This document shows, in pieces, positions 1 through 64,000 of a DNA stretch of 64,000 nt. The notes below the pieces were generated by a model. That model made no database searches. It saw only the letters and a program-made list of their open reading frames with translations, and was not told the origin of the DNA. A program made the position numbers and the translations under genes. Where the stretch lies: assembly GCA_014925825.1 (NCBI GenBank), contig JACGCK010000007.1:682001-746000 (forward strand), given 5' to 3'. Source of the stretch: Pholiota molesta. Its lineage: Eukaryota; Basidiomycota; Agaricomycetes; Agaricales; Strophariaceae. The first letter of the stretch is position 1; every line of letters begins with the position of its first letter.

Positions 1-1257
1 CCCGCTTAGGTGCCAGTGTGGATACCAAGACGATTTGGGACAAGGTGGTTGGGAAGTATAGATTAGGCGATATTTAATATTATCACTGACATTTTAATAT
101 ATCGCGGTTGAAGAGGCTGGAACGTAAAGCACACCCGGAAGCGATTCCAAAGACACAGTCTAAGGATGTTGTCAAAAGTAATGATCTCTTTTTCACTCGA
201 AGCTGATGGATTATGGGTCACAATTTTCTCTGCTGTGTATACGCTACCTAATTCTACTTGTTATCTCCTTGTAAACCTCCAGTACATAGTAGGGCCATAA
301 ATTCATTTAGGAAGCAATGAAGTCAGTAAGTTCAGGCATGCGAAGAAACAATGTTTGAACACGAAGCATGGGCGCTTAATTTCAGAACCAGGAATAAATG
401 AAAAATGCGTTGATCCAGGCAGATACAATTGTTCGATTAACTCATTTGCTTAACAACTCTTGATTGACTTACAAGTTAAAATGTCTCAAGGAAAATCAGG
501 AGCGCGAACACAAAATACAAATAATTGAAAACCAATAATCACAATAGCGAGCGGAAAGAAAAGAATCAACACGAGTACACTACTTCGAGACACATTAGGT
601 TACGCTTGGTTCTTTAGATGCTCTTACATTCAGGCGGCGACTATTTTACTGAGGCGTCTCTTGAGGCTTCGTACTCTTCGTGGTTTCAAGCTTGTCAGTA
701 ACTTGATGTTCAAGACAAGACTTTACCGATAAATTATTTGAGTTGCATTGTGAATGTATTGACTCGATTTATTACTCCCAGATTCCTATAAAAACATAGC
801 ATGAGTAAGGCGAAGGCGTTAGATGCAAGAGAGACAGGACATACCAAGTACAATTAAAAGTTCAGTCGAATATCCACAATTCGTCGGACCCGCGCGAAGC
901 GGGTAGAAGGAAAAAATTATGTTGCTCTGCAGAAATCAACATCTCAGAATGGCTTGCAAGTCAAAGACTGTCGCGAAGACAGCTTCGGTGCAGCTCAGTT
1001 CCGAGGGTTGTTCTGTTCAGATGCATGAATGAACAGCTTGCAAAAGCGAAGCATGTTCATTTCGAGCAGACGGCTGGCCGAAGGTACAATAGTCCCCAGG
1101 TCAGACACGTCCACCCAAAGGGGGCTCCATCAAGAGGATCGATCCAAGGAGGTTGCCAGGGCCATTACAGCAGTTGAAGGAGAAAGCCTAGAGAATCTTT
1201 CAGACTTTGAGGCGATCCGAAGGCCGAGTATTCCAAACAAGCAAACAGTAAAATAAA
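1..1257. other. AT-rich intergenic stretch, no supported gene
   Basis: No open frame here has a recognisable domain or a convincing intron-exon pattern. A 75-codon open frame at 1029-1256 is not supported by any motif I can see. I find nothing else that can be annotated. Confidence 0.5.
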
Positions 1258-1662
1258 AGGGACGGGCGCTTAGCTAGAAAAATCACGTAAGTAATGGAAA
1301 TAAACACAAAATAAAGAACAGGAAATACCGGATAGATCTGACACTGGGGTCAGAGCAGGACAGGATACGATCGAAGGTAGAACGCTGCCCATCAAGCTCC
1401 GATCCCAGATGACATTGAAGCCGCTGTGAGTGATGCAAGCCAGAGTGATGAACGAGGCGAGAGGACGGGCGCTAAGCTACGTAGAAAAAGCACGTAAGTA
1501 ATAGAAATAAACACAAAAAGAAGACCAGGGAATACCGGATAGCTCCGACACTGGGACCAGAGCAGGACAGGCTACGATCGAAGGTAGAACGCTGCCCATC
1601 AAGCTCCGATCCCAGATGGCATTGAAGCCGCTGTGCGTGGTGCAAGGCAGAGCGAACGAGGC
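1258..1662. repeat. tandem duplication of a ~203-bp unit
   Basis: Two adjacent copies (about 1258-1462 and 1463-1662) share the same order of blocks: the gacgggcgct start, cacgtaagtaat, aaataaacacaaaa, aataccggata, gagcaggacagg, and a long matching block around 1376-1430 and 1576-1630. They differ by scattered substitutions and small indels, so the duplication is not very recent. No coding potential is evident in either copy. Confidence 0.85.
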
Positions 1663-1740
1663 ATAGTATGACCGCTACCCATAGGAAGGCATCGATGAGA
1701 TACGCAAGCCAACGTTCACCGGGAGGGGTAATAACGATTA

Positions 1741-2412
1741 ATGGGATACGATGTAGCCACTCTCCACGCTCTTGGGGCATGGGTGGGATGCGTTATGCCT
1801 CATTTCGTCATCGACCCCGCCCATAGCCAGCCTGAGATGGCGAAGGTGGTGGCGAGCGAGGGGTACCTGTGCATGCTCAACGGGTCAGACATAAAGTGGC
1901 AAATAGTACGACGTGACACGTACAGTAAAGTTGATGAACCAGTCAGGCGTCAGCTGGTGGTGCGGAGTCGAGTCAATCTCTAGGAGTAAAGTAGGTCTAG
2001 AGGCAGGCAAACGGAAACTCACCGGGCGATGGACAACGGCAAACGTGGAGACCCAAGGCAGACCGAGCGAAAGGCTGTCAGTGTCGATGCACAAGATGAA
2101 AGCGGTAGACCCAGGGTAGACCACATTGAGAGTGAAGCTAGCTACTAGAGAGGTCACATAGCGCCCAATTTCAAAGGTGGAAAAGTGGGCGATGGTGATG
2201 GTTGGGAGTGAAAGAAAGAATGCGATGAGCGGGGGTTTATATACCCAGGAGAACGCCAAAGATGACGAATATTCTGAAGAAGAAAAGTGGTCCGTTGCAA
2301 CGGTTGATAAAAATTTGGCGACCAAGCGGCTGTCATTGTCATGATGGCGACTGAATGGAAACAAGGAAGTAAATGAGTCAGAGGAGGTCTGCGCTTCGTT
2401 TTTTGCAAGCAA
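1741..2412 (-). other. possible small minus-strand gene, unresolved
   Basis: A 175-codon open frame (2412-1885) lies on the minus strand. A minus-strand TATA-like element sits inside it at 2243-2236, with plausible GT-AG introns downstream (a donor near 2027, an acceptor near 1980). No exon combination gives a single convincing reading frame, and no domain is recognisable. It may be a short secreted or membrane protein gene, a decayed gene, or chance. The TATA-like element inside the longest frame argues that this frame as a whole is not the real product. Confidence 0.15.
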
Positions 2413-2459
2413 CCCAACCAGATTTGGCTAAAGACAAGGGTTCGGCGGGGATTCAAACG

Positions 2460-4405
2460 GCCAGGTGATGTGAAAAGGGGAGCATCAAGTCAAAGCGTTG
2501 CTTGATTTTTGATATATCCGCGACCTATTCTAGATTTATAGGCAGAAATTGCGGTAAAACTCCCTTGTACCGGCTGTGGGCGCTGAAAATCGTTATCGAT
2601 GAGATGGACAGGGTCTGAACGTGCCTCGAGACGCGTTTTCCAAGCGCAAATGCAACTTCCCGGTCACTCGCCGAGCTGGGTGAAAAATGTGGTGACATTG
2701 TCTCCTATACAATTATACAGGGAATTTAGACTCCGGAATGGCGGCGAGGACAGGAGAGGACAGGAGAGGGCGAGGACCTGCAAGGAGCTGCGACTGAGCT
2801 GCGACAAGACGAATAAAAAACCTATGGGAAGGATCGATATCCCTAGATCCAACCTAGATCACAATTGCGCTTTGCTCCGGGATTTCGGCAACCCAGAACT
2901 CTGCGTTATATATCCACCGCATCGCATTTAGCGTTCTTGTCCCCAGTATATTCAGCCGACAGCTTTCTGGAAGAAGGCCGTGATCGTCGGCTTCATGGAT
3001 GGACCGTACGCCTTTTATACCTCTAACACGAGAGCGTGTGTGCGACTTTTGATTGAGCTCCCATTCACGACAGCGGGCAGAGATTTGGCAATCCGTAAGA
3101 GAGCTTTCTGATGTCTTCTGGTGCTATCGAACAACGTTGAAAGCACAGGGCAGTCTATCATCACCTACCATCGCGTGAAACATTGAGGAATCGTTAGTTT
3201 GCCAAAATATATGCAGTAAAATGCGAAAACTCACCTCAAGAAGTAACTTCAACTACGCTGGCGTCCGGAATCCGGATGCGCTTTCAGTCAAGCTTTCGAA
3301 GGGAAGCGAGATTCCGGTACAGAGGGCATGCAAGGGGACAAAGCTGCTGGAAGGACTCGTCATACAGCTCTTAGAAGTCTGCCCATTTTCATCAGAATGA
3401 GATAAATTCGTAACAGTTATCGAATATCTCAGCAGGCAGAGAGATCCAGTGATATACTTAATTCATCATATCCTCCCTGTCTCCGCCGTCCGGTGGTTGT
3501 TCGTGGATAAAATGAGATAGCACATTTGATGATAAGGGACGTGGCGCTGAGGCCTAGCACGATAGGTGCAGGAGATTACAGATGTCATGCTCACATGGAA
3601 ATGTCTGTTCAAACGCTGCAGGATCTGTGGTGAGCATAGCAATGTAGCTAGCACACGCACTGTTGAGGCACAGGTATGTATTAAATCGACACATCGACTG
3701 CGCAAGAGACGACGAAATGGATAAGTATCAGCGAACTTTTCAAAGAATCTAGCACGTACCTGGACACTTCATATGTCCGCCCACAAGATCCTAGTAATGC
3801 CATTCCGCCGTGCAGAACAGACAGTCAAGCGCAGTGAAGACGACGACGACGGTAAGACTCGGACAGTGGTGATGGTTGGTATGGCCGGCCCGCAGATCCG
3901 GATCGCAAATTCACTCTCGACATCTATGATCTGAGTCTGTTCCAACACCAACAGTCAAAAAAATATTGTCAGGTTTGTGTCAGATAGATATGTGGATAAA
4001 TTACAGAATTATACACTATCGAATCAACTACATAAAGTTTGCTCAAGTCCAGAACAAGTTCAACACCGTTGGTTGCTTCTTTTGCGATGGCTCGTTCTCG
4101 ACATCTACCGGTTTGCTAAAACGGGGACGTTTTGGGTTTCTCGGTCAAGAACCATCCAAAAAATAAATAGACAGGCACACTGTAATGGACTGCGATCTAT
4201 ACGCTTCCGCAAGATAGTCTGTGTCGAGCAAACGATCCAACATCCATGGGAAGCATCTTCTTTCCGCCGTCAGTCGTAATATATTCTTCCATCGGAACGA
4301 ATGTAATCAAAAAAAAATTGATTTATGTAGGGATCCAATTGATACAAGGCTCGAGCACCGAACCTTGAATTTTGGTATCTTTCTCGTGAGTTAAGTACGC
4401 CCAAC
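2460..4405. other. intergenic region, no supported gene
   Basis: Only short open frames occur here and none has a recognisable domain. A local purine-rich direct repeat (gacaggagag twice) lies near 2750-2770. I see no RNA gene or mobile element. Confidence 0.4.
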
Positions 4406-5641
4406 TCAATCCAAATTCAGCTCTCTGGAATGAAGCTTGACACCAACGTCCTCCGGCTCATTGAGCACGCGGCCTGAATCCAAAAGGAACCACGGAAGAG
4501 CGTGAGATAGAGCCATGAACGAAGTTGTCGATTTGCACGTACCTTCCATGCCTCCTTCAACCATCAGGACCTGGCCAGTGACATGCCCCGACAAGGAATT
4601 GGAGGAGAGCATCAGGATTTGGGTCGCGATGTCGCTTGGTTTCGCGATTTTTTTGAGGGGAGTTCTGAAATCAGACAAAGGGTCAGCAAAGTATTTGGGG
4701 AGCAATAAAGAACGCAAAAGACTCACGTCGCCAGGGCGGCGTAGAGCGTGTTGGGGTTTTTCAAGGACTCTGTAGCCATTGGCTAATTATAACTCGAAAT
4801 GAGTCGTAAGAAAGCTAGAACCGTTGAAGGAGGCCCACCGTTTGGACCCATCCTGGGCCAATGCAATTTACCCTTCCCAAGGGAGCAAGTTTGACAATTT
4901 CGTTTTTGAGGGTCATCGTAAGACCGTACATCATAGCTAGAATATTCGAGGTTATGCTAGATGTCTAGACAATGTGCTCTCGAAAACATCAATACTCACC
5001 ACTTTTTGTCGCCGCGTAATCCGCATGGCCCGCTTCACCTATTAGAGCATGAATTTTCGCTCGAGGCTTGACGAGTGAAATCACCGACCGTATTTTCCTG
5101 CTGTACTTCCGATCAAGATAATGCATGCCTCTTCCTTGAGATCAGCCGAGACATCTTTCAGCCTTTTCAGATATTCGCGCGCAACAAGGAATGTCGACGT
5201 CAAGTTGGCGTTCATCGTCTTATTCCACCGATCCAGCGACATCTCCCACAGATACTCGTCCTTGACGATGCTGATTGCGTGATTAATGATCAGGATCTGC
5301 ACGGGCCCGAAGGTGTAAGTGGCCTTGTCGAACAGCTGCACGACGTCGTCTTCGTTGCTCAGGTCGGCCTGGAGCACTTGGCTGCGGGAGTCGGCGAAGT
5401 GGGATAGAGGCTCGAAGTTGGTGTTGTAGTGGGCTGTTACGATGGCGCCTTGCTCTGTTGCGGGTTTGGTTAGAGGCTGAATAGGGGTAAGTATGTGGTC
5501 TTGACGTGACTTACCAAGAAATTGCTCTGCGGTCTCAAGACCGATGCCGCCACTTGCGCCTGATGGGAAGACAGTAAATTGTTGTGCTTCGTGGCTTTGA
5601 GAGAGAAACACAGACCAGTTACCATACATGGATGCCTTCAA
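4406..5641 (-). CDS. short-chain dehydrogenase/reductase (SDR)
   Basis: A classical NAD(P)-dependent oxidoreductase with a Rossmann fold; the substrate cannot be told. Read on the minus strand, the exons give the cofactor glycine motif GASGGIG (about 5550), the NHAIS segment replacing the usual NNAG, the catalytic serine strand ILIGSTAGKYG (about 5085), and the YAATKS motif with catalytic Tyr and Lys in a short exon near 5000. Then come VNCIGPGWVQT and a C-terminal SGHVTGQVLMVEGG block near 4570. At least five short introns are needed (for example about 5090-5041, 5001-4947, 4844-4784, 4726-4666, 4543-4475). The 5' end is uncertain: the ATG at 5641 is the first usable one in frame, but an upstream exon from about 5685 encoding an LGLEGIHV-like lead-in is possible. 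The catalytic Ser-Tyr-Lys residues are all present, so the enzyme should be active. Confidence 0.85.
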
Positions 5642-5689
5642 GACCGAGATTTAACCCGTAGGCGTTGGAGGACGTTGAGGCATTTACAA

Positions 5690-6421
5690 GTAGCTCGTCG
5701 AAGTGTCCTGTGGGGAAGAAGTTGGGGATGCAAAGAGAACTACATGGAATCGCGAGCATTTATTCGAGAACCATCGAGGGAATCTTCCACCTTGCGCCCC
5801 ATGATAGTCCGAGGGTGGGAAATTGCAGGCCGCTGTCTGAAGAACCGATTCAGGCGAAGCGCGTAGACTCGAGAACCTTGCTGCGCATGCGGACCCAGTG
5901 TCGGTGCGAGCGCATCTCGAAGGTCTCCTGGACGTCGCGTCGCGAGTATGGTGGAAAATTTGTCGACAAGGTGCCATTCTGCAGATAATTATACTGCTTT
6001 ATCTTATCCGGGCCGAAGAGGGGTATGCTTATTTGTTATTTCGGAAATCGCGAGGAAATGCAAGAGCCACGATGGGAGAACCAGTCAGATAACTTTTCGG
6101 AGTAGAAATCTGGGGTCAGAACAAGGCCGGAGCTGTTCGTATAGATAGACTGTGATGAATCGTTGATTATTTACTGAATGGGTGAGAAGCGCTTTGGGAA
6201 AGAAAGAAAGAGCCAACTTGCCAAGACTTGTTCGGACCGTGTTTGGCTGTGCTTGAATCGGAGCCCGAAGTCATATTATTCACGTGATGCGACAAGTTGA
6301 TCGCGATTCACATTCAAACTCCGCCTCCCTTCACGGTCTCTGACCAAGTTCAACTTTTGAACACACCGTCCTCTGTTACCTCCTTTCCATTCATCTACGA
6401 CTGTCTTTCTTGTCAACTGTA
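5690..6421. other. divergent promoter region between the SDR and E2 genes
   Basis: The stretch separates the minus-strand dehydrogenase from the plus-strand E2 gene, so it must carry both promoters. No gene is supported within it. A CT-rich run around 6375-6415 precedes the E2 start codon, as is common upstream of fungal housekeeping genes. Confidence 0.45.
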
Positions 6422-7592
6422 ATGGTGAGCCGACCCTTGTTCTTTGTGATTGTGGCTCACGATTTATTTTATTCCAGTCTGTACCACCAGCTGTGATGCG
6501 CCGCGTCATGCGCGAGCTTAATGAACTGGAGAAGAACCCCCGGAGGGCATCCGTATCCAGATGAACGACGAGGACATGTTAGATGTTACTGGGATCATCG
6601 CCGGACCTGGTGAGTAACCATTCTACGAGTGACCCGTTGTGTTGATCCGCGTCGCTCACGCCTCTCGGCTCATCCGCGCAGAGGGAACACCCTACGCCGG
6701 AGGATATTTCAGAGTCAAGTTCAGGTTCACCGAAGAGTTTCCTGCTGCTCCTCCAAAATGTACGTTTTGTTGGGTTTTAATATTACCCGAGTGTTGACAT
6801 CGCTGACTGTTTTTGGGATTTAGGTTGGTTTGCGACCAAGATATTTCACCCAAACGTCGGGGTAACGGCGAAATCTGTGTGAATACCTTGAAAAAGGATT
6901 GGAAGTCGAGTTACGGAATTGGACACATCCTCGTCACCGTCAAGTGCCTTCTTATTTACCCTAATCCCGAGTCTGCCTTGGACGAAGAGGCAGGCAAGCT
7001 GCTGTTGGAGGACTATTCGAGCTACTGCGCCCGCGCCAAACTCATCACAAGCGTTCACGCCACCCCTCGCGTAAAACCCGTCGAATTCAACAAACCTTCC
7101 GCCAACGAGGTCGAGTCATCAACTCCAACCACCGAAAAAGATTCGAGCAAACCTGCGGACGCGTCTGCCCCGACACCGGTGGCGTCTACGTCAAAGCTGG
7201 TCTCGCCAACTCCAGCAACGACCACGCTTCTGTCACCGCCTTCCCTCGCCACGTCCATATCATCTATTCCGATAGTCGCCCCGTATATAATGCCTGTTAT
7301 CACTCGGAAATCCTCTTCTCCGGCGCCACCGATGTCTTTGAAAGCATCTTTGTCATCGGACAAAGAGGGCCTGTCAGTAGGGCCGCAAAAAGAGCGCCAT
7401 CCTTCACCATCACCCCTCGGGACTGCAGACGCCAATGTCGGAGGCGGCAAGCCGGGCATGGGTGTTGGCATCGGGATGGCGTCGACGGCGGGGATGAACG
7501 GCGTGACGGGTACCAAAGCCGTCAAGCGCGCTGCTACGGGATCTGGTGTTTCTGGAGCTGAGAAGAGGAAGAAGGCTTTGAAGAGGTTGTAG
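6422..7592 (+). CDS. UBE2S: ubiquitin-conjugating enzyme E2, UBE2S-like (APC/C partner)
   Basis: A ubiquitin E2 of the UBE2S class, which in animals extends Lys11-linked chains on APC/C substrates. Exons: 6422-6424 (ATG only), 6478-6609, 6682-6760, 6824-7592. The UBC fold is nearly complete: [14 protein letters not shown], the HPN motif in KIFHPNVG, the active-site cysteine in [12 protein letters not shown], and [17 protein letters not shown] long Ser/Pro/Thr-rich linker follows. The protein ends in a basic tail, KRKKALKRL; the UBE2S tail likewise ends in a basic L-R-R-L motif that docks on the APC/C. The exon sum is one base short of a whole number of codons. The defect lies at about 6536-6541, where a run of five C splits the conserved NPPEGI segment, so one C appears to be missing. 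I infer a sequencing or assembly deletion rather than a dead gene. Predicted length is about 327 residues. Confidence 0.9.
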
Positions 7593-7958
7593 ATTCTGTT
7601 ATCGCGTTTTTACTTTTGCTGTGTATTGTCTGCTTATTTATCGCTCTCGAGTTTTGAAGTGGACTTTGCTCTGGAACATCATCTTTCTACTTACTTGTGT
7701 AACATTCACTACTCCGGCCCATTGACAGGTCATATTCATTTCGTACCTGGACAATCGTCGTCTCCATGAACACAATGTGGCATATAAGTCTGGTCAGTAG
7801 GCACCGCTCCAAATGTCGAGTGGCATAGAGAAAATAGGAGGTTTGAACCAATGGGTTTATTGTTTATTAACTCCGCCTATGCACAATTAAAACACGTCGC
7901 GTGTCACGCCCAGGTTGCGCCAGGCCTCGTTCGCTGTCAATACCTCTCTCAAAAAAAA

Positions 7959-8990
7959 ATGGATTCCAAGACCGTTGAGGCTGTCCTGCGCGAGTTCTAC
8001 TCGCTGGTGGACTACACCAAGCCGTCTTTCCAGCTTTCGGTGCTCGCTATTGCATTCAACCCGACCGCATGGAACATCGTGGCGCGTAATGGTATGTGTT
8101 TTAGAGATCTGGTCATGCTATTTTTGTCGGGTGTGGTGTGCTGCTGTGGTTGTCTTCTTGCTTTCTGTTATGCAACCCGATTTCGAGAGATGGAGAGCTA
8201 ATACGGATGGGAACAGAGTACAGGAACAAGACTATCACCAAGATCTTCGGAGGCAACGCGCGCTATGGGACGTACTTCCTCGCCTTCCTCATTTTCTCGT
8301 TCGGGATTCTGAGAGATAGCTTGTATGTTCTGAACGCCTTTTCATTCATTGCGTCTTCATTAACCACGGCGATGCGAACAGGTACCACCGAGCCATCTTG
8401 GAACAGCCCCAAAAGCCCATCCTGCCCAAGGAATACGCGACCATCGTGCCCGCCGTCCTCTTTATCCTCGGCCAGCTCTTCGTGATCACCTCGACGTGGT
8501 CCCTAGGCATCACGGGCACTTTCCTTGGCGATTACTTTGGTATCCTTATGGACCACCGGGTGGAAGGGTACGTACTACTTCCTCGATCTGCGCTCCTGGC
8601 TGCTGCCTAGCGTCCTTCCTTCCAGCGCTAATAACCGCACCTGGATGTATAGATTCCCATTCAACGTCCTCCGCGACCCGATGTATGTCGGCAGCACGAT
8701 GTGCTTCGCCGCCACTGCCCTCTGGTGAGCGAAAATCACTTTTTGTGCATTAACACGTGTTTGTTCGGGGTGTTGATGGATTCCTCGTTCAGGTACGAGC
8801 GGCCTGCTGGGTTGCTGATTACGCTCTATGTGTACATCGTGTATCTCATCGCTCTCCGGTTCGAAGGGTGAGCTATTCCGTCTATATTCCGTCACCATCC
8901 TCTCTAAGCATTCCCCCTTTTCCCCCTAGCCCATTCACGGACATGATCTACACCAAACGCGCAGAGGCGAAAGCGGCCAAGGGACAATAG
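7959..8990 (+). CDS. OPI3: phospholipid N-methyltransferase (PEMT/Opi3 type)
   Basis: An integral ER-membrane enzyme that makes the later S-adenosylmethionine-dependent methylations converting phosphatidylethanolamine derivatives to phosphatidylcholine. Six exons (7959-8091, 8217-8322, 8382-8567, 8653-8724, 8793-8867, 8930-8990) join cleanly into 210 residues, close to the family norm of about 200. Visible features are the FNPTAWNIVARN segment near the N-terminus, several hydrophobic helices, the family core RDPMYVGSTMCF followed by YERPAGLL, and a lysine-rich C-terminus (TKRAEAKAAKGQ) that resembles a basic ER-retention tail. All introns are short with standard GT-AG ends, and no frameshift is seen. 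The start at 7959 follows an A-rich run and is the first ATG in frame. Confidence 0.92.
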
Positions 8991-10004
8991 ACGGCCGTCT
9001 CTTCGCGGTGTTTATGCTATCTGAATGAACATGCACGACGGATTCTGACTACCCTATATCATGAAATTACGACCCAACCCTAAACCTACCCTCATACCCG
9101 GAACTTCACCAGTTGAGTATTACAAGTACTAAATCTAGATTGTAGACGCCTGTGCATTTATATAATCGTGTGGCTTCAACGCCATCTTACATGGCAGTCC
9201 TTCGACTGTGCTATTTCATTCACCGTGCGATGTTTTGGGTGAATCGCTGAGTGGGCTGGAGCCTGTTTGCAGGTTTTTGCAGACTGAATCATGGTATATT
9301 TTTTAGTCTATGGCAATCCAGAAATGATGACGACTTCAATTAGCCAATCCTCTAATTAAGAGACGAAAGGTAAGTGTATTGAACCTACATCCTTCCATCT
9401 GGGCTGATCTTTCTTAGTCTTTTTAAAGCTGACTTCGATTTGATGTTTATGTTGATGATAAGTTGCTTGACTATCAGAAGTATGGGCTATATATGTATCA
9501 AACCGTTTCAAACGTGCCCACTGGCATGTTACCGGCGTAAAACTTGCAACCTTTTTCATTTCCACATTCCTTTGCATCTGAAGCTTTTCACTGCTTTTAG
9601 TTCATATGCTTCCATCATGTATAATTAGATATACCGCGACGCGACTCGCCAATTTTTAATATGATATCATGCATTTTTGAGAAACTGTGTAATCTTGCAG
9701 GTCAATTCTAGTCTCCTAAAGCAGACTCTGATAGGGTATTTTTATGTCGCTGATGCTGACAAGTTGATCAACTATCATACTGAGTCTGCTATTAACTGCA
9801 TAGTCTCCTTTGCAGACTCTATGGTGATGAACAGTCGTTCACATTTATATCAAACGCTCTCATACGTCCATGTTACCGCAAAAAACTTGCCACTTTTAAG
9901 TGATTCCCACATTCCTTTGCATCTGAAGCTTTAAATAAGTGGCCGATCGCATATTAAAGGATGAACAAAATAATATATGGCTATCTTAGTATCTAATTAC
10001 ATCC
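8991..10004. other. intergenic region with a degenerate direct repeat
   Basis: No gene is supported. The stretch holds two diverged copies of a ~100-bp block, described separately, and is AT-rich. Confidence 0.5.
9490..9934. repeat. pair of diverged direct repeats
   Basis: The segments about 9490-9594 and 9846-9934 share atatcaaac-like, catgttaccg, aaaacttgc and a 23-bp identical block around cacattcctttgcatctgaag. The spacing is about 340 bp. Neither copy encodes a recognisable protein. They look like remnants of an old local duplication. Confidence 0.7.
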
Positions 10005-10949
10005 ATGTCATCCACACCAACTCTACTCCCGAACAACAATTCAAGCCATGAATATAAGCGCCCGCCTAGTGGAATTAGTCGTGCTCCTTGTCCCGCTCTG
10101 AACACTCTCGCGAATCACGGCTTCGTGTAAGCTACAAATCTAATATGGCAACTTTTTGATTATTTATGGCGCATTCTCTCCAGGAACAGAGCGGGCACGG
10201 GCTTGACGTTTCTCGAAGTCCTCCGGGCGATTATCTTGGTTTATAACCTCTCCTACCCGTTGGCGTTCATCCTTACGTCGGCGGGGTTTCTCACATGCGG
10301 AAAAGTCTCCTTCAACAATGGGAGAAGGTCGAGCGCCCCACCCGAAAACAAAAGCTCCCAGGCCAGAGCTTCCTTCGCGGGAAAGCTCATCTTCTCCCTG
10401 GTCTCCATCGCAAACTCAATAATACGCTTCATACCCTCGTTCACTCTCGATCTCGGCTCCCTCTCTGAGAGAGGGCGCTGTAAGATCACGCACGACGCCT
10501 CCTTCGTGCACGCCGACGGCAAATGCTCCACGGCTCCCGACACTACACTCCTCCAAGGTCTTTTGACCTACGCGTTGACCACGAAGAACGCGGACGGGAG
10601 CGCGAAGGAGGGTCTGGGGCTCGTTGATGTGGCCGTGTATCACGCGAAGCGGTGCAACTCGTCGGCGCCGCTGGATAATCTGCACGCGCAGATCGGGTTG
10701 GGCGAGTGTTCCCTAGCTTGGGAGATGCTGTCGACGGCGCCTCATGCAGGCGCAGAGTTCCACGACGGACGTCAAGCGCCCGGATCGGGCTTAGGCGGGC
10801 TGATACCGGTGGCGCGCTTGGAGCAGTGGTTTGGCGAGGAGCGCTTGCCTGATGGGTGGTGGGGTGTGGATGGTGTGAGGCCTGTGCGCGCTATCGGGGT
10901 TTTGAGAGCGAGGAGAATGGCGAACCTTATCGACGAATTGAGTGAGTAA
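10005..10949 (+). CDS. heme-thiolate peroxidase/peroxygenase (chloroperoxidase family)
   Basis: A family-2 peroxidase, related to chloroperoxidase and unspecific peroxygenases, which use H2O2 to oxygenate or halogenate organic substrates. Two exons (10005-10126, 10184-10949) join in phase to about 295 residues. Exon 1 carries the heme-ligand motif RAPCPALNTLANHGF, where the PCP cysteine is the axial thiolate. Exon 2 has THDASFVHADG at the place where relatives have E-H-D or E-G-D with a following Ser, and a C-terminal block LPDGWW plus RPVRAIGVL. The Glu-to-Thr change at the magnesium-site motif is unusual. The N-terminus is polar and shows no signal peptide, whereas many known peroxygenases are secreted, so this one may be intracellular or lack an upstream exon. 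Confidence 0.85.
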
Positions 10950-11411
10950 AGGTTGTACTACGAGAAATTTCTATTCTCAAATTTCCTTGAGTCAACCTAT
11001 ACATAGTACTTGGAATACTCTCAGATTTGAGAGGCTAATGAATTAGTTAGTATTGGAACCTTCACCGTATTTAAGCCTTTGAAGCAAGGTTAGAAGAAGA
11101 AAAAGAAGTACATTTCTAATTTGACTGATCGAGACACCCATAATATGCAGCCCATATTTTTTTCCTTGTAGTGCCTGTCACTGAAATCATAAGTAATAAG
11201 ACCGCAATGAATGGGTCTGATTCTCTATGAAGCGCGCGCTAAATCTTGGGGGCGTGGGTCCGTGGGAAGCCAAGTCCGGGCCGATCACATGCCCATCAGG
11301 GCCAAGTTCGAACCGAAGGCACGTGACGTGACTGTATCGCTGTAAAACTTTTGAAATTGCGAAATTGTAAAACTACACCTCTTCCCACCACCACCTCCAC
11401 CTCATCCAAAA
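10950..11411. other. intergenic and promoter region
   Basis: No gene seen. The last 60 bases before the next start codon are rich in C and T (around 11380-11410), a typical 5' leader of a well-expressed fungal gene. Confidence 0.45.
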
Positions 11412-12340
11412 ATGTTCGCCAACGTCCTCCGCACCCAAGCACGCCTCGGTCTCCTGCGAGCTGCTCGTGTCGCAGTTCCAGCAACCCGGAGCCTCAGCTC
11501 TCTGACCTCCATGAGGGTGGCTGCACCCATCGCGTCGAGGTTCGCTGTCAGGTCGTACAACAACAACTCCACGTCCGGCTACGAACGCGAACGCTCTCGG
11601 AACCCTCCCAGTGATACCATTTTCATTGGGAACGTTCCTTGGGAGACGTCGAAGGAGGAGCTCGCTGAGCTTTTCTCAGACTTTGGCACCATCGCTGGCG
11701 AGGTTCGGATGCGTAAGTCATGAGCTTTCTTCCAAGCTGTTTCCCGTCTGACTTTTTTTTCATAGCCACTGACAACCAAGGTCGTCCTCGTGGCTTCGCA
11801 CACATTACTTTCACGGACGAGTCCGCAGCTGTCACTGCTGTGAACTCGGCCGCGCAGGAGCCTCTCCACATCGCTGGCCGCGACCTCACTCTCGACTTTG
11901 CCACCAAGTCCAGCAAAGCGAGTGCTGAGCCAGCCCCACCTAACAACAAGGTCTACTTCGCCAACTTTGATGGAGGCGAGAATGGCCTGCGCACTCTGTT
12001 CAAGAACTATGAGTCTGACATCCTCTCCGTTTTCTTGCGTAAGTTTCTATCCGTCATTTTTTTCTCACACTCAGACCGCTGATATTGTTTTCATAGTCCG
12101 TGACGGCAACACTGGTGAAACGCTCCCCACTGGTTTCGTTGAGTTCTCGGACGTCGACGTTGCCACCAACGTGATGACGAGTTCAACGGCATGGCGCTGC
12201 CGTCGGGCCAGACTCTGGAGATCACCTATGCTCGCCCCAGGAAGCCCAGAACCGACAACCGTTCCAACGACAGACGGGGTGACAAGCGCGGCAGCCATTA
12301 TACCAACAGGGGCTACAACAGCCAGAGGAACTACGATTGA
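11412..12340 (+). CDS. mitochondrial RNA-binding protein with two RRM domains
   Basis: Exons 11412-11712, 11766-12038 and 12097-12340 encode a protein of about 270 residues. The first 50 residues are rich in Arg, Ala and Ser and lack acidic residues, ending near RFAVRSY, which fits a mitochondrial presequence. The first RRM has RNP2 IFIGNVPW and RNP1 RGFAHITF, the latter after the first intron. The second RRM has VYFANFDG and GFVEFSDV. The tail is basic and RG/RN-rich. The last exon has a frameshift at about 12176-12180: the expected reading continues as EFNGMALPSGQTLEITYARP only if one base is added, and that frame then runs to a natural stop at 12338-12340. This is probably a one-base deletion error. 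The role is likely in mitochondrial RNA metabolism; the exact target is unknown. Confidence 0.85.
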
Positions 12341-12979
12341 GTGCTAGACCAGCGACGACGCTAATTTTGTGACCAGGCAATTAGACGTTCGCCTTCGTCC
12401 TCGCTTATTTATATATCCTTCCTCTACCCTACTGCTTGTGTATCTCTTCCTATCCTGCGTTACTTATGTAGCACCCACCCGTCATTTGGTCACGGCTTCT
12501 GCCTAACTTCCTTCACACTCCATCGATAATGTTCGTCACCTCACTCCCATACCTAAAAGATGGAAAACTTCCTAGGATATTATAGTCTCTATGCCATGGC
12601 TCTTGTAATGATTATTTCCACGTAATGCCACCACTCTGCTCACTAAGTGTTTAGTCTTGGTTTAGTCTCGAGGTCGGGAACGATCTATGTACTTTAGCCT
12701 TGTTACACAGCATTTAGCAGAAAAATATTCAAGCCGTCGGCAAAATTTTGAGTCCATTACCACGTAATTTTACCCCAACGTCTTGTGGACTGGGACACCC
12801 AGAGCGCTCGGGATTATTTTTTAGCTGGACTGATTTGTCATCGAATTCATACGCGCATTGACCCTCCCTATCAATGTCATGCGACCATCGACTCTACCCT
12901 ATCTCTTATTTACGATAAGCGCTGCATGAATACCCACATAACCTACTAGAGACAATACACTTCACCTGTACACATAATA
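12341..12979. other. intergenic region, no supported gene
   Basis: Contains the 3' untranslated part of the RRM gene and the promoter of the next gene. No motif or repeat stands out. Confidence 0.4.
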
Positions 12980-14298
12980 ATGGCTGCAACAAATATGCCA
13001 CCGCCTTTAGCATCGCACTCGGACAGGAACTTGGGACAGTACCACCCTTACCATCCCCAGCTGGAGAGTCAGACGTATGCCAGTGGACACCGCGTCGCGA
13101 GCTCGCGCTGCCCAACGAACTCCTGCACAAGGTCTTGCTGACGGTCATCTCCGACTCTGTGCATTCTGTCTGCGTCTCGCTGGGGGACACAACCTGGGAG
13201 ACAGGGATGATGGACACGCTGCACCAGGTGTCGCCCGCGTTTAGGGCCATTTCGACCGAGCTGGTTATTAAAGCGTTTGATATCGGTAAGGTTATAAGGA
13301 AGGACGATCAGAGGTGATGTTCCGTCTGATTCTTGGGGTAATTTGCACATATCGATGATGAAGCTGACCTACGTTTTACTTTTCTTCTCAGTTTATTGCG
13401 CACTATGCGCGAGATATTGCGCTACCTCAGTCGACTTGGTATGAGACTGCGCCATCCATCCGACTGGGAAACGGTCTCCTTCCAGACCATCGACTGCTCT
13501 GCCTCCTCCTTCGTGTTTGCGTACGCTCTATATCTTAGCTGTCTGTCGTTACGCCGGAATGCCAGTCGTTCAACGCGAGACATATTTGAGAGCACCCATA
13601 CGGTTATTCTTACTGCGTTGGCACAGTCGGAAGCTTTATGCCACCGTGTATTTCCAGAGGAAATGGCGGCTAATTTGATGCGAGGGGTGGAGGAGGAATT
13701 TGCTTTAGCGCGATCGGGTCCGTTTATCTTCTTTGACTCTGTATTTTCTGTTCTTGTGCTGAATACGCCTTTCCTGCAGGATTAGCGCTTGTACATACAT
13801 TTGCTGAGCTGGATAACTATGCCATGTCCATGGTGATCCTCCAACCATCCAGAACTTCGGATGGGAGCGGTCCTCTGACGGTCAGTATCGTTTCGCACAA
13901 ATTCGGTAACTTTATTGACTTCATATGCATATCATGTAGGCTGTTTATTCTATGATACATACAGTTCTTCTTAAAATTGAAGCGGTCCAAAAGACCTATG
14001 TCTTCGCCCTCTCAAATAACAGAGTAGTTCATCCTCCAATATACGGAGTAAGCACGCTTTTTTTATCATTCTATTGCACCTTTGTCCCTAATCTAATCAC
14101 TTCCCCCTAATCTCTTCCTAGCTCCCCGGTGTTCTGACGGGCCTTCGAAAAGCCCACTCTCTACAATTTGAGGAGGAGGAGGACGAATACAATCTTCGCG
14201 AACGGCTCGATCGTATTATCGACGCGTGGTCGGCGTGGTGCCCTTTCTTGAATAATAAGGACGCGGCAGCAGCTGCGATGTCAGCAAATGTTAGCTGA
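12980..14298 (+). CDS. hypothetical basidiomycete protein with F-box-like start
   Basis: The sequence supports a multi-exon plus-strand gene: an exon to 13313, then 13392-13724, about 13784-13878, and two more exons ending at a TGA at 14296-14298. Intron ends are standard and phases agree from the LPNELLHKVLL segment onward. That segment resembles the start of an F-box, but the rest is not recognisable. The C-terminus contains an acidic FEEEEDEYNLRERLDRI helix and an alanine run. The ATG at 12980 opens an upstream frame that shifts by one base before LPNELL (around 13040-13110), so either an unrecognised intron or a missing base lies there. Function unknown; a substrate adaptor role would be a guess from the F-box-like start only. 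Confidence 0.55.
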
Positions 14299-14653
14299 GT
14301 ATATTAGGATGTTCAGCGTGTCACTCAGTGCTTGTATGTACATTAATGTTGTTTTGTTTGTATATTAGAACAGGGAGAACTTGAAATCGATTGCTCAGGA
14401 ATTCCGTTAAATGTTGACATACCTTGTTTGTTTCATTCGAACGGCTTCAAATGAATCGCCCAAGTCTCTGTGTCCTTGTTTTTCGTTCTGATCTTAAGTT
14501 TTCCTGTCACAACATGCTTCCGAAACTCCAAGTTCTAGACGAATTCTTCCTCCTATTCTGAAATAGATAGAGAGTCACTAATAAATTATATACACTTATA
14601 GTAAATTATAATATAAAGATAAAGGTGAGGTAATGTGTGTGTCCGAGGCGACA
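14299..14653. other. convergent 3' intergenic region
   Basis: Lies between two genes whose 3' ends face each other. It is AT-rich towards 14580-14630 (tataaattata-like runs). No other feature is seen. Confidence 0.4.
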
Positions 14654-15233
14654 TTAATCCTGAGATGGAGTGGCATATTCAGCCACAGTATTAGAGCTAT
14701 TATCCAGCACGCTTGCATCGAGAGTCTCCAGAGTTTTTCTTGCCCTCAAAACTCTCGTACTGCGCTCCACCACTACGGGACGTCGTCTTTTGCGTGGAGA
14801 GGCCGTCGTGAGCTTGTCTTCCTCGTCAGCGTTGCTGGTTCTCTGCCGCTGTCTGCCTACATCTTCTTTGATATTGACAACCCCAGAAGTTTCGGAAGAG
14901 CGCTTTCTTTTACGAGGTGCTGCAAGTGGGTATCTCGAGCGTCCTCGGTGCTCTGGGACGGCGCATGGGAAGAGGCAGGTCATCCTCCTTCTGTGTCAAG
15001 ATGTTGTGGGGCGAAGTCTCGAACGCGCTGGGTCTATCTTCGGCTTTGGTACGCTTGAGGTTTCCAAGGCAAGTTTGCTTCTGTAAAGCAAGTCGTTGGT
15101 GGTAGAGGATGGTCAACCTCATGATGACCACAGTGTCGTCGTAGTCGGGGTTGACGCCAGAGAGCGACATTAAATTTGTGGCTGTCCTGAGATCTTCGTC
15201 CATGCGCTGGATAGCATTCAATCCTAAATGCAT
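14654..15233 (-). CDS. hypothetical nuclear protein, frameshifted
   Basis: Two overlapping minus-strand frames form one protein: an N-terminal part (15233 to about 14925) that looks helical, with SLSGVNPDYDDTVVIMRL and LYHQRLALQKQ, and a C-terminal part (about 14950 to 14654) with two basic clusters, PRKRKRSS and SPRKRRRP, typical of nuclear localisation signals. The frame changes once near 14920-14950, which one missing base would explain. About 190 residues. I do not recognise the family. Two KR-rich clusters separated by about 40 residues suggest nuclear or chromatin work, but this is inference only. Confidence 0.5.
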
Positions 15234-17072
15234 ATCGATAGGATATATAAAAAAATGGAGGTGCGAAGTGGAGTAGGAGGTCGCGAGGCGAAAAGCGGGA
15301 TGGTGGCTGCGATAATGTGCAGCTTATATATTTGAAAGGCGAGATAGCAGCGGCTGATGTCAGAGCAGGCAATTAGAGGTAAGAAGAGCTGAGAGACTTC
15401 AGGATTCGTTCAACGGAATTCGTGGCCCCTTATAAGCTGCATGTTACGGTATACAATTAGTGGCATGGTGGGCCATATAGACAACGATGCGCTTTAAAGC
15501 GTTCCGCATACGCGTTTGCTTTGCCAATATGTAGTAGTGGCACATTTTTCATTGATCTTTCATGTTGAATATCCAAATTTGGCAAATATTGTACACCAGG
15601 CAGGCGCATCTCCCAGTCGCGTACTAATGGGCCAGGTCTGCAACACCGTAGATACAAGCAGTGTATACAAAAAATAATAAGCGTGTATATTGATATAATA
15701 CTGTAATGTGATGAACCGATGCAAATAAAGCAAGTCAGAAAAAGGAAATAGATCAAGGCTGTGGAGTCCCCTTCAATTTCTTAATGCGCTCAGATTGACG
15801 AGTGCCACGGAGAGGTAGTTGCCGCAATGCGATACCCTGGAGATTGGTAGTGGGCTGGAGGCTCGGATTTTTCGTCGTCTAGAGTAAACACCCTGGTCCG
15901 AAAGCCGAGTCGTGCGGGGGCGAATGCTGTATAGCAATGTGGTCTTCTCGTTCCTTCCGAAACCTTTCCTTCAAAACAACTCGGGATGTATCTTCCAAAT
16001 TTTTGGCGGCTGAGCGCTCCCCTCTGCTATCGATCCTGTACCAATAGAGGCAGGGTTTGATAATATCCATCTCTGCTTCAGAGATGTTCGCCAATGTGGT
16101 TGGCCGAAATTTGAAACTGGCAAGTTGATGAACGAAGACATAATGGGATGGGGGCAAGATACTCTTTGCGAGGACTATGGCAGTGATTATATAACCCAAA
16201 AAAGGGTTCAATGGCTCAACTATAGTCGCCGAATTCGGGCCACAAGCATGGACCCATCATCCATGTTATCAATTGCACAGCATTCTCTGCTGTATCTGAT
16301 GCGCATTGTTTTCGCTTCTAGGCTCGTAGTCTTTTTTCCAATCTGCGCGGTCATCTAAGTATTATCACAACGCTCTCGTGTTGATTATCTTCTCCACAAT
16401 TTTTGACTTCATTGGTTGTAATTCTGTTGCGCAATCAACTGTTGGGATACACATGCACTACTCAATATTCACCTTAAGCTTAAATTCTACGAGCTGGTGT
16501 ATTGGGTTTTGAAGAAATGCATTGGAATTGCATTGTCCGGTCCCTTCTCATCATAATTTAACCACAAAAGGTAATTATTGCCATATTTGTCAATTTTGCA
16601 ATTTTATGACGCTTGACGGTGGCTATGCAACACCAGATCGAATTATTGGCTCACGGGGAAGATTACTTAAGTTCCTTTAATATCCGCAAAGAGCGATAGA
16701 ACCACCACTCAATAAGTTTTCTTGGTGAGAGCGCAATAAACTCGGGGGAATCAAAACATCCGTCGCACTGTGAGTCTGTGACTGTGCTTCTCCTGAGCGG
16801 CATAGTGTGCGTGATTTGCACGAAGGTTTCTCTGAATAGCATACAAATTCAGTGAGATGATTCGTCTCTATTAGAACTGGGAAGCTTGGCTGTAAGGTTT
16901 GCACATGGGTGAACATGCAGTTAAAATTTTGACTCACTAAATAAGGAAGGTTTATTATGGGAAAATGTTCATTGGTCGTACTAGAAAGTCCATGTAATTG
17001 CTAGCTAATATCCACAGAGAAAAAAGTATCATGCTACATATATAGTCCTTCATACTGCTTGTTCATACAAAT
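15234..17072. other. long intergenic region with one weak open frame
   Basis: A 110-codon minus-strand open frame (16211-15879) contains a possible hydrophobic start (GYIITAIVLAKSIL) but no recognisable domain. A second minus-strand frame (16357-16223) precedes it in another phase. A gene split by an intron is possible but not supported. Nothing else stands out. Confidence 0.35.
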
Positions 17073-17571
17073 TCAAAGAACGATTGCAGCCAACACCCCC
17101 GCAACAACACCAACAGCGAGGCGATCTGCCTTAGCTCCCATCGTAGGGAAAGCTCCACTTTTTGAAACCGAAACGGTGGTGGAAGGAAGATTGACGGGTT
17201 TTGTGGATGATATAGGCGTCGCCTTGGGTGTCGTCCTGGTGATGATGGAAGAAGTTGTGGTCGCGGTAGTGGTGGAGGGAGTGGTTAATAAAGTCGTGCT
17301 GCTGGTGATGGGCGACGCGGTATCAAGTGTAGTTGTGGTCAAGCTGCCATCCGTTGTTCTACAAGGTACCTTCAGAGCCTGCCCTGATCGGGTGTTCGAA
17401 GATTAACTCACTCTGTTGGATTGGAAAATCCGTAGTAGTTCCAGTACCTGGATCTGTGCTCGTTGCGTCTGGTCCAACATCCGTGGTAGCGGTAGAAGAG
17501 TTGTCCTGAGCTAGAATAGGGAGTCCCAGCATAACGAGCGTGGCTAATGAAGTCAAGGTAGTCAACTTCAT
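17073..17571 (-). CDS. small secreted Ser/Thr-rich protein with GPI-anchor-like tail
   Basis: The minus-strand start at 17571 gives a signal peptide beginning MKLTTLTSLATLVML and ending ILAQ, then a Thr/Ser/Asp-rich segment (SSTATTDVGPDATST). After an intron near 17405-17355, a long Thr/Ser-rich stretch follows, then a hydrophobic tail (LAVGVVAGVLAAIVL) to the stop at 17073. Signal peptide, mucin-like middle and hydrophobic C-terminus together fit a GPI-anchored cell-wall or surface protein. The phase across the intron is off by one with the obvious splice sites, so either the splice sites differ from my choice or a base is missing. Total about 150 residues. No enzymatic domain. Confidence 0.65.
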
Positions 17572-18825
17572 GATTGAAGGCAAGTCGAATTGGGGATGCA
17601 AGCAACACTCGGTAGGCGTTAAGACGTTTAGAGGCTACGCGCTGCACTCTGAAGGATGTGGCTGGTACTATACGTAGAACCTGTAGCGAAAAGCTGGGTT
17701 TATAGTACTGCAGTCCTGTGCGGCACGTTGCTAGTGCGGCCTAAGCGCCCATGCGCCCAAGCCTCGAGCCACTCATCAATACATCAGTCGCTCCGCAAAA
17801 GTACCTTTTAGTACATTTTATATATTACTTACTCGTTCTAATAGTACAGGTGTCTGATGCATAGCACACCTACACATAAGCGGCTGTGCGTGCTGATAAT
17901 TGTACCATTCATTATCGCTTCTTCCCCATAGGAGTCTAGATTCACGTTCAAGAGATAGATACAACCCAATGAGATAGTCAGCGGCCCCACAATAGTCATC
18001 TGCGAAGAGATTTTATATGGCGCTGGTAGGCCCGTTATTGCGTGTATTTCAGAAACAAGGCCGACGTTTCTGGATGCTGTAAGAACGAAAGGTCCAACGT
18101 CTTTGCCTCAACTTGGCCTCAACTCTAAGTCTCCGAGTCGAAGGTTCACTGGCAATCAATCTATATTTAGCTTGGCTTGACTATAAATACAGGAAGAGGG
18201 CTCCGAGAAGCCGAACCTCTCAGGTACATACATAGCTCGGAGACAAAATGCACGGACATCGACAACTTCTCTCACCGACTGTCATGTGCTACCAAGATTT
18301 CAGTTTCGAATTTCCTCTCATGATATTCTCCAAGCCGTCTCGAAAATCCTTGGAATTATTCACCGGTGTTTCAGGCCTCATCAAGGCCTCATTACCAGCC
18401 AATTAATCATCCTGCCGCACGGCGACATACCCTTGAAAATTGAAAGCGGTTCAAGGCTGTAGGCATGCTCCCAGATACCCGGTAACCGGTTCACGCCCAT
18501 CTCACTGGAAAGAGTCGAAAAGGACTGATTTTCCCTCTTAGCAGCTGACAATGAAGCAATCAAGGGATAAAATCACTCTTTTTGGTCCTCTGCCTCGACA
18601 GTTAACATAACGCCTGCATATTAACCGTCGACATTGCGACCTTTGCTGGGCACTCACACACGCTTGGGTCCACAATCGTGGTTTCGAATGCTATTTGGCG
18701 TGCGATTACTCTAGGATGAAGCTTCTGCAAGACTATATTTATGGTGTGTATTGTCTTGGCCCCTCGTGGCGAAAGAGGCATTGTTACTGCGGTTTAGGTT
18801 TAATGTTTAACATTTTTGGAACGAC

Positions 18826-18873
18826 AACATCACCTCCGGGATGTTAAGTATCAAACAACTAGGAGGTGATGTT
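18826..18873. repeat. perfect 12-bp inverted repeat (hairpin)
   Basis: AACATCACCTCC at 18826-18837 is repeated in inverse complement at 18862-18873, with a 24-base loop. A transcript would fold into a stable stem. It does not lie next to a gene end I can define and could be a regulatory palindrome or a remnant of a small mobile element. Confidence 0.75.
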
Positions 18874-19668
18874 TGTTCTTTTTCTCGGATTCGACCTACA
18901 TCTGAAATGCTTTGGAATACCTAGATCTTCTTTACAGCAGCGAACATTTGTAGCATTATATTCTGTCGGACCTCAAAGCTACAAGCTCTCTTCTGCATCG
19001 TGACTGGTATAGAACTTTGTTCTTATGCCTAGGCCTGTTCCGCGGCTTCGAATCTGTCTATTTCTTGCATCTTATCTAATTTTATCTCGAGTCCTTCCAG
19101 TCTATGAATAGGACTGGATACTTTCCTGGGAAGCACTTGGCTCTGTCTCCTTCAAAAGATTCAACGTTCCCAAAGCGCAGCACCGCAGTCCTCTTGGTGC
19201 TCTTAGCCTTGATGTTATTGTCAGAAATGACACACGAAAAGTCGGGAAAATATGTCGCCATCTGTAATATCTTATGCGTGGAAAGTTCAGCCTGGTCAAG
19301 CGGGTTTGGTACTTGGAGCCAAAATTTCAGGTACTCTCCGTATTTTATTCAGGAAATTTTTGCTTCCAGGATCCAACTCTCTACACGGGCTTGCAACACG
19401 TCATATCTCAAGAGCACAACACCGCCGCAATCTTCTCGCTAACCTTCGAAATACCCACTGAGGACTTCAGGCATCTTTCTCGTTGATCGCGTGCTGAGAT
19501 GTTTTCAGCGCGTCATTTTTTTCTGACTCTTGGCGTTCTATTCCTACGGCATACAGTGCCGGACGGCGGAGTGCGTAACAACATTCCGTGAGCCTTGCGC
19601 CAAGATACTCCTTCTCTAGCTTGTTCAATGCATAGGAGATTTCCAATAATATCTCGGCGACTTTTCTC

Positions 19669-19677
19669 TATAAAAAT
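19669..19677 (+). promoter_or_regulatory. TATA box of the repeat-protein gene
   Basis: TATAAAAAT lies 125 bases upstream of the start codon at 19794 and is followed by a pyrimidine-rich stretch, a usual arrangement for strongly regulated fungal genes. Confidence 0.55.
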
Positions 19678-19793
19678 GGGGACTTTTCATTCTCATTTCT
19701 TCAGTTCCAAAACTCGATTTCTCCTCGTCTTTACAAAGCACCTTGCTAGCTTATCTGAACTCGAAGCCACCAAACCTCAGAACCGTATACATC

Positions 19794-21138
19794 ATGCAAT
19801 TCAGCAAGAGCTTTATCGCCTTCATTCTTGCCGCTGTTCTTTCAGCTACCAGCGCTATCCCTGTAAGTTCATCTTATGATTACAAGTGCTATACCTGTTC
19901 TAAACAAAATCTAGGTAACCCCACAGGGGGATAGCGCCCTGGCGGCCAGAACGGAAGGCCTTGTTGCAAGACAGCCTTTCGAAATCGCTGCGCGCCGCCA
20001 CGGTGATTCTGGGGAACGGGGTTCCTCCCGCGACAGGCGCCGCCACGGTGACTCTGGCGAGCGGGGATCCTCGCGTGATAGGCGCCGCCACGGCGACTCG
20101 CATGCCCGACGCGATCTCGAAGCCCGCCGCCACGGGGACTCTGGTGAACGCGGAGCGTCTCACGACAGGCGCCGCCACGGTGACTCTGGCGAGCGCGGTG
20201 CATCTCGCGACAGGCGCCGCCACGGTGATCGGCGAGCGCGGTGCTTCTCGCGACCGGCGCCGCCACGGGATTCAGGCGAGCGCGGTGCCTCCACGACCGG
20301 CGCCGTCACGGAGACTCTGGTGAACGCGGAGCGTCTCACGACAGACGCCGCCACGGTGACTCTCGTGGCCGCCGCGACCTCGCAGCGCGCCGCCATGGTG
20401 ACTCTGGCGAGCGCGGTGCCTCTCACGACAGGCGCCGCCACGGTGATTCAGGCGAGCGCGGTGCTTCCCATGATAGGCGCCGCCACGGTGATTCAGGCGA
20501 GCGCGGGCTTCCCTGATAGGCGCCGCCACGGTGATTCTGGAGACGAGCGCTCTCCGAAGCCGCCGCCACGGCGACTCGCATGGCCGACGCGATCTCGAAG
20601 CCGCCGCCACGGGACTCTGGCGACGCGGTGCCTCCCACGACAGGCGCCGCCACGGTGATTCAGGCGAGCGCGGTGCTTCCCATGATAGGCGCCGCCACGG
20701 GATTCTGGAGAACGAGGCTCCTCCCACGACAGGCGCCGCCACGGTGACTCTCATGGCAGACGCGACCTTGAAGCTCGCCGCCACGGTGACTCTGGCGAAC
20801 GCGGTGCCTCCCACGACAGGCGCCGCCACGGAGACTCTCGTGGCCGACGTGAGTTTCAAGCCCGCCGCCATGGAGATTCTGGTGAGAGGGGCGCCTCTCA
20901 TGATAGGCGCCGCCACGGAGACTCTCATGCTAGACGTGACCTTGGAGCCCGCCGCCACGGCGACTCCGGTGAGCGGGGCAGCTCCCATGATAGGCGCCGC
21001 CATGGGGATTCCGGCGAACGAGGAGCGTCCCGCGGCCGACGCCGCCACGGCGACTCTCATGGCAGACGCGATCTCGAAGCCCGCCGCCACGGAGACTCTG
21101 GCGAGAGGGGCGACTCGCGTGGTCGCCGAAGCCTCTGA
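19794..21138 (+). CDS. secreted tandem-repeat protein, candidate Kex2-processed peptide precursor
   Basis: Exon 1 (19794-19862) encodes a 23-residue signal peptide starting MQFSKSFIAFILAAVLS. A 52-nt intron follows, and exon 2 starts at 19915 with a short pro-region containing LVARQPFEIAA. From 19993 the protein is about 26 repeats of two kinds: a 15-residue unit RRHGDSGERGASHDR and a 14-residue unit RRHGDSHARRDLEA, with small substitutions. Each junction is a run of two or three arginines, the classic kexin (Kex2) target, so cleavage would free many copies of HGDSGERGASHD-like and shorter peptides. The frame ends with RRSL and a stop at 21136-21138. About eight units have lengths that break the frame, the first near 20220. 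Whether these are sequencing deletions or real decay cannot be told here. No tailoring enzyme typical of fungal cyclic peptides is next to it. An extended charged structural protein is the main alternative. Confidence 0.7.
19993..21120 (+). repeat. GC-rich coding minisatellite, 42- and 45-bp units
   Basis: About 26 head-to-tail units start with cgccgccacgg. Most are 45 bp; six or seven are 42 bp and encode the second unit type. In the 3' half the two types roughly alternate. Irregular units of 40, 41, 43, 44 or 46 bp occur at roughly 20215-20300, 20475-20640, 20690-20735 and 21000-21050. Because most units are multiples of three and lack stops in every frame, long false open frames arise on both strands here. 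Confidence 0.95.
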
Positions 21139-21850
21139 ACGCATAGGATTGCTCTTGTCGGTCGTCGGAGTCGTTCTGCTGGTGAACTCAAAATCTCTCT
21201 TGTCGCCACACATGTCCTGACCTAAATACGAACTGTATATATTCTCCAATCGTTTGATATCTCTTTTTATTGTGTAAACAATATAGCTTAGGAACACCCA
21301 GACATTGACTCGTACTTGGTTATCGCGTCTGTACAAAATTGTATTTTGCCGTAACAAATTGAATCCTTTTCTTTATTTTTTTTGCCTCAGGATGTGTGAA
21401 CATTTTTTTTCGACCGAGTGAGCTCAATGTTTCTTTGCCATGATATTTACCGATGTGAGCGCCGAGAACATTTTGCTGCCATGGCCGGTACCGTTCCTGG
21501 TCAAGATCGCGTCTCCACGGTTCTCTGCTGATTTAGATACTTATGTATCAATAGCCTAAAGGCTCAGTACACATCGTGCAATGAGATGTGGCCCATGAAA
21601 ATGCGATACGCTCCTTAGTGTTTTTATCCCGCAGATCTTCAATCGCGTGCCGGCAAGTATTCTCGGCACCTGCTTGGCACCTGCCCCGACGAAAACGATC
21701 GCGGCGAGACGCTGTCCTTCGTCGGTCAGGTCTCAACCATTTGAGGCGACATTCCGTTGCGACTGGAAAGATTCAAGGCTCACAAAATACATCATTTGGT
21801 TAATGCTAAAAGTAGAAATACATCCAAATTTCCAACAGCCATACCAAGTT
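21139..21850. other. intergenic region between convergent genes
   Basis: Lies between the 3' end of the repeat-protein gene and the 3' end of APC1. No gene or repeat is seen apart from AT-rich sequence near 21240-21400. Confidence 0.45.
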
Positions 21851-24800
21851 TCAAACAAGATTCCACGTATCGATAATTTCGTTCAATGATCGTACACTCC
21901 ACCCGGATCCCAGAGCCGTCGTCATCTTGTTTCCAGATGAATGCAAAACTTCTTTGATTCCCATATCCAATGCTTGCACGTTTGTAGTGCCCGCCGGTGG
22001 AGGAAGGCTGAGGCATTGTTCATGGGCGTCCTTGGCCAGCTGATGCAGGACGACCAACAACGTCGACACCGGCACGCCGTTGCGCAAAGATACCATGCGA
22101 GATAGCGTTGCATCAGTTCTTCGTCAATGGGGTCCCCATCTGCGTCCACGCTCATAGCACATCGCCGGAGGGGTTTTTTGGTATTGACAACGATTCGCCC
22201 CTTGCGTAGCGTCCTATATAGCGCTGGAAATTTCTGATGCTCGCAACGCATCTAGCTTTCGATCGAGAGCATGGAGGGTACCTTGCACGGTTGTGTCTCT
22301 GATCAAGCCGGGCGTGGATTGTTTTCCACCCTACCACTAATCGCCGCTCGTAGACCTTGGCGTAGAAATCCGCTGCAAAGCGGAGATCTTGCAAGCGTAG
22401 ATGGAAATACCGAGATTTTGGGGACATGGTGCGTAATTGTAAAGGGTGAGATGAGCTTGCAGCGTCTGCGGTTTGTCTTGAAGAATGCTATCCAGGAGTG
22501 TGGCGTGACAGTATGTGTGGAACAGGCGTTCTTCTTCCGTAGCGTCATCGCCATCTGCGTCTGCACGGGACAGGTGATCTGCAAACGCCAAGAAGAGCAC
22601 GTTGTTGAGAAGGAGGTGATGAATTCGCTGAGATCGCCAGCAGGATGCGTCTTTGTGTCTGTGAGCTGCGGGAAATCCAACGTAGCAGCGTCACCAGCTG
22701 ATGATCCGGAACGTATGAAGAGACTTCGGCTGCCTCGGGGGTCCTCCGTATAGCTCAAGAATGCTGTCCGCCGCTTCACGTACAAAGTTTGACTTCGTAG
22801 TAAAGCATCTTTGTGGCGAGGGTGTGCCGCCGTGTCGAGATAGAATGGCCAATATCGAGGAGTGTCCACACGAATCGCCATAAGTTTGTCCATGTCCGGG
22901 ATGAGAGTCGGTGATATTAGTTGTGTTTGCTCTATCGTAGATCCTTCTTTCATCGTGATCTTGACAGGAAGGAATACGACTTCGTTGGTGTCGACGTCAC
23001 GAGCGATGAGGCATCGGGGCTCCGTGGCCAGGACCCACATATGTCTCAAAGCCTGCAAAAACTTCGATTGTCCGACGAAACGTGATTGAATCGAGGGAAG
23101 AAGGCTGTGACCATGCAAGCGATGGCAGCATCGGAGGTTCCCAATGTGAAGCGCCCACCCCCGAGGAATAACAGTCCTAGCGACATATGAGTAGCGACGT
23201 GTACCCCGTATTTGAATCCGTGATGGTACATGAGTTGTTGGGACATTCCATAGGCATATCTGAGGCGACGCAGACAAGTGATTTCGCCAGTGCCAGCCAT
23301 AACCATGCTGAGAGAATTGATATCAGGTTCAAGCCATCGCGAATTGCTGAGCGCTTGATCTTGTGGTCAAATGCTGGTCCTAGGGTCGAAAGATCAGACA
23401 CTTCCGATGGGTGGAGATTAAAGGTAAGTACTTACCACTTCCGTAGGCCATCCTCGAGAAGTTGTCGAAGTGTTTCACAATCATCTGGTAGGCCTCTTGA
23501 CGCGCGGTACCAGCGTATTTGAGGCCGACAACGAAGCAACCACCGGCGATGATGTTATAATAAGCCAATTCCATAGCATCATCGATAGCTTTCCCAGTTT
23601 TCGTCCGGAGTTCGATGGCGTCAAAGATCGTCTTGGGAATTTGTTTGATGAGCCATTCGTTGTTGGGAACCACTTGTTCCCACAAAATCAGTGCTCTGGC
23701 TATCGTCCGTATGAGGAGGAAAGAGGGCTGAATCGCATTGAGTGAGACGACAGTATCAGGGATCGTTAGAATGTCAGCGACATCCTTGCGGCCGGTTCTC
23801 AAGTACATGAGCCCCAAAGCAATAGAAGCCGCAGGCGAAGTCAAATTGATGTCGAAGGGCGTCTTCGTTTTGGTGCCGACCATCGTTTCTGTGTCTCCAT
23901 GAATGAGGATGCTCAGCCTCTTCAGAATGATCAGATCGGCGGGTATCGTCGTTCCCTTTCCAAGCATGATCATTCCAAACGCAAGAGCACTGGCATAAGT
24001 ATACGCCTCGCGATGTTCGTTGCTCAAGTCGGGTTGGACAAGATCGCGGCGGCTGATCTGGCTCAGGCATACTTCGGCCATCCGTCGATTCCTCGTACCG
24101 AGATAGACGAGGCCCAAGCCAAACAAGCCCGCTGCCTGTGTAACCAGCGGTACGTTCAAGTCCACATTCGGCGTAGGAAGCATAGCCGGCGTGTGTACGG
24201 CAAGCAATTTCGTGACATGCTGATTTGCACTCCCAACATGGGCCGCGGACAAGCCCAGCAAGATCGCGATGGAGGTGAGGTCGTGTTTCGGCGTCAGATA
24301 CGAGAACGTATGCCACGTCAGCATCTGCTTCAGGTGGCCGGTCAGCCCGAGGGCGAGGAGGAACCCGGCATGTTCAGGCGAGAGTTCCGTCGGTTTGTTG
24401 AAGGCGATCCACGAGCTTTCGACGCCAGGGGCCGAGGGCGAGATGCGCAGCCCAGCAGCGACTCCGTTGTGGAATTCACCCCAGGCGACGGATTCTGGGG
24501 AGATCTTGCCTGGTTCAGGAGTGACAAGGATGTTCAATGGCTGCACGCGGATATTGTATTCTATTCGCGGAAGGGAATAGGCTTCGCGAGTGACAATTGG
24601 AACAGAGCCAAAAGTGAACATGGCGCGCCCATAGGGTAAGGCGAATGTTCGCTCGGCGACTCGCACACCTGATTCTGATGCTCTTTGTTTGATCGTGTTC
24701 ACTATGCAGAATCTTAATGCTTGCATAATTCTACGCAGCAGATATTACGCACCTCAATTCAGGTCGATCTATGCCCTTTACAGACGGAACCGTTGACGAG

Positions 24801-27800
24801 CACAACATGCGCGCAACCTCTTCCAACCGCCGATCGAGTCCAAAGCGAATATCTGTAAACTCTTTGAGGTTGAGATCCACTCCAGATGTCGCCTCCGTTT
24901 CGCCTGCCATACTGCGTACTTCCGCAGCGATTTCGCCTATCGTTTCTCTCGGCTTCGAAGGATTCTGTAAACCAATCTTCAGCTCGACTCATGTCGCATC
25001 AAGTGCAGCACTCACAATAAATTCCTTCCTCGTCTTATATCCATCGCTGATGAACGTATCCGGATTCTTCAGCGCCGAAGTCGCGAGGTCATTGCGCCCA
25101 ATCAGGCGATACGCCTCCAGCGGCCAATTGCCCGGCGGCGCGAGCTGGCACGTGCGCGCCGCCTCCCTCAGCGGCGCCGCGATCCCGAGCGGCAGCGCCG
25201 CCCACACATCGCCGGCGGCGCCGGCGCCCCCCTGCTGCTGCTGCGCGACCATCTGGTACACGACGTTCTCCGCGCGCGTCTGCCGTCGCGCACCTTGCCG
25301 TCAGAGAGCGTGTTGTAGAGCAGGCTGAGGCGGTGCAGCGCGTGCAGCGGGTCGCAGACGCCGTACGCGAGCGCGGGCGTGATGGCGAAGCGCGTGACGA
25401 TGTGCTGCACGTCGTGCCACGGCGCGTTCCAGTCCGTGGTGCTGACGCGCCCGTAGAGGATGGCGGAGATGTCCGGGGGCCAGACCGGTATTCGGTCGTC
25501 GAGGTGCTCGGGTTCTGACCGCGGTGAGTAGCTGACTGGAGGCGCAGGAACGCACGACGTACCGGAAGTTAGCGAGGATGGCCAGTCGACCATGGCCCAG
25601 GTATCAGCCGCTTCCAGTAGTCTGCCCATTCTGGGCGAACGCGCAGGCAATGCGACATACGATAGGAGCTAGCTTCAACAGATCTTGTACCGAGGTACCG
25701 AGAGACGAGGTGCTCGGCGAGAGTATGCAGGCCATAGAGGAGGGGGGCGAGCATTGGATGAGGCGGTTTTTCTGCACGGGCTGATGACTCGTGCGACGGG
25801 GTGTTGAGGGTGGCAGGCGGAGGCGCTCAGAGCTGGGTCTTCTGCGAAATGGTCATGCGACCTCGAGCTGGCAAGGCGCTCCCAAGGGTCCGTTGGAGGT
25901 GTTATATCCGTCGAGACAAGTCCGAAGACCGTATAGAGAGACGAAGAGAAACATTCAAATTCCACGTTCTCAGCCGTGGACCATGTCCTTTCGGACCATT
26001 TTTCGAGAAACAGGCGGTGTATAGGGAATATGAGTTCGTGGGAAGGATGAGGGCGAGGAGTTGGAAGCACTCCATGACCAGTTTGTCTACCGGACATAGA
26101 TCGAAAGTGACCTGGATTCCAGCCATCTTCGTAACCAATGTGGTTGTCCCCCATGGGCTTCTTCCGCGGCGACGACATACCCGTGGGGTTTTCTGGAGCG
26201 ATCGAGGTCTCCATATCCGTTTCCATTTTCTCTGGCACACAGGATCGTGGAGTTGAACGGGATTTCGCACAACCCATGCGTGAGCAGCGACAGTTGTCCG
26301 AAGGGTTTGACAACCAATAAATCCCAAACATTTCCGCGCGTGGCGCGCAAGGATGTCGCAGCGAGGGCGGGCGTCTCCGATATAGGGTGATCAGCATTGT
26401 TTGGTCTGGTTGAGTCGCCAAAGAGAATATCTTCATGACCTTGCTGACGGGTAGGCACACAGCCATCAGCGAGCGACTCTCCTTCCCATCGAAGCGATCG
26501 TCGAATATCGACACTTTGATATTTCGCCAGGATTGAGCGCTGAGGAAGTGTTAAATGACATCATTCGCCGGAGAGATACATAAGACGTACTCTGCACTGT
26601 GAAGCTGATGTACAGCACCGATTCCATCCAATACGCCGCCTTCATCCGGCCGTGGTCCGGCGGCGGTAACATCGAATCCAGCTCCAACCTCCCTCCTCCC
26701 AACGCCATTCTATCCATCGTGGTACTAGGTCGTTCCGTGATAATGATTCGCCGGCTTTGATGGGACCGGATCGTTGGGGTGCAGGGCGCTTCGTCCCAGC
26801 ACCAGCGGTAGAGGCGGTAGCCCCGCTTACAAGAGATGCCATTGTCGTTGTGAAGTCAGAGAAGGCGCCATCCAGGAGAGACGACAAGGGGGGCATATCG
26901 CGAGATCAATATTTCGGGCGAGGACGGGCTCCCGCGAACGCGAACTGGGAGACATGGGATGGATGCGGTCGCGTGCACCATTGTCAAAGAGGGCCGATGT
27001 CCGTCGGCTGCCAACACCAGACATGGATTGCCGTTTGGAACTGGGAGGGATGGAGGGTTTACTGCTGACGTAGGAAGCTGGTGCATCTTTTGGCTTGATA
27101 AATACGTATCGCCAGATGGATAGTAGGCTTTTCTCCACATCGACCGTCACGACGACGTGTGCGCCGCTGATAATGCTCTGATGAGATGCCCAAACGATCA
27201 TCTCCGTCGGGGGGATAGATTTCAAGGGTTTTGTCGAGTGTTCTTCTTCGTCTTTGAGGGAAGCGGGGGTGTTTTGCGTAGGCCCAATGATGCGAGTAGT
27301 GAGACCGACCGCAGCGGCCTCTGCAAAGGGACTGGTAACGGTGAAGATGGTGGGCAGCACGTCGTCGCCGGATTCCTCTGCTTCGAGCACCTCTGTGGAC
27401 TCCAGGACGCGCTGAATCATGACGCCGTGAGGTGAGATTGGCCACGCTTTGCGCACAATGAATGGCAGAGAGAATGTATAATCCACACCATTCAAAAGGT
27501 ATATCTTCCCAATACTCCGCAGAAAGATGAAGACCGCTGGAACAGCTTCTGCAGGACCAGCATTGAATATGGGGTTCAGTTGTGAGCGAGCGAATGGGCC
27601 AAAAGTTGGTCGTGTGGAATTGCCCGTTGATTCTTCCACATCTGCTTCGTTCGTTGTTTTCGCAGTTGACGTACTTTGCTGCTCGAGTTCGCCTAGACAT
27701 GCCCACTGAATAGACTCTCCCTCCTGATCGAAGCTCCACCTCTTCACCATGACCCCGGCATAGCTCAACACCGCCGCGTGAGCATTCCAAGTGAGTTCTG

Positions 27801-28005
27801 GCTCCTTCGGCGCGCGGCCGGTAAAGAAAGTCGAGGTTTGGATCGATTGTCCATTCTCTGTATCAGACCCACGAAGAGCCGTTCTTATCGCTCGTAGTAG
27901 AGGAGTTTCATGAGCCGGAGAGGGTGTAGATGCGGAAGTTCTAGTCAGGAATTTGTAGGCCGATGATGGAGGCGGTCCTTGGGCAGTGATCTGTATAGGT
28001 GGCAT
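21851..28005 (-). CDS. APC1: anaphase-promoting complex subunit 1
   Basis: The largest scaffold subunit of the APC/C ubiquitin ligase, which drives mitotic exit by destroying securin and cyclins. The start at 28005 opens MPPIQITAQGPPPS. The N-terminal WD-like region includes YTFSLPFIVRKAWPISPHGV (about 27450). The middle part has TCQLAPPGNWPLEAYRLIGR (about 25110). The proteasome-cyclosome repeat region is a 448-codon open frame (24726-23380) with LTPKHDLTSIAILLGLSAA and QAAGLFGLGLVYLGTRNRRM. The C-terminal part includes FKYGVHVATHMSLGLLFLGG (about 23200) and RCLIARDVDTNEVVFLPVK. Several short introns and at least one frame break (near 22090, before RNGVPVSTLLVVLHQLAK) interrupt it. The frame ends at a stop near 21851. 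Size and order match APC1 (about 1,900 residues). An APC/C E2 lies 14 kb upstream in the same window. Confidence 0.92.
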
Positions 28006-28859
28006 TCAAGTTCGGTATGCCACCGTAAGTGCTGGTTTGGTCCAAACCTATGTTTTCCGAGCAGGAGGAGTTGAACAAGCCGTACTTGTTCCATGGTAGA
28101 TTTGAACGCGTTGTTTGCATTGATTTGTACATTCACATCAGCCGCCTACCATGCCTGCCAGTGACCGCTCTTCCAAAGCAACCAACATCCTCGCGACCGA
28201 TTCTAATTCTTTGTTATTAGATAGCAAAAGCTAGCTGTCCAACAATGATAAATCTACACAGAATACCTGGCTCTTTTGACTAATAACCAAACTCTCCAGG
28301 TTGGGCTTGGGACGAAAATCTTGACTGTATCTTTGCTCTGTCTTTTCTGTATACACCATCATGTTGACCTGAGGCTACCTCGTTTATCTCCCGCCTTAGG
28401 GGTGCTCTAGCGCTCTAGTATCTTCCCTGGACATCCTGTACTGTCCAGTCTAAGATCGATTTACGATCCAAACCACAACCAACTCCTTTTCCATTTTTAC
28501 AGCGGCAGCACATATTCTCGGTGCCAGCCACTCTTAACGGTTCGAATTTGGATCCCCGTTGGGATGGTTAATGGAGAGGCTGGCACTCAGACTAGGCAGC
28601 ACACATACAGACGTGTCTCCTTTACTAAGAAGACATCGCACAAGTATTCCGACCCAGTCCAAAGCAGTCTGCATGGTAATCTTGACTACGCCTAGGCTCA
28701 AACCGATCGATTAGGAGTATATAAAGAGAAATTCTTAAGCCGTATCGGTGGAAAACACCATTCAATCTACTTCCCAAAACACGACTCCTCGCCAGCCCAC
28801 TTCGCACCGATCTGTCGACCCCAACTTTACAACGCCAGCCATTGTATCGCACCACCACC
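28006..28859. other. divergent promoter region with an inverted repeat
   Basis: Separates APC1 from a secreted-protein gene. It holds a TATA box (28718-28725) for the latter. A 66-bp element has inverted ends: GTGCCAGCC at 28521-28529 and GGCTGGCAC at 28578-28586, extended imperfectly inward. No gene. Confidence 0.5.
28718..28725 (+). promoter_or_regulatory. TATA box of the small secreted-protein gene
   Basis: TATATAAA lies 135 bases upstream of the start codon at 28860 and is the only such element in the region. Confidence 0.5.
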
Positions 28860-29310
28860 ATGCAACTTCCCATCACACTCCTCACACTTCTTATGGCTGC
28901 ATATGCAACGGCGCAGGACACCGTTAGCGATCCGAATGCGTATGTCCTTACTCCCTTTCATTTCCGACATCAGCTGACAAGTCCACTCGTCCAGTACGGG
29001 TTCACCCCCGGATGCCTCCGCTGCACCTTCGGTCGCGGTTTCTTCGATGCCCAATAGCCCCTCCTCCGCAGCCCCGGGTATGATGTCTCAGCTGTCTTCC
29101 ATGCAGTCATCTGCCATGTCCTCGATGTCGTCCGTTTCTTCGTCGTCGGTGCAGAGCTCAGCAAGCATAGCGATCTCGAGCATAGCCTCCCAAGTGAGCA
29201 CATCCATCCGTCCTACCGGCACGCTCAACAGCGGAGGCGGCGCGAATACGAACGCGTTCGGCGGTGGTGCAGCTTTGGCTCTGGTGGGCTTTGTGGCCGC
29301 ACTCGTTTAG
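28860..29310 (+). CDS. small secreted Ser-rich protein with GPI-anchor-like tail
   Basis: Two exons (28860-28939, 28995-29310) join in phase to 131 residues. The first 19 residues (MQLPITLLTLLMAAYATAQ) form a signal peptide with an A-x-A/AQ-type cleavage site. The middle is Ser/Met-rich (SSMQSSAMSSMSSV). The tail has a glycine-rich linker (NSGGGANTN) and ends in a hydrophobic stretch (ALALVGFVAALV), the usual layout of a fungal GPI-anchored wall protein. No catalytic domain. It has the same architecture as the gene at 17.1 kb, but the two sequences are not clearly homologous. Confidence 0.75.
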
Positions 29311-30495
29311 GACCCAGCGCGAGGATTGGTTGGAAGTCGGAGACACAAATATGCCTATGCCATGCCGATTTTATGATTTAACTTTTATGCTGAAATATAC
29401 ATCCTATGTTCGCATTACTCGAGACATCGTACTAACAAAGGTAAGATACTTGCCTGATCGGAGGTTGGACATCGTCTCGAATATCATCATCGCTTCCATG
29501 GAGTCTACTACGGAGACTACATTGTGGCGACTATTCGAAGTCACAAGTCAACAAGTAATTAATGATCGGTTACCTCGGCTTTTTCTCGGTGAGAAAACTC
29601 ATGCGTCTCGAGATGAAATAAGCCGCACGGACAGTACTCTCTTTGCCCCAAACCAAACGTGGGTGATACACCCACACAGCTCACCTCGCGTCGAATATTA
29701 TTAATTAATACTATCTATGTATCACGTGGCTGATGCTATATTGATAGCAAGTTATTTTTAGCGCTCAACAGGCGCTCTGGCTGGTTTGATACGTATCGCA
29801 AACAGCGCAGTTGGGGGCGGCGTATTCAAGCGTAGGCAATAGCCAAAAGAAAGGTGCTGAACTTCCTAAAGCGCTCACGGAGGGTCACACGCCGGATAAT
29901 TCTACGAATGGTTGGCGCTAAACAGATAGGAACAAGTCGGAACGCGTCCACTTCTGTGCAACGTTTTTCTCATGATGGATGGTTTTCAAGTGGATTAAAC
30001 GTAAGAGAGTGCATCGTGGTTAGGCCAGACGGTAGCATTGAACATATACATGTGCTAAAAGTAGAGGTAAGTGACATCACTATAGCCAAACTGTAGTCCG
30101 AAAGATCAAGGTTAAAGTTAGTCCTGGAAGAAAACGTGGTTAGGGCATGGCTTTTGCTGGCTTCCGGTCACCTCGCCAATGGCACACCTCTTTAATCGCT
30201 TAATCCTCTTTGTACTAAGTCTCCCTACCAACCGCTACACAAAGGAACGGAGCTACATTTGTAGACTAAAGTCTCCACGATAAGACCGGAAATTCTTGTC
30301 GTATCAAGCGCCCAAGTGGTATTTCCTTGGTATTTCCTTGATGGGGAAAGGGATTCATGTCGTCATAATTATTCCACCTCACGGTAGACGCACCATTTGA
30401 CCATCGATTATACCCATACCACTGTGTTATAAGGACAAAATCCAGGGTCAGTCGTCAATCTCCTCGTCTCGTTTACCATCACTGTCGCGCTACAA
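29311..30495. other. 5' flank of duplication unit 1
   Basis: No gene is supported; an 80-codon frame at 29854-30096 has no motif. From about 29.6 kb onward the sequence is recognisably related to 35.3-36.3 kb, for example around 29640 versus 35430, 29760 versus 35650, and 30120-30250 versus 35970-36110. It is the upstream part of a segmental duplication. Confidence 0.6.
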
Positions 30496-33400
30496 ATGGG
30501 TCTTTTAAATCTCCAATTGGTTCCTACATATGTCGGAGGGTGATAACAGTTTACTCATCTACCTCCGAAAACTGTTCTGATAATTGAATCACTAGGATAG
30601 TCAAACGTGTCAGCTTGAAGTAGGCAAATCCTCCAGACGAGCACTGCCTCCCGAACTGATGACGTGCGATGTAGGATAATAGGCTTGACATCATATGGCA
30701 ATCCGCTCGGCGGGGCAGACGCCAAATCACTGCCTTCTGAGTACGTCTGCCTACTCCGGACCGTGAATCAATAGATTGTAGGCGCTTACTATAATTTTAG
30801 AACGCCGCAGGCGTCGGCATCATCGTCTGTGGAATTCAATTCAAAAGACACAAAAACAGTAACTTCAAGGTAGAGAAAGCATGCGTTCCTTAAAAAGGAA
30901 TGACTAGCTTATATTGTTACCTTCGCGTTATTTAAAAGCTCTCAACTCGTCGGGCTTGACGACAAGACAATCTCGGTCCATAATTCAGAAGCATCCCAAG
31001 AAACGTACGTCTAGCATTCTCTCATTTGAGACAATTCACATTGAGCTCATTGATCTTTTGTCCGCTTGATGAAGTGATTCCGAGGGGTCTCTCGAAGGGT
31101 CAACATTAGCATCGGTATCAGAGAATTTCCACTCAGATAAAACAAAAGACACGACGGTAGAAATGTCAATGTAAGCCATGTCGTATTTTCAGAAAAATTA
31201 CATGAACTGACTTGACGACACTTATGCTCCATTACTATAGCTCTCAAATCGTCGTCAGTGAAGGCGAATACGGGACGAACCAGATGGAACCGCCAAAATT
31301 CAAGTATGTACATAGAATTTGCTAAAATTTAGAAATCCATGCCTTATCATCGTTATCTATCTATCATAGTTCCCGGCTTTTTGCGCTAATAATAGGAATC
31401 AACAAATACAACTCACGCACTACTTCAAATTCCCGTGGCCAGAAAACATACTCTCCAGAAATCGAACTGCCATCATTTACCAATCTCCGTGGCGCTGTAG
31501 CAGATGCAGAGAATTTCTACAAATACCTTACATCCGATCTCGACGTTCCCAGCGACCGAATAAACCTGCTTTGTGACGAGCAAGCCACCCGCGCTGAAAT
31601 CATCAAAGCTTTCCAAGATCTAGGCGAAAGGCAGGACATTCGCAAGGGAGACTCGATCGTCATCTTTTATGCTGGACATGGTGCGCAAGCACTTCCACCT
31701 CAACGATTATCGGCCACGCCGGGGTGTCCAAAGTATGTTGAGCTTCTAGTCCCACACGACTACGGCAAAGATCCCAAAAATTATCAGTCGAAGGGTATCC
31801 CGGACTACACACTGGCGGCGCTTTTGAACGGGATTGCCGAGAAAAAAGGAGATAACATTGTGAGTGTTGTTTCTGGCCCTAACGATTGTGCCCTCATAAC
31901 TTGAACTTCGGATTTTCAGACTGTCATCTTCGACAGCTGCCACTCAGCGTCGGCTCTGCGGGGTCCTGTTTCTAAACCTGTTTCGGACGATGAGAATTCT
32001 CAGCCTATCGCGCGAACTGGGCCAGAGTTGAACTATCGCATACCTGATGACCTAGACGTCGACATCTGGGGAGGAAAGAGGGCGTTGTCCGTCCTTCCCC
32101 GATTACGCCACGTGGGGTCTGCATCTTATGTGTTTTTCTCAGCTTGTTCATCGTCTGAGTTGGCGAAGGAGGACAACGGCCGAGGTTACTTCACGTCGGC
32201 TCTTTTGAAGCTTCTGAAAGAAGTAGGTTCTCGCACCCTTCCATGTTCTCAAATAATAACTCGCATAGGAAGAATCCACGAGTATGTATTTTTTCTTTTT
32301 AATGTTTATATCATTAAATGCTAACGAGATCACTTCAGCCAAATCCTCAATGCGAAGGACTGCACACAACTCGATCTATTTTTCATGGTTTCTTGCCGTC
32401 ATACAGGAACGATTTACAACGTCAGCGTTCGCCATCAAAAACACTGACAATGCCGGACGCTCGATGACCTCGCATACATTGTCGGGACGCTCGATGGACT
32501 TTCGCAAGGCGACGAGTTGACCGTTTATAAAACTCGATCAGAGGATGACTGAAGAAGCCTGTCGCCGTTTTTGTTGTCGACAAGGTTCCAATCGGATCTC
32601 ACTTCTCAGATTTCGCGACCAGCCTCCCTTGGTTGACATTAAGACATCTTGTCACCCTGCTCCTGCGCTACTCACCAATCTGCACAGTCTCATCTACGAC
32701 TCTACATCAGCGCTGGGTCCAATCATGTCGAACACCTTGTTTCCCTTGTCAATCGATTACAGACTCTGGCACTATAACCATCATTACTTCGGAAGCTGAT
32801 CGCCCAACGACCCACATTTCCTTTCCACAGACGACGGCATTGATCTTCTTTTGACGTTGTGTATGGAGCTTACAAAGACCACTGCCATCGCTTCAAATAC
32901 GAAGGTGACAGTGCAGACGAAGCTTGACTAGAATCTTTAGAGGGCTTTCTGACTACTACTGGCATCTGAACGCACCCATCCTATTCGATCCTCTTCCATA
33001 CCACCGATACAGATATCTCCATTTCGTTCTGTAATTGCGTCAAGATAACAAAATCTCCAATCCGTATTCGTTTCGATAGGGGAAGCGACCGAACTCTTGT
33101 ACGCGATGGGGCGTTGTAGACTTGGACGTCGACTCTGCGCCGGGTGACATTCTCACGAGTGGATGAATTCGCGACGCTCGGTTGATCCAGAGTCTATGGC
33201 GTGAAGGTACTAACAACAGCCAAGGGACCTTTATCCGGCGCTGTTCTATTTTGACAACGAGACTTTACTATCGTAAGTCCCACTGCTAGTGCTTGACATT
33301 TAGTTGATGCTGATATTCTATTATTCAGCCCTATCTATCAACCTCCTTGGGGAACCAGAAAGCCGAATCTCCTCTGAAAAAAAGAATCTATTACGATAGG

Positions 33401-33667
33401 TTACGGAGCAGTGGGTGCAGGGCAACGGTGGCACCTTTATACTTTTCTCTACCCAAGGGCCGGACGATGGACATCGGGTTTCTGAAGCTCATTCTTTCCA
33501 CCGAACACATCGATCTACAAGACATGGTACAAGAAAGTCGTCTCTTTGGGGACTCTACACGCGCTCTGGGCAAGCCACTCTCCGCGATTCGGAAAACACA
33601 ACCGTTGAACTGGTCCTCCTCATTCACTATCAAGGTGATTCAGAGACTACGGCAAGACCAACAATAG
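30496..33667 (+). pseudogene. caspase-like (C14) protease, duplicate copy 1, C-terminal half broken
   Basis: The protease core is intact: RLFALIIGINKY (about 31375), LPSFTNLRGAVADAENFYKY, the catalytic-His segment DSIVIFYAGHGA (about 31650), a short intron (31861-31919), then the catalytic-Cys segment TVIFDSCHSAS. The C-terminal extension (32.34-33.67 kb) has many indels relative to the copy at 42.4-44.7 kb, for example near 32342, 32405-32415, 32430-32490, 32545 and 32860-33000, so it cannot be read in one frame. Its last exon (LILSTEHIDLQDMV) is still recognisable. Upstream, ATGGGTCTTTT at 30496 is shared with copy 2 and may be the start of a small first exon. Given the deletion errors seen elsewhere some breaks may be artefacts, but their density here is much higher than in ordinary genes, so real decay is likely. 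Confidence 0.75.
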
Positions 33668-33914
33668 TTGAAGTTGAGGCCTGAGGCCTGAAGTTTGACC
33701 ATCGTTGTACATATTTTTCTACTTTCTTTCTTCTCAAATTTGTATTTTTGGTTTATGTAAACTTCCGCCCGTCTCATTTTCTTGTAGTTATCGAAGATAC
33801 TGTGGAGTTGTACTTGTATCGTCTATACATGCTTTGATAGTTAAGTACTTAGTGAGTATTGGTAGTGATAATTTTGTATATTATAAATCATTCCAATGAG
33901 CAAGGTACCGCAAT

Positions 33915-34575
33915 CTAAACCGGCACCTACGTTGACAACTGTGCGTTTTCAGTAGTCTCTCCCGATTGCAATCCCTGTTGGGTTTTATTGTTCGATTCGT
34001 GGTTCTGCGTCACCAGGTCGCTGGGAAGGAGAGCCACTCGATCGACCGCGACAGGCAAGCCTCTATGTCTACCTCGCACCCTAAATCCCATTATGAGCAG
34101 GTGCATGGTCGGGACGATAGGAGTGCACTCACATGGTAATCATGACTATAATTTTGGATAAGGGGTGCAGTGCGCCAGAGAATGCGAAATTATCCTATGA
34201 ACAATAGGAGATGAGCGAGAGAATATGAATGTAACATGTATCTTCTTACGTATGGGACCCCAAGCTCAATCCGATACCTCCAAACGCCGAAACCAACTCG
34301 AACAGAACGCGGAATAGCTCAAAACATTTCTTCGAATCGTCGAGAAGGCTTCCTCTTTCGATGATGGCGATGAAGAATACTTCCCATATTACATAGCCAC
34401 CAAATGTCTGTTATTCAAAAACCGGTGAGTATTTAGATATATTTCAGCCAGATTGGTCATTTCACACCTATTGACAGCTGACGGCGCAGGTGCCATCCGA
34501 GATATCTTCCGATAGGCTCCCTCCTAGATTTTATCTTGTCGAGGCCTTCTGGTTCTTCATCATCTTCATCTGGTG
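33915..34575 (-). pseudogene. 3' fragment of a TRK potassium transporter (duplicate)
   Basis: Nearly the same as 44.93-45.59 kb, the 3' end of the intact TRK gene. The last-exon segment RGRHRGLPVAVDRA is present on the minus strand near 34040-34075, the membrane exon near 34240-34400 is present with changes, and the similarity stops abruptly at about 34575. No upstream TRK exons exist here, so it cannot encode a transporter. Confidence 0.85.
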
Positions 34576-34576
34576 G

Positions 34577-34633
34577 ATATTGCAGCCCCGCCGGGCCGCC
34601 CTAAGGGTTTGCACACCGTAGAGGCTGCAATAT
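34577..34633. repeat. 11-bp inverted repeat at the duplication breakpoint
   Basis: ATATTGCAGCC at 34577-34587 pairs with GGCTGCAATAT at 34623-34633 across a GC-rich 35-base loop. It starts within two bases of the point where similarity to the intact TRK gene ends. Confidence 0.75.
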
Positions 34634-36366
34634 TACAACCGCGTTATACGTGCAGACCGTCAAGCGAAACGGCGGTTACAGGCTTACTGCGGTGCGGTTG
34701 TGTTGTTGTGTTATACGCGTCGTTCGCATTCTTCGTGTCTGCATTCTTCGTGTCCACATTCTTCGTCACCTGCTTAGTTGCGTCGCATCGGTTGGGTTGT
34801 TCGCGTTCTTTATGTCGTTCATGTGCTCTGCATCGGTTGCATTGCTCATGTCATTGCCGCTATTGCTCGCGTTCGCTTCATTCGTCGTAGAAGGAACACC
34901 TGACGATTGTCAGTAGCAGTCCGTTATTCGAGGCTAAGAACATACTTTGAAAAGCGATGACGAACGCAATCATCCGCCTAAGCCCTCCTTCCTCTGCAAC
35001 CGTCCAGGCATCATGTTAGCGCCGGCCCACATTTCTCATTGAGAGGAGGAACACGCGGCGATCGTTAATGGCAATCAGGTTGGCGGTGGCGGCGACGGTG
35101 GGATTGGTGTGTGCGGTGTGAACTTGGAAGTCGGAGCTGAGGTAGAGTTGTTTTTGAGTTATTGGTCATTGTGCCTTGGTTGCGCCAAGAGGGCGCCAGC
35201 TGACGCCGCGGCGTAGCTATTCTTAGAATTGCCTTTTATTTTTCAAGTTTACGGTGAAAAGTCAAAAGTGCACTGAACATCGTTGGGCAACTAAGACTAA
35301 GTATTCAAAGTCTACAAGCAAACGGCCGCTCGGCTTCTTTTCAGGAGAAAAACCAACTTTTAATCACCTATCTCGAGCAAATCTCCAGAAAAGTAGAAGA
35401 AGCCGCCAGGCTGTACCTCATCTGAGTCTTTGCCCCAAATCAGATGTAGGTGATATACGCAACTGCTCAGTTAACTATGACTAGCTTTATGTGCATATGT
35501 AATCTGACGGTATCACCGTGTAAAATATGTATTTTCGGCGCTATCATCTCTCTTCAGCTCTCTTCGTCATCTACGTCCGAGCGCTGAGTAAACTTTGTGC
35601 CCTCTTGTGCCCTACTGCCAGTGATGCTATTTTATAGCATCGTTATTTTTAGCATTCAACAAGCGCTCAGGACTGCTTTAGCAGCTACTGCAAACTCCAG
35701 CGCAGTGGCATCTGGTCTGATTGCCTATAGTGTTAATGAAAGATTATATGTCGGATGATTTCGGAATGATTGGCGCTAAATCATTGGAACAAGTCAGAAT
35801 GCATCTCCTTTTCTGCAATGTTTTTCTCATACTTAATAGCTCCGGTTCTAATGTAGGATTGAACATGAGAAGACGGAACATGGTAAAACCGAAGGCGAAA
35901 GCACATGCATGTTCTGCATAATTAGAAGTATGTGGCGTGCACTGTAACCAGCTGTAGCCTGAATTAATTTAGGGCTGGAAGAAATGTGGTTAAGCAGGGC
36001 ATGGCTTCTCCTAGCTTCTCTTCACCTCGCCAATTTAAATGCCACGCCTCTTCCATCGCTCCCTCCTCTTTGTAGTCAATATTCCTATCAAACGCTATAC
36101 AAAGGAACGGATGCACCTTCTTAAATCATAGTCATCGGTCACCACGATAAGACCGGAAATTCTTGTCATATCAGACGCCCAAGCTATTATTTCTTCGAAG
36201 GGGAATGAGAGTCATGTCGTCCTGATAGTAAGTATTCTATCTTACGGCAAGCTCACCATCCGATAATCGATTGCATCTATCAATATAAGAATGAAACTCA
36301 GGGTCCATTACCCCACCCCTCCTATTTTTTGCCCTCGTGTCATTGGCATACTACTAAGTAATACAA
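34634..36366. other. inter-unit spacer and 5' flank of duplication unit 2
   Basis: 34.7-34.8 kb has three near-identical 15-base repeats (cattcttcgtgtctg-like). 34.93-35.25 kb carries no recognisable gene. From about 35.3 kb onward the sequence is related to 29.6-30.4 kb, the 5' flank of unit 1. No gene is supported. Confidence 0.5.
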
Positions 36367-39175
36367 ATGGGTCTTTTCGCACTGTTTGGACAATGGTAAG
36401 CAAGACAAGGCTGTAAATGTGTACTGACCTTTCATAAATACCTCGGGTTAGGATGATAGGGTTGACACTGTGTAGAAATCAGGTCAGAGAGGAAGAGACT
36501 GACAAATCACTTCAATCTGGGTACGTTCTCCTCCCATTCTATTAGAAACTATGACTAATAAAATCTGGGCGCCTGTTGTGAATATAGAGCCCCGCAGGGA
36601 TCGGCTTCAATGTAACGACATCGTTCAGTTTTCACAAACGACAAACAGCTAATATATTGTCCTTTGCATCATATCTATAAAGCCCACGATCTGCCAATTT
36701 AGAAGATGAGATAGTCCCAGTCCACAAAACAATAGCACTCAAAGATATGTATGTGACATATGTCTCTCTTCTGCGAAATAGTGACGGCATCAATTATCTC
36801 AAATCCCTCTCTTCCTCGCAGGCCATCCACCGCAACAGTGAATTCCGATCATGATACTGGCACGAATCGAACGAAGGAGGGAAAGTTAAAGTGAGTCCCA
36901 CGTAAATGCTACAGCTGGTTTACATTGACATCTAATCCATATCGCTATCAATACTATAGCCCCCGTCTGTTCGCACTGATAATAGGGATCAATACCTATA
37001 GTCCGAGCTCGAAAGCTGTTTCGATTGATCGCGGGTCTCAAGTGTTGACCGCGAACTCTCTGAACCCTGCCCTCCCATCATTCACCAATCTTCGTGGCGC
37101 AGTCGCGGACGCAGAGCATTTTCACACGTATCTTACTTCCAAACTTGGAGTCCCTGAAAAGCAAATAACGCTTCTTCGCGAAAAAGACGCCACGCGTGAG
37201 GAGATTATCGCCGCTTTCCAAAGTTCAGTGAAAAAGGGAACGGAATCAACAAAGGAGATTCCATCGTCATTTTTTATGCCGGACATGGTGCGCAAGCGCG
37301 CCCTCCCAGACGACTGCTGGGGACCGACGGGTGCCCAGAGTATGTCGAACTCCTAGTCCCCTACGATTACAACAGAATCCCTGGGAATCAAGAAAATATG
37401 GGCATCCCTGATTATACACTAGCTGCGTTAATCAACGCAATCGCTCGCAGCAAGGGGGATAATATTGTAGGTCTAATTTTACAACTCCTGCTCGAGTGCG
37501 TTCGAGCTGATTATTTTACTTCTCAGACTGTTATATTCGACTGCTGTCATTCTGCATCGGCTCTAAGAGGGCCCACTTTGAACCACGGGGATTCACAAAC
37601 CATTACGCGGGCTGGTCCAGAACTAAACTACCACATACCAGATGAACTTGACGAAAAAATATGGGGCGCAACGAGTGGGACAGCTATGGGCCCACGGTTG
37701 CGTTATTTTGGTGGTGCTGCATCTTATGTGTTTTTCTCGGCCTGTGCTTCGTTTGAACTGGCGAAGGAAAAAGACGGCCGCGGCTGCTTTACATCAGCCC
37801 TGTTAACGCTTCTTCAAGAAACAGCCGGCTCTCACACGCTTTCATGTTCTCAAATATTATCGCGTCTTCAAAAAATTGACGGGTAAGCCACATTTGTGAA
37901 AAGCTCCTGAGTTCATTCGCGCTAACCATCCTTCAGTCAAAGTCCCCACTGCGAAGGGCTACATACAAGTCGGCCCATATTTCATGCATTCTCTTCGTCG
38001 CGAAAGAAGCAATTCTTCGACGTTCGTCCTTATAAACCTAAGCGACCGACGGGGTCGTCGCCCAAATTCACTTTGGATGCTGGAAGCATCAATGGGTTCT
38101 CGGAAGGGGACGAGTTCGCTGTCTTTGAGACTCGATCCGATGACGACCATAATAAACCCAAAGGACACCTCATTATCGAGAAAATTTCTGTTCGCACATC
38201 CCTGCTCAGACTCTGCGATGCGGATTCGTCATTTGAACTTCCGTGTAATCCCGCTCCTGCTTCGCTTACCACGCCGGCAGAACATCACCTTCAGCTTTAT
38301 GTCGTAGGGCCCGAAAATGAGCTGCGTACTAAGCTCATTTCTCGCATCAATCGCTTGAATTTACATGGCACTGTCCGCATCACTCTTGATCTTCGGGAGG
38401 CCCACATTTCGCTTTCGACAGACAAGGATGGCACCAAAATTCGCTTCCAGGTGGTGGATATAGACTTGGTCAGCAAAAATCTTGCCTGCAGTCAGTATGA
38501 TGTCGACACAGAAACAGACGACGCGAAACTCGCCCAATATTCAAGGATCTCGCACATTACTATTGGCACCTGAAACGCAACTCCCGACTCTTCCAATCTC
38601 TCAGTCGATATTTCCATCTATAAACTAAAGCAATATGATACACCCCCAAATTTTCGCCCAGACCCTGAATCGGATAACCTGTACGATAAGACAGCCCAAG
38701 TCCTAGACTTGAATGTCGATGTTCAATCTGACGATCGCGATTATGAAAACGAATTTGAAGACGACGAATTCGACGATGGATCTGACCAGTATGGCCTGAA
38801 GGTGACCAACAACACACAATGGGACCTTTTCCCAACTCTATTTTATCTTGATAATACCAAATTTACAGTCGGTGTGTGTCGTTCTTCTTAGCTAGTGATA
38901 ACAGACTTACTTCATGGTTTATCTATCACGCAGAGTCCGTTTATCAACACCCATAGCGAAGCAGAAAGCCGAACCCCCTTAAAAGCGAAGGAGTCCTTGA
39001 CAATAGGCTACGGTGTTGGGCAGGGGGAACGATCCCACCCTTCGCTTTTCACGTATCCGAGGGTCGGAATATGGAGATTGGGTTTTTCAAGCTTATCCTT
39101 TCGACGCACTCCGTCGATCTCCAAATATGGTGCAGGACGTTCCTGTCTTTGATAGTACCCGAGGTATGAAACAAT
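36367..39175 (+). CDS. caspase-like (C14) protease, duplicate copy 2, frameshifted
   Basis: More diverged from the other two copies. Possible first exon at 36367 (MGLFALFGQ), then further small exons. The core has RLFALIIGINTYSP (about 36960), FTNLRGAVADAEHFHTYL, the His segment DSIVIFYAGHGAQ (about 37257, reached only after a one-base shift at an A-run near 37228), an intron (37469-37527), and the Cys segment TVIFDCCHSASAL. The C-terminal extension reads well from about 37938 (CEGLHTSRPIFHAF) through NNTQWDLFPTLFYLDN near 38815 and LTIGYGVG near 39000, but needs further one-base corrections near 38540, 38605 and 39040. Both catalytic residues are present. With so few, single-base breaks this copy may be functional in reality. 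The end coordinate is approximate. Confidence 0.7.
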
Positions 39176-39504
39176 GAAGAAGGAATCAGTCGCTCCATCG
39201 CCTCCCAATACATGGCTCTCCATCAATATCTTGGTGATTCAGCGATGTCCTCACGGAAGTTTGACTTATCCGAGTCCAGTCCATGATGGGTGGTTTCTCT
39301 ACTTTCCCATTTTCATCTCTTCCGATTCTCATACATGATTTATCATGCTGTTTGCTGGTTTAGTCCCATTGTACTCGACCAGATTGTAGAAATATTGAAA
39401 GTGTACTTGTATTCTTCTAGTGTCTATGTAAATGCTGAATGATTAGTAACGTTTGCAGCGATAGTTTAACAAATTAAATATCTCTCAGGAGAGCAAAGTA
39501 TCAG

Positions 39505-39712
39505 ACCACGATCTAAACCGGCACTTGTGATGACGGGTGTCGGCCCTCAGTTGGTTCTCCCCAAGTTCTCCCAATTGTAATCCCTCTTGTGGCTTATTAT
39601 CCGATTCACGATTTGCAGTCACCAGGTCACTGGGCAGGAAAACTGCTCGGTCGACCGCGACAGGCAAACCTCTATGTCTACCTCGCACCCTAAATTCCAA
39701 CTAAATTCCATT
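39505..39712 (-). pseudogene. short 3' fragment of a TRK potassium transporter (duplicate)
   Basis: Contains only the last-exon segment (FRVRGRHRGLPVAVDRAVF) and its C-terminal tail on the minus strand, matching 44.94-45.10 kb and 33.92-34.09 kb. It follows caspase copy 2 at the same relative position as in the other units. Too short to be a gene. Confidence 0.85.
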
Positions 39713-40298
39713 ACAATCAGCCGAAGGAGGGACGGAAGCGGCCATTGGCATGAGCGCAAACGCGACGCGCCGTCCGAGCCTGTCCGCTTTGGAAACCGTG
39801 AGCATTAGACTCAAACAATATGCAAGACAGTTAGACACTGTAATACCTATGCATAGGCCTTGCATAGGCCTCGCAGGCTGCCTCGCCTTGCCTCGCAGTA
39901 ACGACGCAGTTCAAATACTTAGCTGAGTCATCAGTGCGAAGCAGGTGGCTCGTGCTCAACTCGTGCCTTGCTCGTGCCCGCATTACTTGTTCTGGGTCCG
40001 GAGGCGAAGATACGTAGCTGGCATGTATTGGGATAACCTTCGGGACACAGCGGCCCAGGAGGGGCCAGTGCTGTGTATAATCTATCACTATCACTATCAC
40101 TATCACTTGTGCTCGTAATATTATTATAGCCTGTACAAGCCCGTACACTCTTGGCTTGACTCTTGAGCTTGAGCAGTGACACTTCACTGTACAGTATACC
40201 CAACTTACGACTTGTAGGTATACAAACCTACTATATCCCCTAGCCGTTACCATTTCCGAGTCGTATCTCCATCGATAGTACCTGCTTCCGACTTCTCT
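39713..40298. other. spacer before the NACHT gene, with a hexamer microsatellite
   Basis: No gene is supported. A (TATCAC)4 tract lies at 40083-40106, and a direct repeat gcatagg-cct occurs near 39852-39872. The region should hold the promoter of the NACHT gene. Confidence 0.5.
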
Positions 40299-43200
40299 AT
40301 GGGCGCCGCAAATTCCAGATTACTCGGGTTTCCGGGCTCCCAATTTTCCATCTACGGTGGGCATTTTGTGTGGGCGAACACGTTTAATATGATTCAGACC
40401 ACGGATAGAAGTACGTTTGGTGAATCTTCGAAACACCCAAATCCTTCGCGCTCACAGTGACCTGCATCTTACAGAGGGATTCAAGCACCTGCAACGATGG
40501 GTTGCCACATCCGCCTTGCACGACTCTTTTCAACATGCTGAACCGCCAAGATGCCACCCAAAAACTCGGGAGGCAATTTTGCAGCAGATATTCGACTGGA
40601 TGGCATCTTCGGAGGAACGCAAGGAATGGCTCATGTGGCTGAATGGGGCCGCAGGCGCAGGCAAATCAGCGATCGCGCGGTCAACGATGGAGCGATGCGT
40701 GACGACACATCGCGCTGCCATCAGCTTTTTCTTTTGCGAGAGGGACTTAACGCGAAATACTTTGGATGCCTTCGTTGCGACATTAGCCTATCAACTCCTT
40801 CAAGTGATCCCAGATACTTCAAAAGACATCATCCAAGTCATTGAGCGGAATCCCCTTATCTTCCAACAATCATTTGAATCTCAAATCAAGGAGCTCTTCA
40901 TTGATCCTCTCGTTCGCGTGTGGCCCCTTTTCCCCGAACTTCTGCTCCTCATCGTGCTGGATGGCCTCGACGAATGCAAGAATAAAGGTCTTCAATGCGA
41001 GCTTATTCAGGTACTCGGAAATCTCATGAGTACTAGAAAAGTCCCCGCCATATTTCTCATTGCCAGCCGTCGAGAGGCTCACATTGAAGCCACTTTCAAG
41101 CAACAGGAGGTCGCCAACATTCTGCTGACGCTCCCACTTGATGATGTCGCAAAAGTATCAGATGACATTCGTCGTTTTCTCGAAAGCAAATTTGCTGCGC
41201 TCAGAGAAACCCATAAAGTCGGTCCAGACCTTCCAGACGATTGGCCCGCGCCTCGCAGCATTGACGACATCATTAAAAAATCTTCGCGCCAATTCCTCTA
41301 CGCCTCACTTGTCATGAACTATATAGGATCTCCCTATCACCATCCTGTGCTGCAACTTCAGATTATCGAAGGGCTCCGCTTACAACATTCTTCTTCAGAG
41401 CATCCGCTTGCTCATCTTGATATCCTCTACCACCATATCTTCTCTAAGGTTAAAGCCCTTTATTATGAGAACATATTCAATATTCTAGCATACATTCTCC
41501 TCACTGGCGAAAATAGGATTTCCGTCATCAACCAGGTATTCCAATTCGAACTTGGCGAGCTAGAAATGACGTTGTCGGATCTAGCTGCAGTCATAGCATG
41601 CGATCGCCAAGAGAATTCGATACAACTCCTACACTTGTCACTCTCCGATTTTCTTTTAGACGAAAACCGATCTGTGAACTACCACATCCGCTCCGACGAA
41701 CACAGCGCCAAGCTGGCATGTCTGATCCTTGCACGGCCGTCCAAGCATTATTTTGGGGATTCCAATATACTGAAATCACTTGTCCAATTGCTTCGAAAGG
41801 CAACATCCACGGCACAGCTATGGCACTTGTTACTTCAATTTACACCGGCTGTCGAACTCATGCATCTGGCATTCGGGTCCTCTCTTTTACCCATGCTTGA
41901 CCTTTTAGAGGCTACGAGAAAGCTGGTAAGGCATTACTATTTCTCACATTGCATCTTACTACTAAACGGGATTATTCATTATCCTCTACATCAACTTGCA
42001 GTCAACGCAGGAACGCAACGAAGTGTATCATCACTTTTTAGCTTTGTTCAATCATTATCTTGCATACCGAGCGCACATAGATAGCGACGAACAGTCTGAT
42101 GCTCAACGTATATGCGTGGACTCCAACGAAGAAATCGATCGGATGCATTCCTCGGAATTGTATATGACTAACAGGCATATTCAGTTTACTCTTGCGCGAC
42201 AAAAGGGTCTTGTTCAAGCCGCAGTGAATCATGCTGGACGGTGACAATACTTTACTCGCCTGTTTCCAATATTTATTCTGACGATTGAATTACCAGGCTG
42301 GCCCATAAAATAATAGGCTATGATAAGTACGTCTTCCCGCCGTGTTCTATTCTAAACGACATCATCATTATCTATCCGCAGGTCAACTTCCAAGCTTTTT
42401 GGACTCATAATAGGAATAAATAAATACAAACCCCATGCCTACCGGCGTAGCCATCAACAACACTCTTTCGAACCCGAACCACCGTCGTTTCCCAATCTTC
42501 GTGGCGCCGTAGCGGACGCAGAGAATTTCTACAAATATCTTACATCCGACCTTGGGGTTCCCAGCGGACAAATAAACCTGCTTTGCGACGAGCAAGCCAC
42601 CCGCGCCGAAATCATCAAAGCTTTCCAGGATCTAGGCGAAAGGCAGGACATTCGCAAGGGAGACTCGATCGTCATCTTTTACGCTGGACATGGTGCGCAA
42701 GCACTTCCACCTCAACGATTATCGGCCACGCCGGGCTGTCCAAAGTATGTTGAGCTTCTGGTCCCACACGACTACGGCAAAGATCCCAAAAATTATCAGT
42801 CGAAGGGTATCCCGGACTACACACTGGCTACGCTTTTGAACGGGATCGCTGAGAAAAAAGGAGACAAAATTGTGAGTGTTGTTTCTGGCCCTGACGATTG
42901 TGCCCTCATAACTTCGGAATTTCAGACTGTCATCTTCGACAGCTGCCACTCAGCGTCGGCTCAGCGGGGTCCTGTTTCTAAGCCTGTTTCGGACGATAAG
43001 AATTCTCAGCCTATCGCGCGAACTGGGCCAGCGTTGAACTATCGCATTCCTGATGACCTAGATGTCGACATCTGGGGAGGGAAGAGGGCATTGTCCGTCC
43101 TTCCCCGATTACGCCACGTGGGGTCTGCATCTTATGTGTTTTTCTCAGCTTGTTCATCGTCTGAGTTGGCGAAGGAGGACAACGGCCGAGGTTACTTTAC

Positions 43201-44681
43201 GTCGGCCCTTCTGAAACTTCTGAAAGAAGTAGGCTCTCGGACCCTTCCATGTTCCCAAATAATAACTCGCATAGGAAAAATCCCGGAGTATGTTTTTTTC
43301 AAATGTTTATATCATTAAATGCTAACGAGATCGCTTCAGCCAAAGTCCTCAATGCGAAGGACTCCACACAACTCGATCCATTTTTCATGATTTCTCGCCG
43401 TCATACAGGAAACGATTCTACAACGTCAGCATTCGCCATTTAAGGTACACTGTCGATGCTGGGATGCTCGATGGACTTTCACAAGGCGATGAGTTGACCA
43501 TTTATAAAACTCAATCCGAGGATGCCCTGCAGAAGCCTGTCGCCGTTTTTGTTGTCGACAAGGTCTCCAATAGGAACTCGCTTCTCAGAGTTCGCGACCA
43601 GCCTCCCTTGCCTGACCTTGAGTCATACTTGGTCGACCCTGCTCCTGCGCTACTCACAAAAACTGCGCAGCCTCATCTACGACTCTATATCAGCGCTGGG
43701 CGACCCAACCATGTCGAACGCCTTGTTTCCCTTGTCAATCGATCGCAGACGGCTGGCACTATAGCCATCCTTACCTCTGAAGCTGATCGCCCAAAGGCCC
43801 ACATCTGCCTTTCCACAAACGATGGCGTTGATCTTCTTTTTGACGTTGTGGATGGAGACCTGACCAAAGACCATTGTCATCGCTTCAAATACAAAGGTGA
43901 CAATGGAGCCGAAGGCTTGACTGAAATCCTAAGAAGGCTTTCTGACTACTACTGGCATCTGACACGCACCCTTCAATCCTCTTCCCTCGATATAGATATC
44001 TCCATTTCGTTCTGTGAATTGCGTCAAGATAACAAAAACTCTGCGCTATTCGTTTCGAACGGGCAAGCGACCGAGCTCCTTGTGCGCGATGGCGACGTTA
44101 TGGAATTGGACGTCGACTCTGCATCGGATGCCAATTCTCAGGAGATGGATATATTCGACGACGATCCGGTTGACTCAAAGTTGTATGGCGTGAAGATAGC
44201 TAACAATAGCCAATGGGACCTTTATCCGGCGCTGTTCTATTTTGACAACAGAGACTTTACTATCAGTAAGTTGCCACTTCCAGCGCCTAATGTTGAAGCC
44301 TGAAGGGTCATTGACATATTCTATTATTCAGCACCTATCTATCAACCCCCCTTGGGGAGCTTAGGGAACCGGAACGCCGAATCTCCTCTAAAAAAACGGG
44401 AATCCATAACAATAGGTTACGGAGCGGCGGGGGCTGGTGCTGCGGTGCCACCCTTATACTTCTCTGTACCCAAGGGTCGAAAGATGGACACCGGGTTTCT
44501 GAAGCTCATTCTTTCCACCGAACACATCGATCTCGACGATATGGTGCAACCAAGTCCTCTCTTTGGGGGCCGTACCGGCCGCACCGTGCCGTCGTTAGTA
44601 CCGAGAAAAAGACAATTACCATTAGTGAATTTGTCTTCATTCACCATCAAGGTGATTAAGAGACTGCGGAAAGATAGTTGA
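40299..44681 (+). CDS. NACHT ATPase fused to caspase-like (C14) protease
   Basis: Predicted fusion of about 1,325 residues. Exon 1 (40299-40410) gives an N-terminal FPGSQFSIYGGHF segment. Exon 2 (40458-41925) carries the NACHT domain: ATSALHDS and PPRCHPKTREAIL, Walker A GAAGAGKSAI, Walker B LLLLIVLDGLDEC, and IFLIASRREAHI. Then come exons 42002-42240, 42297-42326 (30 nt), 42382-42871, 42926-43287, 43340-44265 and 44332-44681. The caspase part holds KLFGLIIGINKY, the His segment DSIVIFYAGHGA and the Cys segment TVIFDSCHSASA. It ends in the extension with NNSQWDLYPALFYFDN, ITIGYG and FLKLILSTEHIDL. Every junction from exon 2 to the stop is in phase without any frameshift. Only exon 1 is one base out. 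The two introns joining NACHT to caspase (42241-42296 and 42327-42381) are 56 and 55 nt, each with a branch-like CTGAC or CTAAAC. If unspliced, the NACHT part would stop at 42242. NACHT proteins are STAND switches; here the output would be proteolysis. No C-terminal WD40 or ankyrin sensor is present. Confidence 0.72.
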
Positions 44682-44938
44682 AGCGAGGCCCGAAGTTTGA
44701 CATTTGCTGTAGATTCTTCTCAAAGTTCGTATTTTTGTATTTTTGGTTGGTAATATTTTAGATCGACCTCTGCCCTCTTATCCTCTTGTAGTATATCGAA
44801 GACAGTGTCAAAATGTACTTGTGTCATTTCTTGACTTTACACATGCTATGATAATTAATAAGTAGTGAACATTAGTACCAAAATTTTAAGATATTATAAA
44901 TCATTTCCGATAAGCAAGATGCAAGTATGTACCGCGAT

Positions 44939-47900
44939 CTAAACCGGCGCTGGCGCCGACAACTGCGCATTTTCAACACTGTCTCCCGATTTTTCTTGCG
45001 GCTTGCTGTCCGATTCGTGATTCTGCGTCACTAAGTCGCTGGGAAGGAGAACCGCTCGATCGACCGCGACAGGCAACCCTCTATGTCTACCTCGCACCCT
45101 AAATTTTATCGTGAGCGGGTACATGCATATGATTGAGACCATATGAGTGCACTTACATGATGATAATAACTATAATTTTGGATAAAGGGTGCAATGCGCC
45201 AGAGAATGCGAAATTATCCTATGAAGAATAGGAGATGAGCGAGAGGCGATGAATTGAACATGTTTCTTCTTACATATGGCAGCCCCAGGCTCAATCCGAT
45301 ACCTCCAAACGCCGAAACCAGCTCGAACAGAACACGGAATAGATCAAACCATTTCTTCGAATCGTCGAGAAGGTTTCCTCTTTCGATGATGGCGATGAAG
45401 AATACTGCCCACACTAGCCACCAAATATCTAATGTTCAAACACCGGTGAGCAACTCAATATATCTCAGCCTCGGTCATTTCACACCTATTGACAGCTGAC
45501 GGCGCAGGTGCCATCCGAGATATCGCCCGACACGCTCCCTCCTCGATTTTATCTTGTCGAGGCCTTCTGGTTCTTCATCCTCGTCATCTGGAGGAGCCGC
45601 GAAAACGCCCAAAGAACGCTCTTCATAGCTGAAAAAGCGATCAGGGACAATCTATCGAGTACTCAACATGTGCGGACTTACACGTTCGTAGATCGAATAC
45701 TGATGGCGATCTAAGGATGCAAACAGGTTGGGTGATGGTCATTTTCTGTTTAGAGTAGAACTTACAGGATAGACCTATGAGGAAAGGCATCAGCCAAGGA
45801 TTGTAGGGGTTGTATATAACATGGAGGGACATACTGCAATATACATCATAACCACGTAGAGAAATCTGCCAAGCAAGGTTCAGATCAAGTACATCATCCA
45901 TGTGCGCAACGGCAACTCACTGAAGCGCAGGCGCCAGATTAGCAACAGGAACGATGGCAAAACCAGATGCTCTCGCTGCTAATCCCTGGAAAAGACCAGA
46001 GAGGACTCGAGGTCCGACCGGTATTGAATCGTAAGCCGGAAGCCCGATGTCTATAGAAACGGAAGTGGTGAGTATGTTGCGGTGAGCAAGATAAGTATGG
46101 GATGATGCCGTACTAAGAACGAGAAAAGCAACCCATTCGATGATGCTGAATAGAGCCAAACAGACGACAAGGAACCATGTTTGGTGGCTTGGGAAGCTTA
46201 GGCGGAGGTTCGGTGAGTGGTCATCGATCGTAGGGCACGGTATAGAGATGAACATACAGGTATAGGAAACATCTACATTGTGCATTAGTTGACTGAACGC
46301 CCATTTGGAGGAAAAGGGAGTCGTACCTCCGTGGGTGATCGAGAAGAAAAGATAAGGCCTCTTGCGATTCAGAATGTTCGGGAAGCACTCTGGATGCTAT
46401 CCAGCTGTCGCATTCACTCAGTGGTGGCTCCAGCGCCTTGAAAAGGACGAGACGTACATGACAAGGCGCAAGCTTCGTCATAGCGTCACGTCAGTAAATG
46501 CTGGAATCGGTCGTAGCGAGCAACGCACAAGATAGGCTGAATGTAACGGTTTCTTAGAAAGAGGATGTCATTGGCATAAATATATAAACTCACCAGAGCA
46601 TGGTTTCCCGCCAATATGACGAAGATTAATGCCGCTTAAATATAATCAGACCATCAATCCAACTACATAAAACCAACCAATCAAGTGACATACCAATCAT
46701 AAGGTATGCATTTTGGAAGGGCACCATGCCTCTAACGAACGCGCAAGAAAGCGAGTAAGCCACACGTACAAAAGAAATCGGGTGGAAAATCACCTACAGA
46801 TCCACCAGCGATAGGCCACCACCTGTATAAGCCCCCATGGCTTGGAAGAAGGCAAACCTGATTCAACCGCATTAGCATTAGTTCTCATGAATCGAAAGCG
46901 AGAAATCACCAAGGTTTCGATACCAGTCGGAATGGGCCGCAAACACTCCATCATACGTATGGATGACGGATAGCCAAGGCAGGAACAGCAATACGGTGAA
47001 CAATTGACACAGAACGAAGTACTTCAATCCTCGATAAGTGACATCGCCAACAATCCAAATGTGGGTAGGCTCACGCAGGAACGAGATAGCTCAACAGCCT
47101 CAGCGCACGATACTCCGCACCCCCGATATCCTCCAGCTGCTCGTCCGTCAACGACTCCGTGTGGAAGTCCGAATTGCGCCCCACGACCAGGCCGCTGAAG
47201 TTCAGCCACCGCACGTTGGTGGAGTGCAAGGTCGTGTAGGTGCTCATGGTCATGGTGCGTTCCATTTTTCGATGCATGCTTGGTGCGGCTTCTTGAAGAG
47301 TTGTTGATGAGCTCGGTGGGCCAGGAAGCCGTCGAAGTTCCGGTACCTTGCATCTTTGGATTCTAGAGGTGAATTGGAAGGTACGACCATTGTTGACCTC
47401 GTATAGGAACAGCACGGCCATCTAGACGAGTAGTAAATGTCAGGTCTTTAGCGATAATATCTTTGAGGGAACTGACCTTGCATCTGGAGCATCGGATGAT
47501 AGTAAGCCACTCTCGGCGAAATCGTAGTGGATAAAGCAAATCCAATTTGAGTAGATCGGGCTGTTCGGTTCGACAGAGGTGAGCGAAACGAGGGCTCGAC
47601 ATCAGGTGAGAGTATGGCCTCGTTCGCAGACTTCGGCGACGATGAAAAGAGTTGGCTGTCAGGAAGAATACGGTTGCGCTCTTCATTCGACTGCAATTCA
47701 GAATCTTTGGGAGGTTCTGTGTTCGTTGGATGCATGAGGGTAGTTCCAGGCGTCGGGCCAACAAACTGAATCTGAGGATTGGATAGGGTATTCGCCAGGT
47801 TGCCTTGACGTGGTGTTGGTTCTCGTTGCTTGAACGCTGCAATTGGCGCTGAGATTGTCTCCATGAAAGAAGCTTTAGATCGAAGCGACCTTGGTTTTTT

Positions 47901-48463
47901 CCGCGCTTTGGCGACTACACCCTCACAGTGATTTTTAAAGAATTCCCTGAAAACAAAAGTGATATTCATATGGCCCCAATATTTTAATAAAAGAAAAGAT
48001 ACTTACTTTCTAATCAGAACCATTATCCACGAGGCAATAGTGAAATCTCCCTGCCACATATTAGTGCCAATTCTCAATACATGATTCAAGGAACAGTACT
48101 CACAATCATCATGAGGAAATATAGGATGAATTGTTGGAATGTAGTGAGCGTTGAGAGATTGATAGTAGAGAGTCCAGTGACTGTCATGGCGGAATAACAT
48201 AGGAACATCGAGTCTACGAAGCCGATATGAAAGCGCCCATTGGAAGCAAAGAAGATGCCGGAGAAGATTAGGGGTATAAAAGTGAATGCAGCGACATGGA
48301 CGCGGAAGAAAGTAGAGTGCGTGACCACCCAATTAAGCGCGCTAGCGAAGGATTTTTGTATGGATGAGGAATTTCCGCTGCGATGCCGTCGAGAATGCTG
48401 CCGTCGTCTATCTTTGTCCTTTTCCACGTTTTGGAACCCCTCCACGGTTTCTTCTGAGTCCAT
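44939..48463 (-). CDS. TRK1: TRK-family potassium transporter
   Basis: A plasma-membrane K+ uptake protein. The first in-frame ATG is at 48463 (MDSEETVEGF), followed by membrane segment VHVAAFTFIPLIFSGIFF and the first filter loop with TVTGLS (about 48200). A long cytoplasmic loop (about 47950-47470) is Ser/Pro-rich and polar. Next come GRNSDFHTESLTDEQLEDIG and YRALRLLSYLVP (about 47100), then GAYTGGGLSLVD with RGMVPFQNAYLMI (46.7-46.9 kb), another filter loop near 45960 (RASGFAIVPVANLAPALQ), FELVSAFGGIGLSLGLP (about 45300), and a last exon with RGRHRGLPVAVDRAVLLPSD. The stop is at 44939. Many short introns. The four filter-type loops are the family signature. The gene converges on the NACHT-caspase gene, with 257 bp between their ends. 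Its 3' end has been copied twice upstream (33.9 and 39.5 kb). Confidence 0.93.
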
Positions 48464-49390
48464 GATTGTATTGGTAGGGCGCCGCGACAATCCGACGCCG
48501 AAGTACTCAAGAGAGTTGAAGGAGAGGAGATACCCGTGGCCTCACTGGCACCGAGGTTTCACTAAGAGCATGATGTGGCCGTAGTCAACGTGGGGAACGA
48601 CGAACAGGCATGGTCTGGGCATGGAAACAAAGGGTAAAGATGCCGTGCATTGACGCGCAGTGCCGTCCTCGGCAACGTCGCAGAAGGATTATCCGTCCTA
48701 TTTTTAGCCCTCATTTGCGAAGCAGATCATTCCCGCTCTTGCCAGTGGTCTAATTTATGCAGTAGTAGTTAGTAAGTATTATTTAAAAGATATAAACCTT
48801 AACTTGAGTGCAATGATCTAGGGAATTTAACTACGATCGCAGCTCAGAAATAATCACAGTTTAGAATAGTGAACTGACATCAATAGAGCGTAGAAAACAA
48901 CAAGTATTATGTATGTCGGCGTCAAGTCGGCGTTCAGCGAGAGAAACGCCATGGCCGATTTGCCATCATGAAGCAGGAACCTGCATTAAACTGCGACCCA
49001 TCGGCGCAGTAATATAGTTTTTTTCAAAGAACCACAGCACGGGCCCGCCAGGCTGTGCGATATTCAGATCGCGTGTCTGCGACCCTGCTGCGACCAGCGA
49101 CCTCTGAGCGACCTGTCTGCGACATCGGAAGGGAATTTAAAACCGTGGTAAAATCCACCAAGAAGGGTTCTTTTGTTGAGGCTTGAGCGCTTAAGCCATA
49201 CAGCGCTTTACCTTTGTGACCACCATCACTCCCGCCACTGCTCCTTACCTGTGCTAGCAGTCTACGCTCCCTACACCTAAAGGTCCTACACGATACAATC
49301 AAGATTTAGCAGGATGTGCGTGCCCTGAGTTAGAAGGTCCATATTTACTAATGTCAGTTCCGTCAACCTGGTAGATCATAAGCAGATAAG
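48464..49390. other. divergent promoter region with one arm of a direct repeat
   Basis: Holds the promoter of the TRK gene and that of the next plus-strand gene. The segment 49059-49296 is one arm of a direct repeat whose partner lies at 52986-53152. No gene is supported. Confidence 0.5.
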
Positions 49391-52300
49391 ATGTTCAGGT
49401 TTCTCCTGTCTTATGTCCCTTCGATCCAGTGGGGATCTGGGGCCAGAAGAGAAGTATCTGTACCTTCCAGGAATTTCGAAGGGGTATTTGTTCCAACCTG
49501 TACAAATCTACGATTGAAATTGAAGAAACTTTCGGTTTACAGATATCATCAACTAATCCTTTCTATGACTCTTACTACCGCCATCTGTCTGTGATGGGGA
49601 ATGGAATTCCTATATGGATACCAGAGCCAAATGAGAATTTGCACGCTAGTTATCGAAAGCAAGGAGTATCCATCGGGGACGTTATTTTCTTTACTCCTGA
49701 TGGAGCTTTGGACTTCTTGTTCAATGTCTGCCTTCCGGCTGAACATGAGATCAACTCCGGTGGAGTACCAGAAGGATTCATTCCTTTCAATTTGAACTCG
49801 CGCGATACGAGACGATACCAACACTATCAAAACAACCACCATCTTGCTAGCAAGTCGATTATAAAAACGACAAGAGGCTTGCATCCTACGTGAGTCGACA
49901 TGCCAGCTGATTCCGGTCTCATCCTCTCTGAACATTCGAATGACAGCAGCCATAGCCGCTCGACCACATACTCCCGCACCCCCTCCAATCACTCCATGCC
50001 GACCAGGCGGCCGATGCTATGGGTAGCATATCCAACCATGGCGCAAGTATAGGCGAACGCACAGCCGAAGTATCATTCATATCGTCGGCTTCAGAGGGAG
50101 CGATTTTGACGATGCCTGAAGGAGCTTACTCAGAAGACTTGACACGACTTCCCAAATTCCATCAATATCTTTCGGAAAATTTGGCTAGCTGGTACAAATA
50201 TGTCAACGAAGATCTCGAGTGGGGTGTGGAAATGGGAGAACTCCACCTTGTCACAGGTGTTCACAAAGCGAAAGCATGGGGCATTGCGACGTTCCAATTT
50301 GCAGAAGAAACAACGGAGGTGAATGTCAACCTTCAGCTAAAGGCCGAAGTTACGCACTCCCACGGTAAAATCTACTCATGGGAGTGCAGCGGAATAAACG
50401 ACTCCCCTAGGACAGGGCCGACCATGGCACAACGGCAGAGTCTTTTCAGAAACCTCCCGGAAGAAGAGCGTGGTGAATCATTCGAAAATCAGTGTCTCTT
50501 TGTGCGGACTATGAATTCCGCCATTCGAAACCCTCAAGGAATCAGGGATTCGCGAGCAGATGGCATGATGAATCAGGTGGACGATGCGCACTCTGACGTA
50601 TCTATGAGGGCGGGCGGACGTGTTGAATCTAGCCAGATACCTTCTGCTCTAAAGACGGGCGAGACACACGAAAGGCTACCAGGTGGACGGAATGCAAGCT
50701 ATGACTTACCAATAGTACGAAATGGCCCTGTGCTGGTGCGACAATGTTCAGTTTAAAATTTGATGAAATCCCTGTTAACTTTTCAACACTTTCGACAGAG
50801 AGATCACCCTTCCAAAGCAATCAATGACTTTTTATTGAAAGAGGTCGGTTTTTCAAAGTTCGCTGATATCAGCTAATTATAAAGGTTGAACCTTCGATGA
50901 ATATCAAGAAGCCAAATGGGAGGATTGCAATTACACATGACGAACATTGGATGTCTCTTCTCACCGAGGTAAATGATTTCCCTTCACTATACATTTTTCT
51001 GATATCTGTTCGTAGAGCGATATTGTTATTCCTACAGGCGATGAGTTCCTGGCGCGGTTAATGAAGTCATACAGAATTGTCGAAGATCTTGAAGGTATTT
51101 CCAATCAGCAAAATTTCACAAATAGTCTCCTTATATTTTCTGCCAATTTTCTGCTGCAGGGATTATTTCACTTGAACCAGTACACTTATCACATTCGAGT
51201 GAAAGCTACCTGCATGAGGCCATCGACAAACTGGACGTGGATATGATGTCGGCTTTAGAAATTCTAGAATCCAAGCACAAGCAGTCTTCCTCAGTGTTGG
51301 AAAACCTGACCACACATGTAGATCGGAATCATTGGACACACACAGCGTCGTCCAAATCCCATTCCCAAGGGCATTCTGAATATCCGTCGAGTCAATCGAT
51401 GCTGGTCTCCCCGCCCGAATATCACTTTTCTTCGAAAGACAATGATCAACTTGAATGTGAGGATTCTTTTCTGGACGCAGAGTCACATAAGTTAATCAAT
51501 ATAATCAGGTTATCCACAACCGGCGCCGAATATTTTAGTCCCTCAGTCAGGTCTGTTTCTTCATACTATAAACTCAACTTTCGTTTTCAAAGATACAAAT
51601 CCGAATGTTGATGTAGAAATAGTCCCCACCGGCCAAAACCCGGATCCAGAACTTCAGCATAAATTCTTGCAATTCTTAATGGCAAATCATAGCTTATTAA
51701 ACTCCATAACCAATCCAATCAATGCCATTACCTTAATCCGGGATGAATTTGCAAAGGATATCCAGAGCCGCGGCCTTGTTCCTCCTATCCTCGACATACA
51801 GAAGATAGCCCAGCGGTTCCACCCTGTCATAGGATCGGCCGTTATTCGACAGCAAAGCGACTACAGGATTCAGACTACTCGGGCAAAAAATATCAGATGC
51901 CCTTTCCCATTTTGTGGCGCCCATTTCACGAGGTTGTACGGGCTTAAACGTAAGAATCGCAACCTTGACGCTTATCCCAAATTTGCTCACCTGTTCTTGT
52001 GATGCAGATCATCTGTCCGCACACTTTAGGCTGACCCCAAGTCAGTGTTTACGCTGTGGGAGATGCTTTTCTGAAGCCAGCATCAGAAGGCACAGTGGAA
52101 AATGTACTGGAGGAGCTAGCTCTCAGCGTGATCATTTTGGCCCTGCTCTCGACTATGCCCATGAAACCGTTGTTCAAGATCCTCTTCAAGTTGCCGAACC
52201 ACTACCTCCTGGTGGAGAATCCGCACACTGTAAAGACGTGGACTCGGACAGCTCAGACGACGAGGATGAGCTAGAGGCTTACTGGGAGGATGAACGTGGT

Positions 52301-53152
52301 AACGCTCAAGTCTCCGAGGACATCGCGTTTGCTGAGCCTGGGATGTATGGAAAGCAAGATGTAGCATCCCGCTTCTCGGAACTATGGGCCATAGATGACT
52401 TTTAACGTCGCTTCCGCGCTTCATAAGCGCTTCTGCTCCTTTTTCCTCTTATCCACCTGTACCAAATCTTCGAATCTCTTCAGCGTCGCCGGGGCTCTTC
52501 GTACTCAGCCGCATGGACTCCTCATCGACGATCGCCCTTCACTACTTGCTTCCTGTCTAGCTTACATTTCTACTGCGCCCCCTTATTTAAACATGTACTA
52601 TCTGTTTCATTCAATGACTTAGATACTGTCTTGCTTAGTATAAATAGTCGATACTCTGTAATAGTTTAGGTCGTCAATTTTACAGCACTCAAACTATTTT
52701 ATTCAATTCCCTAAGCTCCTGGGAAGGAGCCCTTTGATAGAGGCTGGGTTTCCGAGACTACTTTGCCCTCTCGCAGCGATCCCTACCTGCCAACATCATG
52801 ATTCCCGGAAAATCCACCCACCAAGGCAGTTGGTTGTTTGGCAAAACGCAGACAAGTCTACCATTTTGCCGTTAGCTGGAACGTTGACTGGCCAAATCAT
52901 TAAACAGCGACTCCATGAGCAGTAATATGATAGTTTTTTTAAAAAAACAATGACCGCAGCATTGGCGCTAGGCTGATATTTTGAAATCATATTCAGATCG
53001 CGCATTGCCATCTGCATCAACGTCAGCATGAGAGGGAAGTTGGATCCGTGGTAAAAACCACTCAGAAGGGTTCTTCTGTCAATGCTTACAGCAGCGCTTA
53101 CTCTTGTGACCACCATCACTCCCGTACGGCGCGAATCGCGTCTACGCTTGCC
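49059..53152. repeat. direct repeats flanking the zinc-finger gene (49059-49296 and 52986-53152)
   Basis: Both arms share atattcagatcgcg, gagggaa-tt/ggat-cgtggtaaaa, agaagggttctt-tgt, and gtgaccaccatcactcccg in the same order. The left arm has extra sequence between them. The arms lie outside the gene at 49.4-52.4 kb and in the same orientation. Confidence 0.7.
49391..52405 (+). CDS. large Agaricomycete protein of unknown function with C-terminal zinc fingers
   Basis: Multi-exon gene. The N-terminal part has IEIEETFGLQ, NPFYDSYY, GIPIWIPEPNENLHASYRKQ and GALDFLFNVCLPAEHEIN (to about 49890). The next exon (about 49950-50750) has SASEGAILTMPEGAYSEDL, then WYKYVNEDLEWGVE and ELHLVTGVHKAKAWGIATFQ. 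Short exons follow (about 50800-51240: VEPSMNIKKPNGRIAITHD, GDEFLARLMKSYRIVEDLEG), then a Ser-rich linker and, at 51.9-52.1 kb, a C2H2 finger (CPFPFCGAHF with the His pair across an intron) and a second finger (CLRCGRCF with HSGKC). The end is acidic (SDSSDDEDELEAYWEDERG). I recognise this layout as recurrent in Agaricomycetes, but it has no established function to my knowledge. The first ~35 codons change frame at least once near 49440-49480, so the start is uncertain. Confidence 0.6.
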
Positions 53153-53307
53153 ATCGCGTTCAAAAAGATCGAAAAGGAAGTAGTCCAAGTGAAGAGGATA
53201 CCCTTTCAAGGTGAAAGAGCATGATTTGGAACTCTCTTTGATTTTGCTGAACACGCGTCGCGTCACCCATCACAGAAATACCCGAATTCCCCTGTTGACG
53301 AACCACG
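52406..53307. other. intergenic region with the right arm of the direct repeat
   Basis: No gene is supported. 52986-53152 matches 49059-49296 as described. The rest shows nothing notable. Confidence 0.5.
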
Positions 53308-54912
53308 ATGGCCTCGGAAACGCATTACCTTCGCGCTATTATGCCCTCTCTGCCCACAGAGATTGCGCAGAAAATCCGGAGTCTCTGTGTAACACCCGCG
53401 AACGAGATCATGCTGGAAAATCTCGTCCGATTCATCGCGGGTGGTGATGCAGCCTCTGATTCATCCAAAAGCGTTCAGGAGCAGTGGTCCGAAAAGCAGA
53501 TAGCCACGAAAAGAGTTCTGACAACATTTCTACCTGTCAATATCTCGGACAAGAAACGAGCGAGAGAAGAGGATATCGCTCAGGACCAAGATTCCCAACC
53601 CAAAAAGCCGCGACTGTCGCCTCCAACCGCAACCGCCAACGGAAACGATGTGACGCCATCGGGCCCACTGTACACCCTCCACGCCCTCTCCGCCACCTCG
53701 CCCGTCCGCAAGAAAGTCGACATCACGATCCACAAAAACGCCATCACCATGACCCACCCCACCTCGCGCGCCGTGGAGAGCGTCATCCCGCTCTCCGCCA
53801 TCAAACGCGCGTTCATCGTCCCCACCCGCGGGAAATCCAAGCCGCACTGGACCGTCATCCTCCTCTCCTCCGACGTGCCCGTCAAGAGCAGGCCCGGCGC
53901 GCCCGCCGAGAACCAGCAGGTGATCTTCGGCGTCGACGCCACGTCCGCCGCGCCGTTCACCACCACGTCCTACATCGCCGCCCCGAACCCGCCGTCAAAA
54001 CGTCCCCGAAAGGCACCGACACGCTCCCCTTCCTCGAGGACTTCCTCATGCACCTCAGCGTGCCCGTCATCCGGCCCTCGCCCGCGGTGTTCAGGAGCGT
54101 GTGCGCGGGCACCGGCGCGAGCGCGAGCAGCGCGGGGATCCCCGGGGTGGAGGCGTACCGCGCGGCGAAGGCGGGGAGCCTGTGGTTCGCGAAGGAGGGC
54201 ATCCTGTGGGGCGAGAGCAAGCCGTGCGAGTTCTGGCCCGTCGACGCGCTGCTGGGGCGCGCGGAGGGCCTGCGCGTTATCGGCAGCGGGCGTACGTGCA
54301 CCGTCGTCCTCACTAGGCGCAGCGCGCCCGCAGAGGACGGGCAGGAAGCGGAAGAGGAGGAAGAAGATATGGGTGAGGAGAGCGAGTTCGGGATGGTCGA
54401 TGCTAAGGAGAGAGAGGGAATTAATGAGTGGGTGAGGAACCATCGGCACCTCTTCGGGAAGACGCACGGAGAGAAGAACGGGAAAAAGGAGGAGGAAACG
54501 ACCAAGGTACAGAATCAGGGCCCGCTACCATTAGAACGTTGATGGAAGAGTCGGATTCGGAGGATGAGGATTTTCGACGAGCGTTTCAGACTTGGACGGG
54601 TCTGAGCGGTCGACGGATGACGAGGGCTCATCCGAGGATGAGGAGGCGGGCAGTGGTGATGAGGATGCCGAGGGCGATCATGATATGGACGCTGAGGCGA
54701 AGGCTCTGAAGACGAGGGCGACGAAAACGATGCCGAGGAAGGAGGGAACCTAGACCCTGCGAGGCATCCTCTCTTGCGGCCTGGCGCCATGCCCAAGATG
54801 TCGAAAGCTGCCCTTGAAATGGCGGTGGAATTGTGGAAGAGGCCTTCGTTGGCGGGCAGATCAAGGACACGATGAATTAGACGAAGACGAGGAGGATGAA
54901 CTCGATGATTGA
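53308..54912 (+). CDS. RTT106: histone chaperone Rtt106-like, several frameshifts
   Basis: Rtt106 deposits H3-H4 (especially H3K56ac) behind replication forks and in silencing. The ATG at 53308 opens MASETHYLRAIMPSLPTEIA. Then follow a KKRAREEDIA basic patch, the double PH-like region with PLYTLHALSATSPVRKKVDI, SVIPLSAIKRAFIVPTRGKS and HWTVILLSSDVPVK, then, in another frame, TLPFLEDFLMHLSVPVI, GSLWFAKEGILWGESKPCEF and GLRVIGSGRTCTVVLTRR, and an acidic tail (SDSEDEDF, DDEGSSEDEEAGSGDEDAEG, MPKMSKAALEMAV, DELDEDEEDELDD) ending at a TGA at 54910-54912. The frame shifts at an A-run near 53997 and at least three more times in the tail after 54540. Each is explained by one missing base, and the acidic composition continues across them, so the gene is probably functional in reality. 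Confidence 0.85.
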
Positions 54913-55111
54913 ACCCTTCTCGCCTGCCGACATTTTGAATATACAACGTCTAATATTCATTCAATCTGTGGTATTTGACCCCCATGGTCATTTACGTTGT
55001 ATTACCTGGAATTTTGTATTATTAACTCTGCTGTGTACTGCTTTCCATGCATGAACGATGTTTTGAAAATCATTTTATAACTTTTGATATCATTACTTTT
55101 GATTACGGAAA

Positions 55112-56045
55112 CTATTTCGTCTGGTGTCGGCTTGGGGCCACGGCGTGTACATGTAAGTGTAGTTCATCACGTAGGAAGGAGTCAGTAGTTGGTCCAATTG
55201 CAGCCACCTTCGTTCGCCTAAGATCAGAGGCGTGGGGTTGTTGTCTTCGACTGCAAATCTTCAATAAGAAAGTGCTTCCGGAGAATGGGTGTGACATAGG
55301 CTGCTGCAGAAGGTGCAAAATACACAATCCACCAATAATCTACGTCTGAAAAGGGCTGGTCAAAGTCGTGTTATATACAGGAAACATGACCGTACCTTCA
55401 GAAGACGACAGCACGGAAGAAAGCGAAGTCTCGAAAGACGAGGAACCTTGCGTTTCGTACACTTGTAATGATTGAAGCGATATACCACCTCGTTCAATAA
55501 TTGGGGAAGCGTATCTCGATTTTGTCACCAGTAAGGTAAAGAGCTTTACTGGCCTCTCTTTCAAATCATCCAAGATAAACGTGGCGAGAGAAGCAGCATT
55601 CCCACTTGACTGCCCCCTGATATCAGGTGAACCCAATCCCAAATGGCTAAACGAAGCAAATACGTCGGCCAAGGCGGTGGCTGTCGTTTGACCCACGACA
55701 TAAAAGGGATCGAATCCCAGCCCACTAGGAGTTGAAACTCAAACGCGTATTTTGAGGATCAGGCGCGGAGGGTCACCAACCTACATCCATCCTCCCTTTG
55801 CCATCCTGTACCAGTTGCAGAGCTTCCTTGAAAGCTTCGCAAGACCGTTTACTTGTTATGATCACTCCGGATATGTCTTGCGACCCAGGTCCGTGGAGTA
55901 AGATATCGCGCAGACGCGGTATGTGGGTGTGCACGGTTTCGAGCACGGGGAGGGATATTGGATTGTAGCCCGCTTGCGAGAAAGCCGATTCGTAGCGGTC
56001 AGAGGTGCCTTCAGATGGCTCCCTAAGCAGGAGTACGTTCTTCAT
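55112..56045 (-). CDS. HEM4: uroporphyrinogen-III synthase
   Basis: Closes and isomerises hydroxymethylbilane to uroporphyrinogen III, the fourth step of heme synthesis in the cytosol. Start at 56045: MKNVLLLREPSEGTSDRYES, then YNPISLPVLETVHT and DISGVIITSKRSCEAFKEAL. Exon 2 (about 55720-55390) has FYVVGQTTATALADVF, GNAASLATFILDDL and GISLQSLQVYETQGSS. Exon 3 (about 55340-55112) has WIVYFAPSAA and KVAAIGPTTDSFLRDELHLH. The visible stop is at 55112, but one missing base near 55133 would give PTPDEIVSVIKS, the kind of PTPE ending usual in this family, and the frame would then run on to about 55003. About 270 residues expected. The divergent neighbour is the citrate carrier. Confidence 0.88.
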
Positions 56046-56257
56046 AAAGGCACATCCGCTTTCTGGTGTTTTATGGAGGTGCGATATGGGTGAGAACAGC
56101 GAACAGCTTGCGATGGACTCGGAAGAGGGAAAGGACGCGCTCCGGCCCGAGGATGCCACCAACAATTTAAATCTCCGAACCAAAAATATAGCGCAGGCGA
56201 GTTGGTCTGCACTCTGGCGTAGTACCACTACCTTCTCAGATTTTGTCTTCTGTCACC

Positions 56258-57612
56258 ATGTCTGTCTCAAAGAAGGAGAAACCGCTTCATTCTTTGTATG
56301 TATCAGATGTTTTTCATGAGATTCTGAATTTGACATATGTCTAGGTTCGCTGGAGCAACCGCAGGAGCGATTGAAGCGTAAGCGCGCAAATCAACACTGA
56401 CCGTCAGTTCATGTTAAGGATTGTAGGATTCCAGATTCGTGACATACCCAACCGAATTTGTGAAGACGCGCTCGCAGTTTAAAGGCAAGGTACGCGGCGT
56501 CAGCGACTATCGAGCCTAAGGGATAAGCTCATCCCAATGGCAGAGAGAAGGTCCGATCAAGATCATCAAGGACACCGTGAAAGCCAAGGGAATCACCGGA
56601 CTCTACTCAGGATGCTCAGCTTTGGTGGTTGGAAACTCGGTAAAGGCTGGTGTGCGGTTCGTCAGTTATGATCATTTTAAGCAAATGCTCGCGGATCCAG
56701 AGGTATGCAGGCTTCAGTTCTATTTCGTTCAGAACCTTTTTCTAATCTATGTCCTACTGTAGGGTAAAGTTAGCGCACCTAGGAGTCTGTTAGGTATGTT
56801 TCTTATGTTATGTCTAATTTCGTATCTCATTCGTTCATTTCTTTTGCAGCTGGTCTTGGAGCGGGAATGACAGAGGCGTCTTTGCTGTTACTCCTTCGGA
56901 AACTATCAAGTAAGCCACATATTCATACTTATATACAATGTCATTCTTACGTTCAAGAACGAAACTTATTGACGACGCGAAACGACCAAATCCCCAATAC
57001 CGAGGTCTGATTCATGGAACGATATCTATTGTGAAACAAGAGGGGATATCAGGAATATACCGAGGGCTTTTCCTGTGTATGTTCACTTTATTGTGCTTTG
57101 TAGAATTGACTCAACCATCCTTGTAGATGATGCGTCAAGGAGCCAACTCCGCTGTTCGGTTCACGACATACTCCACTCTAAAGCAATTCGTTCAAGGAAC
57201 AGCTCGTCCTGGACAACCGTTGCCCAGCGCAATTACGTTCGGTATTGGAGGAATCGCTGGATAGTTACAGTTTACACGACTATGCCTTTAGAGTGCGTTT
57301 CTACATTTTTTGCAACTTTTTTGTCCGTTATTAATGGATATGATCAGCGTTATCAAGACTCGGATGCAATCACTGGATGCCAGGGCTCAATACCGAAACT
57401 CATTCCATTGCGCATATAGGATTTTCACGGAGGAAGGTATCCGAAGATTCTGGACTGGAACAACGCCCAGACTGACTCGTCTAGTGGTATGCCAATTTTC
57501 TTTCTTGTTAGCGGATATTTCGACTGACATTCTGCTAGCTGAGTGGTGGAATTGTATTTACTGTGTACGAAAATATATCAAACTCATAGGAGGGCGGGAA
57601 TCAGACTCGTAG
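56258..57612 (+). CDS. CTP1: mitochondrial tricarboxylate (citrate) carrier
   Basis: An inner-membrane carrier exporting citrate in exchange for malate or other dicarboxylates. The start MSVSKKEKPLHS is followed by three carrier repeats over many short exons: FAGATAGAIEA and FVTYPTEFVKTRSQFKGK (first PxE/D-type signature, about 56440-56495); GITGLYSGCSALVVGNSVKA and GVRFVSYDHFKQML; AGLGAGMTEA with a frame change near 56880 before TPSETIKTKL; YRGLIHGTISIVKQEGISGI; then FTTYSTLKQFVQGTARPGQP, a second break near 57262, VIKTRMQSLDARAQYRNSFH, and GIVFTVYENIS. Three repeats of about 95 residues make a ~300-residue carrier. At least two one-base deletions are needed to read it through. A citrate carrier beside a heme-synthesis gene shows no obvious functional link. 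Confidence 0.88.
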
Positions 57613-58061
57613 ATTGTAAGACTCATGTTATATTCTGGTTCAATTGTGTTAATTCGCGAACAGTGGTACTATACGTGTGTTTATTGCGAATACTAATCAT
57701 ACCCTCACGAGTCGTTGATAGTAAATCATTGACCAGAAGAATGCGGGATTAGATGAACTCCTCGCTCCTGCACAGCACATCTAAGGAGGGACTGCTTTTC
57801 AATCTTCCTGATTTATTTTGTCTGGCGGCTGCCCATGACACATTTCCACTGACCCCTAACTAACCGCCGCCAAAAAAATACGACACCAGGGTTGAATTCA
57901 AGATCGGACTGCTGACACCATAAACACCATCCCGGCTCCTTACTTGGATTGGGCTGCCAATCGATCCTATGTGGCGCGGACCAGTCGACGACTATAAAAC
58001 CGCCAATGCTGTACGATATCAATCCAACTCAGCCCCTAACGAAGCTTCACCTCTTCGCACC
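57613..58061. other. intergenic region and promoter of the glucanase
   Basis: No gene is supported. A TATA-like ctataaaac occurs near 57993, 69 bases upstream of the glucanase start codon. Confidence 0.45.
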
Positions 58062-59769
58062 ATGATCCTCTCTCCGTGTTTTCCTCGCCTTCGTCGCTTG
58101 CCTCGCCATCGTCCCTGCTATCGTTGCTCTTGAGTACGGGTTTCCTTATGGAAAGGAAAAAATCGCGGTGTCAACCTTGGTGGCTGGCTGGTCATTGAGG
58201 TATGCTGACACTTTACAAATCACTCATCGATCTCTAGGGCTCATCGTTCAACGTTTTCGATAGTCCTTCACTACCCCTTCTCTGTTCGAGAACACAAACG
58301 ACACACGAATTGTCGACGAGTACACCTTCGGTCTGTACCAGGATAAGGACAAAGCATACAATGCTCTGAAGCAACATTGGGACACGTTCATCACCGAGGA
58401 AGATTTCGCCGACATTGCCAATGTTGGGTACGTTGCTGATGCATCCTCTTATTTGAATACCGCTGACCTTTGGATAGCCTCAATCATGTCAGGATTCCTG
58501 TGGGACACTGGATGCTTGATGTGTCCCCGGATGAGCCATACATTACTGGACAGTTGCCTTATCTCCTCAAGGCTGTTGAGTGGGCAGAGAGGTATAACCT
58601 ACGGGTTATTATTGCTCTATATGGTGCGTGGACATATCCTTCTTTGCAACGATTGTTGACGTGACCTTTTTAGGCGCTGCTGGAAGTCAGAACGGATTTA
58701 TTAACTCTGGTCATTTCCGCGACGCCGCGTCGTATCAGTGTGGACTGAGAGATAGATTATTGATGTCGACATTTCATAGTTACTGGCACACAAATTCGAC
58801 CAATGTCGAACGTACCAACAACCTCATGAAGACGTTGACTTCGATGTTCGAGGACAAGTCGAACGTCGTTTCCGTCATCCAGGTCATTAACGAGTAAGTC
58901 ATTGCTTCCGACGCCAGTCCACTTGTGCCATGTTTCTGCGAATTTTAGAGCTGCAGGTTTCCGAAAGGCCATCTTGAACCCCGGTCTTTTGGCTGTTCTT
59001 AAACAAGTATATACAACGTCTCCTTTTCATAGCGCAAATACTTATTCCCTTCGCAGTACTATTACAATGTTTACGACTACATTCGGTATGTTTACTTGAT
59101 CTGGGATGGGCACCAGCTAACACAATACTTGCAGCAATCCCTTGTCTGGGAAGAAACAGAGCAATATCGTCGTAATGCTTCACGATGGGTTCCAGCACCT
59201 GAGCTACTGGAACGATTTCATGCCCGAAGACAAGTATGAAGGCGTCATGATGGATACCCACATCTACCAAATGTTCAACGACCATGTGAGCAAGCCGTTG
59301 ATCTTCCTCACGTCCCGATTTACTTACCTACCCGTGTCGTTCCTAGGACTCCCACATGACTTACCAAGAGCACATCGAGCGTGCGTGCCAGAATTCCACC
59401 ATCTTGGCCCAATCTCCCCTGAAGACCATCATCGGCGAATGGACGGCCACGAACAACGATTGCGCTCCGCATCTGCTCGGGCGCTTCGCCGGCCGTCATT
59501 ATGACGGCACCTTGAACGGCAGCACCGCCGCCGGCAGCTGCGCGGGGCTGACTGGCAATGCGACCACGTTCAGCGAGGAATACAAGGACTTCATGCGCCA
59601 GTACTGGGAGGCGCAAACCCAAGCCTACGAGCACGGCGGCGAGGGCTGGGTGATGTGGACCTGGAAGATGGAAAACGCCGATGAGTGGTCGTACCAGGCC
59701 GGAATCATCCACGGGTGGATCCCCAGGGACCCGACAGCGTATAAATACCCCAACATCTGCGGATGGTGA
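58062..59769 (+). CDS. EXG1: secreted exo-beta-1,3-glucanase, GH5 family
   Basis: A cell-wall glucan 1,3-beta-glucosidase. The start at 58062 leads into a hydrophobic signal peptide (FLAFVACLAIVPAIVA after one missing base), then EYGFPYGKEKI and GVNLGGWLVIE (needs another missing base near 58164), PSLFENTNDTRIVDEYTFGL, LNHVRIPVGHWMLDVSPDEP, the acid/base Glu in VIQVINE (about 58890), YEGVMMDTHIYQMFNDH (His-x-Tyr), the nucleophile Glu in KTIIGEWTATNNDCA (about 59445), and GWVMWTWKMENADEWSYQAG. It ends in KYPNICGW with a stop at 59767. About 415 residues over roughly nine exons. Both catalytic glutamates and the active-site Arg and His are present, so it should be active if the indels are artefacts. 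Confidence 0.92.
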
Positions 59770-61184
59770 GTATTGCATGGGATCTGTTCTTTTATTTTTC
59801 CCTTTTATTTCCCCTCTACCTACATACCCCGTTTCTGTCCATGGATTCCCTTTTACGATGATACCCCTATCATCCATGATCCCTAGATTATATATATATA
59901 TATACTTGTTCTATCTCCCAAATGCTCGGTCTTCCGCACATATCGAACTGCTTTCTCTCCTGTCATCTTTTCATTTAAACAATCTAGTTCTCTAAAGATC
60001 TGGTGTTTCTTCATCCATCCGCCATTTGACTCCTTCGGTTTCTTTACCTTCATATCATCGTTTATTTTATTCTCGTAACTTTTAGATCAAAAGCGAGTGC
60101 TAGCGCATCCTGTTCATTGTTCTCACAGTTACTTCTTGCTTCTGATCCTTCCCAAGTCCGTCTCCAAAAAAGCTGCGACCACAAGCTTGTCCAAAACTTT
60201 ACATTCCTCATTGGGTGCGTCATGTGTCCATCACTTGCGTCTCTCGAGCGAATAAGTTTCTAAACAATGGTTAGAACAATTTTTTGGATCTGCTTAATTC
60301 TAATAACGTCGACTTATGGTGTCTTGGTTGATTAATGACCCACTCCCCGCGGCCTTTGGACACGTTTGCTACGTTCCATGTGCAGCATGCATGCAAACCA
60401 ATCCCTTCGGGGGAAAATAATCCCCAGAGTGTACAATGCAGGTCGCAGGGTTTTGCGAAATTGCGATCACTTCAAAAATCATCACTATTACTTGTATAGA
60501 GGCTTGATTTACGACGATGTCGCGATGCCGAATCCACAATACTACTTTCTCATTGCATTTCCCACCCTAAGTCAGGAATGTATTGCTAACCAAGATTCAA
60601 TATTCAGACCTGACAGCACACAATTTATTAAAAGTCTGAGCACTGAGAGACAGTGCCGCCGAATCGGGTCCAGGAAGAATTCCTTCTGTTACACCGAAGA
60701 GGAGTGACAATTGGTTGACAGTGGCCTATCATCTATACAAGATGAAGCGTAACATATTGCAAAACCCTTTGATATTCTACATATCGGAGATATTGGCATA
60801 GGGCAGACATTGGATCACACACTTCATGTTCTTATCTGCATGGGAAGGATTTAGTGTTATTTGGCGATCGCTGAAGCAACGCTGAGTGTGCTTGATGATC
60901 ATGACATCAGTTTTAAGTATAAGTCGGTCCAAAAATAGCCTGAATTGTGACATCGGACCTGTCCTCCGGCGTGGACGCGTGGATGGTGGAAAACAACGCA
61001 TTATTGTGGGTGGTTCGGCATCGCAGAAAAGTCATCCTGGATAGGGCAACCATGAATCAAAATACCGGTGCTTGATTTTTAACGGGGAATGTAAAGTCTG
61101 AATCTAGCGGCTTGATTTCTCATCTACGTTTCTGAAATGCTTTAAAAGCGCGAACTTGCGATTTCAAAAGTGTCAGCTTCATCT
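59770..61184. other. intergenic region, TA microsatellite
   Basis: A TA dinucleotide run lies at about 59889-59904. An open frame at 60366-60707 has no recognisable motif. No other feature is seen. Confidence 0.45.
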
Positions 61185-62783
<1,599 letters not shown>

Positions 62784-63242
62784 TGAAAACACATACTGGA
62801 TCTGCGGGCTCCCTTTCGGAGACCCTTCGTTATTGCCAAAGTGATTTTCGTGCTTTGTATAGGTCATTTCGGATGTAAAGGGCTGTAAAGGGCCGTTCCA
62901 AATATACGTGGGAATAATCAGCCTTGACATTTTTTAATTGCTGGACCATCTGCGAGTCTGGCACTAATAATGTAGCGGAATTGTGAGATCAGAGTCCTTG
63001 ATATCTCAAGTGCACGCCCGTTCCGGGTCGAAACCATACAAACCCTGACTGCTCGTCGTCTTATATCGTATACATGTGCCTATCTCGGCGCATTTACTTC
63101 CGCAAAGATGTTATGTACTGGTTTTTCTATTCATAAGTAATCTTTCAGGTGACATGAATCAATGAAGGGTGCCTCGGTCTTCCAACGCATTTAAAGCCTT
63201 AGAAGCTCACTTAACACCGCCCAAGTAACCTGATCATCCCCA
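62784..63242. other. spacer between tandem decarboxylase genes
   Basis: No gene or repeat is seen; it must contain the promoter of the downstream copy. Confidence 0.45.
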
Positions 63243-64000
63243 ATGTTTCTCTCATTTGTATCGTCCTTTTCCTGGCCTTTTTGCCTTGTCTCTCTGCAAG
63301 AAAATGGCGAGATACTGGGACCGGATTTATTGTGTTCGAAGAAGCTTGGACAATTCCTGAGCTTATCAACCAAACTTCGTAGCCTCTCCTTATATTTGTT
63401 GGGTATGTCACCATATACTGACCATTCTCCTGCAGTAGTACAACTGCGGCTCAGGGTATGTCAATTTGAGTCAACTTATGCAGTGATATTGAACAGATCT
63501 TTTGCAGGAGGAACTAATGCTGAACTCAAAGCTAACCTTCTTGACATCCACAACCAGCGACTTCAAGGAATGGATGCCAATAACATCGATTTTGTGCGTC
63601 TATAATGTTCTCCACTTCACGAAGTTACTTCAATTGGTTATTTTGTACTTGTCAGATGGTTCTCTCTTGCACCCAACCTTGTATCCAAGGGATATCGGAT
63701 CCCGATGCCGCGGCGGAGATGGCAGTCACAGTCAACAATAGATTGGCTGCGGCCATCTCGAATAATACCGAAAGGTTTGGTGCCTTTGCATCTTTAGCTA
63801 TGCAAAATGCCACAATTGCTGCGGCTGAGCTGACGCGGGCCGTCAAAATGGGATTTGTCGGTAGGATTCTTGAATTTTGAATACCTACATCACTATCTCA
63901 CATTTACGTGATCATCAAGGCGTACTGCTCAACGATTATCAGCAATCCGGCGCCGATGGTCGTGAGCGACTTTCTGTCGCGTTCCGAAACTCTTTACGAC
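63243..64000 (+). CDS. secreted amidohydrolase-2 family decarboxylase, copy 2 (cut by window)
   Basis: A tandem paralogue of the upstream gene, in the same orientation. The start at 63243 (MFLS) leads to a hydrophobic stretch and RKWRDTGTGFIVFEEAWTIP (about 63298-63357), then GTNAELKANLLDIHNQRLQG, MVLSCTQPCIQGISDPDAAA, NNRLAAAISNNTERFGAFAS, and VLLNDYQQSGADG near 63925. It runs off the right edge, so the metal-binding His and Asp are not seen. One missing base in the signal-peptide region is likely (near 63254). Strong similarity to copy 1 at every exon indicates a tandem duplication. Confidence 0.85.

Follow-up and report, generated by a model that had tools for sequence, protein, structure and literature searches.

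The window analysed here is the whole 64,000-nt stretch of Pholiota molesta DNA (G000:C593:682001-746000), which comes from an assembly of 65.6 Mb in 625 contigs. Gene C, on the + strand between 40299 and 44681, can be read as 8 exons that we checked base by base and found to be open and in phase throughout, giving a predicted product of 1319 amino acids and a stop codon. All 7 introns are bounded by GT..AG, range from 52 to 76 nt, and agree in phase. The product carries a NACHT/NPHP3_N module, then a Peptidase_C14 domain, and then a C-terminal region without Pfam assignment. The coordinates of these features, and of 2 related caspase copies in the window, are collected in Table 1.

Table 1. 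Features of gene C and of caspase copies A and B (window coordinates)
Feature	Position	Strand	Basis
Caspase copy A, a standalone gene, with exon 1 at 30496-30539, a micro-exon at 30596-30619 and the core starting near 31374	30496..33669	+	comparison
Caspase copy B, with its ATG at 36367, the core starting near 36960 and the core frame broken near 37230	36367..39180	+	comparison
Exon 1 (aa 1-37, MGAANS..., GG-motif segment)	40299..40410	+	similar segments in L049 and C43
Exon 2 (NACHT/NPHP3_N STAND ATPase)	40475..41925	+	Pfam PF24883, PF05729
Exon 3, whole	42002..42240	+	GT..AG model, in phase
Exon 3 start, last part recognisable in a NACHT paralog (NEVYHHFLALFNHYLAY)	42002..42070	+	match to L049
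Junction stretch inside exon 3, 117 nt, holding in-frame ATGs 42143 and 42164	42071..42187	+	open, codon-biased
Exon 3 3' end, the former caspase 5'UTR end and exon 1	42188..42240	+	alignment with copy A 30481-30539
Intron 3, homologous to caspase intron 1, carrying an in-frame TGA	42241..42296	+	alignment with copy A
Exon 4, 30 nt, at the site of the possible 24-nt micro-exon of copy A	42297..42326	+	comparison with copy A
Intron 4; long high-identity copy A match begins inside, at 42361	42327..42381	+	blastn
Exon 5, p20 portion of the caspase, including YAGHG, the catalytic His motif (aa 711-715)	42382..42871	+	PF00656; alignment with yeast Mca1 (4f6o)
Exon 6, remainder of the C14 domain, including DSCHS, the catalytic Cys motif (aa 779-783)	42926..43287	+	Pfam; Mca1 alignment
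Exon 7, C-terminal region, no Pfam match, common to copies A and B	43340..44265	+	Pfam scan, copy comparison
Exon 8 and stop codon	44332..44681	+	gene model

The original prediction, made from the letters of the window, had the NACHT frame continuing past the apparent stop at 42242 into the protease and on to 44681, by way of 2 short introns and a 30-nt exon. Our model agrees in each of these respects: the introns are 56 nt (intron 3) and 55 nt (intron 4), the 30-nt exon is bounded by GT..AG and in phase, and all junctions carry the frame. A 10-nt exon from an acceptor at 42316 was set aside, as it runs immediately into a stop codon (judged by eye). It had also been claimed that the caspase has no usable start of its own. 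The ATG at 42320, the sole one from the stop to the acceptor, is indeed out of phase, but the claim as a whole was too strong, since 2 in-frame ATGs (Table 1) sit just upstream, within exon 3. It should be noted that gene C is represented by one assembly copy; no further copy, whether of the locus or of a flanking stretch, was found in the assembly.

The NACHT module was identified by 2 Pfam families, both above their cut-offs: NPHP3_N (PF24883) at aa 73-236 (93.7 bits, E 1.9e-26) and NACHT (PF05729) at aa 91-248 (37.1 bits, E 3.7e-09). Exon 2 encodes GAAGAGKS at aa 95 and VLDGLDEC at aa 198, which we take to be the Walker A motif and the Walker B region, respectively, and which mark the module as a NACHT-type P-loop NTPase. 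No N-terminal effector domain was found by Pfam: the first match, at aa 73, is the NTPase itself, with about 70 residues preceding it. Among the 6 Pfam hits obtained up to E 1 over the 1319 residues, none belongs to the WD, ANK, TPR or LRR repeat families, a result that would accommodate divergent repeats. By its predicted domain content, then, the gene C product is a NACHT-caspase fusion and not a canonical tripartite NLR.

The genome holds at least 88 NACHT matches and at least 150 NPHP3_N matches. We placed the gene C module in a tree of 26 rows, made up of 24 paralogs (L049 to L072), the window NACHT (L048) and, for a NACHT gene on contig C43, its open C-terminal half; the window NACHT, L049 and the C43 gene form a clade of 3 with support of 100/100. 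The closest paralog is L049, on contig C29, at 60% identity. Exon 1 also resembles both relatives (55% over 20 aa for L049, 48% over 27 aa for C43), and at the start of exon 3 a run of 17 residues is 59% identical to L049 (E 0.008-0.011). L049 extends beyond this point into a further tail, a 276-codon stop-to-stop frame, of which gene C matches just those 17 residues. As a separate observation, possible starts in the 3 clade members read MGAANS (window 40299-40316), MGTSIS (L049 1284-1301) and MGASIS (L074), presumably fitting the N-myristoylation pattern MGxxxS; by eye, the MGTSIS frame of L049 meets a stop soon afterwards. Caspase copies A and B begin MGLL and MGLF.

Peptidase_C14 (PF00656) was matched at aa 619-890 with 61.7 bits, relative to a cut-off of 21.4 (E 1.1e-16). 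In an alignment with yeast metacaspase-1 (4f6o), the YAGHG and DSCHS motifs fall on their counterparts, which points to a His-Cys dyad of the C14 type. A Pro/Gln-rich prodomain of the type-I metacaspase kind was not found: in gene C the core is preceded by NACHT, and copy A, which stands alone, starts MGLLNLQ. The Pfam scan gave no match in aa 895-1319, a region that could be a sensor, and no hit above cut-off in the L049 tail, in 2 L073 pieces from the C43 gene, in exon 7 of gene C and copy B, or in exon 3. A structure prediction for exon 7, made from a two-row alignment, had a mean pLDDT of 33.3 and was discarded.

Gene C has 3 caspase sisters: copies A and B, and copy D (L031), a truncated fourth caspase some 15 kb ahead of the window. 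The start of copy A, at 30496, is ATGGGTCTT; as a predicted model, this copy can be read as a 44-nt exon 1, an intron, a 24-nt micro-exon, a second intron and a 66-nt exon, all open; copy B, which keeps the start ATGGGTCTTTT at 36367, can be read as open exons of 29 nt and 69 nt. A gene for a TrkH-type cation transporter at window 44942-46396 on the - strand (PF02386; 2 of 3 pieces above cut-off) converges on gene C, and DNA from the 3' end of the TrkH gene is present after copies A and B as well (fragments 33958-34090 and 39567-39699), so that the duplicated unit seems, from the arrangement of these fragments, to be a caspase with a TrkH tail. Another caspase-like array, of about 7 places, was seen at G000:C279:104491-128200, on a contig for which no NACHT match is listed.

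Comparison with copy A gave the clearest view of the end of exon 3. The segment 42188-42297 of gene C aligned with copy A 30481-30596 at a local score of 38, relative to a maximum of 34 in 1000 dinucleotide shuffles and to 26 for the runner-up among the non-self tiles of the window. The alignment starts 15 nt to the 5' side of the copy A ATG, and at the position of that ATG gene C has AAG, at 42203 (aa 589), in frame with NACHT. The codon at 42242 that seems to end NACHT is a stop in frame just inside intron 3, and copy A has a stop in the same place (MGLLNLQLVPTYVGG then stop in copy A, KGLVQAAVNHAGR then stop in gene C). We therefore rejected a NACHT gene with a stop of its own at 42242, as that stop sits in the homologue of caspase intron 1. 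Since the donor at 42241 is, by the sister comparison, inherited from the caspase gene, the fusion is firmer than the original prediction could know. The same comparison of gene C with copy D gave a weak score of 27, matched by 23 of 1000 shuffles, and with the region upstream of copy B a score of 23, at chance level (310 of 1000 shuffles); the exon 1 homology is thus carried mainly by copy A. Copies A and D themselves align strongly (score 122, at most 35 in 200 shuffles).

Each side of the junction appears to have lost its facing end. Copies A and B have a common upstream region (A 29893-30409, 68% identity), which is likely to be the caspase promoter. Plain blastn had overlooked the exon 1 homology, and we did not accept it as sole proof that this region is lost from gene C; the loss was therefore retested by shuffled local alignment, with the A-B pair as control. 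The region was not detected in the gene C junction or upstream of NACHT (scores of 15-20, matched by 92 to 456 of 500 shuffles), whereas the control scored 248 vs at most 29 in shuffles. Gene C is also without at least one exon, that found between start and core in copy A (66 nt) and copy B (69 nt). Since the L049 tail is reduced to 17 matching residues and the caspase homology begins at 42188, the junction lies between 42071 and 42187. This 117-nt stretch is open, with an in-frame codon score of 0.19 bit/codon, relative to -0.63 and -0.70 in the other forward frames and 0.08 in the best reverse-strand frame; in a benchmark of 2000 intergenic segments the 95th percentile was -0.01 bit/codon, and 18.9% were open. 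The 53-nt ex-caspase piece of exon 3 scored 0.06 in frame vs 0.44 on the reverse strand, and for this piece the codon score is uninformative. Further downstream, the start of the long copy A match at 42361 may mark a recombination or conversion breakpoint.

Constraint on the protease was estimated from gene C and copy A. The dN/dS values were 0.195 for exon 5 (155 codons), 0.139 for exon 6 (120 codons), 0.69 for exon 7 (272 gap-free codons) and 0.27 for exon 8 (96 codons), and where low they partly reflect the copy A branch. As the long A-C match begins within intron 4, the low core values may span the time during which the core has stood behind the present exon 4. Exon 7 of copy A (window 32339-33272) differs from that of gene C by 30 deletions, 27 of them of one base, and 6 insertions; exon 6 has none. 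These indels may be uncorrected assembly error or recent decay, either of which may have raised the exon 7 value. Because of the first possibility, we did not take copy A to be a certain pseudogene and did not use its state as proof of constraint on gene C.

A second junction of this kind was found on C43 (L073/L074, G000:C43:66900-72000), where a NACHT gene runs in frame into an exon of a type-I metacaspase, the join being placed to within about 40 bp. NACHT homology to L049 reaches L073:1301 (86.6%, final piece 80.6%), metacaspase homology begins at L073:1340-1342 (71.8% to L078, 73.3% to L079, both ordinary metacaspases in appearance, by eye), and the frame runs through the join (...ILELHARYPYRKKKALFV). 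Leaving aside its self-match and an identical stretch on C339, the exon past the join has 7 genomic matches at 48-62% identity (the best 3 at 56-62%); the solved-structure sequences listed for it were metacaspases in 9 of 9 cases, each match being weak (E 0.099-1.4). The gene is damaged, with a NACHT frameshift near C43:68340 and, by eye, a disturbed catalytic Cys site. Among 31 caspase-like matches listed by place, which include those of the window and omit weaker or neighbouring pieces, 2 (window and C43) have a NACHT match no more than 500 bp away and 23 are on contigs without one, the NACHT lists being lower bounds. One of the 23, on C339, looks like a duplicate of the C43 locus truncated by the start of its contig, with its NACHT end seen. 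Since 2 of the 3 clade members carry such a junction, with 2 protease subfamilies and one of the genes damaged, we put forward tentatively, as somewhat less than an even chance, that this NACHT lineage has repeatedly acquired C14 proteases to serve as C-terminal effectors, through loss of its own tail next to a caspase or metacaspase gene; the products would be one-piece, inducible-proximity caspases with the domain order reversed. A scan of a bacterial and archaeal collection gave 81 stretches that fit a search pattern, of which 0 were confirmed.

In the aggregate, and at the level of sequence comparison, these observations establish the anatomy of gene C and its origin by rearrangement, and we infer that it gives one transcript and one protein. 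A NACHT gene would have come to sit directly upstream of one member of the local caspase array, in a rearrangement that deleted the NACHT 3' end together with the upstream region, most of the 5'UTR, the start codon and at least one 5' exon of the caspase. The first splice donor of the caspase and its phase would have been retained, so that splicing is predicted to carry the NACHT frame into the protease. By analogy with other NACHT/STAND proteins, the module would act as a nucleotide-dependent switch that oligomerises on a trigger, possibly sensed by the NACHT C-terminal half or by aa 895-1319. Clustering would then bring the C-terminal caspase domains together and, as expected from caspase biology, activate them by proximity to cut substrates, and the hyphal cell would probably be killed or restricted. 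Gene C may be viewed, as was originally suggested, as a candidate for a new defence or cell-death system.

The main rival to a fusion is a pair of overlapping genes, with a NACHT-only protein of about 600 aa ending at 42242 and a caspase that starts from the internal ATG at 42143 or 42164 and uses the same short introns. The 2 ATGs are in frame, the unspliced NACHT frame does stop at TGA 42242, and sisters A and B start at their own ATG; we nevertheless regard this arrangement as unlikely, for the A/B upstream region was not found near gene C, the ancestral ATG is lost, no 3' end proper to the NACHT gene is visible, and the stop at 42242 belongs to the caspase intron. Very unlikely, in our estimate, is a young read-through or decaying chimera, that is, an accidental frame from a recent rearrangement that yields no working fusion protein. 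All 8 exons are open over 1319 codons, core dN/dS relative to copy A is 0.14-0.20, the catalytic motifs are kept and the junction is codon-biased, and these points must be set against the plain local duplication and rearrangement, the broken appearance of copies B and D and of copy A in exon 7, the damage to the second NACHT::metacaspase case, and the ease with which an in-frame join arises (about 1 chance in 3 by arithmetic, with the intergenic open rate given above).

A third alternative accepts the anatomy of the fusion and differs in function alone: the protease would not be a death effector, and its ordinary physiological role would be to process a substrate or else the NACHT protein itself. 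Metacaspases also have non-death roles, and a death or defence role is something that we infer here; the expansion of NACHT and NPHP3_N matches in this genome would, on the other hand, fit a repertoire for non-self recognition, and we consider the third alternative less likely than not. The fusion is supported by the open, in-phase frame taken together with the homology of the exon 3 end and intron 3 to copy A, the change of ATG to AAG and the intron-borne stop; by the missing L049 tail and caspase upstream region; and by the kept catalytic motifs, the low dN/dS of exons 5 and 6, the junction codon bias and the second junction within the clade. It is weakened by the ATGs that permit a separate caspase start, by the weak C-D and chance-level C-B alignments, by the higher dN/dS of exons 7 and 8, by the better reverse-strand score of the 53-nt piece, by the damage to the sole other junction found, and by the single assembly copy. 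Weighing these, we give a probability of roughly 2 in 3 to a chimeric gene in which the NACHT frame is spliced into a caspase of the local array, with a NACHT-triggered protease as its likely working.

NACHT proteins, C14 proteases and couplings of STAND ATPases to proteases are all known kinds. Fungal NLR-like STAND proteins have an N-terminal effector, a NACHT or NB-ARC domain and C-terminal repeats; gene C is like them in its NACHT/NPHP3_N matches and its Walker A and B motifs, and unlike them in having its enzymatic domain at the C-terminus, no Pfam repeat family, and a stretch of about 70 aa ahead of its earliest Pfam match. Yeast Metacaspase-1, the nearest solved structure by sequence, has a similar p20-type core with the GHG and DSCHS motifs aligned. 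In gene C, however, the protease stands behind NACHT, the acidic EEDGMDDV of Mca1 is unmatched in the alignment, and there is a long extra C-terminal region that includes exon 7. In the animal apoptosome and in bacterial STAND-caspase proteins a STAND ATPase controls a C14 protease, as we propose for gene C; the apoptosome consists of 2 proteins joined by CARD domains, unlike the one-piece gene C, and the bacterial one-piece proteins usually have the protease at the opposite end. The C43 junction is of the same clade, with a C-terminal protease and an in-frame join; it differs in using another C14 subfamily, in having its join, placed to within about 40 bp, inside a metacaspase exon, and in being damaged. 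Set against these known kinds, what may be new is a C-terminal protease acquired by fusion in a fungal NACHT protein, together with a second case in the same clade.

Fungi have many NLR-like proteins, with a known mode of killing for few of their effectors. A natural one-piece NACHT-caspase, if true, would put a fungal STAND switch in direct connection with a caspase-like protease, in a form testable in one protein. The locus would also be a readable case of the merging of a receptor with a protease, in which the frame is preserved by an inherited splice donor once both genes have lost their facing ends.
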